Assembly (NCBI RefSeq): GCF_026343115.1
Contig: NZ_JAPEMC010000001.1
Span: 1,922,001-1,986,000 of the forward strand
Direction of reading: 5' to 3'
Length of the DNA stretch: 64,000 bases
DNA from: Streptomyces sp. NBC_00102
GTDB taxonomy: Bacteria > Actinomycetota > Actinomycetes > Streptomycetales > Streptomycetaceae
The notes under the pieces: model-generated
The model's input: the letters and a program-made list of their open reading frames with translations, nothing else
Databases searched by the model: none
Told to the model about the DNA's origin: nothing
In this document: positions 1 to 64,000 of the stretch, one piece after another
Layout of the letters: the number at the start of each line of letters is the position of its first letter
Position numbering within the stretch: position 1 is the first letter of the stretch
Translations under genes and position numbers: made by a program

Positions 1-515
1 TCGGTGAGGGCCGCCGCCATCGCCGCGGCGTCGGCCCGGAAGGTGTCCGGATCGACCGGGACGACGACCGGTTCCACGCCCAGGTAGTGGGCGGCCTTGT
101 AGAAGGCCGCGTGCGCGGTGGACGGCAGCACCAGCTGAGGGTCCGTCACCCCGCGTACGGTACGGGCGTGGTCGCGGGCGGTCTTCACGGCGAGCAGGAT
201 GGACTCGGTGCCGCCGCTGGTGAAGGTGCCCTGGGCGCCGGGCACGCCGAGGAGGCCGACGGCGGCGCGGACCAGGTCGTTCTCCAGCCGGGCGACACTG
301 GGGAAGACGGTGGGGTCGAGCCCGTTGACGGTGGCGAAGGCGGTGTACGCCTCGGCGGTCAGCTCGTCGAGTCCGTCGAGACCGGCGTCGTAGACGTAGG
401 CGAAGGTGCGCCCGCCCCGGGTGGGGGCGTCGGCGCCGCGCAGGGCCCGCAGTTCGGCCAGCACCTCGGCGGCGGGCCGCCCGGGGGCGGGTTCTGTCGT
501 GGGGTCAGTCGGCAC
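1..515 (-). CDS. PLP-dependent decarboxylase/lyase, N-terminal part (cut by window edge)
   Basis: This is the N-terminal ~171 residues of a fold-type I pyridoxal-phosphate enzyme; the rest lies beyond base 1. The segment RGGRTFAYVYDAG near residue 32 followed by NGLDPTVFPSVARLEND and TFTSGGTESILLAVKTAR is characteristic of the sphingosine-1-phosphate lyase/group II decarboxylase-like branch. The Thr-Ser-Gly-Gly-Thr-Glu-Ser stretch is where the cofactor phosphate is bound. The PLP lysine is outside the window, so the substrate (amino acid decarboxylation versus phosphosphingolipid-like cleavage) cannot be decided. The GTG start overlaps the 3' end of the upstream MFS gene by 11 bases and has GGAC as a weak ribosome site, which suggests translational coupling, so the transporter may handle its substrate or product. 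Confidence 0.75.
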   Translation of the reverse strand, partial: MPTDPTTEPAPGRPAAEVLAELRALRGADAPTRGGRTFAYVYDAGLDGLDELTAEAYTAFATVNGLDPTVFPSVARLENDLVRAAVGLLGVPGAQGTFTSGGTESILLAVKTARDHARTVRGVTDPQLVLPSTAHAAFYKAAHYLGVEPVVVPVDPDTFRADAAAMAAALT

Positions 516-1923
516 GGGTCAGGTCCTTCGTCAGTGCGGGAGGTGCGGGAGGTGCGGGAGGTGCGGGAGGTACGGAAGAGGGCTCGGCTTCCTCGCGGTA
601 GCGGTGCAGCAGCCAGAGACTCGCGGCGGCGAGGACGGCGGGCAGCAGGCTCATCCCGGCGGTGATGCCGGTGAGGGCGGCGTCCGGCTGGGCGACCTCG
701 TGGTCGGCGTCCGAGGAACGGAACCCGGTCACCGCGAGGACCAGCGCGAACACCCCGGCGCCCAGGGCGAAGGCGAGGGTCTCGGCGGCCGTCCACAGTC
801 CGGTGAAGGTGGCGGTCCTGCGCTTGCCGGTGCGGACCGCGTCGGCGGCCAGGGTGTCGGCCAGCAGCGTGAGCGGCAGCAGCTGGAGACCGGCGTACGC
901 GATGCCGACCGCCGCCACCGCGAGGTAGCCGAGCACCGGACCGGCGGCCCCGGTGAAGGAGAGGGCGACGGCCCCGGCGATGTACAGCAGCGAGGCGCAC
1001 CACTGCGCGTACCGGGCGCCCTTGCGGCGGGCGAGCCGGTTCCACAGCGGCATGAAGAGCACCAGCGGGCCGATCATGCAGGCGAAGAGCGGGGTCACCG
1101 CGGACGCCGAACCGAGGGTGTAGGTGGCGAAGTACTGGACGCCCGCGAGCATCACGCCGATCGCCAGCGCCTGGAGGGTCCACATCCCGGCGAGGTGGAG
1201 GAAGGACCGGTTGGTGCGGGCGGCGGCGAACTGCGCGCGCAGCGAGGGCTCGGCCTCGCCGCGGGCGACGGTGGGGGCCCACCGGGTGGTGAACCAGGCG
1301 CCGAACATGCCGGCCGCGAGGAGCACGGCGACGACCACGCCCATCGTCCGGTAGCTCGCGGGGGTGTCGCCGTCGGCGTGCGCGATCGCGGGGGCCAGCG
1401 CGCCGGAGAGCAGGATGGCGACGCCGAGGAACGCGACCCGCCAGGCCAGGACCCGGCCGCGCTCTGCGGGGTCCTCGGTCATCTCGGCGGGCATCGTCAC
1501 GTACGGCACCTGGAAGACGGCGTACGCGGTCGCGGCGAGCAGGAAGAGCGCGGCGACGTATCCGGCGGCGGCTCCTCCGCGCAGCGTCGGAGCGGCGAAG
1601 ATCAGCGCGAAGAGCGGCGGAAGGGTGCAGGCGCCGATCAGCAGGAAGGGGCGGCGGGGGCCGCCGCGCAGCCGGCTGCGGTCGGAGACCACGCCGACCA
1701 GCGGGTTGACGAGGACGTCCCAGGCCTTCGGGAGGAAGACCGCGGCCCCGGCGACGGCGGCGGGCACGGCCAGCACGTCGGTGAGGTAGTAGAGCAGGAC
1801 GAGGCCCGGCACGGTGGAGAAGGCGCCGGTGGCGAGGGAACCGAGGCCGTAGCCGACACGCACCCGGCGGGGCAGGGCGGGCGCGGGCTGCGGGGGTCTG
1901 TCGGCGGGCATGGGGCCGATCAT
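505..1923 (-). CDS. MFS transporter, GPH (glycoside-pentoside-hexuronide) type
   Basis: This is a 472-residue polytopic membrane protein with about twelve hydrophobic helices. Its N-terminal pattern (LGSLATGAFSTVPGLVLLYY, KAWDVLVNPLVGVVSDRS) matches the GPH cation symporter family, in which the Asp in KAWD and the Asn-Pro pair in helix 2 belong to the sugar/cation pathway. Members import sugars or glycosides with Na+ or H+; the substrate here is unknown. The start could be the ATG at 1923 or, four codons later, the ATG at 1911. The C-terminus ends in a Pro-Ala-Pro repeat encoded by four perfect 9-bp units. It overlaps the downstream PLP enzyme gene by 11 bases, so the two probably form one transcript. 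Confidence 0.85.
   Translation of the reverse strand: MIGPMPADRPPQPAPALPRRVRVGYGLGSLATGAFSTVPGLVLLYYLTDVLAVPAAVAGAAVFLPKAWDVLVNPLVGVVSDRSRLRGGPRRPFLLIGACTLPPLFALIFAAPTLRGGAAAGYVAALFLLAATAYAVFQVPYVTMPAEMTEDPAERGRVLAWRVAFLGVAILLSGALAPAIAHADGDTPASYRTMGVVVAVLLAAGMFGAWFTTRWAPTVARGEAEPSLRAQFAAARTNRSFLHLAGMWTLQALAIGVMLAGVQYFATYTLGSASAVTPLFACMIGPLVLFMPLWNRLARRKGARYAQWCASLLYIAGAVALSFTGAAGPVLGYLAVAAVGIAYAGLQLLPLTLLADTLAADAVRTGKRRTATFTGLWTAAETLAFALGAGVFALVLAVTGFRSSDADHEVAQPDAALTGITAGMSLLPAVLAAASLWLLHRYREEAEPSSVPPAPPAPPAPPALTKDLTRAD
535..570 (+). repeat. Four perfect 9-bp tandem repeats inside the MFS 3' end
   Basis: The unit TGCGGGAGG is repeated four times without mismatch. On the coding (minus) strand it encodes Pro-Pro-Ala units in the cytosolic tail of the transporter. 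In-frame copy changes would lengthen or shorten the tail without a frameshift, so this is a candidate variable locus. Confidence 0.85.
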
Positions 1924-2108
1924 GCGGCCACTCCACCGGGGGGACAAGGGTTCGTGTGTTGCGGGTGTGCGAACGAATCCGGGGCGGGGTGCCGGGCGCG
2001 CGCGGAGAGGGCTGCCCGGCACCCCACCCGGTGCGTGCGGGCCGGCCCGCCGACGGACGGGTGCGGGCCCGGCGGAACCGGTCGCGCACCCGTCCGTCGC
2101 CGACCGGA

Positions 2109-2759
2109 TCAGTCGAAGATCGGGCCCTGGGTGCGGGTCCTCTTGATCTCGTAGAAGCCGGGGATGGACGCCACCAGCAGCGTGCCGTCCCAGAGCTTCG
2201 CCGCGTCCTCGCCCTTGGGAGCGGGGGTCACGACCGGACCGAAGAAGGCGACCTGCTCGCCGTCCGCACCGGGCACGGCGATGACCGGGGTGCCGACCTC
2301 CTGACCGACCTTGTCGATGCCCTCCTGGTGTGAGGCGCGCAGCTCGGTGTCGTAGGTGTCGTCGTCCATGAAGTCGGCGAGCGAGGCGGGGAGGTCCACG
2401 TCGGCGAGCGCGCCGAGGACCGCTTCGCGGGTCGGGCCCTCGCCGTTGTTGTGGAAGCGGGTGCCGAGCGCGGTGTAGAGGCCGGCGACGACCTCGTCGC
2501 CGTGCAGCTGCTGGGCGGCGACGACGACGCGGACCGGGCCCCACGCCTTCTTCTCCAGCAGGTCGCGGTACTCGTCGGGCAGCTGGTCCAGCTTGTCCTC
2601 GTTGAGGACGGCCAGGCTCATCACGTGCCAGCGGACCTCGACGTCGCGTACCTTCTCGACCTCCAGCATCCAGCGGGAGGTCATCCACGCCCACGGGCAG
2701 AGCGGGTCGAACCAGAAGTCCGCGGGGATCTTGCCGGGTGCGGTGGTGGTGTCGGGCAT
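2109..2759 (-). CDS. DsbA-fold mycothiol-dependent nitroreductase (Rv2466c family)
   Basis: This is a 216-residue soluble thioredoxin-fold oxidoreductase with a DsbA-like helical insertion. The N-terminus, FWFDPLCPWAWMTSRW, is the family's active-site region; Mycobacterium tuberculosis Rv2466c (mycoredoxin-2, activator of TP053) is the best-studied relative and uses mycothiol. The cis-Pro loop is probably the VGTPVIAVPG segment near residue 155. Here the active site reads Cys-Pro-Trp-Ala, so the resolving cysteine of a CPWC motif is absent and a monothiol mechanism with mycothiol is expected. The ATG at 2759 is chosen because GGAGAG lies just upstream; the longer reading frame has no such site. 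It is a single gene, divergent from pepN. Confidence 0.85.
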   Translation of the reverse strand: MPDTTTAPGKIPADFWFDPLCPWAWMTSRWMLEVEKVRDVEVRWHVMSLAVLNEDKLDQLPDEYRDLLEKKAWGPVRVVVAAQQLHGDEVVAGLYTALGTRFHNNGEGPTREAVLGALADVDLPASLADFMDDDTYDTELRASHQEGIDKVGQEVGTPVIAVPGADGEQVAFFGPVVTPAPKGEDAAKLWDGTLLVASIPGFYEIKRTRTQGPIFD

Positions 2760-2888
2760 GTCTCTCCTTGGCAGCGTCGGTCTCCGCGCCGGACAACGCC
2801 CGGGACCGTCCGTAGATTCCCCCGGGAACACCCGGAGAGCGGCATGCGAGGATCAAACCATTCGATATCGAGTCACGAAGGAGTGCCG

Positions 2889-5498
2889 GTGCCCGGTGAG
2901 AACCTGTCCCGCGAAGAAGCCCACGAGCGGGCGGAACTGCTGACCGTCGACGGATACGAGATCGCGCTCGACCTGCGGTCCGCCGTCGGCGAGCCGTCCC
3001 CGGCCGAAAGCGCCGGAGGCGACGGGGCGGCCGAGGCCCCCCGCACCTTCCGCTCCGTGACGACCATCCGCTTCAGTTCGGCGCGCGCCGGTGCCTCCAC
3101 CTTCGCCGACCTGATCGCCCCCGCCGTGGACGCGGTGACCCTGAACGGCACCGCGCTCGACCCCGCGGTCGTCTTCGACGGCACCCGGGTGGCGCTGGAC
3201 GGCCTGGCCGAGGGCGAGAACGTCCTGGTGGTCGACGCGCGTTGCGCGTACAGCCGGACCGGCGAGGGGATGCACCGGTTCGTCGACCCGGAGGACGGCG
3301 AGGTCTACCTCTACACGCAGTACGAGCCTGCCGACGCCCGCCGGGTGTTCACCAACTTCGAGCAGCCCGACCTCAAGGCCCCCTACCGCTTCGAGGTGGC
3401 GGCCCCCGAGGGCTGGCGGGTGTGGAGCAACGGCGCCGAGGAGTCCCACGAGGGCGGGGTGTGGCGGTTCGCCGAGACCGAGCCGATCTCGACGTACATC
3501 ACCGCCGTGGTCGCCGGTCCGTACCACTACGTGACCGACCACTACTCCCGTACCTTCGCGGACGGCAGCACCCTGGAGATCCCGCTCGGCGCGATGTGCC
3601 GCAAGGGACTCGCCCGCCACTTCGACGCGGACGACGTCTTCCTCATCACCAAGCAGGGCCTGGACTTCTTCCACGACCACTTCGACTACCCGTACCCGTT
3701 CGGGAAGTACGACCAGGCGTTCGTGCCGGAGTACAACCTCGGCGCGATGGAGAACCCGGGCCTGGTCACCTTCCGCGAGGAGTACATCTACCGCGGCAAG
3801 GTCACCACCGCGTCCTACGAGCGCCGGGCCAACGTCATCCTGCACGAGATGGCGCACATGTGGTTCGGCGACCTCGTCACCATGAGCTGGTGGGACGACC
3901 TGTGGCTGAAGGAGTCCTTCGCGGACTTCATGGGCTCCTTCTCGATGGTGGAGGCCACCCGCTTCACCAACGGCTGGATCACCTTCGCCAACAACCGCAA
4001 GGCGTGGGCCTACCGGGCCGACCAGCTGCCCTCCACCCACCCGGTCACGGCCGACATCCGTGACCTGGAGGACGCCAAGCTGAACTTCGACGGCATCACG
4101 TACGCCAAGGGCGCCTCGGTCCTCAAGCAGCTCGTGGCGTACGTCGGGCGGGACGCGTTCCTCGAAGGCGCCCGGCGCTACTTCAAGCGGCACGCCTACG
4201 GCAACACCCGCCTCGGCGACCTCCTCTCGGTGCTCGCCGAGACCTCCGGCCGCGACATGACGGCCTGGTCCCGCGCCTGGCTCCAGACGGCCGGCGTCAA
4301 CAGCCTCACCCCGGTCCTGTCGTACGACTCCGAGGGGCGGATCGCCGAGCTCGCCGTGGTCCAGGAGGCCGCCGCCTCCCACCCGGAGCTGCGCCCGCAC
4401 CGGATCGCGGTGGGCCTGTACCGGAAGGACGGGAGCGGCGCGCTGACGCGGTACGCCCGCGCCGAGACCGACGTGGCCGGGGCGCGCACGGTCGTCGCCG
4501 AGCTGGCCGGGGCCGAGAAGCCCGAGCTGGTCCTCGTCAACGACGACGACCTGACGTACTGCAAGGTCCGCTTCGACGAAGCGTCGCTCGCCACCCTGCG
4601 CGACCACCTCGGCGCGGTCACCGACCCGCTGGCCCGCGCGCTCTGCTGGTCGGCGCTGTGGAACATGACCCGCGACGGGCTGATGCCGGCCCGCGACTTC
4701 ATCGCCCTCGTGCTGGCCTTCGCGGGCCGCGAGTCGGACATCGGCGTGCTCCAGATGCTCCACAACTGGGCCCACTCCGCGCTCACCCACTACGCGGCCC
4801 CGGCCTGGCGCGAAGAGGGCGGCAAGCTCCTCGCCGAGGGTGCGCTGCGCGAGCTGCGGCTCGCCGTGCCGGGCGGCCAGGACCAGCTGGCCTGGGCCCG
4901 GTTCTTCGCCTCCTCGGCCTCCTCGGACGAGGATCTGCGGCTGCTGGGCGAGCTGCTCGACGGCTCCGCGGTGATCGAGGGCCTCGACGTCGACCAGGAG
5001 CTGCGCTGGGCGTTCCTCTTCCCACTGGCCGCGCACGGGGTGGCCGACGAGTCGGCGATCAGTGCCGAACTGGCCCGCGACGACACGGCGTCGGGCAAGC
5101 GCCACCAGGTGCGCTGCCTGGCCGCGCGCCCCTCTGCGGCGGTCAAGGACCAGGCCTGGGCGGCGGTCGTGGAGTCCGACCGGCTCTCCAACGCGCTGGT
5201 CGAGGCGACCATCGCCGGTTTCGTCCGGCCCTCGCAGCGCGAACTCCTCGCGCCGTACGCCGCGCAGTACTTCGCGGCCATCGAGCGGGTGTGGAAGGAG
5301 CGCTCGATCCAGATCGGGATGGACGTGGTCTCGGGGCTGTTCCCGGGGCTCCAGGACGACCCGGCGACGCTGGAGGCGGCCGACGCCTGGCTGAAGGGGC
5401 ACGAGGACGCCGCTCCGGCGCTGCGCCGCCTGGTGCTGGAGGCCCGTGACGACCTGGCGCGCGCGCTGCGCGGTCAGGAGTGCGACGCGGCGGCCTGA
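2889..5498 (+). CDS. pepN: Aminopeptidase N, first copy (M1 zinc peptidase)
   Basis: This is an 869-residue cytosolic M1 metallo-aminopeptidase that removes N-terminal residues from peptides. The exopeptidase motif GAMEN is at residues 285-289, and the zinc motif HEMAH at 319-323 has its third ligand Glu at about 342 (in LWLKESFADF). The C-terminal ERAP1-like helical domain follows. The start is GTG at 2889 behind a good GAAGGAG. The gene is a clear paralogue of the one at 11948: both begin PGxNL(S/T)REEA and share long identical blocks. This copy has a longer acidic, Ala-rich insertion near residues 35-55 and GAMENPG rather than GAMENAG, so its specificity may differ. A strong hairpin follows the stop. 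Confidence 0.95.
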   Translation: MPGENLSREEAHERAELLTVDGYEIALDLRSAVGEPSPAESAGGDGAAEAPRTFRSVTTIRFSSARAGASTFADLIAPAVDAVTLNGTALDPAVVFDGTRVALDGLAEGENVLVVDARCAYSRTGEGMHRFVDPEDGEVYLYTQYEPADARRVFTNFEQPDLKAPYRFEVAAPEGWRVWSNGAEESHEGGVWRFAETEPISTYITAVVAGPYHYVTDHYSRTFADGSTLEIPLGAMCRKGLARHFDADDVFLITKQGLDFFHDHFDYPYPFGKYDQAFVPEYNLGAMENPGLVTFREEYIYRGKVTTASYERRANVILHEMAHMWFGDLVTMSWWDDLWLKESFADFMGSFSMVEATRFTNGWITFANNRKAWAYRADQLPSTHPVTADIRDLEDAKLNFDGITYAKGASVLKQLVAYVGRDAFLEGARRYFKRHAYGNTRLGDLLSVLAETSGRDMTAWSRAWLQTAGVNSLTPVLSYDSEGRIAELAVVQEAAASHPELRPHRIAVGLYRKDGSGALTRYARAETDVAGARTVVAELAGAEKPELVLVNDDDLTYCKVRFDEASLATLRDHLGAVTDPLARALCWSALWNMTRDGLMPARDFIALVLAFAGRESDIGVLQMLHNWAHSALTHYAAPAWREEGGKLLAEGALRELRLAVPGGQDQLAWARFFASSASSDEDLRLLGELLDGSAVIEGLDVDQELRWAFLFPLAAHGVADESAISAELARDDTASGKRHQVRCLAARPSAAVKDQAWAAVVESDRLSNALVEATIAGFVRPSQRELLAPYAAQYFAAIERVWKERSIQIGMDVVSGLFPGLQDDPATLEAADAWLKGHEDAAPALRRLVLEARDDLARALRGQECDAAA

Positions 5499-5514
5499 CC
5501 CCGGCCGCTCCCCC

Positions 5515-5553
5515 GTGCGGGCCGTCCCCTCAACCCGAGGGGGCGGCCCGCAC
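5515..5553 (+). terminator. Hairpin terminator after first pepN
   Basis: This is a 17-bp stem (5515-5531 with 5537-5553, one G-T pair) and a 5-base AACCC loop, starting 17 bases after the pepN stop. It has no U tract, which is usual for high-G+C actinomycete terminators. Confidence 0.75.
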
Positions 5554-5727
5554 GGTCGTGTGCGCCCCCGGCGCGCGGGGACGCCCGTGCTCCCCGCCTG
5601 CCGCACGCGCCCGCGCAACCCCCGCACGGCAGGCCATTTCGATCATCCGCCCGCACGCAGGGGACCCGCGCTGTCCTGGTATGTCGACGGGCCTGTAACA
5701 GGGGTTAGCGGGCGGGCCGTCGGCGGA

Positions 5728-6897
5728 ATGCCCCTCTGCATGAACCACGACACCTCCCTGTCCTCCCCCCGCGCCCTCCCCCGCACACCCGGCGCGGAAC
5801 TCCGGGTGGTCACCGGCGCGCAGCTGCGGCGCCGCGGCCTGACCGCCGCGCAGGTCTCCGGACGCTGCACGCCCCGGGGGCCCTGGCAGCAACTGCTGCC
5901 GGGCGTCTACCTGCTGCACCCGGGACCGGCGGGCGGGCGGGAGCGGCTGCGCGCGGCGCTGCTGTACGCGGGCCGGCCTGCGGGCGGGCGGCGCGGCGGG
6001 GAGAACACCTCCGGGGCCGCCGAAGGGACCTCCGCCGACGCCGGCGCGGTGGTCGCCGAGGGCGCGGTGGTCACCGAGGGCGCGGTGGTCGCCGAGGGCG
6101 CGGTGGTCACCGGGGTGGCGGCGCTGGCGCTGCACGGCTTCGCCGCCGCGCCGCCCGTACCGGCGCTGGCCAGGATCGACGTACTGGTGCCGCGTACCCG
6201 GCGGTTGCGGGCGGTGGGCTTCGTACGGGTGGTCCGTGCGGCCCTCCCGCCCACGCCGCTGGTGGTCGACGGGTTTCCGGTGGTGACCGCGGAGCGGGCG
6301 GTGGCCGACGTGGTGGCCGGGCTCGACTCCCCGGCCGCGGTACGCCTGCTCCTGGCCGAGGCGGCCCGCGACGGCCACTGCGAACCGGCCTCGCTGGTCG
6401 CGGAGTTGAGCGCGGCGAAGCTACTGGGCCGGCCGGCGGTGACCCGTGCGGTGGAGCAGCTGCTCGCGGAGGGCCGGAGCCTCGCCGAGGGGCGGCTGTA
6501 CGCGATGGTGCGGGCGTACGGGCTGCCCGAGCCGCTGTGGAACGTGGACCTGCGGCTGCCCGGCGGCCCGCACCTGGGCAGCGTGGACGCCTACTGGCCC
6601 GAGGAGGCGGTGGCGGTCGAGCTGGACACCGCGCGTGCGCCCCGGTACGCGGCCGCCGCCCCGTCCACCCCGTGGCCCGCCCCGCGCGGGTCGCGGGGCC
6701 GGGCGGAACGCGGGCCGGGCCCGGCCGCGCGCGCGGTGCGGCGGGAGCATCTGGAGCGGCTCGGGGTGACGGTGGTGCGGCTCCCGGCGGAGGGGCTGCG
6801 CGAGGCGGCGGAGCGCCAGGCGGGCGTGGTAAGGACGGCGCTGTGCGCGGCGCGGGACCGGGAACCCGCAGCGTACGTGGTGGCGTTGCCGCGCTGA
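5728..6897 (+). CDS. Hypothetical protein, AbiEi/DUF559-like architecture
   Basis: This is a protein of about 389 residues that I recognise only by architecture. The N-terminal region (ELRVVTGAQLRRRGLTAAQV, then LLPGVYLLHPG) resembles the winged-helix segment of AbiEi-like transcriptional regulators. The C-terminal region (LPEPLWNVDLRLPG, SVDAYWPEEAVAVELD, then LGVTVVRLPAEGLREA) resembles the very-short-patch-repair-like DUF559 nuclease fold common in actinomycete proteins of this shape. Between them is a low-complexity insert with four alternating copies of EGAVV(A/T), encoded by near-identical 18-bp units around 6040-6115. Conserved Asp/Glu residues in DAYWPEE and VELD would fit a nuclease site, but no function is proved. 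The start may be the ATG at 5728 or at 5740; neither has a convincing ribosome site. Confidence 0.6.
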   Translation: MPLCMNHDTSLSSPRALPRTPGAELRVVTGAQLRRRGLTAAQVSGRCTPRGPWQQLLPGVYLLHPGPAGGRERLRAALLYAGRPAGGRRGGENTSGAAEGTSADAGAVVAEGAVVTEGAVVAEGAVVTGVAALALHGFAAAPPVPALARIDVLVPRTRRLRAVGFVRVVRAALPPTPLVVDGFPVVTAERAVADVVAGLDSPAAVRLLLAEAARDGHCEPASLVAELSAAKLLGRPAVTRAVEQLLAEGRSLAEGRLYAMVRAYGLPEPLWNVDLRLPGGPHLGSVDAYWPEEAVAVELDTARAPRYAAAAPSTPWPAPRGSRGRAERGPGPAARAVRREHLERLGVTVVRLPAEGLREAAERQAGVVRTALCAARDREPAAYVVALPR

Positions 6898-7118
6898 GCG
6901 GAGCGGGGGGCTCCGGGCGGGAAGGGCCCGCGGTCGTCGACGAGGGCATGATCTGCCACCTTTTCTCCCCGGTGACGCAGGGGCAACGGTGGCGGATCTA
7001 CGCCATGTCGTCTACGCGCCTCCGTCAACTCTCCACAAAACCCTGTCGGGTACGAAAGGGTGAGCGGTCATCCGGTATCGAATTCCGGACTCTTTCTTTC
7101 CGATTCACAGGGATGCTG

Positions 7119-10100
7119 ATGACCAACGATTCCCCCGGCTCCATATCGGCGGCAAGACGCGTGGCCCGGGTGGCCGCCGCGGCGGGTCTGGTGGCAGCGC
7201 TCGCCACCGCCGGCACCGCGCCGGTCTTCGCCGCGGACGACCCGGCCGCGACCCCCGTCAAGCCCTCCGCCACGAGCGATTCGGGTGACAAGCTCGGCAA
7301 GTCCGACGCCGAAGTCCTCGCGCAGGCCCAGGCCCAGGGCGAGAAGTCGGTCACGCTGATGGTCGCCACGAAGCCCGGCGCGACCGAGCAGGTCAAGAGC
7401 CAGCTCGACGCCGTCAGCGGCGCCGTACCCGGCATCACGTACGACAAGCTCGGTTACGTCCGGGCGACCGTGCCGACGAAGACGGCGAAGGCCACCATCG
7501 CGTCCGCCTCGAAGCTGTCGTCGGTGCTCGGCATCGACCTCCAGCAGGAGATCGAGCTGGACGACCCGACGCCGCAGGCCGACCGCGCCCAGGGCGCCAA
7601 GAAGGCCACGACGTCCACCACCTACGCGGCGCCGTCGAAGAAGACGCCCGCGAAGAACCCGTACAACCCGTCCTTCGAGACGGGCGCCGTCGACTTCGTG
7701 AAGCAGAACCCGAAGGCGGACGGCCGGGGCATCACCATCGGCATCCTGGACTCCGGTGTGGACCTCGCCCACCCCGCGCTCCAGAAGACCACCACCGGCG
7801 AGCGCAAGATCGTCGACTGGGTGACCGCGACCGACCCGGTCAGCGACGCGGACGGCACCTGGCTGCGGATGACGCAGTCGGTCTCCGGCCCCTCCTTCAC
7901 CGTCGGCGGCGCCACCTACAAGGCGCCGGCCGGCTCGTACAAGTTCAGCCTGTTCCGCGAGTCCGCCACCAACGGCGGCGAGATGGCGGGCGACCTCAAC
8001 CGCGACGGTGACAACACCGACAGCTGGGGCGTGCTGTACGACCCGGTCGCGGGCACGACCCGGGTGGACCTGAACAACAACGGGGACTTCTCCGACGACA
8101 CGGCCCTCAAGCCGTACAAGGACAGGTTCCAGGTCGCCTACTTCGGCACGGACGACCCGCGCACCGACGTCGCCGAGCGCATCCCGTTCGTCGTCGAGAC
8201 GCGCAAGAACGTCGTCTACAACGCGGCGGGCGCCACCTCGGACTACGTCAGCATCGGCGTCATCGAGGGCGAGCACGGTACGCACGTCGCGGGCATCACC
8301 GCGGCCAACGGCCTGTTCGGCGGCGCGATGAACGGCGCGGCCCCCGGCGCGAAGATCGTCTCCTCGCGTGCCTGCACCTGGACCGGCGGCTGCACCAACA
8401 TCGCGCTCACCGAGGGCATGATCGACCTCGTCGTGAACCGCGGTGTCGACGTCGTCAACATGTCGATCGGCGGCCTGCCGCCGCTCAACGACGGCAACAA
8501 CGCCCGCGCCGAGCTGTACAAGCAGCTCATCGACATCTACGGCGTCCAGCTGGTCATCTCGGCCGGCAACGACGGCCCGGGCGTCAACACCATCGGTGAC
8601 CCCGGTCTCGCCGACCACGTCATCTCGGTGGGCGCGTCGATCTCCAAGGACACGTGGGCGGCCAACTACGGCTCCCTCGTCACCAAGAAGTACGACATGC
8701 TGCCCTTCTCCTCGCGCGGTCCGCGTGAGGACGGCGGCTTCGCGCCGATCATCTCCGCCCCCGGCGCGGCCATCAACACCACGCCGACCTGGCTGCCCGG
8801 TGTTCCGGTCAAGGAGGCGGGCTACACCCTGCCGGCCGGCTACTCGATGCTCCAGGGCACGTCGATGGCCTCCCCGCAGGCCGCCGGCGCCACCGCGCTG
8901 CTGCTCTCCGCCGCGAAGCAGAAGCACATCGACCTGGCCCCGGCCGATCTGCGCACCGCGCTGACCAGCTCGGCGACCCAGATCAAGAACGTCCCCGCGC
9001 TCGCGCAGGGTTCCGGTCTGATCAACATCCTGGACGCGTGGAAGCTCATCAAGAAGGGCGCCACGGCCAACGAGTACACGGTCAAGGCCCCGGTCGACAC
9101 CTCGATCGACTTCGCGCTCAAGGACCCGGGCTTCGGCACCGGCCTCTACGACCGTGAGGGCGGCCTGAAGACCGGCCAGAAGAAGACGTACGACGTGGTC
9201 ATCACCCGTACGACCGGCGCCGACCGCGACGTCGCGCACAAGCTGTCGTGGAAGAACGACGACGGCACCTTCAAACTGGTCGGCCCGAGCACCGTCCGTC
9301 TGCCGCTCGGCACGCCGGTGACCGTGAAGGTCCAGGCACAGCCGCGCTCGGTCGGCGCGCACAGCGCCATCCTGGAGGTGAACGACGGCAAGACCGTGGG
9401 CGTGGACCAGCAGATCCTGACCACCGTCGTCGTCGCCACCGACATCAAGGCCCCGACGAACGCGTTCGCGGCGTCCGGCTCGGTGCAGCGCAACAGCACC
9501 ACGTCGTACTTCCTGAACGTGCCGGAGGGCGCCAAGACGCTGGAGGTCGCGCTCAGCGCCCTGCGTTCGGGCAGCCAGACGCGGTTCATCTCGATCCACC
9601 CGTACGGAGTGGCGATCGAGGACAGCTCCACGATCTTCTGCTACCCGAACTACGAGAGCCCGACCAACACCTGCCGTCCGGACGCGCGTTCCTACCAGGA
9701 CCCGCAGCCCGGCGTCTGGGAGATCGAGGTCGAGGCCCGTCGTACGTCGCCGCTCCTGGACAACCCGTTCAAGATCGACGTCGCGCTGCTCGGCGCCACC
9801 TTCGACCCGGCGGTGCAGACCATCGCCGAGGCGAAGATCGGCACCCCGACCGCGGTGAACTGGACCGTGACCAACGAGGCCGCCGCACTGACCGGCCGCC
9901 TCCGGGGCGGGTCGCTCGGTTCGGCCGCGGTGGAGCGCCCGTCGATCTCGACGGGTCAGGCGCAGCAGTTCGAGGTCACCGTCCCCGCGGGTGCCGAGAA
10001 GCTCGACGTCGCCATCGGCTCCACCTCGGACGCCAACGCGGACATCGACCTGTACGTCTTCCTCGGTGACACGCAGGTCGGCGCCTCGACCACCGCGGGT

Positions 10101-10418
10101 TCCGAGGAGTCGGTGAGCATCGCCTCCCCGCCCGCCGGTACCTACACGGTCCTGGTGGACGGGTACGACGTTCCGTCCGGCACCACCGCGTACGACTACC
10201 GCGACGTGTTCTACTCCGCGGCGCTCGGCACGATCAAGGTCGACGAGTCGACGCCGGTGAACCTGGCGGCCGGAGCGTCCGCCCAGGTCGGCGCCGAGGT
10301 CACCGTCGCCGGTGCGGCCCCCGAGGGCCGGCAGTTCTTCGGCGAGGTCCAGCTCGTGAACGCCCACGGCACCGCCGCGGGCACGGGCAGCGTGGTGATC
10401 GGCAAGGTCACCGAGTAG
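7119..10418 (+). CDS. Secreted S8 family serine peptidase (subtilase)
   Basis: This is a 1099-residue secreted protease. A signal peptide (twin Arg near residue 13, an Ala/Val-rich core, cleavage around PVFAAD) is followed by an I9-like propeptide region and a subtilisin domain. The catalytic triad is Asp211 (GILDSGVD), His389 (EHGTHVAG) and Ser582 (GTSMASPQAAG). The 178-residue gap between Asp and His is much longer than in classical subtilisin and indicates an inserted domain with Asp/Asn-rich loops (LNRDGDNTD, LNNNGDFSD) that could bind calcium. The C-terminus has beta-rich modules including a PPC-like region (IDLYVFLGDTQVG onward). It likely degrades extracellular protein for nutrition. 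The ATG at 7119 is preferred because AGGGA sits 5 bases upstream; the ATG at 7113 is too close to it. Confidence 0.9.
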   Translation: MTNDSPGSISAARRVARVAAAAGLVAALATAGTAPVFAADDPAATPVKPSATSDSGDKLGKSDAEVLAQAQAQGEKSVTLMVATKPGATEQVKSQLDAVSGAVPGITYDKLGYVRATVPTKTAKATIASASKLSSVLGIDLQQEIELDDPTPQADRAQGAKKATTSTTYAAPSKKTPAKNPYNPSFETGAVDFVKQNPKADGRGITIGILDSGVDLAHPALQKTTTGERKIVDWVTATDPVSDADGTWLRMTQSVSGPSFTVGGATYKAPAGSYKFSLFRESATNGGEMAGDLNRDGDNTDSWGVLYDPVAGTTRVDLNNNGDFSDDTALKPYKDRFQVAYFGTDDPRTDVAERIPFVVETRKNVVYNAAGATSDYVSIGVIEGEHGTHVAGITAANGLFGGAMNGAAPGAKIVSSRACTWTGGCTNIALTEGMIDLVVNRGVDVVNMSIGGLPPLNDGNNARAELYKQLIDIYGVQLVISAGNDGPGVNTIGDPGLADHVISVGASISKDTWAANYGSLVTKKYDMLPFSSRGPREDGGFAPIISAPGAAINTTPTWLPGVPVKEAGYTLPAGYSMLQGTSMASPQAAGATALLLSAAKQKHIDLAPADLRTALTSSATQIKNVPALAQGSGLINILDAWKLIKKGATANEYTVKAPVDTSIDFALKDPGFGTGLYDREGGLKTGQKKTYDVVITRTTGADRDVAHKLSWKNDDGTFKLVGPSTVRLPLGTPVTVKVQAQPRSVGAHSAILEVNDGKTVGVDQQILTTVVVATDIKAPTNAFAASGSVQRNSTTSYFLNVPEGAKTLEVALSALRSGSQTRFISIHPYGVAIEDSSTIFCYPNYESPTNTCRPDARSYQDPQPGVWEIEVEARRTSPLLDNPFKIDVALLGATFDPAVQTIAEAKIGTPTAVNWTVTNEAAALTGRLRGGSLGSAAVERPSISTGQAQQFEVTVPAGAEKLDVAIGSTSDANADIDLYVFLGDTQVGASTTAGSEESVSIASPPAGTYTVLVDGYDVPSGTTAYDYRDVFYSAALGTIKVDESTPVNLAAGASAQVGAEVTVAGAAPEGRQFFGEVQLVNAHGTAAGTGSVVIGKVTE

Positions 10419-11798
<1,380 letters not shown>

Positions 11799-11825
11799 CC
11801 CGGCGGGGCGACCCGTACGCGTCCT

Positions 11826-11858
11826 GGGGGCGGCCACCGGCGACCGGTGGCCGCCCCC
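11826..11858 (+). terminator. Hairpin terminator after asd
   Basis: This is a perfect 15-bp GC-rich stem (11826-11840 with 11844-11858) with a 3-base CGA loop, 27 bases after the asd stop. Confidence 0.8.
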
Positions 11859-11947
11859 TCGCGCGTCCGCCCGCCCGACTGCCCGACACCGCAGGTCCCC
11901 GGCGTGGAAGGATGACCCGAAACGTCACCATAGAAGGAGATGACCGG

Positions 11948-14524
11948 GTGCCTGGCACGAATCTGACCCGCGAAGAGGCGCAGGAGCGGGCACGGCTGCT
12001 GACCGTGGACGCCTACGAGGTCGAGCTCGACCTCTCCGGAGCGCAGGAGGGCGGGTCCTTCCGGTCCGTCACCACGGTGCGCTTCGAGTCCGCGGAGGCC
12101 GGTGCGGAGACCTTCATCGACCTCGTCGCCCCCGCGGTGCACGACGTCGTCCTCAACGGAACCTCCCTGGACGTCGCCGCGGTCTTCCGCGACTCGCGGA
12201 TCGCGCTGCCCCGCCTGCGCGAGGGCGCGAACGAGCTGAAGGTCGTCGCCGACTGCGCGTACACCAACACCGGTGAGGGGCTGCACCGCTTCGTCGACCC
12301 GGTCGACGAACAGGCCTACCTCTACACCCAGTTCGAGGTGCCGGACGCCCGGCGGGTGTTCGCCAGCTTCGAGCAGCCCGACCTGAAGGCCACGTTCACC
12401 TTCACCGTCACGGCCCCGGCGGGATGGACCGTGATCTCGAACTCCCCGACGCCGGAGCCGGTGGACGACGTCTGGTCGTTCGCGCCGACGCCCCGCATCT
12501 CGACGTACATCACCGCGCTGATCGCCGGCCCGTACCACTCGGTGCACAGCAGCTACGAGCGCGACGGCAGGACGGTGCCGCTCGGCATCTACTGCCGCCC
12601 CTCGCTCGCCGAGCACCTCGACGCGGACGACATCTTCGAGGTCACCCGGCAGGGCTTCGACTGGTTCCAGGAGAAGTTCGACTACGCGTACCCGTTCGCC
12701 AAGTACGACCAGCTCTTCGTACCGGAGTTCAACGCGGGCGCGATGGAGAACGCGGGCGCGGTCACCATCCGCGACCAGTACGTCTTCCGCTCCAAGGTCA
12801 CCGACGCCGCGTACGAGGTGCGGGCCGAGACCATCCTCCACGAGCTGGCCCACATGTGGTTCGGCGACCTGGTCACCATGGAGTGGTGGAACGACCTCTG
12901 GCTGAACGAGTCGTTCGCCACCTTCACCTCGATCGCCTGCCAGGCCGACGCCGAGGGCTCGCGCTGGCCGCACTCGTGGACCACGTTCGCCAACTCCATG
13001 AAGACCTGGGCGTACCGGCAGGACCAGCTGCCGTCCACCCACCCGATCATGGCGGAGATCAACGACCTCGACGACGTCCTCGTCAACTTCGACGGGATCA
13101 CGTACGCCAAGGGCGCCTCGGTCCTCAAGCAGCTCGTGGCGTATGTCGGCCAGGACGAGTTCTTCGCGGGCGTGCAGGCGTACTTCAAGGCGCACGCCTT
13201 CGGCAACACCCGGCTGTCCGACCTGCTGGGCGCACTGGAGGAGACCTCCGGCCGCGACCTGAAGGCCTGGTCGACGTCCTGGCTGGAAACCGCCGGTATC
13301 AACATCCTGCGCCCGTCGCTGGAGACGGACGCCGAGGGCCGCATCACCTCCTTCGCCGTCCTCCAGGAGGCCCCGGCGCTCCCGGCCGGAGCCAAGGGCG
13401 AGCCGACACTGCGCCCGCACCGCATCGCGATCGGCTTCTACGACCTCGGCGTCGACGGCAAGCTGGTGCGCCGCGAGCGGATCGAGCTGGACGTGGACGG
13501 CGAGCGCACCGAGGTGCCGCTGTCGGAGGGCACCAGGCGCCCGGACGTGGTCCTGCTCAACGACGACGACCTCAGTTACGCGAAGGTCCGGCTCGACGAG
13601 GAGTCGCTGCGGTTCGTCACCGAGCACCTGGGCGACTTCGCCGAGTCGCTGCCGCGCGCGCTGTGCTGGGCCTCGGCCTGGGACATGACCCGCGACGGCG
13701 AGCTGGCGACCCGTGACTACCTGGCGCTGGTGCTGGCCGGCATCGGCAAGGAGTCGGACATCGGCGTGGTGCAGTCGCTGCACCGTCAGCTGAAGCTGGC
13801 CATCGACCAGTACGCGGCGCCCGAGACCCGCGAGGCGCTGCTGACGCGGTGGACGGACGCCACCCTGGCGCACCTGAACGCGGCCGAGGCCGGCAGCGAC
13901 CACCAGCTGGCGTGGGCCCGCGCCTTCGCGGTGACGGCCCGCACCCCGCAGCAGCTGGACCTGCTCCAGGGGCTGCTGGACGGCACCAAGTCGGTCGAGG
14001 GCCTGGCCGTCGACACCGAGCTGCGCTGGGCGTTCGTGCAGCGGCTCGCCGCGACCGGTCTGCTCGACGAGGAGGAGATCGCCGCCGAGTACGAGCGCGA
14101 CCGGACCGCGGCGGGCGAGCGGCACGCGGCCGAGGCCCGCGCCGCGCGTCCCTCCGAGGAGGCCAAGGCCGAGGCCTGGGCGCTGGTCGTCGACTCCGAC
14201 CAGCTGCCGAACGCTCTCCAGGAGGCGGTCATCGGCGGTTTCGTCCAGACCGAGCAGCGTGAGCTGCTGGCGCCGTACGCGGAGAAGTACTTCGCGACGG
14301 TCAAGAAGGTCTGGGAGACCCGCAGCCACGAGATGGCCCAGCAGATCGCGGTCGGCCTCTACCCGGCGATCCAGGTCTCCCAGGAGACGCTGGACGCGAC
14401 GGACGCCTGGCTGGCCTCGGCCGAGCCGAACGCGGCGCTGCGCCGGCTGGTGTCGGAGTCCCGCTCGGGCGTCGAGCGCGCGCTGCGCGCCCGCGCCGCG
14501 GACGCCGCCGCCGCGACCGCGTAA
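11948..14524 (+). CDS. pepN: Aminopeptidase N, second copy (M1 zinc peptidase)
   Basis: This is an 858-residue M1 aminopeptidase. GAMEN is at 264-268 and HELAHMWFGD starts at 298, with the third zinc ligand Glu at about 321 in LWLNESFATF. This copy keeps the canonical GAMENAG and NES forms, so it is the more typical housekeeping PepN of the two. The C-terminal helical domain is complete (ends RARAADAAAATA). The start is GTG at 11948 with GAAGGAG upstream, as in the first copy. It lies about 6.4 kb from its paralogue on the same strand, separated by a hypothetical gene, the subtilase and asd. A perfect 17-bp hairpin ends the unit. Confidence 0.96.
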   Translation: MPGTNLTREEAQERARLLTVDAYEVELDLSGAQEGGSFRSVTTVRFESAEAGAETFIDLVAPAVHDVVLNGTSLDVAAVFRDSRIALPRLREGANELKVVADCAYTNTGEGLHRFVDPVDEQAYLYTQFEVPDARRVFASFEQPDLKATFTFTVTAPAGWTVISNSPTPEPVDDVWSFAPTPRISTYITALIAGPYHSVHSSYERDGRTVPLGIYCRPSLAEHLDADDIFEVTRQGFDWFQEKFDYAYPFAKYDQLFVPEFNAGAMENAGAVTIRDQYVFRSKVTDAAYEVRAETILHELAHMWFGDLVTMEWWNDLWLNESFATFTSIACQADAEGSRWPHSWTTFANSMKTWAYRQDQLPSTHPIMAEINDLDDVLVNFDGITYAKGASVLKQLVAYVGQDEFFAGVQAYFKAHAFGNTRLSDLLGALEETSGRDLKAWSTSWLETAGINILRPSLETDAEGRITSFAVLQEAPALPAGAKGEPTLRPHRIAIGFYDLGVDGKLVRRERIELDVDGERTEVPLSEGTRRPDVVLLNDDDLSYAKVRLDEESLRFVTEHLGDFAESLPRALCWASAWDMTRDGELATRDYLALVLAGIGKESDIGVVQSLHRQLKLAIDQYAAPETREALLTRWTDATLAHLNAAEAGSDHQLAWARAFAVTARTPQQLDLLQGLLDGTKSVEGLAVDTELRWAFVQRLAATGLLDEEEIAAEYERDRTAAGERHAAEARAARPSEEAKAEAWALVVDSDQLPNALQEAVIGGFVQTEQRELLAPYAEKYFATVKKVWETRSHEMAQQIAVGLYPAIQVSQETLDATDAWLASAEPNAALRRLVSESRSGVERALRARAADAAAATA

Positions 14525-14540
14525 CGGCGGCCGGACACGA

Positions 14541-14580
14541 GAAGGCGCCCTCCCCGGTACACGCCGGGGAGGGCGCCTTC
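14541..14580. terminator. Bidirectional terminator between second pepN and the minus-strand small gene
   Basis: This is a perfect 17-bp stem (14541-14557 with 14564-14580) and a 6-base loop, 16 bases after pepN and about 95 bases after the convergent gene that ends at 14675. It is well placed to stop transcription from both sides. Confidence 0.85.
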
Positions 14581-14674
14581 GTGCGTGGGGCCCGTCGGCG
14601 GCCGCGTCCGGACATGCGTGTGCGCCGCGCGGTAGCTCGTACCGGCGGCGCACACGGCGGAGCGTGTGGGGCTG

Positions 14675-14905
14675 TTACGCCTTCTTCTTGGACTTGTCGA
14701 GCACGATGACCAGGCCCGCGATCACCGCGAACAGCGCCAGGGGCGCCAGGACGTACAGGCTGATGGTCTCGATGACCGACAGGCCGGAACCCGGGTCGTC
14801 GCCGTCGTCGCGGGTGACCGCGAGAGCGGGGGACGACATGAGCAGCATCATCAGCGTCGTACCGGCCGCAACGGCGCCGGCGCGCATAGCGTTCTTCTTG
14901 TCCAC
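14675..14905 (-). CDS. Small secreted or membrane-anchored protein
   Basis: This is a 76-residue protein of unknown function. A short basic start (DKKNAMR) is followed by a hydrophobic signal-like segment (AGAVAAGTTLMMLLMSSPALA), an acidic linker (TRDDGDDPGSG), a second hydrophobic helix (ISLYVLAPLALFAVIAGLVI) and a Lys-rich cytosolic tail (DKSKKKA). If the signal is cleaved, about 45 residues would remain as a single-span membrane protein with a short outside segment. The start is GTG at 14905, or ATG at 14887; neither has a strong ribosome site. It lies 20 bases downstream of malQ on the same strand, so it may share that transcript. Confidence 0.65.
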   Translation of the reverse strand: MDKKNAMRAGAVAAGTTLMMLLMSSPALAVTRDDGDDPGSGLSVIETISLYVLAPLALFAVIAGLVIVLDKSKKKA

Positions 14906-14925
14906 GGTGCAAACGTAGCGAACGC

Positions 14926-17076
14926 CTACGGACGGCGCGCGCCCGGGGGTGCCGTACGTGGGGTCCGGCGGATCGGTCCGTCCATCAGCCGGTGCAGTCG
15001 CGGCGAGCCGGTGATCTGTTCCAGCGTCAGCGGACGGCCCTCCCCGTCGGCGATCGGCAGGCGCCAGTTGGGGTACTGGTCCCAGGTCCCGGGGAGGTTC
15101 TGCGGGCGCCGGTCGCCCACGGTGTCCGGGAGCCAGATGCCCGTCATCAGGGCGGGCGTGCGCAGCAGGAAGCGGTGCACCGCGCGTACGGCCGCCTCCT
15201 CGTCGCCCTCCCCCTCGGGCAGCAGCCGCAGCCGGGCCAGCAGGCCGAGCCATTCGGCGGTGTCGGCCGCGTCCTCGGCGAGCTCCTCCTCCAGCGTGCG
15301 GGTGAGCAGGCCGAGTTCGTGGCGCAGCCGGACGTGGTCGCCGGAGAGCCGGGCGGCGGTGGACGGCAGGTCGTGGGTGGTGGCGGTGGCCATGCACTCC
15401 CGGCGCCAGTGCTCGGGGGCCAGCGGGCGTCCGGTGCCCTCCCAGTCGCGTTCGAACCAGAGGACGGACGTGCCGAGGACTCCGCGCCGGGCGAGCGCCT
15501 CGCGCACGCCGGGCTCGACCGTGCCGAGGTCCTCGCCGAGGACGACGGCCCCGGCGCGGTGGGCCTCCAGGACGAGGACGGCGAGCATCGCCTCGCCGTC
15601 CTGGGCGACGTAGGTGCCCTCGGTGGGCTGCTTGCCCTCGGGGACCCACCAGAGCCGGAAGAGGCCCATGACGTGGTCGACGCGGAGCGCCCCGGCGTGC
15701 GCGAGCAGGCCGCGCAGCAGGCGCCGGAAGGGGGCGTAGCCGGAGGCCGCGAGGGCGTCGGGCCGCCAGGGCGGCAGGCCCCAGTCCTGGCCGCGGGCGT
15801 TGAAGGCGTCCGGGGGCGCGCCGACGGACATGCCGAGGGCGTAGTCGTCCTGGCCGGCCCAGGTGTCGGCGCCCGCCGGGTGCACACCGACCGCGAGGTC
15901 GTGGATGACGCCGACCTCCATCCCGGCGTCCTCGGCGGCCCGCTGGGCCTCTGCCAGCTGGGTGTCGGTCAGCCAGGCGAGCCGGCTGTGGAAGTCGACC
16001 CGTTCGAGGAGCCCGGTGCGGGCGCGGGCGGTCTCCCGGGAGCGGGGGTCGCGCAGCGGCTCGGGCCAGGCGTGCCAGTCGGGGCCGTGCACCTCGGCGA
16101 GCGCGCACCAGAGCGCGTGGTCCTCCAGGGCCTGTCCCCGGGCGGAGAGGAAGTCGCAGTAGGCGGCCCGGCGGCCGGGGGTCAGCGGCACCTGCTGGAT
16201 GAGCTCCAGCGCTTGCCGCTTCAGCTCCCAGACGGCGTCCCGGTCGATCAGCGCGCCCTTGTTGAGCACGGCCTCGCAGAGCGCGGCGGCGTCCTGGCGG
16301 AGGTCGTCCAGCACCGCCCGCGCGCGTACCTGGCCGTACTCGGGGATGGACTCGACGTGCAGGTGGACGGGGTCGGGGAAGAGCCGCGAGGAGGGGCGGT
16401 ACGGGGACGGGTCCGTGGGCCGGCCGGGAACGGCCGCGTGCAGCGGGTTGATCTGGACGAACCCGGCGCCGAGGGTGCGTCCGGCCCAGGAGGCGAGGTC
16501 GGCCAGGTCGCCGAGGTCGCCCATGCCCCAGGAGCGCCCGGAGAGCAGGGAGTAGAGCTGGACCAGGAAGCCCTGGACCCGGGCGGCGGGCTGCGGGGCG
16601 CGGGCCGGCGCGACGACGAGCGTGGCGGTGCCCTGGCGGTGGTCGAGGGTGCGCGCGGTCACCCGGTGCACGCCGAAGGGCAGGTCGGGCCACCAGACGG
16701 GGACGGCGGACGGCGGGGGCGTGTCCGGGACGTCCGCCTGCGCGCCGGTGACGCGCAGGCGGATCGGCTCGGGCCTGGCGGCGCCCGGTTCGGCCTCCGG
16801 GACGACCGTCAGGGTCGTCCCGATCGGCAGAGCGGCGAGGGCGGGCGGCAGCGGCTCGCCCGCCCAGACCACCGCGGTCGGCGGGAGCAGACGGGAGCCC
16901 GCCCCCGATTCGGCGGCGGCGAGCGACCTCCGTACGCCCTCCGGGGTGGAGGCGTCCACGCCCAGCGCGGCAAGCACGGCGGTGACCGTGTCGTCGGGGA
17001 CGGACACCGTGACACCCGCGGACGGGGAGTAGGACGTGGCGACGCCGTGCAGGGCGGCGAGCCGGGAGAGGCCCAT
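14926..17076 (-). CDS. malQ: 4-alpha-glucanotransferase (amylomaltase, GH77)
   Basis: This 716-residue cytosolic enzyme disproportionates maltodextrins by transferring alpha-1,4-glucan segments, as part of maltose/glycogen metabolism. Visible GH77 features are LRVDHVMGLFRLWWVPEG (nucleophile Asp), VVLGEDLGTVEPGVREAL (acid/base Glu) and ATTHDLPSTAARLSGD (third catalytic Asp). An N-terminal extension of about 160 residues with beta-sandwich character is usual in actinobacterial MalQ. The ATG at 17076 has AGGAG six bases upstream. That ribosome site lies inside the 3' end of a leader ORF whose TGA abuts the malQ ATG, so translation is probably coupled. Confidence 0.93.
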   Translation of the reverse strand: MGLSRLAALHGVATSYSPSAGVTVSVPDDTVTAVLAALGVDASTPEGVRRSLAAAESGAGSRLLPPTAVVWAGEPLPPALAALPIGTTLTVVPEAEPGAARPEPIRLRVTGAQADVPDTPPPSAVPVWWPDLPFGVHRVTARTLDHRQGTATLVVAPARAPQPAARVQGFLVQLYSLLSGRSWGMGDLGDLADLASWAGRTLGAGFVQINPLHAAVPGRPTDPSPYRPSSRLFPDPVHLHVESIPEYGQVRARAVLDDLRQDAAALCEAVLNKGALIDRDAVWELKRQALELIQQVPLTPGRRAAYCDFLSARGQALEDHALWCALAEVHGPDWHAWPEPLRDPRSRETARARTGLLERVDFHSRLAWLTDTQLAEAQRAAEDAGMEVGVIHDLAVGVHPAGADTWAGQDDYALGMSVGAPPDAFNARGQDWGLPPWRPDALAASGYAPFRRLLRGLLAHAGALRVDHVMGLFRLWWVPEGKQPTEGTYVAQDGEAMLAVLVLEAHRAGAVVLGEDLGTVEPGVREALARRGVLGTSVLWFERDWEGTGRPLAPEHWRRECMATATTHDLPSTAARLSGDHVRLRHELGLLTRTLEEELAEDAADTAEWLGLLARLRLLPEGEGDEEAAVRAVHRFLLRTPALMTGIWLPDTVGDRRPQNLPGTWDQYPNWRLPIADGEGRPLTLEQITGSPRLHRLMDGPIRRTPRTAPPGARRP

Positions 17077-17373
17077 TCAGACTCCTGGAGACTCCATGGC
17101 CCCCGCGACACCGGGGGCGGTCGGTTCGCTGGTGAGCGGAGCGACGACGGCGAGCGGCGGCTCGCTCGTCAGGGGGGTGGCGTCGGCGAGCGGCGGCTCG
17201 CTGGTGAGCGGTGCGGCGCAGGCGGCGAGGGGTGCGTCGAACGCGGGAGTGGTCCCGGCGCGGTGGACGGCGGTGGGCTGGAGGGGCGGTCGGCTGGTCA
17301 GCGGCTCCGGGCCGGCCGGACCGGGGGCCTGTTTGGAGAGGGCGGGGAGCGGAAGCTGCGCGGCTGCGGGCAA
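17077..17373 (-). CDS. Repeat-containing leader ORF abutting malQ
   Basis: This is a candidate 98-residue protein of unknown function. It starts at TTG 17373 behind a perfect AGGAGG with 5-base spacing and ends in TGA directly followed by the malQ ATG (TGAATG). The sequence is Pro/Ala/Leu-rich with three copies of PLTSEP(P)LA encoded by imperfect ~45-60 bp direct repeats; it has no signal peptide, membrane helix or recognised domain. The quality of the ribosome site and the zero-base junction argue that it is translated. It could be a genuine small protein or a leader whose translation opens the malQ ribosome site. Against this, composition is permissive for open frames in high-G+C DNA. Confidence 0.45.
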   Translation of the reverse strand: MPAAAQLPLPALSKQAPGPAGPEPLTSRPPLQPTAVHRAGTTPAFDAPLAACAAPLTSEPPLADATPLTSEPPLAVVAPLTSEPTAPGVAGAMESPGV

Positions 17374-17600
17374 GGTGACCTCCTGGCCGTGGGAGCAGGA
17401 CGGAAGAGAGACCTACCCACCCCCCGGTGGCGCAGTCGCGCAGACGTGAGCGTGGCACAGGTCTGATGCCAACGGTCCCAACGTGCCGTGGGTCACATTC
17501 CGTTCCCCCGGACGGCAGATATGGGCCATTTTCGGCCACTGTGCCGCCGGTCACGGACGGCACGGGCGGGCCCTGCGGCCCACGGAAACCTGCCGGACTC

Positions 17601-18137
17601 TCAGGCGGAGACGCCGTCGATCCGGGCCATCGCGTCGTCCGCGCCGAACGGCTGGAGGTAGGGAAGCCAGCGGGGGTCGCGGTGGCCGGTGCCGATGATC
17701 CGCCACGCCAGGCCGGTGGGCGGTGCGGGCTGGTGGCGCAGGCGCCAGCCCAGCTCGGGGAGGTGCCGGTCGGCCTTGACGTGGTTGCAGTGGCGGCAGG
17801 CGGCCACCACGTTCTCCCAGGCGTGCAGTCCGCCCCGGCTGCGCGGGACGACGTGGTCGACGCTGGTGGCGGCGGCGCCGCAGTACACGCAGCGGCCGCC
17901 GTCGCGGGCGAAGAGCGCCCGGCGGGTGAGCGGAACGGGCCCCCGGTAGGGGACCCGGACGAAGCGCTTGAGGCGGACCACGCTGGGCGCCGGTACGGCG
18001 GTGGTGGGGCTGCGCAGGAGGGCGCCGGACTCTTCGAGGCACACGGCCTTGTTTTCGAGGACGAGGACGAGCGCGCGGTGGAGCGGTACGACGCCGAGCG
18101 GCTCGTACGACGCGTTGAGAACCAGGACGTGCGGCAC
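17601..18137 (-). CDS. HNH endonuclease family protein
   Basis: This is a 178-residue protein with a C-terminal HNH nuclease fold. The N-terminal MPHVLVLNASYEPLGVVPL is typical of a large actinobacterial HNH group. Two CxxC pairs (CVYCG near residue 82 and CRHCN near 112) form the structural zinc site, and the catalytic His is in VDHVVPRSRGG, followed by Asn in HAWENVV. Members cut DNA; the cellular role of this stand-alone chromosomal type is not established. The GTG at 18137 is chosen because GGAGG precedes it by 8 bases; longer in-frame starts lack a site. It is transcribed away from the mscS-like gene. Confidence 0.85.
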   Translation of the reverse strand: MPHVLVLNASYEPLGVVPLHRALVLVLENKAVCLEESGALLRSPTTAVPAPSVVRLKRFVRVPYRGPVPLTRRALFARDGGRCVYCGAAATSVDHVVPRSRGGLHAWENVVAACRHCNHVKADRHLPELGWRLRHQPAPPTGLAWRIIGTGHRDPRWLPYLQPFGADDAMARIDGVSA

Positions 18138-18522
18138 GGTGGATGCCTCCTTGTACGCCGGCGGCGCGTGGCTCGCGCCGGGACGATCCGCTCTCAGTCT
18201 CTCCTCATGCCTGGTCCGGGCGCCACCACGTGCGGGTAATGGGCCGGAGGGAATCCGCCCGGACGGCCCCACGCCCGCCGGCGGGCCGCCACCGGGCACG
18301 GCGTCGGCCCGCCGCCCGGGAGGACGGGCCGGGGGCGGACCGGGCGCCGGGCGGTCGGGTTCGCGACGGAACCTGGCGTGAAGCGTGCGATTCGGTGCGA
18401 TTTCCGGATGATCGGTGTGATTTCCGGATGAGACGAGCCTCTCGGTGGGCCGCTGACATCATCCGGGCCGCGCTCGTCGTTAACCTGGTTGATCCGCTGT
18501 CGCCCGTGCTGGAGGTCCCACC
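18138..18522. promoter_or_regulatory. Divergent gene-free region between HNH and MscS genes
   Basis: These 385 bases carry no supported gene. They hold the ribosome site of the HNH gene (GGAGG at the left), a very G+C-rich middle, and a pair of 19-bp direct repeats close to the mscS-like start, plus the GGAGG ribosome site for that gene at its right edge. Confidence 0.5.
18393..18431 (+). repeat. Two 19-bp direct repeats upstream of the MscS gene
   Basis: The copies CGGTGCGATTTCCGGATGA (18393-18411) and CGGTGTGATTTCCGGATGA (18413-18431) differ by one base and are spaced 20 bp start to start, about two helical turns. This phasing suits a tandem protein-binding site controlling the channel gene about 90 bases downstream. 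Confidence 0.7.
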
Positions 18523-19584
18523 GTGTCCCCGTCCGTCCTGTTGGCCGCCACTCCGTCGACCGGGTCGGGAGGCTCGCTCGACGAGGCCGCCCGGCAGGCC
18601 GGCGACGCCGCGGGCTGGGTCGAGCAGAACTGGTCCACCTGGCTGAACACGGGTCTGCGGATCATCCTCATCGCCGCCGTGGCGATCGTGCTGCGCTACG
18701 TGATCCGCCGCGCCCTCACCAATCTGATCGAGCGGATGAACCGCAGCGCCCAGGCCGTGGAGGGCACCGCCCTCGGCGGGCTGCTGGTCAACGCCGAGCG
18801 GCGCCGCCAGCGCTCGGAGGCGATAGGTTCCGTGCTCCGGTCGGTGACCTCCTTCCTGATCCTCGGCACGGCGGCGCTGATGATCCTGGGCGCCTTCGAG
18901 ATCAACCTGGCGCCTCTGCTGGCCTCCGCCGGTGTGGCCGGTGTGGCGCTCGGCTTCGGTGCGCGCAACCTCGTCACCGACTTCCTCTCCGGGGTCTTCA
19001 TGATCCTGGAGGACCAGTACGGCGTCGGGGACACGGTGGACGCCGGGGTCGCCTCCGGCGAGGTCATCGAGGTGGGTCTGCGGGTCACCAAGCTGCGCGG
19101 CGACAACGGCGAGATCTGGTACGTCCGCAACGGCGAGGTGAAGCGGATCGGCAACCTCAGCCAGGGCTGGTCCACCGCCGGCGTCGACGTGACGGTCCGG
19201 CCGACGGAGGACCTGGACCGGGTCCGCGCGGCCATCTCCGCCGCCACCGAGGTCATGGCGAAGGAGGAGCCGTGGAGCGAGCGGCTCTGGGGCCCGGTGG
19301 AGATCCTCGGCCTGGACGCCGTCCTGCTGGACTCGATGACGGTCCGGGTCACCGCGAAGACCATGCCGGGCAAGGCGCTGACCGTGGAGCGCGAGCTTCG
19401 CTGGCGCATCAAGCGGTCGCTGGACGAGGCGGGCATCCGCATGATCGGCGCGGTGCCCCCGCAGCCGGAGGCCGGGGCGGCGGACCCGACCGCGGCCATG
19501 GCCGCCCCGTCGGCGTACGCCTCGGCCACCTCGCCGCAGTCGCTCGCCGCGACGCCGCTCGCCCCGCCGAGCATCACCAAGTAG
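18523..19584 (+). CDS. Small-conductance mechanosensitive channel family protein (MscS)
   Basis: This 353-residue membrane protein belongs to the channel family that opens under membrane tension to release solutes during osmotic downshock. It has an N-terminal periplasmic stretch, a first helix (LRIILIAAVAIVLRYVI), a second helix (FLILGTAALMILGAF), and the pore-lining TM3 with the family's Gly/Ala pattern (LLASAGVAGVALGFGARNLVTDFLSG). The cytosolic beta domain follows (VGDTVDAG, VRNGEVKRIGN), then an alpha/beta domain and a Pro/Ala-rich tail. The GTG start at 18523 has GGAGG seven bases upstream. It is a single gene, closed by a perfect 16-bp hairpin. Confidence 0.9.
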   Translation: MSPSVLLAATPSTGSGGSLDEAARQAGDAAGWVEQNWSTWLNTGLRIILIAAVAIVLRYVIRRALTNLIERMNRSAQAVEGTALGGLLVNAERRRQRSEAIGSVLRSVTSFLILGTAALMILGAFEINLAPLLASAGVAGVALGFGARNLVTDFLSGVFMILEDQYGVGDTVDAGVASGEVIEVGLRVTKLRGDNGEIWYVRNGEVKRIGNLSQGWSTAGVDVTVRPTEDLDRVRAAISAATEVMAKEEPWSERLWGPVEILGLDAVLLDSMTVRVTAKTMPGKALTVERELRWRIKRSLDEAGIRMIGAVPPQPEAGAADPTAAMAAPSAYASATSPQSLAATPLAPPSITK

Positions 19585-19609
19585 GACGACCCGCAGGTCC
19601 CGCACGTCA

Positions 19610-19646
19610 CCGGAGGGCCTCCGCGCATGTCGCGGAGGCCCTCCGG
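19610..19646 (+). terminator. Hairpin terminator after the MscS gene
   Basis: This is a perfect 16-bp stem (19610-19625 with 19631-19646) and a 5-base CATGT loop, 26 bases past the stop codon. It insulates the csn operon promoter that follows. Confidence 0.85.
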
Positions 19647-19711
19647 CGTGTTTCCGGGCGGCTTCGGTCCGCCCCCGCAGGTAACGCTTTCGTTGCCCGG
19701 CCGCCTCGCCA

Positions 19712-19740
19712 TTGACGCCCCGGGTACGGGCGCCTACCTT
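19712..19740 (+). promoter_or_regulatory. Probable csn operon promoter
   Basis: TTGACG at 19712-19717 and TACCTT at 19735-19740 are separated by 17 bases, a good match to a housekeeping sigma-70-type promoter. The start of transcription would fall near 19747, immediately before the palindromic operator. Confidence 0.65.
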
Positions 19741-19752
19741 CCTCTCACCGGA

Positions 19753-19767
19753 TAGGAAACTTTCCTA
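19753..19767. promoter_or_regulatory. Probable CsnR operator
   Basis: This is a 15-bp perfect palindrome, TAGGAAACTTTCCTA, centred on base 19760. It lies between the promoter's -10 box and the csnR ATG at 19789, where a bound ROK repressor would block transcription. Palindromic AGGAAA-N-TTTCCT sites of this kind are reported for CsnR in other Streptomyces; assignment here is by position and sequence. Confidence 0.75.
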
Positions 19768-19788
19768 ACAGAGAGCGGACCCACCTCC

Positions 19789-21012
19789 ATGGCAGGAACC
19801 ACCCCGGGCACCGGCACCCCCGGCACCCCCCGGCTGCTGCGCGCGATGAACGACCGCGCCGCCCTCGATCTGCTGCTGGAGCACGGCCCCCTCTCCCGGA
19901 CCCGGATCGGGAAGCTCACCGGCCTCTCCAAGCCGACCGCCTCGCAGCTGCTGGCCCGGCTGGAAGCGGCCGGGCTGGTGCGGGTCACCGGCACCACCGA
20001 GGGGCGCCCGGGCCCCAACGCGCAGCTGTACGCGGTCAACGCCGAGGCGGCGTACGTGGCCGGGCTCGACGTCAACGCCCGGCGCATCGTGGCCGCGGTC
20101 GCCGACATCACCGGCACGGCGGTGGGCGAGTACGAACTCCGCACCCCCGGGCGGGGCGCACAGAGCGCGGTGCACCAGGTCGGCCGGGCGCTGGACGGCG
20201 CGGTCGCGGCCGCGGGGCTCACCCGGTCCGCGATCCACCGGGTCGTCATCGGCACCCCGGGGGCCTTCGACCCGGGCACCGGCCGGCTGCGGTACGCCTC
20301 GCACCTGCCGGGCTGGCACTCCCCCGCCCTGCTCGACGAGCTGGCGGCGGAGCTGCCGATGCCCGTCGAGTACGAGAACGACGTGAACCTGGTCGCGGTG
20401 GCCGAGCAGCGGCGCGGGGCCGCCCGGGGCCACGACGACTTCGTCCTGCTCTGGAACGAGGAGGGTCTGGGCGGCGCGCTCGTCATCAACGGCCGGCTGC
20501 ACCGCGGCTTCACCGGCGGCGCCGGAGAGGTCGGCTTCCTGCCGGTACCGGGCACCCCGCTCGTACGCCAGGTCGTCAAGGCCAACAGCGGTGGCTTCCA
20601 GGAGCTGGCGGGCGCCCAGGCGATCCCCCGGCTCGCGGCCCAGCTCGGCATCGACACCCCGCAGCAGCCCTACCCCGAGGTCGCCGCCGGCCTGCTGACC
20701 CGTGCCGCCGCCGCGTACGGCCAGGACGAGAAGCTGACCGAGCTGCTGCTGAACTACGCGCAGCGGCTCGCGACCGGGCTCGCCTCCCTGACCGCCGTGC
20801 TCGACCCCGGGCTGATCGTGCTGGCCGGCGGGCTGATCTCGGTCGGCGGCGAGCGGCTGCGCTCGCTGATCCAGTCCGAACTCGCCGAGCTCGCGGCCTC
20901 CCGGCCCCGGCTCGTCCTCGCCGAAACCGTCCGCCTGCCGGTCCTGCGGGGCGCCCTGGAACGGGCCCTCGCGGACACCCGCGACGAGGTCTTCGACACC
21001 TCACGCCCCTGA
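19789..21012 (+). CDS. csnR: ROK family transcriptional repressor CsnR
   Basis: This 407-residue regulator begins the operon for uptake of chitosan-derived oligosaccharides. The N-terminal winged helix (DLLLEHGPLSRTRIGKLTGLSKPTASQLLARLEAAG, here in parts) binds DNA, and the ROK sugar-kinase-like domain follows (VVIGTPGAFDPGTG, ENDVNLVAVAEQR, GGALVINGRLHRGFTGGAGEVG). The zinc-coordinating Cys cluster of many ROK kinases is not evident, which fits a regulator rather than a kinase. In S. lividans and S. coelicolor CsnR represses csnREFGHK and the chitosanase gene csnA until oligosaccharide appears. The identification rests on the domain type plus exact gene order. The start ATG is 21 bases after the palindromic operator, consistent with autoregulation. 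Confidence 0.88.
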   Translation: MAGTTPGTGTPGTPRLLRAMNDRAALDLLLEHGPLSRTRIGKLTGLSKPTASQLLARLEAAGLVRVTGTTEGRPGPNAQLYAVNAEAAYVAGLDVNARRIVAAVADITGTAVGEYELRTPGRGAQSAVHQVGRALDGAVAAAGLTRSAIHRVVIGTPGAFDPGTGRLRYASHLPGWHSPALLDELAAELPMPVEYENDVNLVAVAEQRRGAARGHDDFVLLWNEEGLGGALVINGRLHRGFTGGAGEVGFLPVPGTPLVRQVVKANSGGFQELAGAQAIPRLAAQLGIDTPQQPYPEVAAGLLTRAAAAYGQDEKLTELLLNYAQRLATGLASLTAVLDPGLIVLAGGLISVGGERLRSLIQSELAELAASRPRLVLAETVRLPVLRGALERALADTRDEVFDTSRP

Positions 21013-21069
21013 ACTTCCGCACTCTGTACCGCCGTTGCCTCTCCTTCACCATCCCCAAGGAGCTTCGCC

Positions 21070-22401
21070 ATGCGCAGAAACAGCCTCACCACGGCCGCCG
21101 TCGCCGTCGCCGCGATATCCGTCCTCGCCACCGCCTGTACGGGCGAGTCGCAGAGCGGTGCCACGGACGACCCGAACGCGAAGACCACCATCAACTTCTG
21201 GCACGGCTGGAGCGCGCCGTCCGAGGTCAAGGCGGTACAGGACAACGTCGACCGTTTCGAGAAGGCCCACCCGAACATCAAGGTGAACGTCGTCGGCAAC
21301 ATCAACGACGACAAGCTCAACCAGGCGCTGCGCGCCGGGGGTTCGAACGGCCCGGACGTCGTCTCCTCGTTCACCACGTCCAACGTCGGCAAGTTCTGCT
21401 CGTCCGGTGCCTTCGCCGATCTCACCCCCTTCATCGAGAAGTCGGGGCTCGACCTGGAGAAGACCTTCCCGAAGGTGCTCCTGGACTACACGCAGTTCGA
21501 GGGCAAGCGCTGCTCGCTGCCGCTGCTGGCCGACGCGTACGGCCTCTACTACAACAAGGACGCCTTCGAGAAGGCCGGGATCGCCGCACCGCCGAAAACC
21601 CTCTCCGAGTTCGCCGCCGACGCCAAGAAGCTCACCGTCACCAAGGGCGACAGCTACCAGCAGCTCGGCTTCATGCCGACCTTCCACGGCTACGAGTCGG
21701 TCGCCGACCACTACCTGGGCTCCTGGGACCACACGTACTTCGACGCGGACGGCAAGTCGAACATCGCCAAGGACCCTGCCTTCGCCGAGATGTTCACGTA
21801 CCAGAAGAAGCTGGTCGAGGATCTGGGCGGCTACGACAAGCTGGAGAAGTACCGCGGCTCCTTCGGTGACGAGTGGGGCGCGAAGCACCCGTTCCAGACC
21901 GGCCAGGTCGCGATGCAGCTGGACGGCGAGTGGCGGCTCGGCATGGCCGAGGAGGCGAAGACGGACTTCGAGATCGGGGTCGCGCCGATGCCGGTCGCCG
22001 ACGACGAGGCCGACACCTACGGCAAGGGCTTCCTCTCCGGCACGATCATGGGCATCGCGCCCGCCAGCAAGAAGCAGAACGCCGCGTGGGAGCTGGTGAA
22101 GTTCATGACCAGCGACACGCAGGCGGTGGTCGACTTCGCCAACGGCATCAAGAACGTGCCCTCCACCTTCGAGGCGCTGAAGTCCCCCGACCTGAAGTTC
22201 GACCCGCGCTTCAAGACCTTCCTGGACATCGCGCAGAACCCGCACTCCAACACCCCCGACGGGGCGGTCAACGGCTCGACGTACCAGCAGACCCTCCAGG
22301 ACTTCGGCTACCAGTACGAGAAGGGCTCGGTGAAGGACCTCCAGGCCGGTCTGGAGAAGACCGCGGCGCAGATCGACACCGACATCGCCAAGGCCAAGTA
22401 G
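21070..22401 (+). CDS. csnE: Chitosan-oligosaccharide ABC transporter, substrate-binding lipoprotein
   Basis: This is a 443-residue extracellular solute-binding protein (family 1). The N-terminus, basic MRRNS then a hydrophobic stretch ending in the lipobox LATAC, makes Cys23 the lipidated residue that anchors it to the outer face of the membrane. The body has the usual sugar-binder signatures (INFWHGWS, NGPDVVSSF, ADAYGLYYNKDAFEKAGI, GQVAMQLDGEWRLG). It would capture glucosamine oligomers and hand them to CsnF/CsnG. No ATPase gene is in the operon, so the shared MsiK-type ATPase encoded elsewhere probably powers transport, as is known for Streptomyces sugar importers. AAGGAG precedes the ATG. 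Confidence 0.9.
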   Translation: MRRNSLTTAAVAVAAISVLATACTGESQSGATDDPNAKTTINFWHGWSAPSEVKAVQDNVDRFEKAHPNIKVNVVGNINDDKLNQALRAGGSNGPDVVSSFTTSNVGKFCSSGAFADLTPFIEKSGLDLEKTFPKVLLDYTQFEGKRCSLPLLADAYGLYYNKDAFEKAGIAAPPKTLSEFAADAKKLTVTKGDSYQQLGFMPTFHGYESVADHYLGSWDHTYFDADGKSNIAKDPAFAEMFTYQKKLVEDLGGYDKLEKYRGSFGDEWGAKHPFQTGQVAMQLDGEWRLGMAEEAKTDFEIGVAPMPVADDEADTYGKGFLSGTIMGIAPASKKQNAAWELVKFMTSDTQAVVDFANGIKNVPSTFEALKSPDLKFDPRFKTFLDIAQNPHSNTPDGAVNGSTYQQTLQDFGYQYEKGSVKDLQAGLEKTAAQIDTDIAKAK

Positions 22402-22407
22402 CCCACG

Positions 22408-23349
22408 ATGACCACGTACACACTCCGCTCCAAGCGCCGCAGGTCGGCGCTGCGCACGGTGGCCTTCCTGTCGCCCTGGCTCATCGGGTTCTGCTTCTTC
22501 TTCGCGTACCCGATGGTCTCGACGGTCTACTTCTCCTTCACGAAGTACGACGGGTTCGGGGCGCCGGTCTTCAACGGGCTGACGAACTGGACGTACGTCT
22601 TCACCGACTACCCGATGTTCTGGCCGTCGCTGCGCAACACCCTCTGGCTGGTGATCGTCATGGTCACCTGCCGGGTGGTGTTCGGCCTCGGCATCGGGCT
22701 GCTGATCACCCGGATCAAGACCGCCACCGGGGTCTTCCGCACCCTCTTCTACCTGCCCTACCTCGCGCCGCCGGTGGCCGCGACCCTCGCCTTCGTCTTC
22801 CTGCTCAACCCCGGTACCGGGCCGGTCGACTCGATCCTGGGCGATCTCGGACTGCCGACGCCCGGCTGGTTCAACGACGCGACCTGGTCCAAGCCGGCAC
22901 TGACGATGCTCGCGGTCTGGGGCATCGGCGACCTGATGGTGATCTTCATGGCCGCGCTGCTGGACGTGCCCGCCGAGCAGTACGAGGCGGCCGAGCTGGA
23001 CGGCGCCTCCGCCTGGCAGCGGTTCCGCTTCGTGACGCTGCCGAACATCTCGCCCATCGTGATGTTCGCCGTGGTCACCGGGGTCATCCAGGCGATGCAG
23101 TACTACACGCAGCCGCTGGTGGCGGGGAAGGTGGCCTCGGGCGTGATCGGCGGCTCCGGCCAGTCCTTCGAGCCCGGCTACCCCGACAAGTCGACCCTGA
23201 CGCTCCCCCAGCTCGTCTACAACCTCGGCTTCCAGCGCTTCGACTACGGCTCCGCCTGCGTCGTCGCCCTGGTCCTGTTCGCCCTGGCCATGGCCTTCAC
23301 CGCACTGCTGATGCGGGGCCGCAACAACCTCGTCCAGGCCGGTGACTGA
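22408..23349 (+). CDS. csnF: ABC transporter permease, MalF type
   Basis: This 313-residue inner-membrane permease has about six helices (first AFLSPWLIGFCFFFAYPM). The cytosolic coupling loop EQYEAAELDGASAWQRF, with its EAA-Gly pattern, contacts the ATPase. It forms the channel with CsnG for glucosamine oligosaccharide import. The ATG is 6 bases after the csnE stop, so it is in the same operon and probably translationally coupled. Confidence 0.9.
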   Translation: MTTYTLRSKRRRSALRTVAFLSPWLIGFCFFFAYPMVSTVYFSFTKYDGFGAPVFNGLTNWTYVFTDYPMFWPSLRNTLWLVIVMVTCRVVFGLGIGLLITRIKTATGVFRTLFYLPYLAPPVAATLAFVFLLNPGTGPVDSILGDLGLPTPGWFNDATWSKPALTMLAVWGIGDLMVIFMAALLDVPAEQYEAAELDGASAWQRFRFVTLPNISPIVMFAVVTGVIQAMQYYTQPLVAGKVASGVIGGSGQSFEPGYPDKSTLTLPQLVYNLGFQRFDYGSACVVALVLFALAMAFTALLMRGRNNLVQAGD

Positions 23350-23352
23350 CTC

Positions 23353-24267
23353 ATGACACAGCTCCTCGACACCCCGGGCACCCCCGGCTCCCCCGCCGGG
23401 ACAGTCCGTACCGCACGTACGGCCGCCGAACGCACCGCCCGCCGCAAGGCGCTGCTGCGGTGGATCGCGGTGCACTCGCTCGGCGTCGCCGCCGCGCTGT
23501 TCTTCGTCCTCCCGCTGGTCTTCGTGGCTCTGACCTCGCTGATGAGCGACCAGCAGGCGCTGACCCGCGACCTCACCCCCGACACCTGGGAGTGGGAGAA
23601 CTACCGGCGGGTCTTCGACACCCCCGGCTTCCTCACCTGGTGGCGCAACACCCTGCTCTACGCGGGCGTCGGCACCGTGCTGACCGTGGTGTCCTCGGTG
23701 CCCGTCGCCTACGCGCTCGCGAAGTTCCGCTTCAAGGGCCGCAAGCTGTCGCTGATGCTGGTCATCTCGATGATGATGCTGCCGCCGCAGGTCGTGATCA
23801 TCCCGATGTACCTGTTCTGGGCCAAGCAGGTGGACCTCTCCGGGACGCTCTGGCCGCTGATCATCCCGATGGCCTTCGGCGACGCCTTCTCCATCTTCCT
23901 GCTGCGCCAGTTCCTACTGACCATCCCGGACGAGTACCTGGACGCGGCGCGGATCGACGGCTGCGGCGAACTGCGCACCCTGCTGCGGGTGGTGCTGCCG
24001 ATGGCCAAGCCGGGCATCGCCGCCATCGCGCTGTTCCAGTTCTTCGCCGCCTGGAACGACTACTTCGGGCCGCAGATCTACGCCTCCGAGAACCCGGCCG
24101 CCTGGACGCTCAGTTACGGCCTGGAGTCCTTCAAGGGCGCACACCACACCGACTGGAACCTGACCATGGCCGCGACCGTTCTGGTCATGGCCCCCGTGAT
24201 CGCCGTCTTCTTCTTCGCGCAGAAGGCATTTGTCGAGGGCGTCACACTGACCGGAGTGAAGGGCTGA
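23353..24267 (+). CDS. csnG: ABC transporter permease, MalG type
   Basis: This 304-residue partner permease has a cytosolic N-terminus, an opening helix ALFFVLPLVFVALTSLM, further helices at VGTVLTVVSSVPVAYALAKF and LMLVISMMMLPPQVVIIPMYL, and the EAA loop DEYLDAARIDGCGELRT. The C-terminal FFAQKAFVEGVTLTGVKG is the family's typical tail. It starts 3 bases after csnF and ends one base before csnH, so the operon is compact. Confidence 0.9.
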   Translation: MTQLLDTPGTPGSPAGTVRTARTAAERTARRKALLRWIAVHSLGVAAALFFVLPLVFVALTSLMSDQQALTRDLTPDTWEWENYRRVFDTPGFLTWWRNTLLYAGVGTVLTVVSSVPVAYALAKFRFKGRKLSLMLVISMMMLPPQVVIIPMYLFWAKQVDLSGTLWPLIIPMAFGDAFSIFLLRQFLLTIPDEYLDAARIDGCGELRTLLRVVLPMAKPGIAAIALFQFFAAWNDYFGPQIYASENPAAWTLSYGLESFKGAHHTDWNLTMAATVLVMAPVIAVFFFAQKAFVEGVTLTGVKG

Positions 24268-24268
24268 A

Positions 24269-25534
24269 ATGAAGCTCGCAGTAGTGGGTGGCGGGTCCAC
24301 CTACACCCCCGAACTGATCGACGGGTTCGCCCGTCTGCGGGACACGCTGCCGATCGAGGAGCTCGTGCTCGTCGACCCGGCGGCCGACCGTCTCGAACTC
24401 GTGGGCGGCCTCGCCCGGCGGATCTTCGCCAAGCAGGGCCACCCCGGCACCATCACCACCACCTCCGACCTGGACGCCGGGGTGGAGGGCGCCGACGCGG
24501 TCCTGCTCCAGCTGCGCGTCGGCGGGCAGGCCGCACGCAACCAGGACGAGACCTGGCCGCTGGAGTGCGGCTGCGTCGGCCAGGAGACCACCGGCGCCGG
24601 CGGCCTCGCCAAGGCGCTGCGCACCGTGCCGGTCGTGCTGGACATCGCCGAGCGGGTGCGCCGCACCAACCCGGACGCCTGGATCATCGACTTCACCAAC
24701 CCGGTGGGCATCGTCACCCGGGCGCTGCTCCAGGCAGGCCACAAGGCCGTCGGCCTCTGCAACGTGGCCATCGGCTTCCAGCGCAAGTTCGCCCGGCTGC
24801 TGGACGTCTCCCCCGCCGAGGTGCACCTCGACCACGTCGGGCTGAACCACCTCTCCTGGGAGCTCGGCGTCCGCCTCGGCGGCCCCGAGGGCGAGAACGT
24901 GCTGCCGAGGCTGCTGACCGAGCACGGCGCGGCCATCGCCGCCGACCTGCACATGCCGCGCGAGATCGTGGACCGGCTCGGTGTGGTCCCCTCGTACTAC
25001 CTGCGGTACTTCTACTCCCACGACGAGGTCGTCCGGGAGCTCGGCACCAAGCCGTCCCGGGCCGCCGAGGTCGCCGCGATGGAGAAGGAACTCCTCGCGA
25101 TGTACGGCGACCCGAAGCTGGACGAGAAGCCCGCGCTGCTCGCCAAGCGCGGCGGCGCCTTCTACTCCGAGGCGGCCGTCGACCTGGCGTCCTCGCTGCT
25201 CGGCGGGGGCGACGCCACCGTGCAGGTGGTCAACACCCGCAACAACGGCACCCTGCCGTTCCTCCCCGACGACGCGGTGATCGAGACGCAGGCCCGGGTC
25301 GACGGCTCCGGCGCCGTCCCGCTCGCGGTGCCGGCCCTGGACCCGCTGTACTCCGGGCTGATCGCCCAGGTCACCGCGTACGAGGACCTGGCGCTGAAGG
25401 CGGCCCTGCACGGCGGCCGGGACCGCGTCTTCAAGGCGCTGCTCGCGCACCCGCTGGTCGGACAGTACGAGTACGCCGAGGGCCTCACGGACCGGCTGAT
25501 CGCGCACAACCGGGAGCACCTCGCGTGGGCGTGA
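24269..25534 (+). CDS. csnH: GH4 family glycosidase (6-phospho-beta-glucosidase-like)
   Basis: This 421-residue cytosolic enzyme of glycoside hydrolase family 4 uses NAD+ and Mn2+ and a redox-elimination mechanism. The N-terminal KLAVVGGGSTYTPELI is the NAD site. The metal ligands are expected at Cys in GLCNVAIG and His in VGLNHLSW, both visible. In the csn operon it is the enzyme expected to cleave imported glucosamine oligosaccharides, perhaps after phosphorylation by CsnK. The ATG lies one base after the csnG stop, and it overlaps csnK at its end. Confidence 0.9.
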   Translation: MKLAVVGGGSTYTPELIDGFARLRDTLPIEELVLVDPAADRLELVGGLARRIFAKQGHPGTITTTSDLDAGVEGADAVLLQLRVGGQAARNQDETWPLECGCVGQETTGAGGLAKALRTVPVVLDIAERVRRTNPDAWIIDFTNPVGIVTRALLQAGHKAVGLCNVAIGFQRKFARLLDVSPAEVHLDHVGLNHLSWELGVRLGGPEGENVLPRLLTEHGAAIAADLHMPREIVDRLGVVPSYYLRYFYSHDEVVRELGTKPSRAAEVAAMEKELLAMYGDPKLDEKPALLAKRGGAFYSEAAVDLASSLLGGGDATVQVVNTRNNGTLPFLPDDAVIETQARVDGSGAVPLAVPALDPLYSGLIAQVTAYEDLALKAALHGGRDRVFKALLAHPLVGQYEYAEGLTDRLIAHNREHLAWA

Positions 25535-26502
25535 ACGCTTCGGTCCTCGCCATCGACGCGGGGAACAGCAAGACCGACGTGGCACTGATCGGTGAGGACG
25601 GCACGGTGCTCGGCACGGCCCGGGGCGGCGGTTTCCAGCCGCCCGTCGTCGGGATACCGGCCGCGCTGGACATGCTCGCCGCCGCCGTGGAGGGGGCGTA
25701 CGCCTCGGCCGGCGGGACGGTCGGAGGGCCGGCCGCGCACGTGTCGGCCTGCCTCGCCAACGCCGACCTCCCGGTGGAGGAGGAGGAGTTGACGGCCGCA
25801 CTGCTCGACCGCGGCTGGGCTCCGTCGGTCGAGGTGCGCAACGACACCTTCGCCGTTCTGCGCGCCGGGGTGGACGAGCCCCGGGGCGTCGCCGTGGTCT
25901 GCGGCGCCGGGATCAACTGCGTCGGCATGCTCCCGGACGGCCGTACCGCCCGCTTCCCCGCGATCGGCCGGATGTCCGGCGACTGGGGCGGCGGTTCGGG
26001 GCTCGCCGAGGAGGCGATGTGGTTCGCCGCCCGCGCCGAGGACGGCCGGGGCGAGCCGACCGAGCTGGCCCGGGCGCTCCCCGCGCACTTCGGGCTCGGT
26101 TCGATGTACGAGCTGATCGAGGCACTGCACCGGGAGCACATCCCGTACGAGCGGCGGCACGAGCTGACCCCGGTGCTCTTCGCGACGGGCGCGGCCGGTG
26201 ACCCGGTGGCGCGCGCGGTGGTGGACCGGCTCGCGGACGAGGTCGTCGCGATGGCCACGGTGGCGCTGGACCGGCTGGACCTGCTGGAGGAGCACGTTCC
26301 GGTGATTCTCGGCGGCAGCGTGCTGGCTGCCCGGCACCGGGACCTGGACATCCGGATCGCCTCGCTGCTGGCGGCCCGCGCACCCCGGGCCCGGATCCGC
26401 GTGGTGGCCCAACAGCCTGTGCTGGGGGCCGCGTTGCTGGGCCTGGACCACACGGGGGCGGCGCCCGAGGCGCACGCCAGGCTGCGCGCCCAGTACGCCT
26501 GA
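25525..26502 (+). CDS. csnK: BadF/BadG-type sugar kinase
   Basis: This 325-residue ATP-dependent kinase belongs to the BadF/BadG/BcrA/BcrD (actin-like) fold and resembles N-acetylglucosamine kinases. The phosphate-1 loop is AIDAGNSKTDVALIGEDG, the catalytic-loop Asp is in EVRNDTFAVLRAG, and phosphate-2 is VCGAGINCVG. It probably phosphorylates glucosamine or its oligomers after uptake. Two GTG starts compete: 25525, with GGAG at good spacing (10-base overlap with csnH), and 25531, giving the common 4-base GTGA overlap. It is the last gene of csnREFGHK. Confidence 0.88.
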   Translation: MGVNASVLAIDAGNSKTDVALIGEDGTVLGTARGGGFQPPVVGIPAALDMLAAAVEGAYASAGGTVGGPAAHVSACLANADLPVEEEELTAALLDRGWAPSVEVRNDTFAVLRAGVDEPRGVAVVCGAGINCVGMLPDGRTARFPAIGRMSGDWGGGSGLAEEAMWFAARAEDGRGEPTELARALPAHFGLGSMYELIEALHREHIPYERRHELTPVLFATGAAGDPVARAVVDRLADEVVAMATVALDRLDLLEEHVPVILGGSVLAARHRDLDIRIASLLAARAPRARIRVVAQQPVLGAALLGLDHTGAAPEAHARLRAQYA

Positions 26503-26811
26503 GGGGCGTGCGGCCGGGCCGCCGCCGAAGCGTCCTCGCGTCAACTCCCGTACAACGGCGTACGGGAGCCCGCCGCCCGCGGGAACCGATCAACGGCCCC
26601 GATCGTGTTCACACCGGGGGAATCGGTTCGGTACGGGGCGGCCGCGGGTCGGGGATGCCGGGTTGCCGGCGCCGCCGCCCGCCGCCCTCCCGGCCCTTGG
26701 ATCCAGGTATTCCTGGTGGATGCCGGTCCCTGCGGCCATACTTCAGGCCGGGCGCCACTCCCCCGATCGGCCGGGGGCGACGGCGCCGACAGTGACCGAG
26801 GGGGAAGTCGA
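26503..26811 (+). promoter_or_regulatory. Gene-free region before the GlnX-like gene
   Basis: These 309 bases separate the csn operon from the PknG signalling cluster and must hold the latter's promoter. GGAACC at 26582-26587 and GGGAAT at 26618-26623 resemble ECF-sigma -35 boxes, but I see no convincing paired -10. CCAGG-TATT-CCTGG near 26704-26717 is a small inverted repeat. A strong ribosome site, GAGGGGGAAG, precedes the GTG at 26812. Confidence 0.3.
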
Positions 26812-28194
26812 GTGACACACCCGCCGATCGGGGGCCCGCCGCGGCAGCACGGAGCGGCGCAGGTGTCCGGCGTGCCCGCGCAGCGGCGCGGGGCGGTGTC
26901 CGCCTCCGTGGGACGACGGCTGCGCGGCGCCGCGACGACCGAGCCCGGGCGGCTGCGGATCGTCGGAGCCGTACTCGCCCTGCTCGTCGTGGCGTTCGGG
27001 GCGGTGACCGCGGTGGAGGCCGCCGGGCGGGCCGCCGCCGCGGACGACGTGGTGAGCCGCAGCCAGCCGCTGAGCGCGGACGCCGCGGCCGTCTACCGCT
27101 CGCTCGCCGACGCGGACACGATGGCGGCGAGCGGCTTCCTCGCGGGCACCGAGGAGCCGGCGAACGTCCGCGCCCAGTACGAGAAGGACATCCAGAACGC
27201 CTCCCGGCTGCTGGTCAAGGCGGCGGCGAACACGGAGGCCACCACCTCCTCCGGCCGCGAGATCCGCACGATGAACGAACTCCTCCCGGTCTACACCGGC
27301 CTGGTCGAGCGGGCCCGCGCCAACAACCGCCTCGGGCTTCCGCTGGGCGGTGCCTACCTCAGGTACGCCAACCAGAAGATGAGCGGCGAACTCCTGCCCG
27401 CGGCGGAGCGGTTGTACACGGCGGAGACCGGCCGGCTCGACGCCGACCAGCGTGACGCCCGGCAGTGGCCGCTGATCGCCATCGCCGCCGGATTCATGGC
27501 CCTGACCGTGCTGGTCTGGGCCCAGCGCCGCGACTACCGCCGGACCCACCGGGTCTTCAACCGCGGGCTGCTCGCCGCGACGGCCGCGACCGCGGCCGTG
27601 CTGGTGTGGCTGGTCGTCGGCCAGACCCTGGCCAGGACCGAACTGCACCACGCCATGGCGAACGGCCAGGCCTCGCTCGACGTGCTGAACGACGCGCGGA
27701 TCGCCTCCCTGAAGGCGCGCGCCAACGAGAACCTCACCCTGGTCGCCCGGGGCGCGGTGCTCACCGAGGACGGCTCCGCCGACCAGTACCAGACCGACTA
27801 CACGGCGGAGATGGACGCGCTCCGCACGGAGCTGGGCAAGGCGGGGAAGCTGGCGGACGACGCCTCCGGGAGCACCCCGGTGGCGACCGCCGTCAGCAGT
27901 GTGTCGGAGTGGCAGAAGCGCCACGCCGACGCCCGGAAGACCGACGACGGCGGCGACTACGAAGGCGCGCTCGCCCTGGTCATCGGGGCGAAGGGCTCCA
28001 CCGGCGAGTGTTTCTCGAAGGTGGACGCAGCGCTGGAGACGGCCCTGGCCCACGAACAGAAGCAGTTCGACGCGGCGGCCGGCCGGGGGCGCGGCGCGCT
28101 GGGCGGGCTGCCGGTCGGCGCGGCGGCCCTGGCGGTACTGGCGGCGGTCGCCGCGATCACCGGGACCGGCCGGAGACTCGGGGAGTACCGGTGA
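26812..28194 (+). CDS. glnX: GlnX-like four-helix membrane sensor
   Basis: This is a 460-residue membrane protein. The first helix (IVGAVLALLVVAFGAVTAVEA) is followed by an outside domain of about 150 residues, then two closely spaced helices (PLIAIAAGFMALTVLVW and LLAATAATAAVLVWLVVGQ) joined by a short basic cytosolic loop, a second outside domain and a final helix (LPVGAAALAVLAAVAAI). The doubled extracytoplasmic helical domain and position next to glnH and pknG match GlnX of Mycobacterium, which with GlnH relays extracellular aspartate/glutamate status to PknG. Identity is inferred from topology and context, not close sequence matching. The GTG start follows GAGGGGGAAG. Its stop overlaps a possible GTG start of glnH (GTGA). 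Confidence 0.75.
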   Translation: MTHPPIGGPPRQHGAAQVSGVPAQRRGAVSASVGRRLRGAATTEPGRLRIVGAVLALLVVAFGAVTAVEAAGRAAAADDVVSRSQPLSADAAAVYRSLADADTMAASGFLAGTEEPANVRAQYEKDIQNASRLLVKAAANTEATTSSGREIRTMNELLPVYTGLVERARANNRLGLPLGGAYLRYANQKMSGELLPAAERLYTAETGRLDADQRDARQWPLIAIAAGFMALTVLVWAQRRDYRRTHRVFNRGLLAATAATAAVLVWLVVGQTLARTELHHAMANGQASLDVLNDARIASLKARANENLTLVARGAVLTEDGSADQYQTDYTAEMDALRTELGKAGKLADDASGSTPVATAVSSVSEWQKRHADARKTDDGGDYEGALALVIGAKGSTGECFSKVDAALETALAHEQKQFDAAAGRGRGALGGLPVGAAALAVLAAVAAITGTGRRLGEYR

Positions 28195-28250
28195 ACGGGC
28201 GCGTACCGGCCACGGAGCCGGCGGAGGGAAGAGCGGTGGGAGGGGGAGCG

Positions 28251-29276
28251 ATGGCACGGACACGTACCGGCGGGAGCAGGCTGCGCGGCTGGGGCGGGGT
28301 GACGGCCATGGCCGTGGCCTGCGTGCTCACCGCCCTGTTCGCCCTGCTGCCGCTGACGCACGGGGCCGACGGCTCCTCGTCCGCCGCCCCGGGACCGGGC
28401 GCGGCCCCGGCCACCCAGGTGCGCGCGGACACCTGCGACAAGCCGGAGGCGAGCCTGCCGCCGTCCCGGAACGACGGGCCGGGGGTCGCACGGATCAAGG
28501 AGCGCGGCAAGCTCATCGCCGGGGTGGACCAGAACAGTTACCGCTGGGGTTACCGCAATCCGGCGACCGGCAAGCTGGAGGGGTTCGACATCGACCTCGT
28601 CCGGGCCATCGCCCAGGACATCCTCGGCGACTCCTCCAAGGTGGTCTTCCGGGCCATCCCGACCAGCCAGCGGATCGCGGCGCTGGAGAGCGGCCGGGTC
28701 GACGTGGTGGTGCGGACGATGACGATCAACTGCGCCCGGCTGAAGCAGGTCGCCTTCTCCACCGCCTACTTCCAGGCGGGCCAGCAGGTGCTCGCCCCGG
28801 TGACCTCCGACATCTCCGGGTACAACGCCTCGCTGCGCGGCAAGCGGGTCTGCACCGCCGAGGGTTCCACCGCGTACGAGGCCCTGAAGGCGCGGTCGTT
28901 CGGCGCGGCCTTCGAGGACGCGCACGACGGCACCGCCGGGGACGAGGACCTGCTGACCGTCCCCAGCCAGCTCGACTGCCTGGTGCGCCTCCAGCTCGGC
29001 GAGGTGGACGCCGTGGTGACGGACAACGCGCTGGCGGCGGGCCAGGTGGCCCAGGACCCGACGGTGGAGCTCAAGGGCGGCCCGTTCACCACGGAGTACT
29101 ACGGTGTCGCCACCAAGCTCGGCTCCGACGACCTGGTGGCGCGGGTCAACCAGGTGCTGGCGGACTACCGCAGCGGCGGTGCGGGGAGCCCGTGGATGCG
29201 CTCGTACCGCACCTGGCTGGAGGCCGGACTGCCCGGCATCACGGCGCCCCCGGCGCCGACGTACCGCAGCAACTGA
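28251..29276 (+). CDS. glnH: GlnH-like amino-acid-binding protein (SBP family 3)
   Basis: This exported periplasmic-type binding protein has 341 residues from the ATG at 28251. A basic start (MARTRTGGSRLR) and a hydrophobic segment (VTAMAVACVLTALFALLPL) export it; no lipobox follows, so it is secreted or held by an uncleaved anchor. The domain signatures are KLIAGVDQNSYRWGYRNP, GFDIDLVRAIAQDIL, and RVDVVVRTMTIN. It likely binds an acidic amino acid or glutamine and reports to GlnX, since no ABC permease or ATPase gene is nearby. The alternative start GTG 28191 overlaps the previous stop and also has a good site (GGGGAG), adding 20 residues. Confidence 0.82.
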   Translation: MARTRTGGSRLRGWGGVTAMAVACVLTALFALLPLTHGADGSSSAAPGPGAAPATQVRADTCDKPEASLPPSRNDGPGVARIKERGKLIAGVDQNSYRWGYRNPATGKLEGFDIDLVRAIAQDILGDSSKVVFRAIPTSQRIAALESGRVDVVVRTMTINCARLKQVAFSTAYFQAGQQVLAPVTSDISGYNASLRGKRVCTAEGSTAYEALKARSFGAAFEDAHDGTAGDEDLLTVPSQLDCLVRLQLGEVDAVVTDNALAAGQVAQDPTVELKGGPFTTEYYGVATKLGSDDLVARVNQVLADYRSGGAGSPWMRSYRTWLEAGLPGITAPPAPTYRSN

Positions 29277-29322
29277 TCCCGGCGGGGCCCTCGGGCCCGC
29301 CGGAAGAGCGGAGAGGTGAGCG

Positions 29323-30669
29323 ATGGGCGTCGCGGGACCCTTCCCCGGCTACGCGGCAAGGCCCCCGGGACCGGTCATGGACCGGGACGAGGCGGACCGT
29401 GCGCTGGCCCGGCTCGGCGCGGAGCACGAGGCGATCGAGACCTCGCTCCTCGCCCTGCAGGACCACGCGGGCCGGCGTCTCCTGGAGGGTGCCGGCCTGT
29501 CCGGGGTGACCAAGGAGCGCTGGGCCACCACCGAGCGGTCGATCACCCTGCTCTGGGGGTACTTCGACGCGTACGCCGACGCCCTCTCGCAGGCGCGCGC
29601 GGTGCGTGCCCGCAGGCGCCACCCCAACCGGGAGGACCTGGAGACCCTCACCGGGCTGCTCCGGGGCCGGGAGATCACCGTGGCGCACGGCGCCGCACCG
29701 CCCGACCCCTCGATCACCGGCCCGGCCCGGCTCGCCGAACGCTTCTCGCTGGAGGAGCTGGTGGCCCGGATGAACACGCTCTACGCGCGCTCCCTGGACA
29801 TGGTGGTGGCCTCCGACTCCGTCTGGTCGGCGCTGCCCGCCAGGATCGACCTGCTCGCCGCCGAACTCCACCGCACCCGCTCGCTGGCGCATTCCGTGGG
29901 CGTCCGGCCGGGTGAGCACCCGTCGGGCGACGACCTGGAGTCGATCACCCTGGAGCTGACCGAGCTGCGGGCCCTGGTGATCGCCGACCCGCTGGCGTTC
30001 TGGCTGCGGGGGTCCGGCAGCGCCGCGCCGGGCGGCGGCCGGGCGGACACCGCCCGGTACGACCGGGCGGCCCGCGCGCTGGAGGAGGTACGGCGGGAGA
30101 TCGAAGCGGTGCTCGCCGTCCGGCAGGACGCCGAACAGCGGCTCGCGCGGCTGCGGGACGTGCTCTCGCGCGCCGACCGCACGCTCGCCGAGGCGCGGGT
30201 CGCCCGGGTCGAGGTGCTGGCGAAGATCGCGGCCTCCGAGGTGCCCGCCGTCAGCGGTCCGCCGACCGCGCTCCAGGAGCGGCTGGCCGCCGCCTCCGAA
30301 CACCGCAGGCACGCCCGCTGGCACCGGCTCCCGCCGCTGCTGGAGCAGTTGGAGCGGGAGGCCGAGGAGGAGCTGCTGCGTGCCCGCGAGTCGCTGACCT
30401 CGGTCACCGCGCCGCTCGCCGTGCGGGCGGAGCTGCGCGGCAGGCTCGACGCGTACCGCGCGAAGGTGGCGCGGCACGGGCTCGCGGAGGACCCGCTGCT
30501 GATCGAGCGGTACGACGCGGCCCGCCGGATGCTGTGGAGCGCGCCCTGCGATCTGCGGGTCGCCGGGCAGGCGGTGCTGCGCTACCAGCACGCCGCCACC
30601 GAGATGATGGCGCCGGGCCGGACGTCCTCGCCCGAGGACCGGCCCCGCGACGAGGGGGAGACACGATGA
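29323..30669 (+). CDS. Unrecognised coiled-coil protein of the PknG operon
   Basis: This 448-residue protein is soluble and largely helical, with no signal or membrane segment and no motif I recognise. Heptad-like charged stretches (ALEEVRREIEAVLAVRQDAEQRLARL in parts, QERLAAASEHRRHARWHRL, LEREAEEELLRARESL) suggest long coiled coils. A second ATG at 29377 (MDRDEADRALARLG) is possible. Its ATGA overlap with pknG and position after glnH argue for a cytosolic partner that couples the membrane sensor to the kinase, or a substrate of it; this is inference only. Mycobacterial pknG operons have only glnX and glnH beside pknG, so this gene is an actinomycete-specific extra. Confidence 0.7.
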   Translation: MGVAGPFPGYAARPPGPVMDRDEADRALARLGAEHEAIETSLLALQDHAGRRLLEGAGLSGVTKERWATTERSITLLWGYFDAYADALSQARAVRARRRHPNREDLETLTGLLRGREITVAHGAAPPDPSITGPARLAERFSLEELVARMNTLYARSLDMVVASDSVWSALPARIDLLAAELHRTRSLAHSVGVRPGEHPSGDDLESITLELTELRALVIADPLAFWLRGSGSAAPGGGRADTARYDRAARALEEVRREIEAVLAVRQDAEQRLARLRDVLSRADRTLAEARVARVEVLAKIAASEVPAVSGPPTALQERLAAASEHRRHARWHRLPPLLEQLEREAEEELLRARESLTSVTAPLAVRAELRGRLDAYRAKVARHGLAEDPLLIERYDAARRMLWSAPCDLRVAGQAVLRYQHAATEMMAPGRTSSPEDRPRDEGETR

Positions 30670-33476
30670 GCAGCCGGTGCCAGCGCCCCACGTGCGAGGG
30701 CTCCTACGAGGACATGGGCGACGGCGAGCTGTACTGCGACACCTGCGGTCTGGCCCCGGTCGTCTCGCCGAACGGCATGGTCGCCTCGCCGCCCACCGGG
30801 ATCGCGGCCGCGGCGCGCGGCGGTTCGGCCTCCTCGCCCGCCGGTTCGCGCGCCTCGGCCCGCGCCTCCTCGCGGTCCTCCACCTCACGGCGGTCCGTCT
30901 CGGGCCGGCTGTCGCGGGGGCTGTCCGCCGGGGCGGGGAGCGCGCCGTCCGTGTCGGTGCGGGCCTCGGGCGCCTCGGGCGGGGCCTCCGCCCGGGGGCG
31001 TCTCGGCGCGGGCCTGGTGCAGGTGCCGGACGTACCGCGCCCCGATCCGCGGGCGGCCGTGATGGCGCACGCCGAGGTCCCCGAGCGGAAGCGGTTCTGC
31101 TCGCGCTCGGACTGCGGGGCGCCGGTGGGCCGGGCACGCGGCGACCGGCCGGGCCGCACCGAGGGGTTCTGCACCAAGTGCGGGCACCCGTACTCCTTCG
31201 TACCGAAGCTGCGCGGCGGCGACGTGGTGCACGGGCAGTACGAAGTCGCGGGCTGCCTCGCGCACGGCGGGCTCGGCTGGGTGTACCTCGCGGTGGACCG
31301 GGCCGTCTCGGACCGCTGGGTGGTCCTCAAGGGCCTGCTGGACACCGGCGACCAGGACGCCATGGCGGCCGCGATCTCGGAGCGCCGCTTCCTCGCGGAG
31401 ATCGAGCACTCCAACATCGTCCGGATCTACAACTTCGTCGAGCACCTCGACCAGCGGACGGGTTCGCTGGACGGCTACATCGTGATGGAGTACGTCGGCG
31501 GCAAGGCGCTCAAGGAGATCGCCAACGACCGCCGCACACCGTCCGGGAGGCGCGATCCGCTGCCCGTGGAGCAGGCGTGCGCGTACGGGATCGAGGCGTT
31601 GGAGGCGCTCGGCCATCTGCACAGCCGCAACCTCCTCTACTGCGACTTCAAGGTCGACAACGCGATCCAGACGGAGAACCAGCTCAAGCTGATCGACATG
31701 GGCGCGGTGCGCCGGATGGACGACGAGGAGTCGGCGATCTACGGCACGGTGGGCTACCAGGCCCCCGAAGTCGGGGAGGTCGGCCCGTCGGTCGCCTCCG
31801 ACCTGTACACGGTGGCGCGGACCCTCGCGGTGCTCACCTTCGACTTCCAGGGCTACACCAACGTCTTCGTGGACTCGCTGCCGGACCCGGAGAACATAGA
31901 GGTCTTCCGGACGTACGAATCCTTCTACCGGCTGCTGGTGCGCGCCACGGACCCCGATCCGGCGCGGCGTTTCGCCTCGGCGGAGGAGATGGCGGAGCAG
32001 CTGACGGGGGTGCTGCGGGAGGTCGTCTCCCTCCAGTCGGGGCGCCCGCGCCCGGCCCTGTCCACCCTGTTCGGGCCGGAACCGCGGGTGACGGACACGG
32101 AGTTGTTCGCCGAGCTGACCGGTGACGTGTCCCGCCTCGGCGGCCGTCGTGCCCGGTCCGCGCGCCGCTCCGGGCGCCGGCGTGAGCCCGCTGCCGCCGG
32201 GACCGTACCGGTGGCCGCCACCGCCGCCGGACACCCGCAGCCGCCCCCCGGTTACGGCCGGCCTCCTTCCGCCAATACGCCACCCCCGGCGTACGCGCCG
32301 CCTTCCGGGCACACCCCGCCCGCCGGATACGCCCCGGCCGGGTACCAGCCCTCGGCGGCGGCCCTGACGGCCCCGCCCACCCACGCGAGCGGCTCGCCGG
32401 GCCGGCCCTGGGGTGGCGGCACGCCCGCCGGACCGGGCGCCCCGGGCGTTCCCGCGCCGCGCCCGGCCCAGGCCGTGCCGGTCCCGGTGTTCGGAGCGGG
32501 ACCGGTGCCGCCCGGTGCCGCCCAGTGGCTCGGCGGTCTCGACGCGGGTTCCACCGCGCTCTCGCTGCCGGTGCCGCGCGTCGACGGGAGCGACCCCAAC
32601 GCCGGTTTCCTGGCCGGGGTGACGGCGGCGGCCCCGCTGGAGCTGATCGCCGCGCTGCGCACCGTCCCGGCCCCTTCCCCGGAGACCAGGCTGCGCGAAC
32701 TGCGGGCCCTGCTGGAGCTGGCCGAGTACGGGGCGGCCGCCCATGTGCTGGGCGAGCTGGAGGCCCGGCACCCGGACGACTGGCGGGTCGTCTGGTACCG
32801 GGGGGTCGTCTCCCTGGTGACCGGGGAGCGCGAACGCGCGGCGCTCTCCTTCGACGCGGTGTACGACGCGTTCCCGGGCGAGCCCGCGCCCAAGCTGGCG
32901 CTCGGGATCTGCGCGGAGGTGCTCGGCCAACTGGACAACGCCGCCGACTACTTCCACCTCGTCTGGACCACCGACCCGAGTTTCGTGAGCGCCGCGTTCG
33001 GGCTCGCCCGGGTGCGCTTCGCCGCCGGGGACCGTACCGGCGCGGTACGCACGCTGGAGTCGGTGCCCGCCGCGTCGATCCACTTCACGGCAGCCCGGGT
33101 CGCCTCGGTCCGCGCGCGGCTGCGCGGGCGCGACCCCGGGGAGCCGCTGGCGGACGACCTGGCCGCCGCGTCGGACCAGATCACGGCGCTGGCCGGGCTG
33201 GGGCTGGACGCGGTGCGCCGCGAGCGGCTCTCGACCGAGGTGCTGGGGACCGCGCTGGACTGGGTACTCTCCACAGGACCCGCCCGCCCGTCCGCGGGCC
33301 CGGCGTCCTTCGGGCCGGGCGCCCGGAAGCTGCTCGGCAGCGAACTGGACGAGCGGGGGCTCCGGTTCGGGCTGGAACGCTCGTACCGGATGCTCGCCCG
33401 GCTGGCTCAGCAGGGCGACGAGAGGATCGAACTGGTGGAGCGGGCCAACCGTTTCCGCCCCCGGACGTGGGTGTGA
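30666..33476 (+). CDS. pknG: PknG-type serine/threonine protein kinase
   Basis: This is a 936-residue soluble kinase. The N-terminus has a CxxxxC...CxxC zinc-ribbon-like module (Cys5, Cys10, Cys24, Cys27), then a disordered Ser/Arg-rich stretch and a second, rubredoxin-like cysteine pair set (CSRSDCG and CTKCG, about residues 145-180) as in mycobacterial PknG. In the kinase domain, the Gly loop is LAHGGLGWVY, the ATP lysine is Lys222 (VVLKG), the catalytic Asp is Asp327 in YCDFKVDN (replacing HRD), and the metal Asp is Asp344 in DMG (replacing DFG), both PknG-type variants. A Pro-rich linker and TPR repeats follow. It lacks any membrane span. Known PknG controls 2-oxoglutarate dehydrogenase through GarA/OdhI-type FHA proteins. 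Confidence 0.93.
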   Translation: MSSRCQRPTCEGSYEDMGDGELYCDTCGLAPVVSPNGMVASPPTGIAAAARGGSASSPAGSRASARASSRSSTSRRSVSGRLSRGLSAGAGSAPSVSVRASGASGGASARGRLGAGLVQVPDVPRPDPRAAVMAHAEVPERKRFCSRSDCGAPVGRARGDRPGRTEGFCTKCGHPYSFVPKLRGGDVVHGQYEVAGCLAHGGLGWVYLAVDRAVSDRWVVLKGLLDTGDQDAMAAAISERRFLAEIEHSNIVRIYNFVEHLDQRTGSLDGYIVMEYVGGKALKEIANDRRTPSGRRDPLPVEQACAYGIEALEALGHLHSRNLLYCDFKVDNAIQTENQLKLIDMGAVRRMDDEESAIYGTVGYQAPEVGEVGPSVASDLYTVARTLAVLTFDFQGYTNVFVDSLPDPENIEVFRTYESFYRLLVRATDPDPARRFASAEEMAEQLTGVLREVVSLQSGRPRPALSTLFGPEPRVTDTELFAELTGDVSRLGGRRARSARRSGRRREPAAAGTVPVAATAAGHPQPPPGYGRPPSANTPPPAYAPPSGHTPPAGYAPAGYQPSAAALTAPPTHASGSPGRPWGGGTPAGPGAPGVPAPRPAQAVPVPVFGAGPVPPGAAQWLGGLDAGSTALSLPVPRVDGSDPNAGFLAGVTAAAPLELIAALRTVPAPSPETRLRELRALLELAEYGAAAHVLGELEARHPDDWRVVWYRGVVSLVTGERERAALSFDAVYDAFPGEPAPKLALGICAEVLGQLDNAADYFHLVWTTDPSFVSAAFGLARVRFAAGDRTGAVRTLESVPAASIHFTAARVASVRARLRGRDPGEPLADDLAAASDQITALAGLGLDAVRRERLSTEVLGTALDWVLSTGPARPSAGPASFGPGARKLLGSELDERGLRFGLERSYRMLARLAQQGDERIELVERANRFRPRTWV

Positions 33477-33478
33477 AG

Positions 33479-35065
33479 ATGTCACAGATCCACCAGCAGA
33501 CGGCCCCCCTGCCGACGTGCCCCGGCTGCACGGAACCGCTGGACCCGGGCGACCTGTTCTGCGGCGCCTGCGGATACGACCTGTCCGCCGTGCCCGAACG
33601 GCCCGGCGACCGGCCGACGATGGCGATCACCACCCCGCCCCCGCCACCGGCTCCCCCCGTACCGGCAGCGGCTCCGGCGGCCCCGGCTCGTCCGGCCGCG
33701 CCTCCGGCACCGGTCCAGTGGCCCGAGGCGTCCGAGACCGACACCGCGGACCGGCCCGCGCCCGTCCACCGGCCCGCCGACGTCCCGGGCATCGACTCCG
33801 CGGGGCACCCGCTCTTCGCCCGCGCGGCCGCACCTGCCGCACCTGCCGCACCACAGTCCGCTCCTGCCGCACCGGCACCGGCCGCACCCGCCGCACCGGC
33901 CGCACCCGCACCGGCCGCACCGGCCGCACCGCCCGGTGCCGTGCCGGCCGCCGTTCGGCACGACGACCGGGCCGCACCGGAACGGCAGCACTCCGGCTCC
34001 GGCGGCTCCGGGGACTTCGAACTCGCGGCTCCGGGAGCCGTGCCGGGAGCGGCTCCCGTGCCCGTCCAGGATCCCCGGGGCGCGGGCGGGACGGGCGGTG
34101 CCGGGGGTACGGCCGCCACTGCCGTGCCCGGCTCCCCCGCCGGTACCAGGATCTGTGTCGCCTGCCGGGCCGGCCGGGTCGACGCCGACGGGTACTGCGA
34201 GACCTGCGGCCACGCCCAGCCGCGCGCTCGCGACCACATGGAGCGGGAGCTCGGCGCGGTGGCGGCGGTCAGCGACCGAGGGCTGCGTCACCACCGCAAC
34301 GAGGACTCCTTCTCCGTGTCGGCCACCGCGCTGCCGGACGGTTCGCCCGCCGTCGTCGCGATCGTCTGCGACGGGGTGTCCTCCGCGTACCGGCCGGACG
34401 ACGCCTCGGCGGCCGCCGCGAGCGCCGCCGGCGAGTCCCTCCTGGAGTCGCTGCCGCGCGGCACGCACCCGCAGCAGGCGATGCACGACGCGATCGTCGC
34501 GGCCTCCCGGGCCGTCAACGCCCTGGCCGAGGAGCAGGAGGGCGCGACGGAGCACGATCCGCACCGCAACCAGAACGCTCCGGCCTGCACGCTGGTCGGC
34601 GCGGTCGTCGCCGGCGGTCTGCTGGTCATCGGCTGGGTCGGCGACAGCCGGGTCTACTGGGTGCCGTCCGACCGTACGCAGCAGCCCGCCCGGCTCACCG
34701 AGGACGACTCCTGGGCCGCGCAGATGGTGGCGGCGGGCCTGATGAACGAGGAGCAGGCGTACGCGGACGAGCGTGCCCACGCGATCACCGGCTGGCTCGG
34801 CGCGGACGCCTACGAACTCGACCCGCACACCGCCGCGTTCAAGCCGGACCGGCCGGGCACGGTGGTGGTCTGCACCGACGGGCTGTGGAACTACGCGGAG
34901 TCCGCCGAGGAGATGGCCGCCGCGCTCCCCCGGGACGCCCACGAACGCCCGTTGCACGGCGCCCAGGTGCTGGTGGGTCACGCGCTCGACGGCGGGGGCC
35001 ACGACAACGTAACAGTGGCGCTGCTGCCGTTCGCCGTACAGCCCACCGGGGCACACTCCGGCTGA
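33479..35065 (+). CDS. PP2C-family protein phosphatase with zinc ribbons
   Basis: This is a 528-residue Mn2+/Mg2+-dependent Ser/Thr phosphatase. The N-terminal zinc ribbon is Cys14/17/28/31. A long Pro/Ala-rich low-complexity linker (about residues 50-220) and a second ribbon (CVACRAGRVDADGYCETCGH) precede the PP2C domain: SDRGLRHHRNEDSF, VCDGVSSA, GWVGDSRVYW, VCTDGLWNY and GGGHDNVTVALL give the metal-binding aspartates. It lies directly after pknG (ATG 33479, or GTG 33473 overlapping the pknG stop) and is the obvious antagonist of that kinase. The shared ribbon type in kinase, phosphatase and FHA protein suggests a common docking or redox/zinc input. Confidence 0.92.
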   Translation: MSQIHQQTAPLPTCPGCTEPLDPGDLFCGACGYDLSAVPERPGDRPTMAITTPPPPPAPPVPAAAPAAPARPAAPPAPVQWPEASETDTADRPAPVHRPADVPGIDSAGHPLFARAAAPAAPAAPQSAPAAPAPAAPAAPAAPAPAAPAAPPGAVPAAVRHDDRAAPERQHSGSGGSGDFELAAPGAVPGAAPVPVQDPRGAGGTGGAGGTAATAVPGSPAGTRICVACRAGRVDADGYCETCGHAQPRARDHMERELGAVAAVSDRGLRHHRNEDSFSVSATALPDGSPAVVAIVCDGVSSAYRPDDASAAAASAAGESLLESLPRGTHPQQAMHDAIVAASRAVNALAEEQEGATEHDPHRNQNAPACTLVGAVVAGGLLVIGWVGDSRVYWVPSDRTQQPARLTEDDSWAAQMVAAGLMNEEQAYADERAHAITGWLGADAYELDPHTAAFKPDRPGTVVVCTDGLWNYAESAEEMAAALPRDAHERPLHGAQVLVGHALDGGGHDNVTVALLPFAVQPTGAHSG

Positions 35066-35273
35066 CGCTCCCCGGCTGCCGGACAGCCGCTCGTCAGGCC
35101 GCGTCCCGACCGGCCTCCGGACCCGACAGATTCCGACCGCCGCCGACCGCTTCCCAGCCGTTCCGGCCCTTCCCTGCCCTCCCGTGCGGTCGCCCGTCCG
35201 GACCGGCGGGCCGACCGTACGTCAACCGCACACCCGTATCCGTCCCACCGGTGGGGCGTCGAGGAGCAGCTCC

Positions 35274-36629
35274 ATGGCCAACTTCGCCAAGTCGCGACAG
35301 CCTCGTTTCTCCGTGGACGTGTACCAGAACAGCTACCTCCCCGAGGGGGGCCGCGAGGTCAACGCGATCGTCACGGTCACGTCCACGGGCGGTGGTACGT
35401 CCAGGGGTGCGCCGCTCCCCGGAAGCCTCCCGGAAGGCGCGGCGGCGCCCGTCCCGGACGCCGCGGTCGTGCTCATGGTCGACTGCTCGGGGTCGATGGA
35501 GTACCCGCCCACGAAGATGCGCAACGCGCGCGACGCCACGGCGGCGGCCATCGACACCCTGCGCGACGGCACCCGGTTCGCGGTGGTGGCGGGCACGCAC
35601 GTGGCGAGGGACGTCTATCCGGGCAACGGCGGGCTCGCCACGGCCGACCCGCTGACCAAGGCACAGGCGAAGGACGCGCTGCGCGGCCTGAGCGCGGGCG
35701 GCGGCACCGCGATCGGCACCTGGCTCCGGCTCGCCGACCGGCTGTTCGCCTCCGCCGGTGCGGATCTGCGGCACGGCGTCCTGCTGACCGACGGGCGCAA
35801 CGAGCACGAGGCGCCCCAGGACCTGCGGGCGGCGCTGGACGCCTGCGCGGGCCGCTTCACCTGTGACGCCCGGGGCGTCGGCACCGACTGGGAGGTGAAG
35901 GAGGTCACGGGCATCGCCTCCGCCCTGCTGGGCACCGCGGACATCGTCGCCGATCCGGCCGGGCTGGCCGCGGACTTCACGCGGATGATGGAGAACGCCA
36001 TGGGCAAGGAGGTCGCGGACGTGGCGCTGCGGCTCTGGACGCCGGTGGACACCGAGATCCTCTTCGTGAAGCAGGTCGCTCCGGCGGTCGTCGATCTGAC
36101 CGGGCGCCGGTCGGAGGCGGGACCGCGTGCCGGGGATTATCCGACGGGTTCCTGGGGTGACGAATCCCGCGATTATCACGTGTGCGTCAGGGTTCCCCAG
36201 GCCCGGATCGGCCAGGAGATGCTGGCGGCGAGGGTCTCCCTGATCCTCCCCGCGCCCTCCGGCGAGGGCGCCCCGCAGACCCTTGCGCAGGGGTTGGTGC
36301 GGGCGGTGTGGACGGACGACCTGGTGGCGTCCACGGCGATGAATCCGCAGGTCGCGCACTATACGGGCCAGGCCGAGCTGGCCCGGGTGATCCAGCAGGG
36401 ACTGGACGCCCGCAAGGCCGGGGACCTGGATGGGGCGACCGCGAAACTGGGCCGCGCGGTGCAGCTCGCGGCGGTCTCCGGCAACGAGGACACCGCGAAG
36501 CTGCTTTCGAAGGTGGTCGACGTGGTCGACGCCGCGACAGGTACTGTGCGACTGAAAGCGAAGGTCGCGGAAGCGGACGAGATGACACTCGAAACGCGCT
36601 CCACCAAGACCGTTCGCGTCAAGAAGTAA
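35274..36629 (+). CDS. von Willebrand factor type A domain protein
   Basis: This 451-residue cytosolic protein has a metal-ion-dependent adhesion site: DCSGSMEYPPTK (DxSxS near residue 69), Thr in GGGTAIGTWLRLADR, and Asp in LLTDGRNEHE. The N-terminal beta-rich region (FSVDVYQNSYLPEGGREVNAIVTV in two parts) and the C-terminal part resemble VWA proteins that work with FHA and PP2C partners. The C-terminal helical region (ARVIQQGLDARKAGDLDGA) is TPR-like. The start ATG 35274 has GAGGAG eight bases upstream. It is probably a scaffold or substrate in this phospho-signalling cluster; the exact role is unknown. Confidence 0.82.
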   Translation: MANFAKSRQPRFSVDVYQNSYLPEGGREVNAIVTVTSTGGGTSRGAPLPGSLPEGAAAPVPDAAVVLMVDCSGSMEYPPTKMRNARDATAAAIDTLRDGTRFAVVAGTHVARDVYPGNGGLATADPLTKAQAKDALRGLSAGGGTAIGTWLRLADRLFASAGADLRHGVLLTDGRNEHEAPQDLRAALDACAGRFTCDARGVGTDWEVKEVTGIASALLGTADIVADPAGLAADFTRMMENAMGKEVADVALRLWTPVDTEILFVKQVAPAVVDLTGRRSEAGPRAGDYPTGSWGDESRDYHVCVRVPQARIGQEMLAARVSLILPAPSGEGAPQTLAQGLVRAVWTDDLVASTAMNPQVAHYTGQAELARVIQQGLDARKAGDLDGATAKLGRAVQLAAVSGNEDTAKLLSKVVDVVDAATGTVRLKAKVAEADEMTLETRSTKTVRVKK

Positions 36630-36765
36630 CAAGAGAACGACACAGACGAAGCCGAGCGACAGAGTCGTCCGCACGGCCGGGGGCGGACCTCCGCCCCGCC
36701 GCGCGTACGGCGATCGACGAGCATGACGGCCCCCGGGCCGGACGAGGAGAGGGGGAAGCGCCGAC

Positions 36766-38235
36766 ATGCCGACCTGCCCGAACGGACACCAGTCGGGTTC
36801 CGAGGACTGGTGCGAGGTCTGCGGACATCGCATGACCGGAGCCGGTACGCCCGGTGCGGTCCCGCCGCCCCCGCCCCCGCCGCCCGCGCCCGGTTACGGA
36901 TATCCGCAGGGCCCCGGCCCCGGCCCCGGCGGACAGCCGACCGCCGGAGTCGAGCTCTGCCCGCAGTGCCGCACCCCGCGTGAGCCCGGTGGGCCGTTCT
37001 GCGAGGAGTGCCGGTGGAACTTCCTCACCAACACGGCGACCTCGTACACCCCGCTGGCTCCGCAGCCCGGCGCCGGTGGCGGGCCGGCGCCCGGTCTCAA
37101 CCTGCCGCCCGGCTTCCAGTCGCAGCCCGGCCCCCGGCAGGCGCCCCCGGCCCCGCACACGCAGGCCCCGCACTCCCAGGCGCCGCAGCCCCCGCAGCCG
37201 CGTGACCCCTTCGAGTACCAGGGTTCGCGTCCCTCGCAGCTGAACCGTCCGGCGGAGCCGCTGGTGCCGGACCGCGACGGCCGGCAGGCGCCGCCGAGCG
37301 CCTTCCAGCAGAACCAGCAGCAGCCCCCGGCCTTCCCGCAGGCACAGCAGGGAGCGCCGGGCGGTCCGCAGGGTCAGCAGCAGTCGCCGTTCCCGCAGGG
37401 CGGGCAGCCGCAGTTCCCCGGTCGCCCGGGGCAGCCGCAGTTCCCGCAGAGCCCGCAGGGCGGGCCCGGCCGGCCGGGCCCGCAGCACGGTGGCCCGCAG
37501 GGTCCGCCGGCCGCGTTCCAGCAGGGTCCGCCGTCGGCGTTCCAGCAGAGCGCGCCGCCCGCGCCCGGTCCTTCGGCCCCGCCCGAGGCGGACGACTGGA
37601 TGCTGCCGCCGCCCTCGCAGGCCCAGGCCCAGGCCCAGGCCCAGGCTCAGGCCCCGGCCCAGCCGCAGGCACCCGCGCACCAGCAGCAGCCGCACCCCTT
37701 CCAGCAGCAGAGTCCCCCGCAGGGAGGCTTCCCGCCGCCGTTCCCCGGCCAGGGCGGCTTCCCGGGTGCCCAGCAGGGCCCCGGCGCGCAGGGCGGCCCC
37801 GGTGGGCCGTCGCAGGAGCCTCAGCGGTCGGCCGTCTGGACCGCGGTGATCGCACCGGACCGTGACTACTTCCTGGCGATGATGCAGCGCAGCGGCCCGG
37901 AGGCGACCGGGCTGAACCTGCCCGCGTACTCCCCCGAGCAGCACCTCGAACTCGCGGGCAGCCAGGTCACCATCGGGCGCCGCCGGCACAGCACCGGAGA
38001 GTCGCCCGACATCGACCTGGCGGTGCCGCCGGAGGACCCGGGCGTCTCGCACCAGCACGCGGTCCTGGTGCAGCAGCCGGACGGGGGCTGGGCGGTGGTG
38101 GACCAGAACTCCACCAACGGCACGACGCTCAACGGCGCCGAGGACCCGATCCAGCCGTACGTTCCCGTACCGCTCCAGGACGGCGACCAGGTGCACGTCG
38201 GCGCGTGGACGACGATCACGGTCCGCCGGAGCTGA
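36766..38235 (+). CDS. Zinc-ribbon and FHA domain protein
   Basis: This is a 489-residue protein in three parts. The first holds two Cys-rich ribbons (CPNGHQSGSEDWCEVCGH at residues 4-21 and CPQCRTPREPGGPFCEECRW near 65-85). The second is a Pro/Gln-rich disordered middle of about 250 residues with Ala-Gln dipeptide runs. The third is a C-terminal FHA domain (VTIGRRRHSTGESPDIDL, SHQHAVLVQQ, STNGTTLNG). FHA domains bind phosphothreonine, so this is a likely receiver of the PknG-type kinase encoded upstream and functionally analogous to GarA/OdhI, though far longer. A strong GAGGAGAGGGGG precedes the ATG. It is the last gene of the cluster, followed by a hairpin shared with the convergent methyltransferase. 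Confidence 0.88.
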   Translation: MPTCPNGHQSGSEDWCEVCGHRMTGAGTPGAVPPPPPPPPAPGYGYPQGPGPGPGGQPTAGVELCPQCRTPREPGGPFCEECRWNFLTNTATSYTPLAPQPGAGGGPAPGLNLPPGFQSQPGPRQAPPAPHTQAPHSQAPQPPQPRDPFEYQGSRPSQLNRPAEPLVPDRDGRQAPPSAFQQNQQQPPAFPQAQQGAPGGPQGQQQSPFPQGGQPQFPGRPGQPQFPQSPQGGPGRPGPQHGGPQGPPAAFQQGPPSAFQQSAPPAPGPSAPPEADDWMLPPPSQAQAQAQAQAQAPAQPQAPAHQQQPHPFQQQSPPQGGFPPPFPGQGGFPGAQQGPGAQGGPGGPSQEPQRSAVWTAVIAPDRDYFLAMMQRSGPEATGLNLPAYSPEQHLELAGSQVTIGRRRHSTGESPDIDLAVPPEDPGVSHQHAVLVQQPDGGWAVVDQNSTNGTTLNGAEDPIQPYVPVPLQDGDQVHVGAWTTITVRRS

Positions 38236-38260
38236 TCCGTCCATCGGCGCGTTGTCGTAG

Positions 38261-38295
38261 GGCCCCTCACCGCTCCCCGTGACCGGTGAGGGGCC
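38261..38295. terminator. Bidirectional terminator between FHA and methyltransferase genes
   Basis: This is a 12-bp perfect stem (38261-38272 with 38284-38295) and an 11-base loop, starting 25 bases after the FHA gene stop. The stop codon of the convergent gene is inside the structure. Confidence 0.7.
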
Positions 38296-39256
38296 ATACG
38301 TACGGGCCCTCCGGGTCGTCCAGCCAGGCCCACTGCCCGCTCCGGTCGACGGTGAGGCCGAAGCGTTCCCGGCCGGGGCGGCCCTCCCCCTCCCAGAGGT
38401 TCAGCGCCTCCTCCGCGTCGAGCGAACCGCCCGCCAGGGCGAGCAGGAACGAGTGGAGGTCGTTCCCCGTCATGCGCCGGGCCGGGCCGCCGGGACGCGC
38501 CGGGGTCCCTCGCAGGGGCACGAAGAACGCCGGGGTGTGCAGGAAGTGCCCCTCCGCCCGCCGTCCGGACGCGGTCTCCCGCACCCCGAGCGAGATCACC
38601 CCGGTGGCGAAGGGCGCCAGGATGCGCGCGCCCGGGGCGCACTGCGCGAGCCATTCCTCCGGGATCAGGGGCAGGGTGCAGGTCGCGATGATCCGGTCGT
38701 ACGGGCCGTGTCCGGGGCAGCCCCGCGCCCCGTCGCCGGTGACGACGGTGGCCCGGTACCCGGCGGCGGCGAGGTGGCGGCGGGCGGACTCGGTGATCTC
38801 CGGATCCAGGTCGACGGTGATGACGGCCCCGTCGCCGAGCCGGTGGGCGAGGAGCGCCGCGTTGTAGCCGGTGCCCGCGCCGATCTCCAGCACGCGCTGG
38901 CCGTCGCGCACGTCCAGTGCGTCGAGCATGAGCGCCATCAGCGAGGGCTGGCTGCTGGAGGAGACGAGTTCGCCGTCCTTCATCCGGGTGGCCAGCGGCC
39001 CGTCCGCGTACGCCCCGCGCAGCCACTGCTCGCGGCGTACCGGGTCGGCGTCCTCGCACCAGAGGCGTACGGCTCCGAGGAGGCCGCCCTCGTAGTAGTA
39101 CGGCACGAACAGGTGGCGGGGCACGTCCTCGAAGGCCGCGCGCCAGGCGGGGTCGCGCAGCCCGCCGTCGGCCACGATGAGCCGCACCATGGCCTGCCGG
39201 GCCGCGGCCCCCTCGGCCTCGAACGGATCGCGCGTCCAGCGCTCTGCGGCACCCAT
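38267..39256 (-). CDS. Protein-L-isoaspartate O-methyltransferase-like protein
   Basis: This is a 329-residue SAM-dependent methyltransferase of the PCMT family. The pre-motif I region has SSSSQPSLMALMLDAL, motif I is VLEIGAGTGYNAALLA, followed by VITVDLDPEITE, with motif II-like GPYDRIIATCTLP. Family members methylate isoaspartyl residues in damaged proteins; longer actinomycete forms like this one, with a roughly 110-residue C-terminal extension, also occur with peptide natural-product clusters, but no such precursor gene is adjacent. The ATG at 39256 has GGAGAGTGGAGG upstream. The gene is divergent from the globin gene. Confidence 0.85.
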   Translation of the reverse strand: MGAAERWTRDPFEAEGAAARQAMVRLIVADGGLRDPAWRAAFEDVPRHLFVPYYYEGGLLGAVRLWCEDADPVRREQWLRGAYADGPLATRMKDGELVSSSSQPSLMALMLDALDVRDGQRVLEIGAGTGYNAALLAHRLGDGAVITVDLDPEITESARRHLAAAGYRATVVTGDGARGCPGHGPYDRIIATCTLPLIPEEWLAQCAPGARILAPFATGVISLGVRETASGRRAEGHFLHTPAFFVPLRGTPARPGGPARRMTGNDLHSFLLALAGGSLDAEEALNLWEGEGRPGRERFGLTVDRSGQWAWLDDPEGPYVWPLTGHGER

Positions 39257-39392
39257 GCCTCCACTCTCCTGCGGCGGCGCCCGGCGGGCGACCGGCACGC
39301 GGCAGCGGGTGCCGCCGGGTGCTGCGGAGCCGGAAGCCCCGGGGGGTCCTAGGACCCCCGACCTCGGCCGGTACGTCTGCGACCATGGACAC

Positions 39393-39797
39393 GTGACAGA
39401 GAACCCGCGCGACACGCTTCAGGAGCAGACCTTCTACGAGCAGGTCGGCGGCGAGGCGACCTTCCGGCGCCTGGTGCACCGCTTCTACGAGGGGGTCGCC
39501 GAGGACCCGCTGCTGCGGCCGATGTACCCGGAGGAGGACCTGGGTCCGGCCGAGGAGCGGTTCGCGCTCTTCCTGATGCAGTACTGGGGCGGTCCCCGGA
39601 CGTACAGCGACCACCGCGGCCACCCCCGGCTGCGGATGCGGCACCAGCCGTTCCGGGTGGACCGGGCGGCGCACGACGCCTGGCTCGCGAACATGCGGGT
39701 CGCCCTGGACGAGCTGGGCCTCGCCCCCGAGCACGAGGCGCAGCTGTGGTCCTACCTCACCTACGCGGCCGCCTCGATGGTGAACACGGCCGACTGA
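39393..39797 (+). CDS. Truncated haemoglobin, group II (trHbO-like)
   Basis: This 134-residue 2-on-2 globin has FYEQVGGEATFRRLVHRFYEGV (helices A-B, Phe-Tyr at the B10 position), the EDPLLRPMYP loop, YWGGPRTYSDHRGHPRLRMRH (helix E to F, proximal His in MRH) and a C-terminal WSYLTYAA (Trp G8). These residues define group II truncated haemoglobins, which bind O2/NO and serve in detoxification or redox roles. The GTG start at 39393 has only a weak site. It is a single gene in the gap between two divergent or convergent neighbours. Confidence 0.88.
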   Translation: MTENPRDTLQEQTFYEQVGGEATFRRLVHRFYEGVAEDPLLRPMYPEEDLGPAEERFALFLMQYWGGPRTYSDHRGHPRLRMRHQPFRVDRAAHDAWLANMRVALDELGLAPEHEAQLWSYLTYAAASMVNTAD

Positions 39798-39865
39798 ACC
39801 GGCCGGCCGGTTCAGTCGGTGCGTTCAGCGCGACCGAGGCGACGCGGCCGGTGCGGCCGGTGCGT

Positions 39866-40573
39866 TCAGCGCCGGCCGACGGACAGCTGGAGCGCGCCGA
39901 GCCCGCCGCTGCCCTCGGCGCGCAGGGCGACGGAGCCGTACGGGCTCCGCAGGCGCAGCCAGGACCCCGCGGCCAGCAGGCCGACCGGCAGGTCGGGCTG
40001 GGGGCGGAGGAAGCCGAGCGACTGCGCCGCGTGCACGGCGCGCAGGGGGAGCGGGGTCCCGCCGACCGGCCGGGACCAGATCTCGCGGCCGATCAGATCG
40101 CGTTCGGCCCGGGTGCGACGGTCCTCGGGAAGGGCCTCGTCGCGGGCCCGGAACTCGCCGACCGCCGTGCTCAGCGCGGTGCGCAGCTCCTGCGGGCCCG
40201 GCAGCCCGGGGACCTCGGTCCAGGGGCCGCGCGGCGGCAGCAGCCCGGTCCAGGGCGGCCCGGTGACGGGAGCGGGCAGTACGCCGGTCCCTCCCCCGGG
40301 GCTTTCGGGGTCGAGGGTCTCCAGGAACTCCCCCGCCGACACCGTGACGTCGAAGGCCGTCGGGCCTCCGGGTCCGTCCTCGGCGAGGCGTGCCGTTCGG
40401 ATCGCCAGCACGTCGAAGGAAGGCGGGCGCCCGAACACGGCCAGCGCCCCGCCGGCCGCCTGGAGGCGGACGGCGGCGGCGCGGTCGTAGTGGAGCAGCC
40501 GGCCGAGGAAGGCGGCGAGGTCCGCCGCCTCCCTCGGGTCGGCGAAGAGCACGGAGTGCACGGGCATCGTCAT
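39866..40573 (-). CDS. Conserved hypothetical protein coupled to a thioesterase
   Basis: This is a 235-residue soluble protein with no motif I recognise. It begins MPVHSVLFADPREAADLAAFL; the middle has a Gly/Pro-rich loop. The C-terminal half is charged and rich in Arg/Leu. Its ATG overlaps the stop of the upstream thioesterase gene by four bases (ATGA), so the pair is translated together and probably works together. Actinomycete genomes often keep such a gene between ettA/thioesterase and the globin, but no function is known to me. Confidence 0.65.
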   Translation of the reverse strand: MTMPVHSVLFADPREAADLAAFLGRLLHYDRAAAVRLQAAGGALAVFGRPPSFDVLAIRTARLAEDGPGGPTAFDVTVSAGEFLETLDPESPGGGTGVLPAPVTGPPWTGLLPPRGPWTEVPGLPGPQELRTALSTAVGEFRARDEALPEDRRTRAERDLIGREIWSRPVGGTPLPLRAVHAAQSLGFLRPQPDLPVGLLAAGSWLRLRSPYGSVALRAEGSGGLGALQLSVGRR

Positions 40574-40992
40574 GCCGCGGCGGGCTCCTGCTCCATGTAC
40601 TCCTGGAGGAAGAGCTTCTCCTCGGCGGAGATCCGCCGGGGCCGCCCTTCCACCAGGTTGTAGGGCACGACGACCGTGGAGGCCCGCACGTACACCAGGT
40701 CCGCGTCCTTGATCTCGTACGCGATCGTCAGGGACGCCGCGCCGATCTTGGTGACCCAGGACTCGACGGTGACCGGCGCGTGGCGGTGGACCAGCGGCCG
40801 GAGGTAGTCGATCTCGTGACGGGCCACGACGGAACCGCCCGCGAAGGACGGCGAACCGTCCCCAGGCGCCAGTCGGAACATGAAGTCGATGCGCGCCTCC
40901 TCCAGGTAGCGGAGGAAGACCACGTTGTTGACGTGGCCGAAGGCGTCCATGTCCGACCAGCGGAGCGGGCAGGGGTAGAGGTGACGGGCCAC
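40570..40992 (-). CDS. Hotdog-fold acyl-CoA thioesterase
   Basis: This 140-residue cytosolic protein has the 4-hydroxybenzoyl-CoA thioesterase-type motif LRWSDMDAFGHVNNVVFLRY; the Asp of SDMD is the catalytic position and HVNN follows. It hydrolyses acyl-CoA esters; the chain preference is unknown. The GTG at 40992 starts 6 bases after the ettA stop codon, and the gene overlaps the next by 4 bases, so ettA, thioesterase and the 235-aa protein appear to be one operon. Confidence 0.88.
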   Translation of the reverse strand: MARHLYPCPLRWSDMDAFGHVNNVVFLRYLEEARIDFMFRLAPGDGSPSFAGGSVVARHEIDYLRPLVHRHAPVTVESWVTKIGAASLTIAYEIKDADLVYVRASTVVVPYNLVEGRPRRISAEEKLFLQEYMEQEPAAA

Positions 40993-40997
40993 GGTGA

Positions 40998-42662
<1,665 letters not shown>

Positions 42663-43190
42663 GAGAAACCGTCCGGCAGCAATAGGGGTGGGAGCAGATA
42701 CACCCCATCTTGCCTGACGACAAGCCCACGGGGGAAACCCGTCCCACCCGGGGCCGCTGACCTGGGCGGCCGGGAGCGGGACACCGCGGATCGCCGCCGA
42801 GGCCGCCGAGCGTTCCGGGTCGGGACCTCGCCCACGGGTCCCGAGCCCCGCCGGGACTCGGGAGCACGCGCTCTGCACCCGGCAAGGCACCACAGGCCAT
42901 CTGTACGACGCGCCGCAAGGCCGACTGGTGCCCCGCTCCGGGAGGACCGCCCTCTCTCCCCACCGTGATGCCTCGCCCCGATGCCCCCCCAAGAGGAGCT
43001 GCCCCCGGACCACACCCGTACGGACATTTTCATCCATAGGCCCCACAGGGCACGCAAAAGAACTTTCGGGCAAAATTTATTCCCTTTGCAAAATCCCGGC
43101 TCACATTCGCGCAACCAGGGATCGACGACCCCGGAATGCGTGACCGGATCGGTCCGGTGATCGCACGGGCCCGCACGCTAGAATCTTCCG
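42663..43190. promoter_or_regulatory. Gene-free region between ettA and the HEPN-like gene
   Basis: These 528 bases hold no supported gene. Most is G+C-rich, but 43025-43100 is strikingly A/T-rich for this genome, with GCAAAAT present twice (43070-43076 and 43088-43094) around TTTATTCCCTTT. This A/T patch is a likely promoter area for one or both divergent genes; no exact -35/-10 pair is convincing. Confidence 0.4.
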
Positions 43191-44123
43191 GTGACTTCCG
43201 ATTTCACCGTAGAGAACCTTATATCCACCGCCCGCACATACGCCCGGCAAACACTGGACGGCCCCGGGTTCCGATCCACTCCATACGAAGATGCATTCAC
43301 GGCCTTGTCCGGGATCGTGCTGGAGCGTCTGGCGAAGGCAGCCCTGATGCGGCGCCACCCCGCCCTCGTCATGGACCTCACCGGTAAATCGTCATGGGAG
43401 ACGCTCCTCAGCCTGACGGGGGTCGCACCGGGCGGCACAATCCGTACGGCTTCGCTGAAAGTAGCACTCGATCGACTCCGCCTGGCACCACTGAATGTCC
43501 CGCTCGGCGTAAAAGCGAAGGAGATCGACGACCTCGTCGAACTGCGCAACTCTTCCGCGCACGCGATCGGCAGCCTGACAGACCCATCCCTGGTGGGCGC
43601 GTACGTAAAGATCGTCGACTCCCTGCTGAACGATCTCGACGTGGCTCGCGCCACTTTCTGGATGGACTGCCTGCAAGCCGCCGACTACGCGAAAGCCGGG
43701 GCCGAGGCCCGCGAGCGCGAAAGAGTGAGAGCGCTGATCGACAAAGCGAGGAGCAGTTACCGAAGAGAATATCCCGACGATTCGCCCGACGCGAAAGAAT
43801 ACCACTACGAATGGTCCAAGAACCTGACGAAGTCGATTCCGGAATGGAGACTTCGCGACTGCCCAGCATGTGAGAATGTCGGGATAATGGAAGGCGTACT
43901 GTTCAAGCACCGAGTAAGCACTCCGGAGAGCGACGAGGAGTGGACGGTAATCCAGTTCGGACCTGGTTCTTTCCGATGCTCGTCCTGCTCGCTGCATCTG
44001 GACGACCAGGTGGAGGTCGAGTACGGCATCAGCAACATTCCGAACTGGACCGACATCTCCGAGGAAGAATTCGAGCGCATCGAGCCGAAGAGAGAACCGT
44101 CCAATGTCCTCGGGGACGTGTGA
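43191..44123 (+). CDS. HEPN-motif protein with C-terminal zinc ribbon
   Basis: This is a 310-residue protein. An N-terminal all-helical region ends in ELRNSSAHAIG, which matches the Rx4H motif (Arg119-Asn120...His124) of HEPN RNases. The C-terminal half has two CxxC pairs (Cys224/227 and Cys263/266) forming a likely zinc ribbon. Base composition is about 52% G+C in a sampled line (43741-43800: 31 of 60), well below its neighbours, so it was probably acquired. It sits alone between ettA and a MITE-like element. It could be a toxin-like or antiviral RNase of DUF4145-like type, or a non-catalytic member; no antitoxin is adjacent. The start GTG 43191 has no strong ribosome site. Confidence 0.6.
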   Translation: MTSDFTVENLISTARTYARQTLDGPGFRSTPYEDAFTALSGIVLERLAKAALMRRHPALVMDLTGKSSWETLLSLTGVAPGGTIRTASLKVALDRLRLAPLNVPLGVKAKEIDDLVELRNSSAHAIGSLTDPSLVGAYVKIVDSLLNDLDVARATFWMDCLQAADYAKAGAEARERERVRALIDKARSSYRREYPDDSPDAKEYHYEWSKNLTKSIPEWRLRDCPACENVGIMEGVLFKHRVSTPESDEEWTVIQFGPGSFRCSSCSLHLDDQVEVEYGISNIPNWTDISEEEFERIEPKREPSNVLGDV

Positions 44124-44342
44124 GCCCATCCCGCCGCCCACCGCCTGCTGACGGTCACCGCACGGTGGAACCGAGGCGCTCCCCGAGCCACCTGTACACC
44201 CCATGAGCTCGTACGGACCGCACGACGAAGCCGCCGCACCAGGGACGAACAGGTTGGCCGAGGGGCTCGGCACCGCTCAGCATTCACCGATCGCCGAGGC
44301 CCCGACGCGGGGCGCGTCGGGGCGCACCTTCCACCGGCTAAA

Positions 44343-44504
44343 AGGGCTGTCCCGTAATCCGTGGTGGATCAGTGCGCGGCATCGGATGCGGTGCATCGCA
44401 AGGCGGAGGAGCGTCCGCGTACTGGATGTATGCGGACGCTCCGACAACGCGGCGAGGTGCCGTAGCGGTCGTCGCGCACCCACCAGGGATTGCGGGACAG
44501 CCCT
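44343..44504. mobile_element. 162-bp MITE-like palindromic element
   Basis: The terminal inverted repeats of 25 bp match at 23 positions (44343-44367, AGGGCTGTCCCGTAATCC onward; 44480-44504, its complement). The interior is also self-complementary, with a central stem GGAGCGTCCGC...GCGGACGCTCC around 44409-44442, so the whole element can fold as a long hairpin. It has no coding capacity. Terminal repeats plus full-length self-complementarity are typical of miniature elements moved in trans by a transposase. I see no clear target-site duplication. Confidence 0.75.
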
Positions 44505-44538
44505 CAGACGTTTCACCCGCTCGCCCGGGCAGCAGCGG

Positions 44539-44583
44539 GAAGGCCCCGGTGTTTCCTGGATTCCAGGAAACACCGGGGCCTTC
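44539..44583. terminator. Perfect 20-bp hairpin after the surface-protein gene
   Basis: This is a 20-bp perfect stem (44539-44558 with 44564-44583) and a 5-base GATTC loop, about 50 bases beyond the stop of the minus-strand adhesin gene. It is the strongest hairpin in the window and can stop transcription from either side. Confidence 0.85.
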
Positions 44584-44633
44584 GGCACTTCGGGGCCGGC
44601 TACCGCGCACTACGCGCGGTCACGCCTCAGCGG

Positions 44634-46151
44634 TCACTGGGCGGCCGCGGCCGACTTCTTGCGGCGGAGGAAGAACACCGCACCGCCGCCGATGACGACG
44701 AGAGCGATGGCGACGCCCGCGATGACCGGGGTGGCGCTGGAGCCACCGGTGGCGGCGAGGTCGCCCTCACCACCGCCGGTCACGCTGGCGGCAGCGGTCG
44801 CGGCCGGGCTCGGCGAGGCACCGGTCTGCGTGTCGGTGCCCGTGTCGCCCGGAGCCGGGGTGGCCGCGGTGACGCAGTCGAGAACGCCCTTGAAGTTCTG
44901 CTTGAAGTCGTTGTCGACGCCGACGACCGTGATGTCGTACGCCTTGTCCTCACCGACGCCGACCGGCACGGTCTTCGAACCGCCGGCCTCGACGGTGTAG
45001 ACGTCACCGCCGCCCGAGAACGTGAACTTGAACGGCTGGTCGCCGTTGTTGGTCACCGTGAACTCCACGGCGCCCTTGGTGCAGTCCTTCTTCGCGGTCA
45101 CCGCGGGGACCGGGCCCTTGGCGGCCCAGTTGGCGGTGGCCTGCGCGGAGACGACGGACTCGCTGGAGCCGGCCAGGATCTGCGTCTGGCTCTTGCTCTC
45201 ACCGACGAACACGCGGCCGACAGGCACCGAGGTGGTGGCCTGCACGGTGAGCGAGGCGGAACCGTCCGCGGCGCCCTTCGGCACGTCGAAGTAGAGCTCG
45301 GTGCCGTCGGTCGCCTTCGAGACGGGGTTGCCGTCCTTGTCGGTGATCTTGATGCCGCTGGCGACGGCGTCGGCCGGCGGAGCCACCGCGGCCTCGGCCG
45401 CGTCGGTGTGCACGGTGACCGGGCCGAGCAGGCCGCCGGCCTGACCGGAGACTGCCGCCGGGCTCAGCGTCAACGACGCCTGGGGCTCGGCGGAGTTCTG
45501 GGCCGCGCCTTCGAGGTAGTCCGCGAGCTTCTCGGCGTCCTTGTTCACCGCGGTGACGTCGGCGTTGTCCGAGAAGCGCCAGATGGCGACCTGGGTGCCC
45601 GCGGCAGCGGTGCCCGCGGTGAGCGACTTGGCGCCGGCCGCCTTCGCGAGCGAGGCGAGGTCGTCGACCTGCGGGTAGGAGTGCTCGAGGATCCAGCGGA
45701 TCCGGCCGGCGTTGTCGTTCTTGCCGAGCGAGGACTCCGCCCAGGCAGTCTCCTTGTACTCCGCCTTGCCCTGGGTGGGGTTGTGGATGTCGATGCAGTA
45801 CGTCTTCAGCGTGCCGCCACCGTCGACGGTCATCTCGAAGAGACCGGCGGACACCGGCTGGGTCCCCTTGTCCGTCTTGATCTCGGCGCCGTCGTACGTC
45901 TTCAGCCCGTTCAGGACGGCGATCGCGCCGCCCGGGTGCTGGGGTGCGGCGTCGTCGGCCGCCGCCGTGCCCGCGCCGGCGAGTGCGCCCGCCGCGACGA
46001 GGCCGGTGACCAGCGCGGTGGAGGCCAGGCGGGCAAGCCCGTTGCCCCGTCCCCGCAGCGGCCTGCGCGCGGCCGAACCGGCGCGGGGGGCCGTACCGGT
46101 CGCTATGTCGGAATCTTGAAGCGCTGAAATCTCAGAAAAAGCAGAAGTCAC
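44634..46151 (-). CDS. Cys-Gln thioester surface protein with LAxTG sortase signal
   Basis: This 505-residue cell-wall-anchored protein has a signal peptide whose basic region is extended and whose core (LASTALVTGLVAAGALAGAG) ends at AAADD. The next domain is a thioester (TQXA) domain: Cys119 in TYCIDIH and Gln187 in GTQVAIW would form the internal Cys-Gln thioester known to bind host or surface nucleophiles covalently. Beta-sandwich repeats follow, then a Thr/Pro/Ser-rich stalk. The sorting signal is LAATG at 465-469, a hydrophobic helix and RRKK tail; the LAxTG form is that of class E sortases used in Streptomyces. GTG start with GGAGG eight bases upstream. It probably coats hyphae or mediates attachment. 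Confidence 0.9.
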   Translation of the reverse strand: MTSAFSEISALQDSDIATGTAPRAGSAARRPLRGRGNGLARLASTALVTGLVAAGALAGAGTAAADDAAPQHPGGAIAVLNGLKTYDGAEIKTDKGTQPVSAGLFEMTVDGGGTLKTYCIDIHNPTQGKAEYKETAWAESSLGKNDNAGRIRWILEHSYPQVDDLASLAKAAGAKSLTAGTAAAGTQVAIWRFSDNADVTAVNKDAEKLADYLEGAAQNSAEPQASLTLSPAAVSGQAGGLLGPVTVHTDAAEAAVAPPADAVASGIKITDKDGNPVSKATDGTELYFDVPKGAADGSASLTVQATTSVPVGRVFVGESKSQTQILAGSSESVVSAQATANWAAKGPVPAVTAKKDCTKGAVEFTVTNNGDQPFKFTFSGGGDVYTVEAGGSKTVPVGVGEDKAYDITVVGVDNDFKQNFKGVLDCVTAATPAPGDTGTDTQTGASPSPAATAAASVTGGGEGDLAATGGSSATPVIAGVAIALVVIGGGAVFFLRRKKSAAAAQ

Positions 46152-46396
46152 AGAATTCCCCTCCGGTGCGGGGCCCTCGCGCTCGGTGCGCGTGTGGGGA
46201 GTGCCCCGCCGACAGACTCAAGTGCCCATGAGTACGGGGGAATCCTATGGAGGACGACCGAAACCGCTCCCCCGTCTTGCTCTCGCACAACCATTCCGCA
46301 TCGCAATCGTTATCACCGCCACTCCCGCCCCAGGGAGCACGGCGAAAACCATCAGCACCCCGTCACCACGTGCTCACCGAGCGCGTGTCGATGGTG

Positions 46397-47017
46397 TCAA
46401 GATGTCGACATGACGCCTACAGGCCCTTTCTGACGGACCGTCGGGACACGTGCCCCTCCCCCGACGCGCGGCGCCCCGTCCGGCCTCGTGCGGGCCGCCG
46501 CCGCCCCCACGGGCTCCGTATCCCAGGAAGGTCCGTCACCTGCGGGTTCGCTCGCGAAAACCGGACTGCCCGCGTCCTCTCCCTCCGGCCCCGGAACCGG
46601 CGTTCTCCCCGGCTCTCCGCCCGGGCCCGCCCCCGTCTCCGTACCGAACGGCGACTCGCGCCGCACCGCCCGCCGGAAGGCCGCGGAGCCCCGGCTCAGG
46701 TCGTGCCCCACCGCCACCGCTTCGACATCCACGAACGTCCGTCGTGAGCCCTCGCGTTCTTCCTCGCGGACCTTCAGCCGGCCGTGCACCAGCAGAGGTT
46801 CGCCCACGGAGACCGAGGCCGCCACGTTCGAGGCGAGCCCCCGCCAGGCCCACACCGTGTAGAAGCTCGTGTGCCCGTCGGCCCAGAGCTGTCTCTCCCG
46901 GTCCCAGCGGCGCGGCGTCACCGCGAGGCGGAACCGCGCCATCCCGCCCGAGGCCGTCTCCCGGAAGTCCACCCCCGTAGCGGCATTGCCGACCAACGTC
47001 ACCAAGGTCTCGTTCAT
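46397..47017 (-). CDS. ssbB: Single-stranded DNA-binding protein, SsbB type
   Basis: This is a 206-residue OB-fold protein. The start MNETLVTLVGNAATGVDFRE and the pattern FRLAVTPRRWDRERQLWADG, SFYTVWAWRGLASNVAASV, GEPLLVHGRLKVREEE match bacterial SSB. The C-terminus lacks the acidic DDDIPF-like tip used to recruit repair and replication proteins, which fits the second paralogue SsbB (SCO2683 in S. coelicolor) rather than SsbA; SsbB is reported to act in chromosome segregation during sporulation. The gene lies next to dynamin-like GTPases, the same order as in other Streptomyces. The start ATG 47017 has GGGGGA upstream. Confidence 0.85.
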   Translation of the reverse strand: MNETLVTLVGNAATGVDFRETASGGMARFRLAVTPRRWDRERQLWADGHTSFYTVWAWRGLASNVAASVSVGEPLLVHGRLKVREEEREGSRRTFVDVEAVAVGHDLSRGSAAFRRAVRRESPFGTETGAGPGGEPGRTPVPGPEGEDAGSPVFASEPAGDGPSWDTEPVGAAAARTRPDGAPRVGGGARVPTVRQKGPVGVMSTS

Positions 47018-47230
47018 GTGCTGTCCCCCGTGGTCCATTTCCCGGCTGCTCCCCCTGCGCGAGCAGTCCTCTTCCCGGCCCCGGCCCGGACGCGGGAAGA
47101 GCCCCGCGCACCGGTGGGTACGCGAGGCTCTTCCCCCGCTCCCCCGTGCCGTCCCCACCCGGTCCGTGTGCGGGCCGGTGCGAGGACTCCATGCTGGACG
47201 AGGTGCGGCGATCCTGCCGGGGCCTGTGGA

Positions 47231-49639
47231 TTACCGGCCGGTTGTGGACAACTCCGTCACCGCCCCGTACCTCTCCCGCACTTCGCGGTAGCGGGCGATC
47301 TCGGCGGCCACCGGATCGAGGACCCTGGCGCGCCCGCATCCGGCCGCCGCGTCGCGCAGCCGCCGCTCGACCTCCTGCCCGTACCGTCGGGCCGGCCCCC
47401 GTGCGGCGGCCGCGCACGCCCACTCCACCAGCGGTCCGCCGACGATTCCGGCGAGCATCACGAGCGCGGGAACGATCAGTCCCGGTTCCAGTACCCCGGC
47501 GATCTGGCCGACCAGCCAGAGCCCGCCGAAGATCTGCAACAGGGTCATGGACGCCTGGACCACCACCGCGGCCGGCCACCACTTGGGGCGCGGCGGCTTG
47601 GCCGGGCGGCTCTGCTGAACGGGCCCACTCCCCACGCCCCCGGCCCCCGCGACGACCGCGATGCCGGTCTCCGCACCAGGCCCTCGGGTCCGCCGCCGCC
47701 CCAACCGGCCGAGCGCGCGCGTGCGTCCGGCTCCGCCCGGCCGGTCGGACCGGTCCACTGCACCCCGACCGTCTCCGAAGACTCCGGTACCGCTTTCCGC
47801 ACCGCTGCCGCCGCCCCTTCGGCCACGGGCGATTGCGGGGGCGGCCGAACCGGCGCTCTCCGCCAGTTGGTCCAGCGCCTCGGACAGCCCCTTCGCCCCG
47901 TTGTACGCGGCCTCGCGCACGGCCTGGGCCCATGGGTCCGGGAGCCCTCCGGCAGCGTCGTCGGCCACGACCCGTACCGCCTGCTCGACCCGCTGCCGCG
48001 CGGTCGCTTCCTCCTCCTCGCGCGGCGGGGCCGAGACCTGACCGATCCGCTCCAGGCCACCGAGCCTGCGCGTCGACTCGTACCAACGCCAGAGCCGCAG
48101 CCACGGAGTGCCACAGGCCCGGCCCGCGTTCCGGCGCCACTCCCGTTCGGCCGCCTGTCCGGCCGCCGAGGCGCCGACCGCGTCGGCGAGCCGGTCGGTG
48201 AACTCCTCCCGCGCCCCTTCGCCGAGACCGGGCCGCCCGTCGGCGACGTACACCGGGCGCAACCGGGCGGCGGCGGCGTCCACGTCGGCGGAGAGCCTGC
48301 GCTGCGCGGCCGTACGTTCCTGTACGAACTTGCCCAGCAGCTCGCGCAGTTCGCCGACCCCTTCGCCGGTGAGGGCGGAGAGGGCGAGCACGGTGGCGCC
48401 GGGGTCGCCGTGTTCGCCGACCGCCATGCCGTCCTCGTCGAGCAGTCGGCGCAGGTCGTCGAGGACCAGGTCGGCGGCCTCGCCGGGCAGCCGGTCGATC
48501 TGGTTGAGCACGACGAAACTGACTTCGGCGTGGCCGGCGAGCGGTCTCAGATAGCGCTCGTGCAGGGCCGCGTCGCCGTACTTCTCCGGGTCCACGACCC
48601 AGACCACCGCGTCCACCAGGGCGAGGACCCGGTCCACCTGCTCGCGGTGTCCGGCGGCCGCCGAGTCGTGGTCGGGGAGGTCGACCAGGACGAGCCCCTG
48701 GAGCGACGGGTCGGCCGCCGCCGAGCCCGCCTGCGGCCGGCGGCGGAGCCGGCCCGGGATCGCCAGGCGGTCGAGGAGGCCCGCCGCCCCGTCGGTCCAA
48801 CTGCACGCGATCGGGGAGGAGGTGGTGGGCCGGCGCACCCCGGTGTCGGAGATCTGGGCTCCGGCGAGGGCGTTGAACAGGGAGGACTTCCCGCTGCCCG
48901 TCGCGCCGGCGAGGGCGACCACGGTATGCCGGGAGGAGAGCCGCTGCCGTGCGGCGGACTCTTCGAGGACCCGGCCCGCCTCGGCGAGGGTCCCCTGGTC
49001 GAGGCGGGCGCGGGAGAGACCGACCAGCTCGCGCAGCGCTTCGAGCCGGGGCCGGAGCGTGCCGCCGGACGGTACGTACGCCTCCACCTCGGGCCCCGGT
49101 TCGTCCGCCGGCACCGCCGGTTCACGCTCGTGGCCCTTGCTCCGGAAGGCCGCGGCCCGGCGCGCGATCAGCCCGTCGTCCCAGTGCGAGGGCACGCCCG
49201 CCGGGGTGACGGCGGTGTCCTGCGGGTCCAGCTCACCGGCTGCCCCGGACCCGTCCGGTCCGTCCGCCCCCCGCGCGGGTCCCGCCCCGCCGTCCGGCGC
49301 CCCGTCCCCCGGTGCGCCCACCAGCACGTCCGCCGGTCCGTCCACCGGCGCGGATGCCTCCGCGTCCCGGCCCGTACGCGCGGCTCCCGGAACCTTCGGG
49401 TCGGCGACGGCGAGCGGTTCACCGTGAGAGTCCCCGCGGCTCTCGCTACGGGCCTCACCGCGGGAGTCGGGACCGGGGCCACCCGCCCCCTCCGGAGCCT
49501 CCGCCCCGGCCCCCGTGCGGTCCCGGTCCGCCTCCGTGTCCCCCCGCCCCTGATCGCCCGGCTCGTCCCGGCCCCGGTCGCCGGGCTCTTCCCGGCCCCG
49601 ATCGCCCTGTTCCCGGTCCTGATCCACGACGGCAGTCAT
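47231..49639 (-). CDS. dynB: Dynamin-like GTPase with membrane paddle (DynB-like)
   Basis: This is an 802-residue GTPase. A highly charged N-terminal region of about 190 residues contains repeated (R/Q)GR(D/E)EPGD units. The G domain follows: P-loop GATGSGKS at 245-252, G3 DLPDHDS, G4 NQID. A helical region leads to a C-terminal pair of membrane helices ([22 protein letters not shown] and [20 protein letters not shown], here in parts) and a basic tail. A DynA/DynB pair of bacterial dynamins in Streptomyces stabilises Z-rings at sporulation septa, with the transmembrane segments in DynB. Identity is inferred from domain layout, order and proximity to ssbB. The ATG overlaps the upstream GTPase stop by 4 bases, with AGGAGG six bases before it. 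Confidence 0.78.
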
Positions 49640-51282
49640 CGCTGCCTCCTCTCCCTCTGCAGCACGGACAGTGCGGCGATCAGCTCTGCTTGCGGTTCGG
49701 GGGCGATGTCGAGCGCGTCGAGCTGGGCGAGCCGCCGCTCCCGCTCGATCCTCAGCACCTGGTCCAGATAGCTGGTGAGCAGGGCACCGCCCTTGTCCCG
49801 CAGCCGCAGGGCCCCCTGGGCGCCGATGCGTTCGGCGAGCTGCTCCCCGGCGCTGCGGGCGCGCCGCCCGCCGAGCAGGGCGGCGGCGAGCAGCGCGGCG
49901 ACGGTCTCCGGGTCCGGCGCGACACTGCGGTCGAGCCGGCCCACCTCCTCCTCGGCCAGCTCCTCGACGACCCGCCGCCACCGGCGTACCGCCACGGCGA
50001 TCCGGCCCTCGACGTCCTCGGTCGGGCCCCAGCCGCCGCCGTCCCGGCCCGCGCTCTCGAAGCGGAAGGCCGCAGCGGCCGGATCGCGCCGCCAGGCCGT
50101 ACGGATCTTCTCGTCGGCGGCGGCGACGGCGCACTGGATGAGCGCGACCAGGCTCTCCACCAGCGCTTCCAGCACCTCGCAGGCCGAACTGTCCAGCGGG
50201 TACCCGCGCCAGCGCGTCCGGGCGTCCCCCGCCAGTACGGCCCCGTTCCCGAGCCTGCGGCGGATGCGCTCGGCCTCCCTCTCGTACGCGTCCTCGACCG
50301 CGCCGGTGAGCCGGACGGCGGCCGCGTACTGCTGCGCCACGGCCCCGGCGAGGGCGGGCATCCGCACGTTCAGCGACTCGATGACCCCGGACGCCGTACG
50401 CCCCACCGCCTGCTGGCGGGCGGCGGGGTCCTGGGCCCGGTGGGTGAGCCAGGCGCGCAGCGGGGCGACGGCGGTGGTGGGCAGCAGCCCACTGGCGCCG
50501 CCGGCCGACTCGGGCAGCTCGGGGATGGTGAAGCGCGGTACGTCCCCGAGCCCGGCCCGGGTCATCAGCGCCGCGTACTGCCGGGACACCTCCCCCACCA
50601 CCTGGTGCGGCACCCGGTCGAGCACGCTGACCAGCGAGGCGTCGTACTCCTTCGCCGTACGCAGCATGTGCCAGGGCACCGCGTCGGCGTACCGGGACGC
50701 CGTGGTCACCATCACCCACACGTCGGCCGCGCAGATGAGTTCGGCGGCGAGGACCCGGTTGCGTTCGACGAGCGAGTCGATGTCGGGGGCGTCGAGCAGC
50801 GCGAGCCCGCGCGGCAGGCTCATCGCCGTCTCGATCCGCAGCTCCTGGGCGGCACCCCTGGCCCGCCCGACACCCACCTCCTCGATCCCGTCCGCCCCGA
50901 CCCCGCGCCCCGGCGGCAGCCAGACCCGGATCAGCTCCGGCAGCACGCGTACGTCCGCGAACCAGTGGTGGTCGTCCGGGTGGCACACCAGCACCGGCGT
51001 CCGGGTCGTCGGCCGCAGCACCCCCGCCTCGCTGACCCGGCACCCGACGAGCGAGTTGACCAACGTGGACTTCCCCGCCCCCGTGGACCCGCCGATCACC
51101 GCGAGCAACGGCGCCTCGGGCGCCCGCAGCCGGGGCAGCAGGTAGTCGTCGAGCTGGGCGAGGAGTTCGGCCCTGGTCTGCCGGGCCCGTTCCGATCCGG
51201 GGAGCGGTAGTGGAAGACGCACGGCAGCGACACGGTCGCGCAGGGCGGAGAGTGCGTCGATGAGCTGAGGCCGTACATCCAT
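49636..51282 (-). CDS. dynA: Dynamin-like GTPase without membrane segments (DynA-like)
   Basis: This is a 548-residue cytosolic GTPase. The P-loop GSTGAGKS is near residues 65-72, the G3 element is [10 protein letters not shown], and VLDRVPH takes the G4 position. Long helices with charged heptads ([30 protein letters not shown]) form the stalk. It lacks transmembrane helices, as DynA does. It is first in a two-gene operon with dynB (ATGA overlap). The start ATG 51282 is preferred over upstream in-frame GTG codons, though the ribosome site is weak. It likely works with DynB in septal membrane remodelling. Confidence 0.78.
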
Positions 51283-51598
51283 GGTCACCACATGCGAAGA
51301 ATGCCCGCTTTTGGCGCCTTTTTGAAGCGTATGGCCACCCGTGCGCGGCGGTTCCACCCCGAGAGCAGGGGGGACCCGCACAGCGCGGGCATAACGACTG
51401 CACAACACCCGCGCGATCCGGCCCGAAAACCGGTGCGCGATCCGCACCCAGCTGCGATTATCGGTTCGCTTCACCGAACCTCCACAAGGTGCCACGCAGG
51501 CGAAGCAACCGGGACACCGCGACAAGAGCCCTATCCTTGTCCCGGCACGGCCAGGAACTCCCCCACGCGGGACTCCCGTCCGCCACGGCCCACACCCG
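51283..51598. promoter_or_regulatory. Gene-free region between dynA and tRNA-Arg
   Basis: These 316 bases carry the promoters of the minus-strand dynA operon and the plus-strand tRNA gene. Two small inverted repeats stand side by side: GGTGCG...CGCACC near 51432-51449 and GGTTCG-CTTCAC-CGAACC at 51463-51480. No gene is supported. Confidence 0.35.
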
Positions 51599-51671
51599 GC
51601 CCCCGTAGCTCAGTGGATAGAGCAGGCGCCTTCTAAGCGCTTGGCCGCAGGTTCGAGTCCTGCCGGGGGCA
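51599..51671 (+). tRNA. tRNA-Arg (anticodon TCT)
   Basis: This is a 73-base cloverleaf. The acceptor stem GCCCCCG pairs with CGGGGGC (51664-51670), with discriminator A at 51671. The D arm is GCTCAGTGGATAGAGC, the anticodon arm GGCGC-CTTCTAA-GCGCT has loop anticodon TCT, and the T arm GCAGG-TTCGAGT-CCTGC has the standard loop. The CCA end is not encoded. The 3' half of this gene is the insertion point of the integrative element that follows. Confidence 0.96.
51640..51671 (+). other. Probable attachment site (attL) in the tRNA 3' end
   Basis: The tRNA stays intact up to its discriminator base and the tyrosine integrase gene ends 176 bases beyond, the arrangement of pSAM2-type elements whose attP restores the tRNA 3' end. 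The exact core cannot be set because the matching attR repeat is not in this window. Confidence 0.5.
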
Positions 51672-51680
51672 CTGTCGAGA

Positions 51681-51704
51681 GCCCTCCCCATCGGGAGGGC
51701 TTTT
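51681..51704 (+). terminator. Rho-independent terminator after tRNA-Arg
   Basis: An 8-bp stem GCCCTCCC (51681-51688) pairs with GGGAGGGC (51693-51700), has a 4-base loop and is followed by TTTTC, a classical intrinsic terminator 10 bases after the tRNA. Confidence 0.9.
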
Positions 51705-51812
51705 CGCTGGTCAGGCGGGTTTCGGTGGGGTCGGCGAAGCCCCGGACCCTCCCCCGATGATCAAGGAAAAGTCCGGGGCCGTACGGCTGTCAACGGGGTC
51801 CTGCGGGTGGCT

Positions 51813-51831
51813 GTGCCGAATACGTGCCGAA
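51813..51831 (+). repeat. Paired GTGCCGAA repeats near the int 3' end
   Basis: GTGCCGAA occurs at 51813-51820 and again at 51824-51831, 11 bases apart (one helical turn), between the attachment site and the integrase gene. This is where arm-type integrase or Xis binding sites would be expected. Confidence 0.45.
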
Positions 51832-51847
51832 GTTTTCGGCTGTCCCG

Positions 51848-53242
51848 TCAGCCTGCGGGCGGCGGCTCCGGGAGGTCTCCCGCAGCTTCGAGCCGCCTCT
51901 TGAGATCGGGAAGTTGTCCGTCGACGCATCGCGCGTAGGTGGCCAGAAGGACCGGAACGCTGTTGCCCGCCCAGTCCGCGACCTGGGCCGGCGGAACGCC
52001 GTCATTCAGCCACTTCGTCAGGCGCGTGTGCCGGTTGTCGTACACCCGCCGTCCGGTGGGCGATTCGAGGACGTGCGGAGCCAACACCGCCTCGCGCGCA
52101 CTGCGCCAGGCCCGCCGGATCACCGAGCCCGCTAGGACTCCGCCGGTCTCACCCTGGAAGAGAAGATCACCGGGCTGGAGGGCTTCGTCCGCGATGTGCT
52201 GACGGAGGACCCGCGTCAGGGCGGGGTGTCCCGGTACGGTGCGGGTCTCCCCCTCCGCGCGGCCCTTGAGGTCGCGTTCCTCGTGGATCTTGCCGGTGTC
52301 GGTCCACTGCTTGCCCACCTCCGGGGTCGCCGTGTGGATCAGCAGTTCACACCACTGGTCCGCGACACCCAGCGCGGGTAGCGACACGTCCTTGCCCCGC
52401 ATGGCCACGGCTTCCTCAGGGCGCAGACCGCAGTAGTACAGCGTCACGAAGAACGCGTGCAGCCGCTTGCCTCCGCGAGGCCGTCGCCGTATCCAGTCGA
52501 GCAGGGCCGCCGCCTGATCGGGGTTCATCAGCGACCGCTTGTCCACGGCGTTCGTGGTCTTGGCGACGGCCGTCGCCTCCTTCCCCTTGGGGAGCGGGTT
52601 GGTCCGCAGAACGCGCCGGCGGATCGCGTGCTTCATGACGACGTTGAGGATGCGGCGGTGACGCTTGCGGGACCAGGCGGCGGCCTGCTTGCCGTCGAGG
52701 CGCGTGTCGATGGCTCGTAGAACCTCATCCACCTTGCCAGGGTCTTCCCAGGTCGAGACGGGCAGCGAGTTCCGCTCCACCCAACGAAGGATGGTCGCCA
52801 CGTCCTCAGGGGCCGTGCCCCGCCGGTTCGCGTTGAACGCCCACTCACGGAGTGCGGTCCGCACCGCCACCGGCTCGAACTGGGCAGGCCGGGCACGAAG
52901 AAGCGCGATGGTGGTCGCGGTCAGCGTCTTCGCGAGGTTCTTCCGGCTGTTGCCGCCGAGTTGGGTCCAGCGCGCGTCCACGTACTCGACGGCGAAGGCG
53001 TACCAGCTCACGGCGGCGGACTTCGAGCGGTGCGAGACCGGCAGGCCGGTCCCGATGACGAACGCCTCACCCTTGCCCGTCGCCGTGATGAGTCCGGAAC
53101 GGAAGCCCTCGGCGAGCGCGACCGTGTCGAACTGCTCGCGCCAGCGCTTTCCGGCTACCTCCCACCGCACCGTGTAACTGGACTTCCGGGTGCCCTTGTA
53201 GACGTAGATCTTGTAGACCTTGACGTCGTACGTCGTCTCCAT
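51848..53242 (-). CDS. int: Tyrosine-family site-specific integrase
   Basis: This 464-residue recombinase would catalyse integration into and excision from the tRNA-Arg site. The N-terminal SAM-like DNA-binding region is followed by the catalytic domain: Arg274 in CGLRPEEAVAM, His405-x-Arg407 in NRHTRLTKW, Trp424 (the H/W position) in VADWAGNS, and the nucleophile Tyr436 in LLATYARCVD. All key residues are present, so it should be active. The C-terminus points at the tRNA, as in pSAM2. Its ATG overlaps the xis stop by one base (TGATG). Confidence 0.95.
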   Translation of the reverse strand: METTYDVKVYKIYVYKGTRKSSYTVRWEVAGKRWREQFDTVALAEGFRSGLITATGKGEAFVIGTGLPVSHRSKSAAVSWYAFAVEYVDARWTQLGGNSRKNLAKTLTATTIALLRARPAQFEPVAVRTALREWAFNANRRGTAPEDVATILRWVERNSLPVSTWEDPGKVDEVLRAIDTRLDGKQAAAWSRKRHRRILNVVMKHAIRRRVLRTNPLPKGKEATAVAKTTNAVDKRSLMNPDQAAALLDWIRRRPRGGKRLHAFFVTLYYCGLRPEEAVAMRGKDVSLPALGVADQWCELLIHTATPEVGKQWTDTGKIHEERDLKGRAEGETRTVPGHPALTRVLRQHIADEALQPGDLLFQGETGGVLAGSVIRRAWRSAREAVLAPHVLESPTGRRVYDNRHTRLTKWLNDGVPPAQVADWAGNSVPVLLATYARCVDGQLPDLKRRLEAAGDLPEPPPAG

Positions 53243-53442
53243 CAGGCGGCGTCCTCACGGTCGTCCAACCAGTGGTCGAGGTCGAGCCGCCGAATCCTCA
53301 GGTCACCGTTCGGGAGCTTGATGCAGCGGGGCGCCCGGTGCTTGGCACGCCAGTCGTAGAACGTCGAGCGCGAGACGGCCAGTTCTTCACAGACCTCGGC
53401 CAGGGTGAGCAGCGCAGTGCGGGAGCGAACGGCGGTGGTCAT
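53242..53442 (-). CDS. xis: Excisionase-type helix-turn-helix protein
   Basis: This is a 66-residue MerR-like winged-helix DNA-binding protein: LLTLAEVCEELAVSRSTFYDWRAK is the helix-turn-helix, and APRCIKLPNGDLRIRRLDLDHWL the wing. Such Xis proteins direct integrase towards excision. It is tightly packed: its ATG overlaps the rep stop by 4 bases (ATGA) and its stop overlaps the int start by one. Confidence 0.9.
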   Translation of the reverse strand: MTTAVRSRTALLTLAEVCEELAVSRSTFYDWRAKHRAPRCIKLPNGDLRIRRLDLDHWLDDREDAA

Positions 53443-54844
53443 GACCGGGTCCCTTCGCTCCGGAGGGCGTCGCGGGCGGTCTCCCGGTTGAGCTGGAGGT
53501 CCCGGGCGATGGTGGCGGCGAGGGCGGCTTCGCCCGGGGTGTGACCGTGGCCGGCGTACTGCCAGTCGGTCAGGACGAGGACGGTGTCCGGCTCCCGGTC
53601 GTCGAGGTCGAGGACGGGTGCTTCCTGAGCGGCGCGGTAGTCGGCGCGAGCCTGACGGAGGGCGCCGAGGGTGGTCGAGTACGTGCCGACTTGGACGAGA
53701 AGTGCCCGCGGAAGCCGAGCATGTGCGCCCACGCCCAGATGCGCCGGTCCGGGTAGAGCGGGTCCAGATCGCGGCAGGCGACGATGAGGCGTCGGGCGTG
53801 GTCCGGGACTCCGTAGCGGTCGAGTTCGGAGAGTTCGCCGATGCGGCGGTCCAGGGTGCCGGTGTTCTCCGCGGCTTTGGTCGCGTACTTGGCCACGTAC
53901 GAGGCGACGGCCTGTTCGCTGAGGTCGGAGCCGCCGTCGAAGGCTTTCACCGGGCGCACGTCGAGCTGTCGGCCCCATCGGAAGGTACGGGCAGGCTGGT
54001 CGCCGGAAACGGGGACCGAGACCGAGGTGTACGTGTGCGCTGCTGCGGCACGTATCGCGTCGGTCAGGAGCGCGACCGTGGCCCACGCGGGCGGAGGCGT
54101 CCCCGGACCGGCCGGTCCGTCGAGGCGTATGACGGCGTGGAAGTGCAGGGCCCCGCGCTTCTGGAACTCGGCGACCTTGCCGTACGACAGACGGACGTGG
54201 GCGGCGAGTTCGCTTCGCGGCAGGCCGGCGCGGGCGGCGAGTTCGCGGCGGAGCCGGGTGGTGAAGCGTTGCCAGAGCTGTCCGGCGAGGTTGTTGAAGA
54301 GCACGGCGCCCGCGTAGTCGTAGGTGGCGGGGTCGAGGGCCGTACCCAGCTCCGGCGCGTTCACCGCGTGGTGGGTGCCGCAGCGGCAGGCGCCGAGATC
54401 GGGGCGGTTGTGGACAGGGCCGAACGAGGGAGCCGTGAGCGTGGCGAAGACGCGCGGGTGGTCGCGGACGCTCGCCGGGATGTCTCGGCGAGCGTCCCCG
54501 GCCAGCCCGGCGCGGATCAGGTGGTAGGTGTCGCCCGCGTACGTCCACGCGCAGGAGGGGCAGCGGGACGCGCGCCGGTTTCCGCAGGCGATGCGGAGGC
54601 GTCCGCCCGGTTCGCCCGCCGTGGAGTAGTGGTGCAGGCTCTCGCCGGTGTTCTTGTCCTTGTGGAGGGCCCAGCCGCTCAGGTGGATCGGGTCGGCGCA
54701 GCCGCCGGTGCGGCGGATCTGTTCCTCCCAGCGGTTGTAGCCGGGGTCCGAGGCGACCCGGAGCACGTCACCGAGGACGATCGGGTCGAGGGGTCGGACA
54801 GCTGTGGACGCATTCTTCGTCGTGGACGGGGCCCGCTGGGGCAT
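53439..54844 (-). pseudogene. repSA: RepSA-like replication initiator, frameshifted
   Basis: The initiator (about 465 residues if repaired) is split by a single-base frameshift near 53679-53686. The first frame runs from ATG 54844 through the Rep domain: Cys-rich ribbon (RIACGNRRASRCPSCAW), the His-rich metal motif GALHFHAVIRLDG, and the stretch VASYVAKYATKA that precedes the catalytic region, to AWAHMLGFRGHFSSKSA. It then continues out of frame. The expected C-terminus (YSTTLGALRQARADYRA onward) is intact in the neighbouring frame and ends at 53439 with the ATGA overlap to xis, which shows that this was the ancestral stop. This could be a real mutation, a programmed shift or a base-calling error. 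Confidence 0.85.
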
Positions 54845-54956
54845 GCTGAAGGTTCCTTCCGGTTGCGAGATCGGACGGGTACGGCTCCCGGGCGGCGGAT
54901 GCTTGGCGGTATCAGAGCCGCCCGGGGCCGGTCAGACGTGGCAGGAAGCGTGCTGG

Positions 54957-55277
54957 TCAGCGCCGCTTGGTGCCGGGCGCGAGCAGGGAGCGCAGCACAA
55001 CGGCGCAGACCGCGACCGAGGCGCCGGTGATGGCGACCGCGAGCAGCAGGGAAACGAGTACGGCCCCGAGGACCAGGACCACGGCCGTACCGGCGCCGAC
55101 GAGGGCGAGCGCGCCGCCCGGGGTGATCTGGACGACCGGGCGGGCCGGCTGCGGGGCGACGGTGGGCACCGTGGGCAGGGCCGGGGCGCTCGGAGTGACG
55201 GTGGTCGGCTGGATGACGGCGGGCGGCGTGATCAACCCGGTGGGCTGCGGCATGGTCGGGACCTTGGGCTGGAACAT
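54957..55277 (-). CDS. Spd-type small membrane protein
   Basis: This is a 106-residue protein with a Pro/Thr-rich cytosolic half (MFQPKVPTMPQPTG onward, with repeated PT and AP dipeptides), a single long hydrophobic segment (ALALVGAGTAVVLVLGAVLVSLLLAVAITG in two parts) and a basic tail. Proteins of this type lie between rep and tra in pSAM2-like elements and act in intramycelial plasmid spread. No enzymatic motif is seen. Confidence 0.7.
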   Translation of the reverse strand: MFQPKVPTMPQPTGLITPPAVIQPTTVTPSAPALPTVPTVAPQPARPVVQITPGGALALVGAGTAVVLVLGAVLVSLLLAVAITGASVAVCAVVLRSLLAPGTKRR

Positions 55278-55298
55278 GAGCGGGTCTCCTTTCGCGGG

Positions 55299-55454
55299 TT
55301 ACTTGACGGCGGGGTCGATGACGGAGGCGAAGAGGCTGTCGGCGAGGAGGTAGCCGCCGAGGAGGAACACGCAGACCAGCCACCAGGGCGGGCGGACGAG
55401 CTTCACGCCGAGGTAGCCGACGACCACGAGGGCGAACCAGAGGGGGACATCCAT
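55299..55454 (-). CDS. Very small membrane protein of the spread module
   Basis: This is a 51-residue protein starting MDVPLWFALVVVGYLG and ending SVIDPAVK, with two hydrophobic helices. A perfect AGGAGG ribosome site 8 bases before the ATG strongly supports translation despite its size. It lies in the spd cluster between two other transfer proteins, so a role in pore formation or spread is likely; the family is not one I can name. Confidence 0.75.
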   Translation of the reverse strand: MDVPLWFALVVVGYLGVKLVRPPWWLVCVFLLGGYLLADSLFASVIDPAVK

Positions 55455-55466
55455 GGGTGGTGCCTC

Positions 55467-55658
55467 CTAGCGGACGGTGCAGCGGTGGGTGCGGGCGGCG
55501 AGCTGGGCGGCGGTCCGGCTGGAGTAGTCGGCGGACCAGCCGCAGCGGTCGGCGGTGCAGACGGCGGCGTGCACGGTCCGGCCGTTGTGGTCGCGGTGGG
55601 TGCCGATCTGCACGGGGCCGATCCGCATCAGGGAGTGGAAGTTGTCGCGTGCGGGCAT
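55467..55658 (-). CDS. Mobile-element transfer protein, SpdA type
   Basis: This is a 63-residue protein, MPARDNFHSLMRIGPVQIGT at its start, with a CTADRCGW pair and a C-terminal HRC that could hold zinc. AAGGAGAG stands before the ATG at 55658; longer upstream frames lack a site. Small proteins of this kind accompany Tra in actinomycete elements and take part in spread between hyphal compartments. Confidence 0.78.
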   Translation of the reverse strand: MPARDNFHSLMRIGPVQIGTHRDHNGRTVHAAVCTADRCGWSADYSSRTAAQLAARTHRCTVR

Positions 55659-55677
55659 GGCGGTCTCTCCTTGCTGG

Positions 55678-56346
55678 TCAGGCCAGGTGGGCGGCGATGG
55701 CGGCGGCGAGGTGGGGCGGGACGCCGAGGCGGGAACGCAGGGTGTCGGTGTCGATCGGAGAGCCGGTGCGGTCGCGGTGCTCGTCGGCGACCTTGCGGGC
55801 ATGATCGACCAGCGCGGCGGGAACGGGCGGCACCGGGGAGGGCTGGACGGGAGGGGCGGAGGCTTCGTCGTCCGGTACTGGCAGCGGGACGGCGTCAGCC
55901 GGGGGTACGGGGTCGCTGTCGACCGTGGTTTCGACGGTCACCGGGTCGGTGGCGGCGGCCGGCATCACCGGCGCCCGGTCCGTGGCCGAGTGGGCGAGGA
56001 GTGTGCCGCCGAGGAAGGCGAGCGCGGGCCATCCGGCGATGCCGAGGCGGAGCGGGGCGGGCGGGTCGGCCAGGTCGAGGAACCCGGCGGTGGCGATGTT
56101 GGCGCCCAGCGAGGCGACCAGCGCCACCAGGAACCAGCACCAGGCCAGTCGGGACGGCCCCTCGGCCCGGAGCCGCCGCCAGGCCGCGACAAGGAGGAGG
56201 TCGACGCTGACCGGGTAGGCCCACGCCTTCCAGCCGTCCTGCCCGGCAGCGGCGGCCAGGTCGTGCAGGTGGGCGAAGGACAGGGCCCCGGCGATCATGG
56301 CTTGGATCAACACCGCGTCGATCCGCAGACGAGGCCGGGCGCCCAT
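55678..56346 (-). CDS. DUF2637-type (SpdB-like) membrane protein
   Basis: This is a 222-residue protein. The N-terminal half has about four hydrophobic helices (AVLIQAMIAGALSFAHLHDLA, WAYPVSVDLLLVAAW, WCWFLVALVASLGANIATAG, LGIAGWPALAFLGGTLLAHS), which is the DUF2637 arrangement. The C-terminal half is a Pro-rich linker plus a winged-helix-like region (TDTLRSRLGVPPHLAAAIAAHL). It is part of the transfer/spread machinery. It starts at ATG 56346, overlapping the previous gene's stop by one base. Confidence 0.82.
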   Translation of the reverse strand: MGARPRLRIDAVLIQAMIAGALSFAHLHDLAAAAGQDGWKAWAYPVSVDLLLVAAWRRLRAEGPSRLAWCWFLVALVASLGANIATAGFLDLADPPAPLRLGIAGWPALAFLGGTLLAHSATDRAPVMPAAATDPVTVETTVDSDPVPPADAVPLPVPDDEASAPPVQPSPVPPVPAALVDHARKVADEHRDRTGSPIDTDTLRSRLGVPPHLAAAIAAHLA

Positions 56347-56543
56347 CAGAAGCCCTCACACGGGCCGCTGTCGGGGTCGTAGCCCTCCGGGAGCCAGTCG
56401 ATCGGCGCGACCAGCAGCGACGCGGCGAGGGACTGGCTGACGGTCTCCGCGAAGTCGAGGTCGGCGCCGGGGGTCTCGGCGTACAGGGCGGCTTGACCGA
56501 GCAGGCGCACGGTGCGGACGAAGTCCTCGCAGTCCGGGCACAT
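56346..56543 (-). CDS. Small acidic protein of the transfer operon
   Basis: This is a 65-residue protein, MCPDCEDFVRTVRLLGQAAL at its start, acidic, with one CxxC pair at residues 2-5 and a late Cys. GAGGGAG seven bases before ATG 56543 supports the start. It is translationally joined to the DUF2637 gene (TGATG). The function is unknown, but such small proteins are regular members of these operons. Confidence 0.7.
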   Translation of the reverse strand: MCPDCEDFVRTVRLLGQAALYAETPGADLDFAETVSQSLAASLLVAPIDWLPEGYDPDSGPCEGF

Positions 56544-56651
56544 GGTGGATCTCCCTCTCTGGGGCATGGCGGGGGTAGGGACCTGGCGCGAAGGCGGTCA
56601 CGCCGACCGGGAAGGGTGGAGGAAGGCTCAGGCGGTGCGGGGCGGGAACGC

Positions 56652-58010
56652 TCAGGTGGTGGCGGTCGGCGAAGCGACGGCCGACGGCACGGGAGCCGAG
56701 GCGGGGACGGCGAGCGGGGGCCGGAAGGCTGCCAGTTCAGGCAGGTCCGGCGTCCGGTCGGCGTACCGGTTGCAGATGTTCACGGCCTGGCGCAGCGAGG
56801 TGTGCGGGGCGCGGATGCGATGCCACCCGCCGGATGAGTCGCCCGCTATGGCGACGCCCTGCTTGTCGGCCGGTATCTGGATGGCGGCGAGGACGGCGTC
56901 CGGCGAGATGTCGCCGAAGGCCATGTTGGCGGAGGTCTCGTCGTTGACGCGGTGGGCGGTACGGCCGGTGAGCTGGGCGCGGAGCATGGTGATGCCCTTG
57001 CCGAGTTCGGAGCCGAACCGCTGCCCGCAGATTTCGAGGTAGATGCCCGCGGCCCTGCCGAGCTGGGCGAGGCGGACAAGGGCGGTGATGATGCGGTCCC
57101 GCCGCTTCTCTTCTTCCTTGCTCGCGTACAGGGCGAGTTCGGCGACTTCATCGACCAGGACCACGACCGGAGTGGGGCGTAGGTCGTCGGGCAGGTCCCA
57201 GATGTCGGCGGCTATCTCCGCGTCCGGTAAGTCGGCGGTGATCCGCTGCTGGACGCGGATGAGTCGGTAGACGTCCGCCATCCGTTCGACGAGGGCGTCG
57301 AGGAGTTCGGCGGCGGCGTCCGGGTTGTCGGCCAGCGCGGAGAACCGGCGGGCCAGCGGGAACAGTTCGACCCCGCGCTTGCAGTCGATCCCTACGAGGG
57401 CGACGTCCATCGGGGCGAGGCCGGCGACCAGGTTGCGCTGGTAGACGGACTTCCCGGACTCCGTGGCCCCGAGCGTGAGGGCGTGGGGTATTGCCCGGTA
57501 GTCGCGGTAGTGCACCGCTCCGTCCTCCCGCAGCGCGACCGGCACGCGCATCGGCTGAGTGTCGAGCTTGGCCGGCATCTGCACCCGCTTCAGCACGTCG
57601 TAGCCGGTCATCCGCACTTCGACCACGCCGGACCGCAGTTCGCGCGAGGTCACGCCGTACATCGAGAACGAGTGGCGGAGCCGGTCCGAGGCGGCGGAGA
57701 CGTCGAAGGCGTCCTGTCCGGGGCGGAGCTTGAGTCGCAGGACCAGGCCGGTACGGGTCGGCCGCAGCCGGAGGATGCGTGGTGGACGCGGCTCCGGCAT
57801 CTCCCGGTTGGTGACCCGCGCCAGGGCGAGCCGCCACCGTGCGGGCGGAACGGTGAGCCCGCACGCGTCCATGACCGAGCCGTACCGGACCAGGACCCGC
57901 AGGGCGGCCAGGGTGGCCCCGAACGCCAGCCAGTACCAGGCGGGGCGCCGCCACCGCAGGAGGCCCGCGACGGCGACGACGAGCGCCAGGGCGACCATGA
58001 AGGTGGTCAT
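56652..58010 (-). CDS. tra: FtsK/SpoIIIE-like conjugative DNA translocase (TraSA type)
   Basis: This 452-residue membrane-anchored hexameric DNA pump moves double-stranded element DNA from donor to recipient hypha. Two N-terminal helices (FMVALALVVAVAGLL and WYWLAFGATLAAL) anchor it. The motor domain has Walker A GATESGKS at 181-188, then DVALVGIDCKRGVEL, and Walker B VVVLVDEVAEL with Asp287-Glu288, followed by GRAAGIYLEICGQRF. The size matches TraSA of pSAM2. ATG 58010 lies 2 bases after the upstream stop. It should be the only element-encoded protein needed for transfer itself. Confidence 0.92.
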   Translation of the reverse strand: MTTFMVALALVVAVAGLLRWRRPAWYWLAFGATLAALRVLVRYGSVMDACGLTVPPARWRLALARVTNREMPEPRPPRILRLRPTRTGLVLRLKLRPGQDAFDVSAASDRLRHSFSMYGVTSRELRSGVVEVRMTGYDVLKRVQMPAKLDTQPMRVPVALREDGAVHYRDYRAIPHALTLGATESGKSVYQRNLVAGLAPMDVALVGIDCKRGVELFPLARRFSALADNPDAAAELLDALVERMADVYRLIRVQQRITADLPDAEIAADIWDLPDDLRPTPVVVLVDEVAELALYASKEEEKRRDRIITALVRLAQLGRAAGIYLEICGQRFGSELGKGITMLRAQLTGRTAHRVNDETSANMAFGDISPDAVLAAIQIPADKQGVAIAGDSSGGWHRIRAPHTSLRQAVNICNRYADRTPDLPELAAFRPPLAVPASAPVPSAVASPTATT

Positions 58011-58012
58011 GG

Positions 58013-58369
58013 TCAAGCCGCCTTGGACCCTGCGGAGGCGGCGGCGAGCGAGGTGACCGCGACGGCGCGGAACGCGATGCCGTGCCGCTTCTGGCCGTTG
58101 AAGTCGTTCTCCCAAGGCCGAGCGATGAGCCCCGTGAGCGCGACCGGCGACCCCATCACCAGATCACCGCTGATCCCGGTCTCCGGGACGGTGACGGACA
58201 GGATCTCGACTTCGTCGTTGGCCGCGAACATGACGTCGACCGTCATGAGCTTCGCTCCGGTCTCGGTGTCGGTGGCGATCTCGCCGGTACGGCGGTCCCG
58301 CAGCTTGACCTGCGGGGACTTGGCGACCATCACGACCGCGCTGGAGGTGTCGACGGGAATCTGACGCAC
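58013..58369 (-). CDS. SCO3933-family regulatory protein
   Basis: This is a 118-residue protein of the small family found just upstream of tra in Streptomyces AICEs (named after SCO3933). It begins RQIPVDTSSAVVMVAKSPQVK and has an all-beta look (LMTVDVMFAANDEVEILSVTV in parts). The GTG at 58369 has GAGGAG nine bases upstream and is the first gene downstream of the operator region, so it heads the transfer operon repressed by the GntR protein. Its biochemical role is unknown. Confidence 0.75.
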   Translation of the reverse strand: MRQIPVDTSSAVVMVAKSPQVKLRDRRTGEIATDTETGAKLMTVDVMFAANDEVEILSVTVPETGISGDLVMGSPVALTGLIARPWENDFNGQKRHGIAFRAVAVTSLAAASAGSKAA

Positions 58370-58378
58370 AGCAGATCA

Positions 58379-58390
58379 CTCCTCTATATG
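58379..58390 (+). repeat. CTCCTCTATATG element, first copy
   Basis: This is an 11 of 12 match to CTCCTCTACATG at the NUDIX start (59310), directly upstream of the GTG of the SCO3933-family gene on the other strand. It is one of three related elements around the repressor gene. Confidence 0.4.
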
Positions 58391-58401
58391 TGCTGCACTC
58401 C

Positions 58402-58423
58402 GTCACTCATGTACATGAGTGAC
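58402..58423. promoter_or_regulatory. 22-bp perfect palindromic operator
   Basis: GTCACTCATGTACATGAGTG-AC is a fully symmetric 22-mer located 33 bases upstream of the transfer operon's first gene. Its CATGAGT half-site recurs at 58451 and 59319. HutC-type GntR repressors bind such inverted repeats, so this is the likely KorSA-like operator of the tra operon. Confidence 0.75.
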
Positions 58424-58441
58424 ATGAAGAAGAGTGCATCA

Positions 58442-58459
58442 CTCCTATACATGAGTCAA
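58442..58459 (+). promoter_or_regulatory. Second operator-like element, duplicated at the NUDIX gene
   Basis: CTCCTATACATGAGTCAA is 17 of 18 identical to CTCCTCTACATGAGTCAA at 59310-59327. Here it also opens a 16-codon frame (MSQPAAKKNSRRFARS), but that frame runs into the end of the repressor gene and lacks a ribosome site, so I treat the match as a regulatory or duplication trace. Confidence 0.5.
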
Positions 58460-58508
58460 CCCGCCGCGAAGAAGAACTCACGACGGTTTGCGAGGAGTTG
58501 AGCGCGCG

Positions 58509-59288
58509 TCAGCTGTCAGCGGGGATGCGGTACTCGAAAACGAACTGGTCAGCGGCCATGAGGGTGTCGCACACCTCCACCACGAGCCCTGCGGCGGTAC
58601 GAGCCTCACGGATCAGGTGGACCACCGGCGTACCCGGGCTGAGAGCGAGCTCCACCGCCTCCGCCTTCGAGGCCGGACGCGCTTGCAGCGTCTCGACGAA
58701 CTCCGCGAACTCATGCCCGTGGTCTTCGAGTCGGGCGTAGATGCCACCGCCGCCGGGGTTCTCTGCGAACAGCTCCGGGATGTCCTTCACGACGTCCCAG
58801 GGAAGGTAGGACGTTGCGGTCTCGACCGGAGTGCCGTCTCGGAAGTAGAGGCGGCGACGGGCCAGCACCTGTTCGCCGGCGGGGACGCCCAGCCGCGCGG
58901 CGGCATCCTCGGGTGCTTCTGTGGGCCCGATGTAGAGGACGCTCACCTTGGCGGTGGCACCGGACTGAGCGGACTCCGCGAGGTAGGCAGCCTTACCGCC
59001 CTGCCGGAGCGAGCGCCGGAAACGGTCGGACGAACGATGCCGCACCGGTGGCCGGTTCTTCACAATCGAGCCCTTGCCGTGCCGGGTCTCCACCAGACCG
59101 CTCGCCCGCACTTCGACCATGGCCTTGCGGATCGTTCCGCCGGAGACGCCGTAGCGGTCGACCAGCTCGGATTCGCTCGGCACCATGTCTCCGGCTTTGA
59201 GAACCCCCGCCCGGATCTGCTGCACGATCTCATCCGCGATCTGCACGTACCGGGGGCCGGAACCGACCCCTCCCGCCGCAGTTCCCAT
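58509..59288 (-). CDS. GntR-family (HutC/UTRA) repressor, KorSA-like
   Basis: This is a 259-residue regulator. The N-terminal winged helix (PRYVQIADEIVQQIRAG, PSESELVDRYGVSGGTIRKAM) binds DNA, and the C-terminal UTRA domain (LYFRDGTPVETATSYLP, FEYRIPADS at the end) senses a ligand. In pSAM2, KorSA keeps the element in the chromosome by repressing its own gene and the activator/transfer functions; this gene takes the same place between tra and the NUDIX gene. GAAGGACT precedes the ATG. Likely targets are the 22-bp palindrome (58402-58423) and the CATGAGTCAA site overlapping the NUDIX start. Confidence 0.88.
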   Translation of the reverse strand: MGTAAGGVGSGPRYVQIADEIVQQIRAGVLKAGDMVPSESELVDRYGVSGGTIRKAMVEVRASGLVETRHGKGSIVKNRPPVRHRSSDRFRRSLRQGGKAAYLAESAQSGATAKVSVLYIGPTEAPEDAAARLGVPAGEQVLARRRLYFRDGTPVETATSYLPWDVVKDIPELFAENPGGGGIYARLEDHGHEFAEFVETLQARPASKAEAVELALSPGTPVVHLIREARTAAGLVVEVCDTLMAADQFVFEYRIPADS

Positions 59289-59309
59289 AGTCCTTCTCTA
59301 CCTCCTATG

Positions 59310-59327
59310 CTCCTCTACATGAGTCAA
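59310..59327 (+). promoter_or_regulatory. Operator-like element overlapping the NUDIX start codon
   Basis: CTCCTCTACATGAGTCAA includes the NUDIX ATG (59319) and matches 58442-58459 at 17 of 18 bases, sharing the CATGAGT half-site of the 22-bp palindrome. A repressor bound here would block both the NUDIX gene and the divergent repressor gene that starts 30 bases away. Confidence 0.5.
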
Positions 59328-59771
59328 TCACAGGAAGCGACCACCCCTCCCCTGCACTCCGTGTCCGTTGCCGGAGTAGTGGTGCGCGAGGACGGGCGAC
59401 TCCTGGCGATCCGCAGAGCCGACAACGGCACCTGGGAACTCCCCGGCGGCATCCTCGAACTCCACGAGACCCCGGAGGCCGGCGTCACCCGCGAGGTCTT
59501 GGAGGAGACCGGCATCCACGTCGAGATCGACGAACTCACCGGCGTCTACAAGAACATGACCCGCGGCATCGTCGCCCTGGTCTTCCGCTGCAAGCCGTCC
59601 GGCGGCACCGAGCGCACGTCCAGCGAGACCACGGCCGTCTCCTGGCTCACCCCCGACGAGGTCACCGACCGCATGAGCGAGGCGTACGCGGTGCGGCTGC
59701 TGGACGCGTTGGACGGGAACGGGCCTCACGTCCGGAGCCACGACGGCAGGAACCTCATCCCAGCGGGATAA
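59319..59771 (+). CDS. NUDIX hydrolase, Pif-like
   Basis: This is a 150-residue NUDIX protein. The full box is present in GGILELHETPEAGVTREV then LEETGI (GX5EX7REUXEEXGU), giving the metal-binding glutamates; SVSVAGVVVREDGRLLAIRR is the first strand pair. It hydrolyses nucleoside diphosphates linked to another moiety. In pSAM2 the NUDIX protein Pif gives a carrier immunity against incoming copies of the element, and the location beside the GntR repressor suggests the same role. ATG 59319 (or 59307) has no ribosome site, so translation may be leaderless. It is the only plus-strand gene of the element core. Confidence 0.85.
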   Translation: MSQSQEATTPPLHSVSVAGVVVREDGRLLAIRRADNGTWELPGGILELHETPEAGVTREVLEETGIHVEIDELTGVYKNMTRGIVALVFRCKPSGGTERTSSETTAVSWLTPDEVTDRMSEAYAVRLLDALDGNGPHVRSHDGRNLIPAG

Positions 59772-59966
59772 AACTTTCTCTACTTCATCAAGGCCCCCGG
59801 CTGCGCTCCGCTCCGCCGGGCGCGCTTCCCGGCTCTGGCCGCGCCCGCGCTCATGCCTCCGGCCCGCTCGGCGCGCCGCCGCCGACGCGCGCCCACAGTG
59901 GATAGACCGGGGATGGAATGAGCCGAGACCGGAGCCCGCGGCTTCAAGACATGCCTCCGGCGGGGG

Positions 59967-60018
59967 CGCTCCGGCACCGGGATGGGAGGGGCGCCGTTCG
60001 CGGGTGCCGGCCGGAGCG
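59967..60018. repeat. Inverted repeat with 4-base bulge
   Basis: CGCTCCGG-CACC (59967-59978) pairs with GGTG-CCGGCCGGAGCG (60003-60018); the right arm carries an extra CCGG. It is the outer member of the structured tract. Confidence 0.6.
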
Positions 60019-60034
60019 TGGTGAGCGTCGTGGT

Positions 60035-60186
60035 GGCTCCCATCCCGACCACCTCCGACCCAGGCAGAGCCGAGCAGTCGCGGCCCAGGGCGTCAAGGTC
60101 GTTCGTACAGTGGCGCGCTCCACCTTGACGCCCTGAACCACGACCGCTCCACGGTGTGTGGGTCGAAGGCGGACGGGATGGGAGCC
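60035..60186. repeat. Long near-perfect hairpin, 65-nt arms
   Basis: The left arm 60035-60099 and right arm 60122-60186 align without gaps; the outer 13 bp (GGCTCCCATCCCG) and inner 14 bp (CAGGGCGTCAAGGT) are perfect, and about 51 of 65 positions pair. The loop is 22 bases. Such a cruciform is large for a terminator and could be a single-strand origin, a transfer locus or a small RNA. Confidence 0.7.
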
Positions 60187-60216
60187 GGGGTAGCGGTGGG
60201 ATGACATCGGCGGCGA

Positions 60217-60384
60217 TCAGCGCGTAGCGGGAGTGAAGCCCGGCTCAGCCAAGAGACCGATTTCGTAACCTCCGTCTCCGCGAACGAGCGAGTCCGAGTC
60301 CCAAGCCAACTCAACGTCATCCAGGCCGTAAGTTCGCACCAGGTAATCATAGTTACGCAGGGCGATGATGGTCTCCTCAGTCAT
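60217..60384 (-). CDS. Small hypothetical protein
   Basis: This is a possible 55-residue acidic protein beginning MTEETIIALRNYDYLVRTYG. It has no signal or motif and no ribosome site worth the name; a longer frame to 60561 exists but its extra part looks non-coding. Codon use is unlike the G+C-rich core, as in the cargo genes beyond. I cannot assign a function. Confidence 0.4.
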   Translation of the reverse strand: MTEETIIALRNYDYLVRTYGLDDVELAWDSDSLVRGDGGYEIGLLAEPGFTPATR

Positions 60385-60725
60385 GGGGAGATCGTAGTTC
60401 GCCCGTGCCTCCGTCGTGCCCGAACGACCGGGAAACGGCGGGGAACCACGGATAATGACTGGACAGACGCACGCGTACGTCCCGACATTAGCAACTCGCT
60501 GACTTGCATTTACCACCAGGGCATCTCTCAGGCAATAGGGCCTGGCCTGCACGTGGCCCACGCTTGACTATGTGACTAGCCCTGGATGCCACTTTGCCAA
60601 CGCGGTAAGGAGGCCAGAGGCTGTGCGTCTGCGGCGGTGAACAGCTGCGGCCGCCGGCGGGCCGGGCTAAGACCGGAACAACGGTCTGCTCTGACAGTCA
60701 GCCGCTTCCTGTGCTGTCGGCGCCC
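60385..60725. other. Gene-free gap upstream of the small protein
   Basis: These 341 bases separate the small hypothetical gene from the end of the HEPN-motif gene. Composition changes from mixed to G+C-rich near 60640-60665. Only short inverted repeats are seen; nothing convincing as a gene or promoter. Confidence 0.4.
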
Positions 60726-62045
60726 TCAGAGCGGCTTCCCATGAAAGATGATGATCTGTTCGGCAGCGAATCTCATCAAGGGGATTTCACGTGACAGTTC
60801 GGTATCATGGGAAAAGGGTGCATATTTTGGCAGCTCGCCTTCCTTGGCGTGCACCAAAGAATTTCTTACTTTGTAGATTCGCTTGGCCATGGATGACAGC
60901 ACCGATCCATCACCCGGACGCCCTAGGTCCAATTTTGGAGCACCAGCAAAGGCGACTTCGGTATTTCTGTAGTAGTCAACCAGGGTGTCATCATAGGAAG
61001 TTAGGTCGTCAACGAGTCGCGTCGTGTCGACAAACCTGTTGAGAACAAGCTGAAGGGCCCGCTGCTCATTCACCCCACCTTCATCTTTAACTTGACGCTG
61101 AGCCCGATTTACGATTTTAATGATGCCGTTCACATCACGGGCCCTACGCACTGAAAACGAGGGATCTGTAATTCCGCGCCTGACTTGCTCGATCAAGTCA
61201 TCATTGAACACCTTGTCGAAATAGTGTTCGGCAATATGGTAGTAAGAAAGATACTCCAGGAGGGGAATTTCGGCAGCAACACCCATTAGGTAGTGATGGA
61301 CGAGATCGGGTGTATAGGTCTGCCTCGGTGCATCGATGGACCCCAGTACACTTCTGCGAACTCTCTGCATTCGTCCGACCTCTAGAAGTGGGTTGATGCC
61401 GATCGTCGCAGCCATTCCCGTGTTGTATGCGATGTGAAAAAGGAGCGAGGTTGCCAGGTCTTCATAGTCGGCCCGAGGCTTGGCGGAGCTCACGCGAAGC
61501 GAAGTAACATCGAGAATCTCCCCAACAAGGCCGAGTATCGTGTCGTCTTTTCTGGACCCCTCCCCGAGGTTGGAACTTGTCGACAAAGCCCTTCTGAGTC
61601 GGTTTTTCAAAACACGCCATCTGGGGCCCTGCGCGATTTCTGCATTATTGGCTATGTAGCAGAGCAGGTACGCCGCAACCTCCTTGGAAGGGTAACCAAC
61701 AGTAATGATCACCGGATTTTCGCTTTGCCCGATAAATTCAGCTTTCTCCAGATGCCTCTCAAGAGGGCTGTAAACGTTCAGTTGCGCAATAGTGAACTCC
61801 CCGCGATTGTGCCAATTAAAGGAACTGTGAGTGTTAGAGGTGACTTGAGAAAGGGAGTTAATCACCTCGTCTATTTCCTCGTCGGTTAGTGGTTCGATCG
61901 CGCGCACGTCCCCCCTGGAGACGGTCATCGCCGCCGGGGGAACGAGGAGTAGCCCTCTCCCTGATGTTTCCAGATTAGGCAAGACCATGGAGAGGCCCTT
62001 GAGCAAAGATTCCTTATTTACAATTTCCGCGACTGAAGAATTCAA
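60726..62045 (-). CDS. HEPN-motif protein partnered with a protein kinase
   Basis: This is a 439-residue, largely helical soluble protein of no family I can name. Near the C-terminus KVRNSLVHAKEG carries the HEPN Rx4H motif (Arg394-Asn395...His399), the catalytic signature of many RNase toxins and abortive-infection proteins. The start is TTG 62045 with AGAGG six bases upstream. It is 59 bases downstream of the kinase gene on the same strand, so the two are probably one transcript. G+C is low for the genome. I infer that the kinase controls or is controlled by this HEPN protein during phage attack, but this is not demonstrated. Confidence 0.65.
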   Translation of the reverse strand: MNSSVAEIVNKESLLKGLSMVLPNLETSGRGLLLVPPAAMTVSRGDVRAIEPLTDEEIDEVINSLSQVTSNTHSSFNWHNRGEFTIAQLNVYSPLERHLEKAEFIGQSENPVIITVGYPSKEVAAYLLCYIANNAEIAQGPRWRVLKNRLRRALSTSSNLGEGSRKDDTILGLVGEILDVTSLRVSSAKPRADYEDLATSLLFHIAYNTGMAATIGINPLLEVGRMQRVRRSVLGSIDAPRQTYTPDLVHHYLMGVAAEIPLLEYLSYYHIAEHYFDKVFNDDLIEQVRRGITDPSFSVRRARDVNGIIKIVNRAQRQVKDEGGVNEQRALQLVLNRFVDTTRLVDDLTSYDDTLVDYYRNTEVAFAGAPKLDLGRPGDGSVLSSMAKRIYKVRNSLVHAKEGELPKYAPFSHDTELSREIPLMRFAAEQIIIFHGKPL

Positions 62046-62104
62046 GAAAACCTCTCATAGTGTCCACCGGAGCGGCAGCTTCGGAGGCGTGTAGCACTGT
62101 TACG

Positions 62105-63283
62105 TTAAGCAGGCGCATCAACGGGAGAAGGCGTCGCCTCAAGTCCTTCAACGTCAGCAATTAGTTCACGGACATTCTGATACCTATGGGAAATATCGTG
62201 CGCCGCGCATTTCTGCACTATCCGACTTAGCGTGTCCCCGCGAGACATGAGAGCCTCCCTTCCGCTAAATATATACGAAAGGACCCATCCGATTGAATGA
62301 ATTTCATTACATGTGGCATACTCCTTAAAGTTCGCCAATAGTGGATCTCGGATTGTCCCTCGCATCTCCGTCTTCGTTCGCGTGAACTGAGAATTCCTGT
62401 CCTTCACGAGGCCAAAATCGGAGAGCTTAACCAGAACCGCTCCACCGTGGAAAGTTTTCACCAAGACATTTTGCAGGCTCACGTCGCGATGGAGAAGCCC
62501 TGCTCCATGGATGTAATTAATGCCGTACAAAAATTGGAGTGCAATTCTTTTTCGCGAAGAGAAATGCAACTTATTATTGCGCCTCCTGATGTACTCGCGA
62601 AGTGTTGAGTCGCAAAATTCCATCCTATACTCATTGCGAACTTCGTCATACTGATAGACCTCGACGATATACGGAAAGCTTAGGCGCTTGAGTATATTGA
62701 ATTCCTGACGGAATCGATAAAGATCTCGATCATCGAGGTCTTTATTGGCCCGCTTGACTGCAAATTTAATCCCGTAGTCAGGGTCCGTGTAGGAGAATAC
62801 CTTTGCATACGAGCCTTCGCCGATCAGCTGCAACCGGGCATTACTCTTGGATTTGACCAGTTTAATCTCTACATCCGGGCGAAACAGAATTGGCGCGTAT
62901 TTGACTATATGGATTTGCCCGAAGGTGTCTGGAACAGCACTTCCCCCGCTAGGCATCAGCCACGATCTGCAGTCCTTTATCGCAGTCGCATAAGACTTCA
63001 TAAGATCGACTGCAATCCCAGCACTCTCGAGGGATTCCACAAGTTCTTGCACCTCCTTGGTGAGGGCAATCATTTCCCTGCTCGGCTCGGCCCAATAGTG
63101 CCGGGTAGTTTCTGCCCGATCGTTGATCGATTCGAAGTGACCATTCAACCTCTGGTGAATGCTGGCAAAAGCCCGACCGAAGCGAGAATCGCTCTCATAA
63201 AGGCGAAGAAAAGCATTAGACACTTCCACACCTTCATATTTCTGTGAAAGGTCGTCCAACATGAGCTCGGTAGGGTCGGGCAC
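62105..63283 (-). CDS. Serine/threonine protein kinase with novel N-terminal region
   Basis: This is a 392-residue soluble kinase. Residues 1-150 are helical and match no domain I recognise. The kinase part follows: Gly loop GEGSYAKVF (155-163), ATP lysine Lys177 in FAVKRAN, catalytic loop HRDVSLQN with Asp267 and Asn272, and DFG at 289-291, so it should be active. It stops soon after the domain and has no membrane segment, unlike typical PASTA kinases. GTG 63283 has GAGGAG six bases upstream. G+C is about 47% (62161-62220: 28 of 60), marking recent arrival. It is probably co-transcribed with the HEPN-motif gene; single-gene kinases such as Stk2 are known anti-phage factors. Confidence 0.82.
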   Translation of the reverse strand: MPDPTELMLDDLSQKYEGVEVSNAFLRLYESDSRFGRAFASIHQRLNGHFESINDRAETTRHYWAEPSREMIALTKEVQELVESLESAGIAVDLMKSYATAIKDCRSWLMPSGGSAVPDTFGQIHIVKYAPILFRPDVEIKLVKSKSNARLQLIGEGSYAKVFSYTDPDYGIKFAVKRANKDLDDRDLYRFRQEFNILKRLSFPYIVEVYQYDEVRNEYRMEFCDSTLREYIRRRNNKLHFSSRKRIALQFLYGINYIHGAGLLHRDVSLQNVLVKTFHGGAVLVKLSDFGLVKDRNSQFTRTKTEMRGTIRDPLLANFKEYATCNEIHSIGWVLSYIFSGREALMSRGDTLSRIVQKCAAHDISHRYQNVRELIADVEGLEATPSPVDAPA

Positions 63284-63713
63284 TCCGCTCTCCTCACACA
63301 GTGACGGTCACCTCGGCTGTCGATACCGCAGACTAATACGAGATCGGGTGCATGGGGGCGGAAACCGGAGATAAAGGGACCCCGGCTGGAGTCATTGAAG
63401 ATGCTGTGGGGCGTCTCCGCGCGACCACTGCCCCTACGCTCTGGTCGGATGGGAGGCCGTCTCGCGCTCCCCCGCTGCTCTTGGCACGCCGCGGCGGCGT
63501 CGACGAGGTAGGGAAGTTCTTGCCGCCGCCTGATCCGCTGGCCACGATCGAGCGATATCCATGGTGACCTGCATCCGCACGGGCGAACTGGGGCTGGGGC
63601 TGCTGTACAGCAGCCCCAGCCCCATAACCAGAGCAATCGCCCCACCCGCCACCGTCTCTCCGGCCCCTCGTAACGGCCGGTATGGCCGTAACTGAGCGTT
63701 TTCAGGGTTGGCT
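63284..63713. other. Gene-free region upstream of the kinase gene
   Basis: These 430 bases carry the kinase promoter and a 36-bp perfect palindrome (63589-63624). No frame here has a ribosome site or recognisable protein. Composition is mixed, G+C rising towards the right edge. Confidence 0.45.
63589..63624. repeat. 36-bp perfect palindrome
   Basis: An 18-base arm TGGGGCTGGGGCTGCTGT is followed directly by its exact complement, so the two strands read the same. As RNA it would form a very stable hairpin; its place between the cargo operon and the IS relic suits a terminator or an element boundary. Confidence 0.75.
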
Positions 63714-64000
63714 CTACAGGGTGCGGACGGCTTTGGCGACTGACGTCATGCGGTTCGGGCTGCATCGCGATCTTCTGAAGATTCGCCAAGACTTGAGTCG
63801 TGGCATAGCGCATTCGACGGGTGCTCGGGTCGTGGCCAGTGTGCGGTTGACGGTTCGTTCCGTCGGCGTCAGCAGGCCGTTGGGGGGCGCCTGCGTCCGG
63901 TGGTTCCCCAGGGGCCGGCGCCGGTGTAGGCGCGGGCGGCGAGGATGGGGACGCCCGTGCTCGGGCGAGTAGTCGGCCTGGACATCGCCCACGCGGTCGC
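63714..64000 (-). pseudogene. IS5-type transposase relic (C-terminal part)
   Basis: The minus strand encodes LTPTERTVNRTLATTRAPVE, then CAMPRLKSWRIFRRSRCSPN, then RMTSVAKAVRTL and a stop, the C-terminal end of a DDE transposase of IS5 type. Upstream, the expected DAGYTGAGPW-like segment appears in another frame (AARAYTGAGPWGTTGRRRPP), so a frameshift separates the two parts; the conserved reading ends early without the usual EQQR-like tail. The gene is cut by the window edge. It is inactive as seen and marks a recombination-prone border. Confidence 0.75.

Follow-up and report, generated by a model that had tools for sequence, protein, structure and literature searches.

The two genes and the element that carries them

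The window analysed here is a 64,000-nucleotide stretch of the 8.6-Mb genome of Streptomyces sp. NBC_00102, and its G+C content in 1-kb blocks is mostly 0.65-0.79. Protein searches gave Streptomyces as the nearest named relatives. Near its right end are two minus-strand genes, one coding for a Ser/Thr protein kinase and the other for a protein with a HEPN-like motif. Their reading frames, strands, lengths (392 and 439 amino acids) and the 59-base gap between them are as given in the initial annotation of this DNA. The features of the region are the following.

51599-51672: tRNA-Arg gene, with an att copy at its 3' part
51626-51702, no strand: att copy at the 3' part of tRNA-Arg; a direct repeat whose second copy, at 68010-68086, lies beyond the window
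51848-53242, minus: AICE integrase (Phage_integrase E 1.1e-4; 22.5 bits, under the curated cut-off of 27.1)
53570-54844, minus: RepSA replication initiator of the pSAM2 type (E 7e-128)
55678-56346: DUF2637 protein (Pfam)
56652-58115, minus: FtsK/SpoIIIE-type transfer protein, Tra (E 9e-42)
58509-59288, minus: GntR/UTRA regulator of the AICE backbone (Pfam)
59300-59771, plus: NUDIX gene of the AICE backbone, the C-terminal part of the ORF at 58488-59771, start approximate (NUDIX E 1.9e-18)
59944-60193, no strand: cargo slot border, which elsewhere adjoins the kinase without the HEPN gene (L018, L019 and L020) or the HEPN gene without the kinase (G087)
60726-62045, minus: HEPN-like (MauJ/DzbB-like) protein gene, 439 aa, TTG start, with R394-N-S-L-V-H399
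62046-62104, minus: 59-bp intergenic gap between the kinase and HEPN genes, without a terminator-like site
62105-63283, minus: Ser/Thr protein kinase gene, 392 aa, GTG start (ORF and Pfam Pkinase)
63714-63992, minus: C-terminal fragment of a DDE_Tnp_4 transposase, an IS relic upstream of the kinase (E 7.5e-7)

The 77-bp tRNA-end repeat, which has one mismatch between its two copies, delimits an AICE of about 16.5 kb with both genes inside it. The initial annotation had placed the pair in the cargo zone of an integrative element beside an IS relic. Both statements hold. The element has the integrase, RepSA, FtsK-like Tra and att repeat at a tRNA gene that define an AICE, and the relic is a real DDE_Tnp_4 fragment. 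In AICE relatives, the border sequence at 60036-60186 matches itself in reverse and so includes an inverted repeat that is long and imperfect. In its far arm, beyond the window (L050:7123-9718, or 65123-67718 in window numbering), the element carries two further GntR/UTRA regulators, which brings the number of GntR genes in this AICE to three.

With a G+C content of 0.49 for the kinase gene and 0.51 for the HEPN gene, both within the AICE, the description of the pair as low-G+C cargo is borne out. Low G+C is a trait of both families. HEPN relatives in seven other genomes of the genus (L040-L046) have 50-53% G+C, and kinase relatives in four other Streptomyces (L018, L019, L020 and L049) have 52-54%. 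Composition therefore gives no sign that the two genes arrived together.

A search of the intergenic gap found no terminator-like site, and it is possible that the two genes are co-transcribed here. Judging from this layout, with the genes co-directional and so closely spaced, a functional link between them may exist in this strain.

The kinase and its N-terminal domain

The Pfam Pkinase model matches residues 151-356 of the kinase (E 1.9e-28). All 118 aligned homologues share Lys177, His265-Arg266-Asp267 and Asn272 (120 were listed and two were left out by length), and Asp289-Phe290-Gly291 is invariant in all 44 alignment rows. The earlier description of an apparently active kinase agrees with this conservation of catalytic residues across homologues.

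Ahead of the kinase domain lies a conserved N-terminal domain, residues 1-146, over which no Pfam family is found at E < 0.1. The structure model (mean pLDDT 76.6, pTM 0.53) predicts five helices within residues 1-106, and its structural matches (VIA, among the matches listed) all fall over the kinase domain. When residues 1-146 were used as the query, 93 proteins were retrieved and 92 of them carry a Pfam kinase label, although this search was confined to proteins of 0.55-1.75 times the length of the query and would have missed larger fusions. The single unlabelled protein is P0259, with 217 aa. In a 21-row cross-phylum alignment, the domain is marked by Asn54 (kept in 21 rows), by H-[YF]-x-A-x-x-S-R near 62-69 (H62 and R69 in 19 rows each) and by S-G-G-S-x-x-P near 112-118 (G114 in 20). 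A second HEPN domain was considered for this region, since R56 and H62 resemble an R-x5-H motif in close relatives. That reading is rejected because position 56 is R in 14, K in four, C in two and W in one of the 21 rows once distant relatives are included, and the spacing varies.

Relatives of the kinase with 53-75% identity occupy 20 actinobacterial loci. More distant relatives (about 31-46% identity) reside on plasmids of Rhodococcus, Sarcina, Geobacillus, Priestia, Paenibacillus, Lactococcus and Campylobacter, where Campylobacter contributes 62 and Lactococcus 21 of the 91 plasmid records. Alignments cover at least 80% of the query in one place in 82 of these records. The family has a fixed architecture, a helical N-terminal domain followed by a kinase, and reaches plasmids of Bacillota and Campylobacterota. 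No full-length model for it exists among the Pfam, NCBIfam and PADLOC results. A broken copy occurs in Jiangella (L034/L073), where two in-frame stops, one TAG and one TAA, interrupt the gene.

The HEPN-like protein

The initial annotation described the second protein as helical and ending in an Rx4H HEPN motif, RNSLVH. The motif is conserved, with Arg394 present in 108 of 109 homologues and His399 likewise in 108 of 109 (120 homologues were listed and 11 were left out by length). The protein is not wholly helical, as residues 1-186 are mixed alpha/beta in the predicted model (pLDDT 89.1). Weak matches to HEPN proteins were obtained, Foldseek returned nothing for the model at E <= 0.001, and a search of solved structures with the protein sequence gave no match at E 1. 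The lack of a HEPN fold at the motif, which would have counted against the initial annotation, was not observed, and structural support for such a fold is moderate.

The MauJ profile matches 51 of 53 members of the HEPN family, with the protein of the window scoring 18.9 bits, under the 28-bit cut-off, and the DzbB profile matches 53 of 53. By sequence, the protein belongs to a MauJ/DzbB-like family, members of which are found repeatedly as AICE cargo. The commonest neighbour clusters in 12 HEPN loci (own included) are GntR-type frames (seven loci) and NUDIX-type frames (six loci), both of which are AICE backbone genes.

A different kind of kinase-HEPN neighbourhood was observed at L042:5375-7287, where the gene for a HEPN relative shares one base with the end of a gene for an AAA_33/Zeta-toxin-like P-loop kinase (AAA_33 E 3.3e-20).

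The two genes occur separately in the relatives examined

The two genes had been put forward as one defence system. An HMM check of ORFs of at least 50 aa (duplicates L048, L059 and L073 uncounted) showed that none of the other kinase loci (0 of 31) includes the HEPN family and none of the other HEPN loci (0 of 12) includes the kinase, for a set of loci that leaves out the nearest homologues (the 91% kinase P0122 and the 61-65% HEPN proteins P0002-P0005) and in which three kinase loci are short contigs of 3.2-5.1 kb (L025, L026 and L036). Thus, adjacency of the two homologues was never seen in any locus examined, and this part of the original proposal is not upheld.

Genome-wide counts lead to the same picture. 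Among 392 genomes of the genus, searched at E cut-offs of 1e-20 and 1e-60, the HEPN family is present in nine (one a distant match, E 1.6e-21) and the kinase in three. The genome of the window is in both counts and is the only one common to both lists. Across the class (394 genomes), the kinase is found in six and the HEPN family in four, again with only the genome of the window in common. When the DNA of the pair was compared with 199 relatives (own included), only pieces of the HEPN gene matched, in two other genomes.

These distributions bear on the possibility that the pair is a toxin-antitoxin module in which the HEPN protein is the toxin and the kinase a post-translational antitoxin. In its favour, the gene pair is compact. 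However, the HEPN homologues do without the kinase in all 12 other loci, which means that the HEPN family does not need the kinase as an antitoxin, and in KKP systems the kinases are described as the toxin (PMC11341870). We regard this arrangement as exceedingly improbable.

One AICE slot takes either gene

A sister AICE in genome G244 can be aligned with positions 53461-59890 at 84-86% and with positions 64890-67711 at 75%. Between the aligned arms it carries a HEPN gene, inverted relative to the window, without the kinase. Two further AICEs have the HEPN gene alone beyond the same border, G087 beyond 59765-60193 with the gene inverted and G370 beyond 59769-59869. The converse arrangement is seen in three other Streptomyces (L018, L019 and L020), where the kinase is present alone, inverted and adjoining the slot border. 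The border match is 85% over 59947-60190 in L018, 76% over 59679-60189 in L019 and 80% over 59944-60087 in L020, and in L020 far-arm sequence (67275-67707, 84%) directly follows the kinase. The flanks examined around these three loci showed no integrase, RepSA or Tra, and the loci may therefore represent AICE remnants or other AICEs.

One AICE slot takes either gene alone and in this strain holds both. The kinase and HEPN genes meet because both use the same cargo slot. The pair as one conserved system is rejected, since in the loci examined each gene is found without the other and each alone lies beside the same border. In addition to the inverted HEPN gene, the G244 slot (L079:15605-17717) codes for two hypothetical proteins, one of 318 aa and one of 208 aa, neither with a Pfam match.

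One alternative is a two-gene defence system in which the kinase would sense infection and would phosphorylate and switch on the HEPN RNase, making the pair a two-protein analogue of Ire1 and RNase L. The co-directional genes, their short gap free of terminator-like sites, their similar low G+C and the intact residues of both catalytic centres all accord with such a system, and a KEN HEPN RNase is described as fused to an S/T/Y kinase in Ire1 and RNase L (PMC3710099). Against this stand the lack of the pair in all other loci examined, the slot that elsewhere holds either gene alone, and the lack of a recurrent partner. We consider a dedicated two-gene system very unlikely.

Gene neighbourhoods of the kinase family

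When the genes up to 4 kb from the kinase were compared all against all in 32 loci (own included), no constant partner emerged. With labels assigned by hand and clusters that can mix frames, the families present in at least three of the 32 loci are serine recombinases (eight), tyrosine integrases (four), an ABC-type family (four), the slot-border frame (four), regulators (three) and an antisense frame (three).

A second alternative is that the genes serve maintenance or regulation of the element rather than defence. The kinase would be a plasmid or AICE regulator or a factor that excludes competitors, and the HEPN protein an addiction toxin or a housekeeping RNase. The kinase is carried by many plasmids, 71 of the 91 records being typed conjugative, recombinases recur near it, and it has no match in a phage collection searched at E 1e-20. 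Yet it has no constant transfer-gene or antitoxin neighbour, and several relatives are near defence genes. We judge this alternative to be unlikely. In the viral contigs scanned, neither the kinase nor the HEPN protein has a relative.

The defence genes in question, near several actinobacterial kinase relatives, belong to Gabija, GmrSD, Septu-like or Ppl types. PADLOC identified GajA (E 1.8e-219) in L024, GmrSD in L029, HEC-06 in L020/L048, PDC-M01A/B in L033 and, in L072, Ppl (2.8e-107) together with PDC-S01. AbiH in L027 was found by Pfam, without a PADLOC match. Matches to GajB (1.7e-190) and PDC-S08 (1e-137) also appeared among the pooled test genes. The gene adjoining GajA (L024:3731-5785) resembles a UvrD-type helicase by eye.

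The test set comprised 126 of 126 picked genes of at least 200 aa from the surroundings of 18 kinase loci, which were selected out of the 31 for the length of their flanks, with plasmid loci left out. The control comprised 106 of 153 picked genes (47 left out) from hand-chosen positions in other genomes. The best 25 of 135 matched families were noted for the test set and the best 25 of 28 for the control. Among the matches listed, those of the control were generic kinase and FtsK-type ones, to mad3, PD-T4-6, further generic kinase models, mad6, mad8, SspH, MkoA and C3a189, as well as one to MzaA (4.3e-65), and mad3 and PD-T4-6 matches are found in the test set too. Of 20 neighbouring proteins picked by eye and scanned singly, ten have no PADLOC match at the cut-offs used. 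Because the control is unmatched for host or mobile context, the defence neighbours represent support and not a measured enrichment.

Comparison with known defence systems

Stk2 is a staphylococcal Ser/Thr kinase of abortive infection. Once a phage protein has activated it, it phosphorylates host proteins and the cell dies (PMC6532042), and it is described as a single-locus system (PMC11341870). The same 2024 report calls it the only kinase-based phage defence besides KKP (PMC11341870). A further kinase-like defence, PD-T4-6, is included in PADLOC. The kinase of the window resembles Stk2 in its single locus without a partner, its intact Ser/Thr catalytic motifs and the position of the kinase domain behind an N-terminal region, and it matches the PADLOC Stk2 profile with E 6.4e-30. 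However, only positions 112-352 of the 500 in that profile are matched, the protein ends soon after its kinase domain, and Stk2 is not its best profile, since mad6 gives E 3.6e-31. Homology to Stk2 is therefore not full-length. Likewise, PD-T4-6 is a single-gene kinase defence whose profile matches from E 2e-27, but homology is again partial and, as with Stk2, falls mostly within the kinase domain. The best match begins at profile position 14 of 327 (e.g. 14-208) and at residue 150 of the window kinase, so the family has about 146 extra residues before its kinase domain.

KKP shares with the kinase of the window a mobile-element Ser/Thr kinase for which toxic phosphorylation of host targets has been proposed (PMC11341870). 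KKP consists of two kinases and a phosphatase, whereas here there is one kinase with no recurrent partner. Full KKP membership is rejected on the absence of a recurrent partner family in the 32 loci, where a second kinase of the family appears only as a weak match in L027.

The HEPN protein resembles Dazbog in that its residues 251-410 match positions 192-315 of the 341 in DzbB (E 1.9e-10), but its N-terminal half is not covered, and the likeness is therefore not full-length. DzbA is the DUF262 protein of Dazbog, and the DzbA model has no match among the 10 AICE proteins scanned. With this and the partial DzbB match, full Dazbog membership is rejected. The presence of a DUF262 in Dazbog is reported in PMC10952713. 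HEPN superfamily RNases are also among the closest systems, including the AbiA C-terminal domain, HepT, Csm6 and ApeA, with which the protein shares a conserved R-x4-6-H motif. A pair of this layout was not described in the literature searched, which is no proof of absence.

Proposed functions and significance

We favour the view that the kinase and the HEPN gene are two single-gene abortive-infection candidates, each mobile on its own and independent of the other, that both landed in one AICE slot. An active-looking kinase, a conserved HEPN-like motif and low-G+C AICE cargo were parts of the original interpretation that stand, and each gene is a plausible anti-phage candidate. The proposal that they constitute one system is not supported by the comparison of loci.

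A partnerless, mobile kinase with intact motifs fits the logic of Stk2. By analogy, the N-terminal domain (residues 1-146) might keep the kinase idle and would be the likely sensor of the trigger. On meeting a product of a phage or another foreign element, it would free the kinase, which might then phosphorylate host proteins and halt growth before phage are made. The HEPN protein would be a separate candidate effector of the RNase type, whose alpha/beta N-terminal half might sense infection and whose C-terminal HEPN-like domain (about 241-438) could cut RNA by means of R394 and H399. Protection against phage could come from either gene alone.

We also raise, more tentatively, the prospect that the kinase represents a new family of defences, shared between phyla, in which a single gene codes for a kinase with its own sensory N-terminal domain. 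The further combination of the two ideas, in which such a kinase is in this strain newly wired to the adjacent HEPN RNase, with the logic of Ire1 and RNase L split over two proteins, strikes us as highly doubtful.

The direct synteny comparison removes a tempting two-gene "system", and a shared AICE slot explains the meeting of its parts. What is worth testing is the kinase family, not the pair. Mobile elements have spread this family over Actinomycetota, Bacillota and Campylobacterota, and some of its members are neighbours of recognised defence genes. Only a small number of phage defences based on kinases have been described. To these the family would add another lineage that can be tested, one whose candidate sensor domain is already defined.

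Two plasmid settings of the kinase relatives were recorded separately. On a Priestia koreensis plasmid (L054:5953-7597), a gene with a nucleotidyltransferase domain is located 46 bp downstream of the kinase relative on the same strand and is followed by a small hypothetical gene. In the two Lactococcus loci read (L055, L058 and L059 being Campylobacter/Lactococcus plasmid copies), the kinase gene comes after a recombinase gene, with a bacteriocin region downstream of it.
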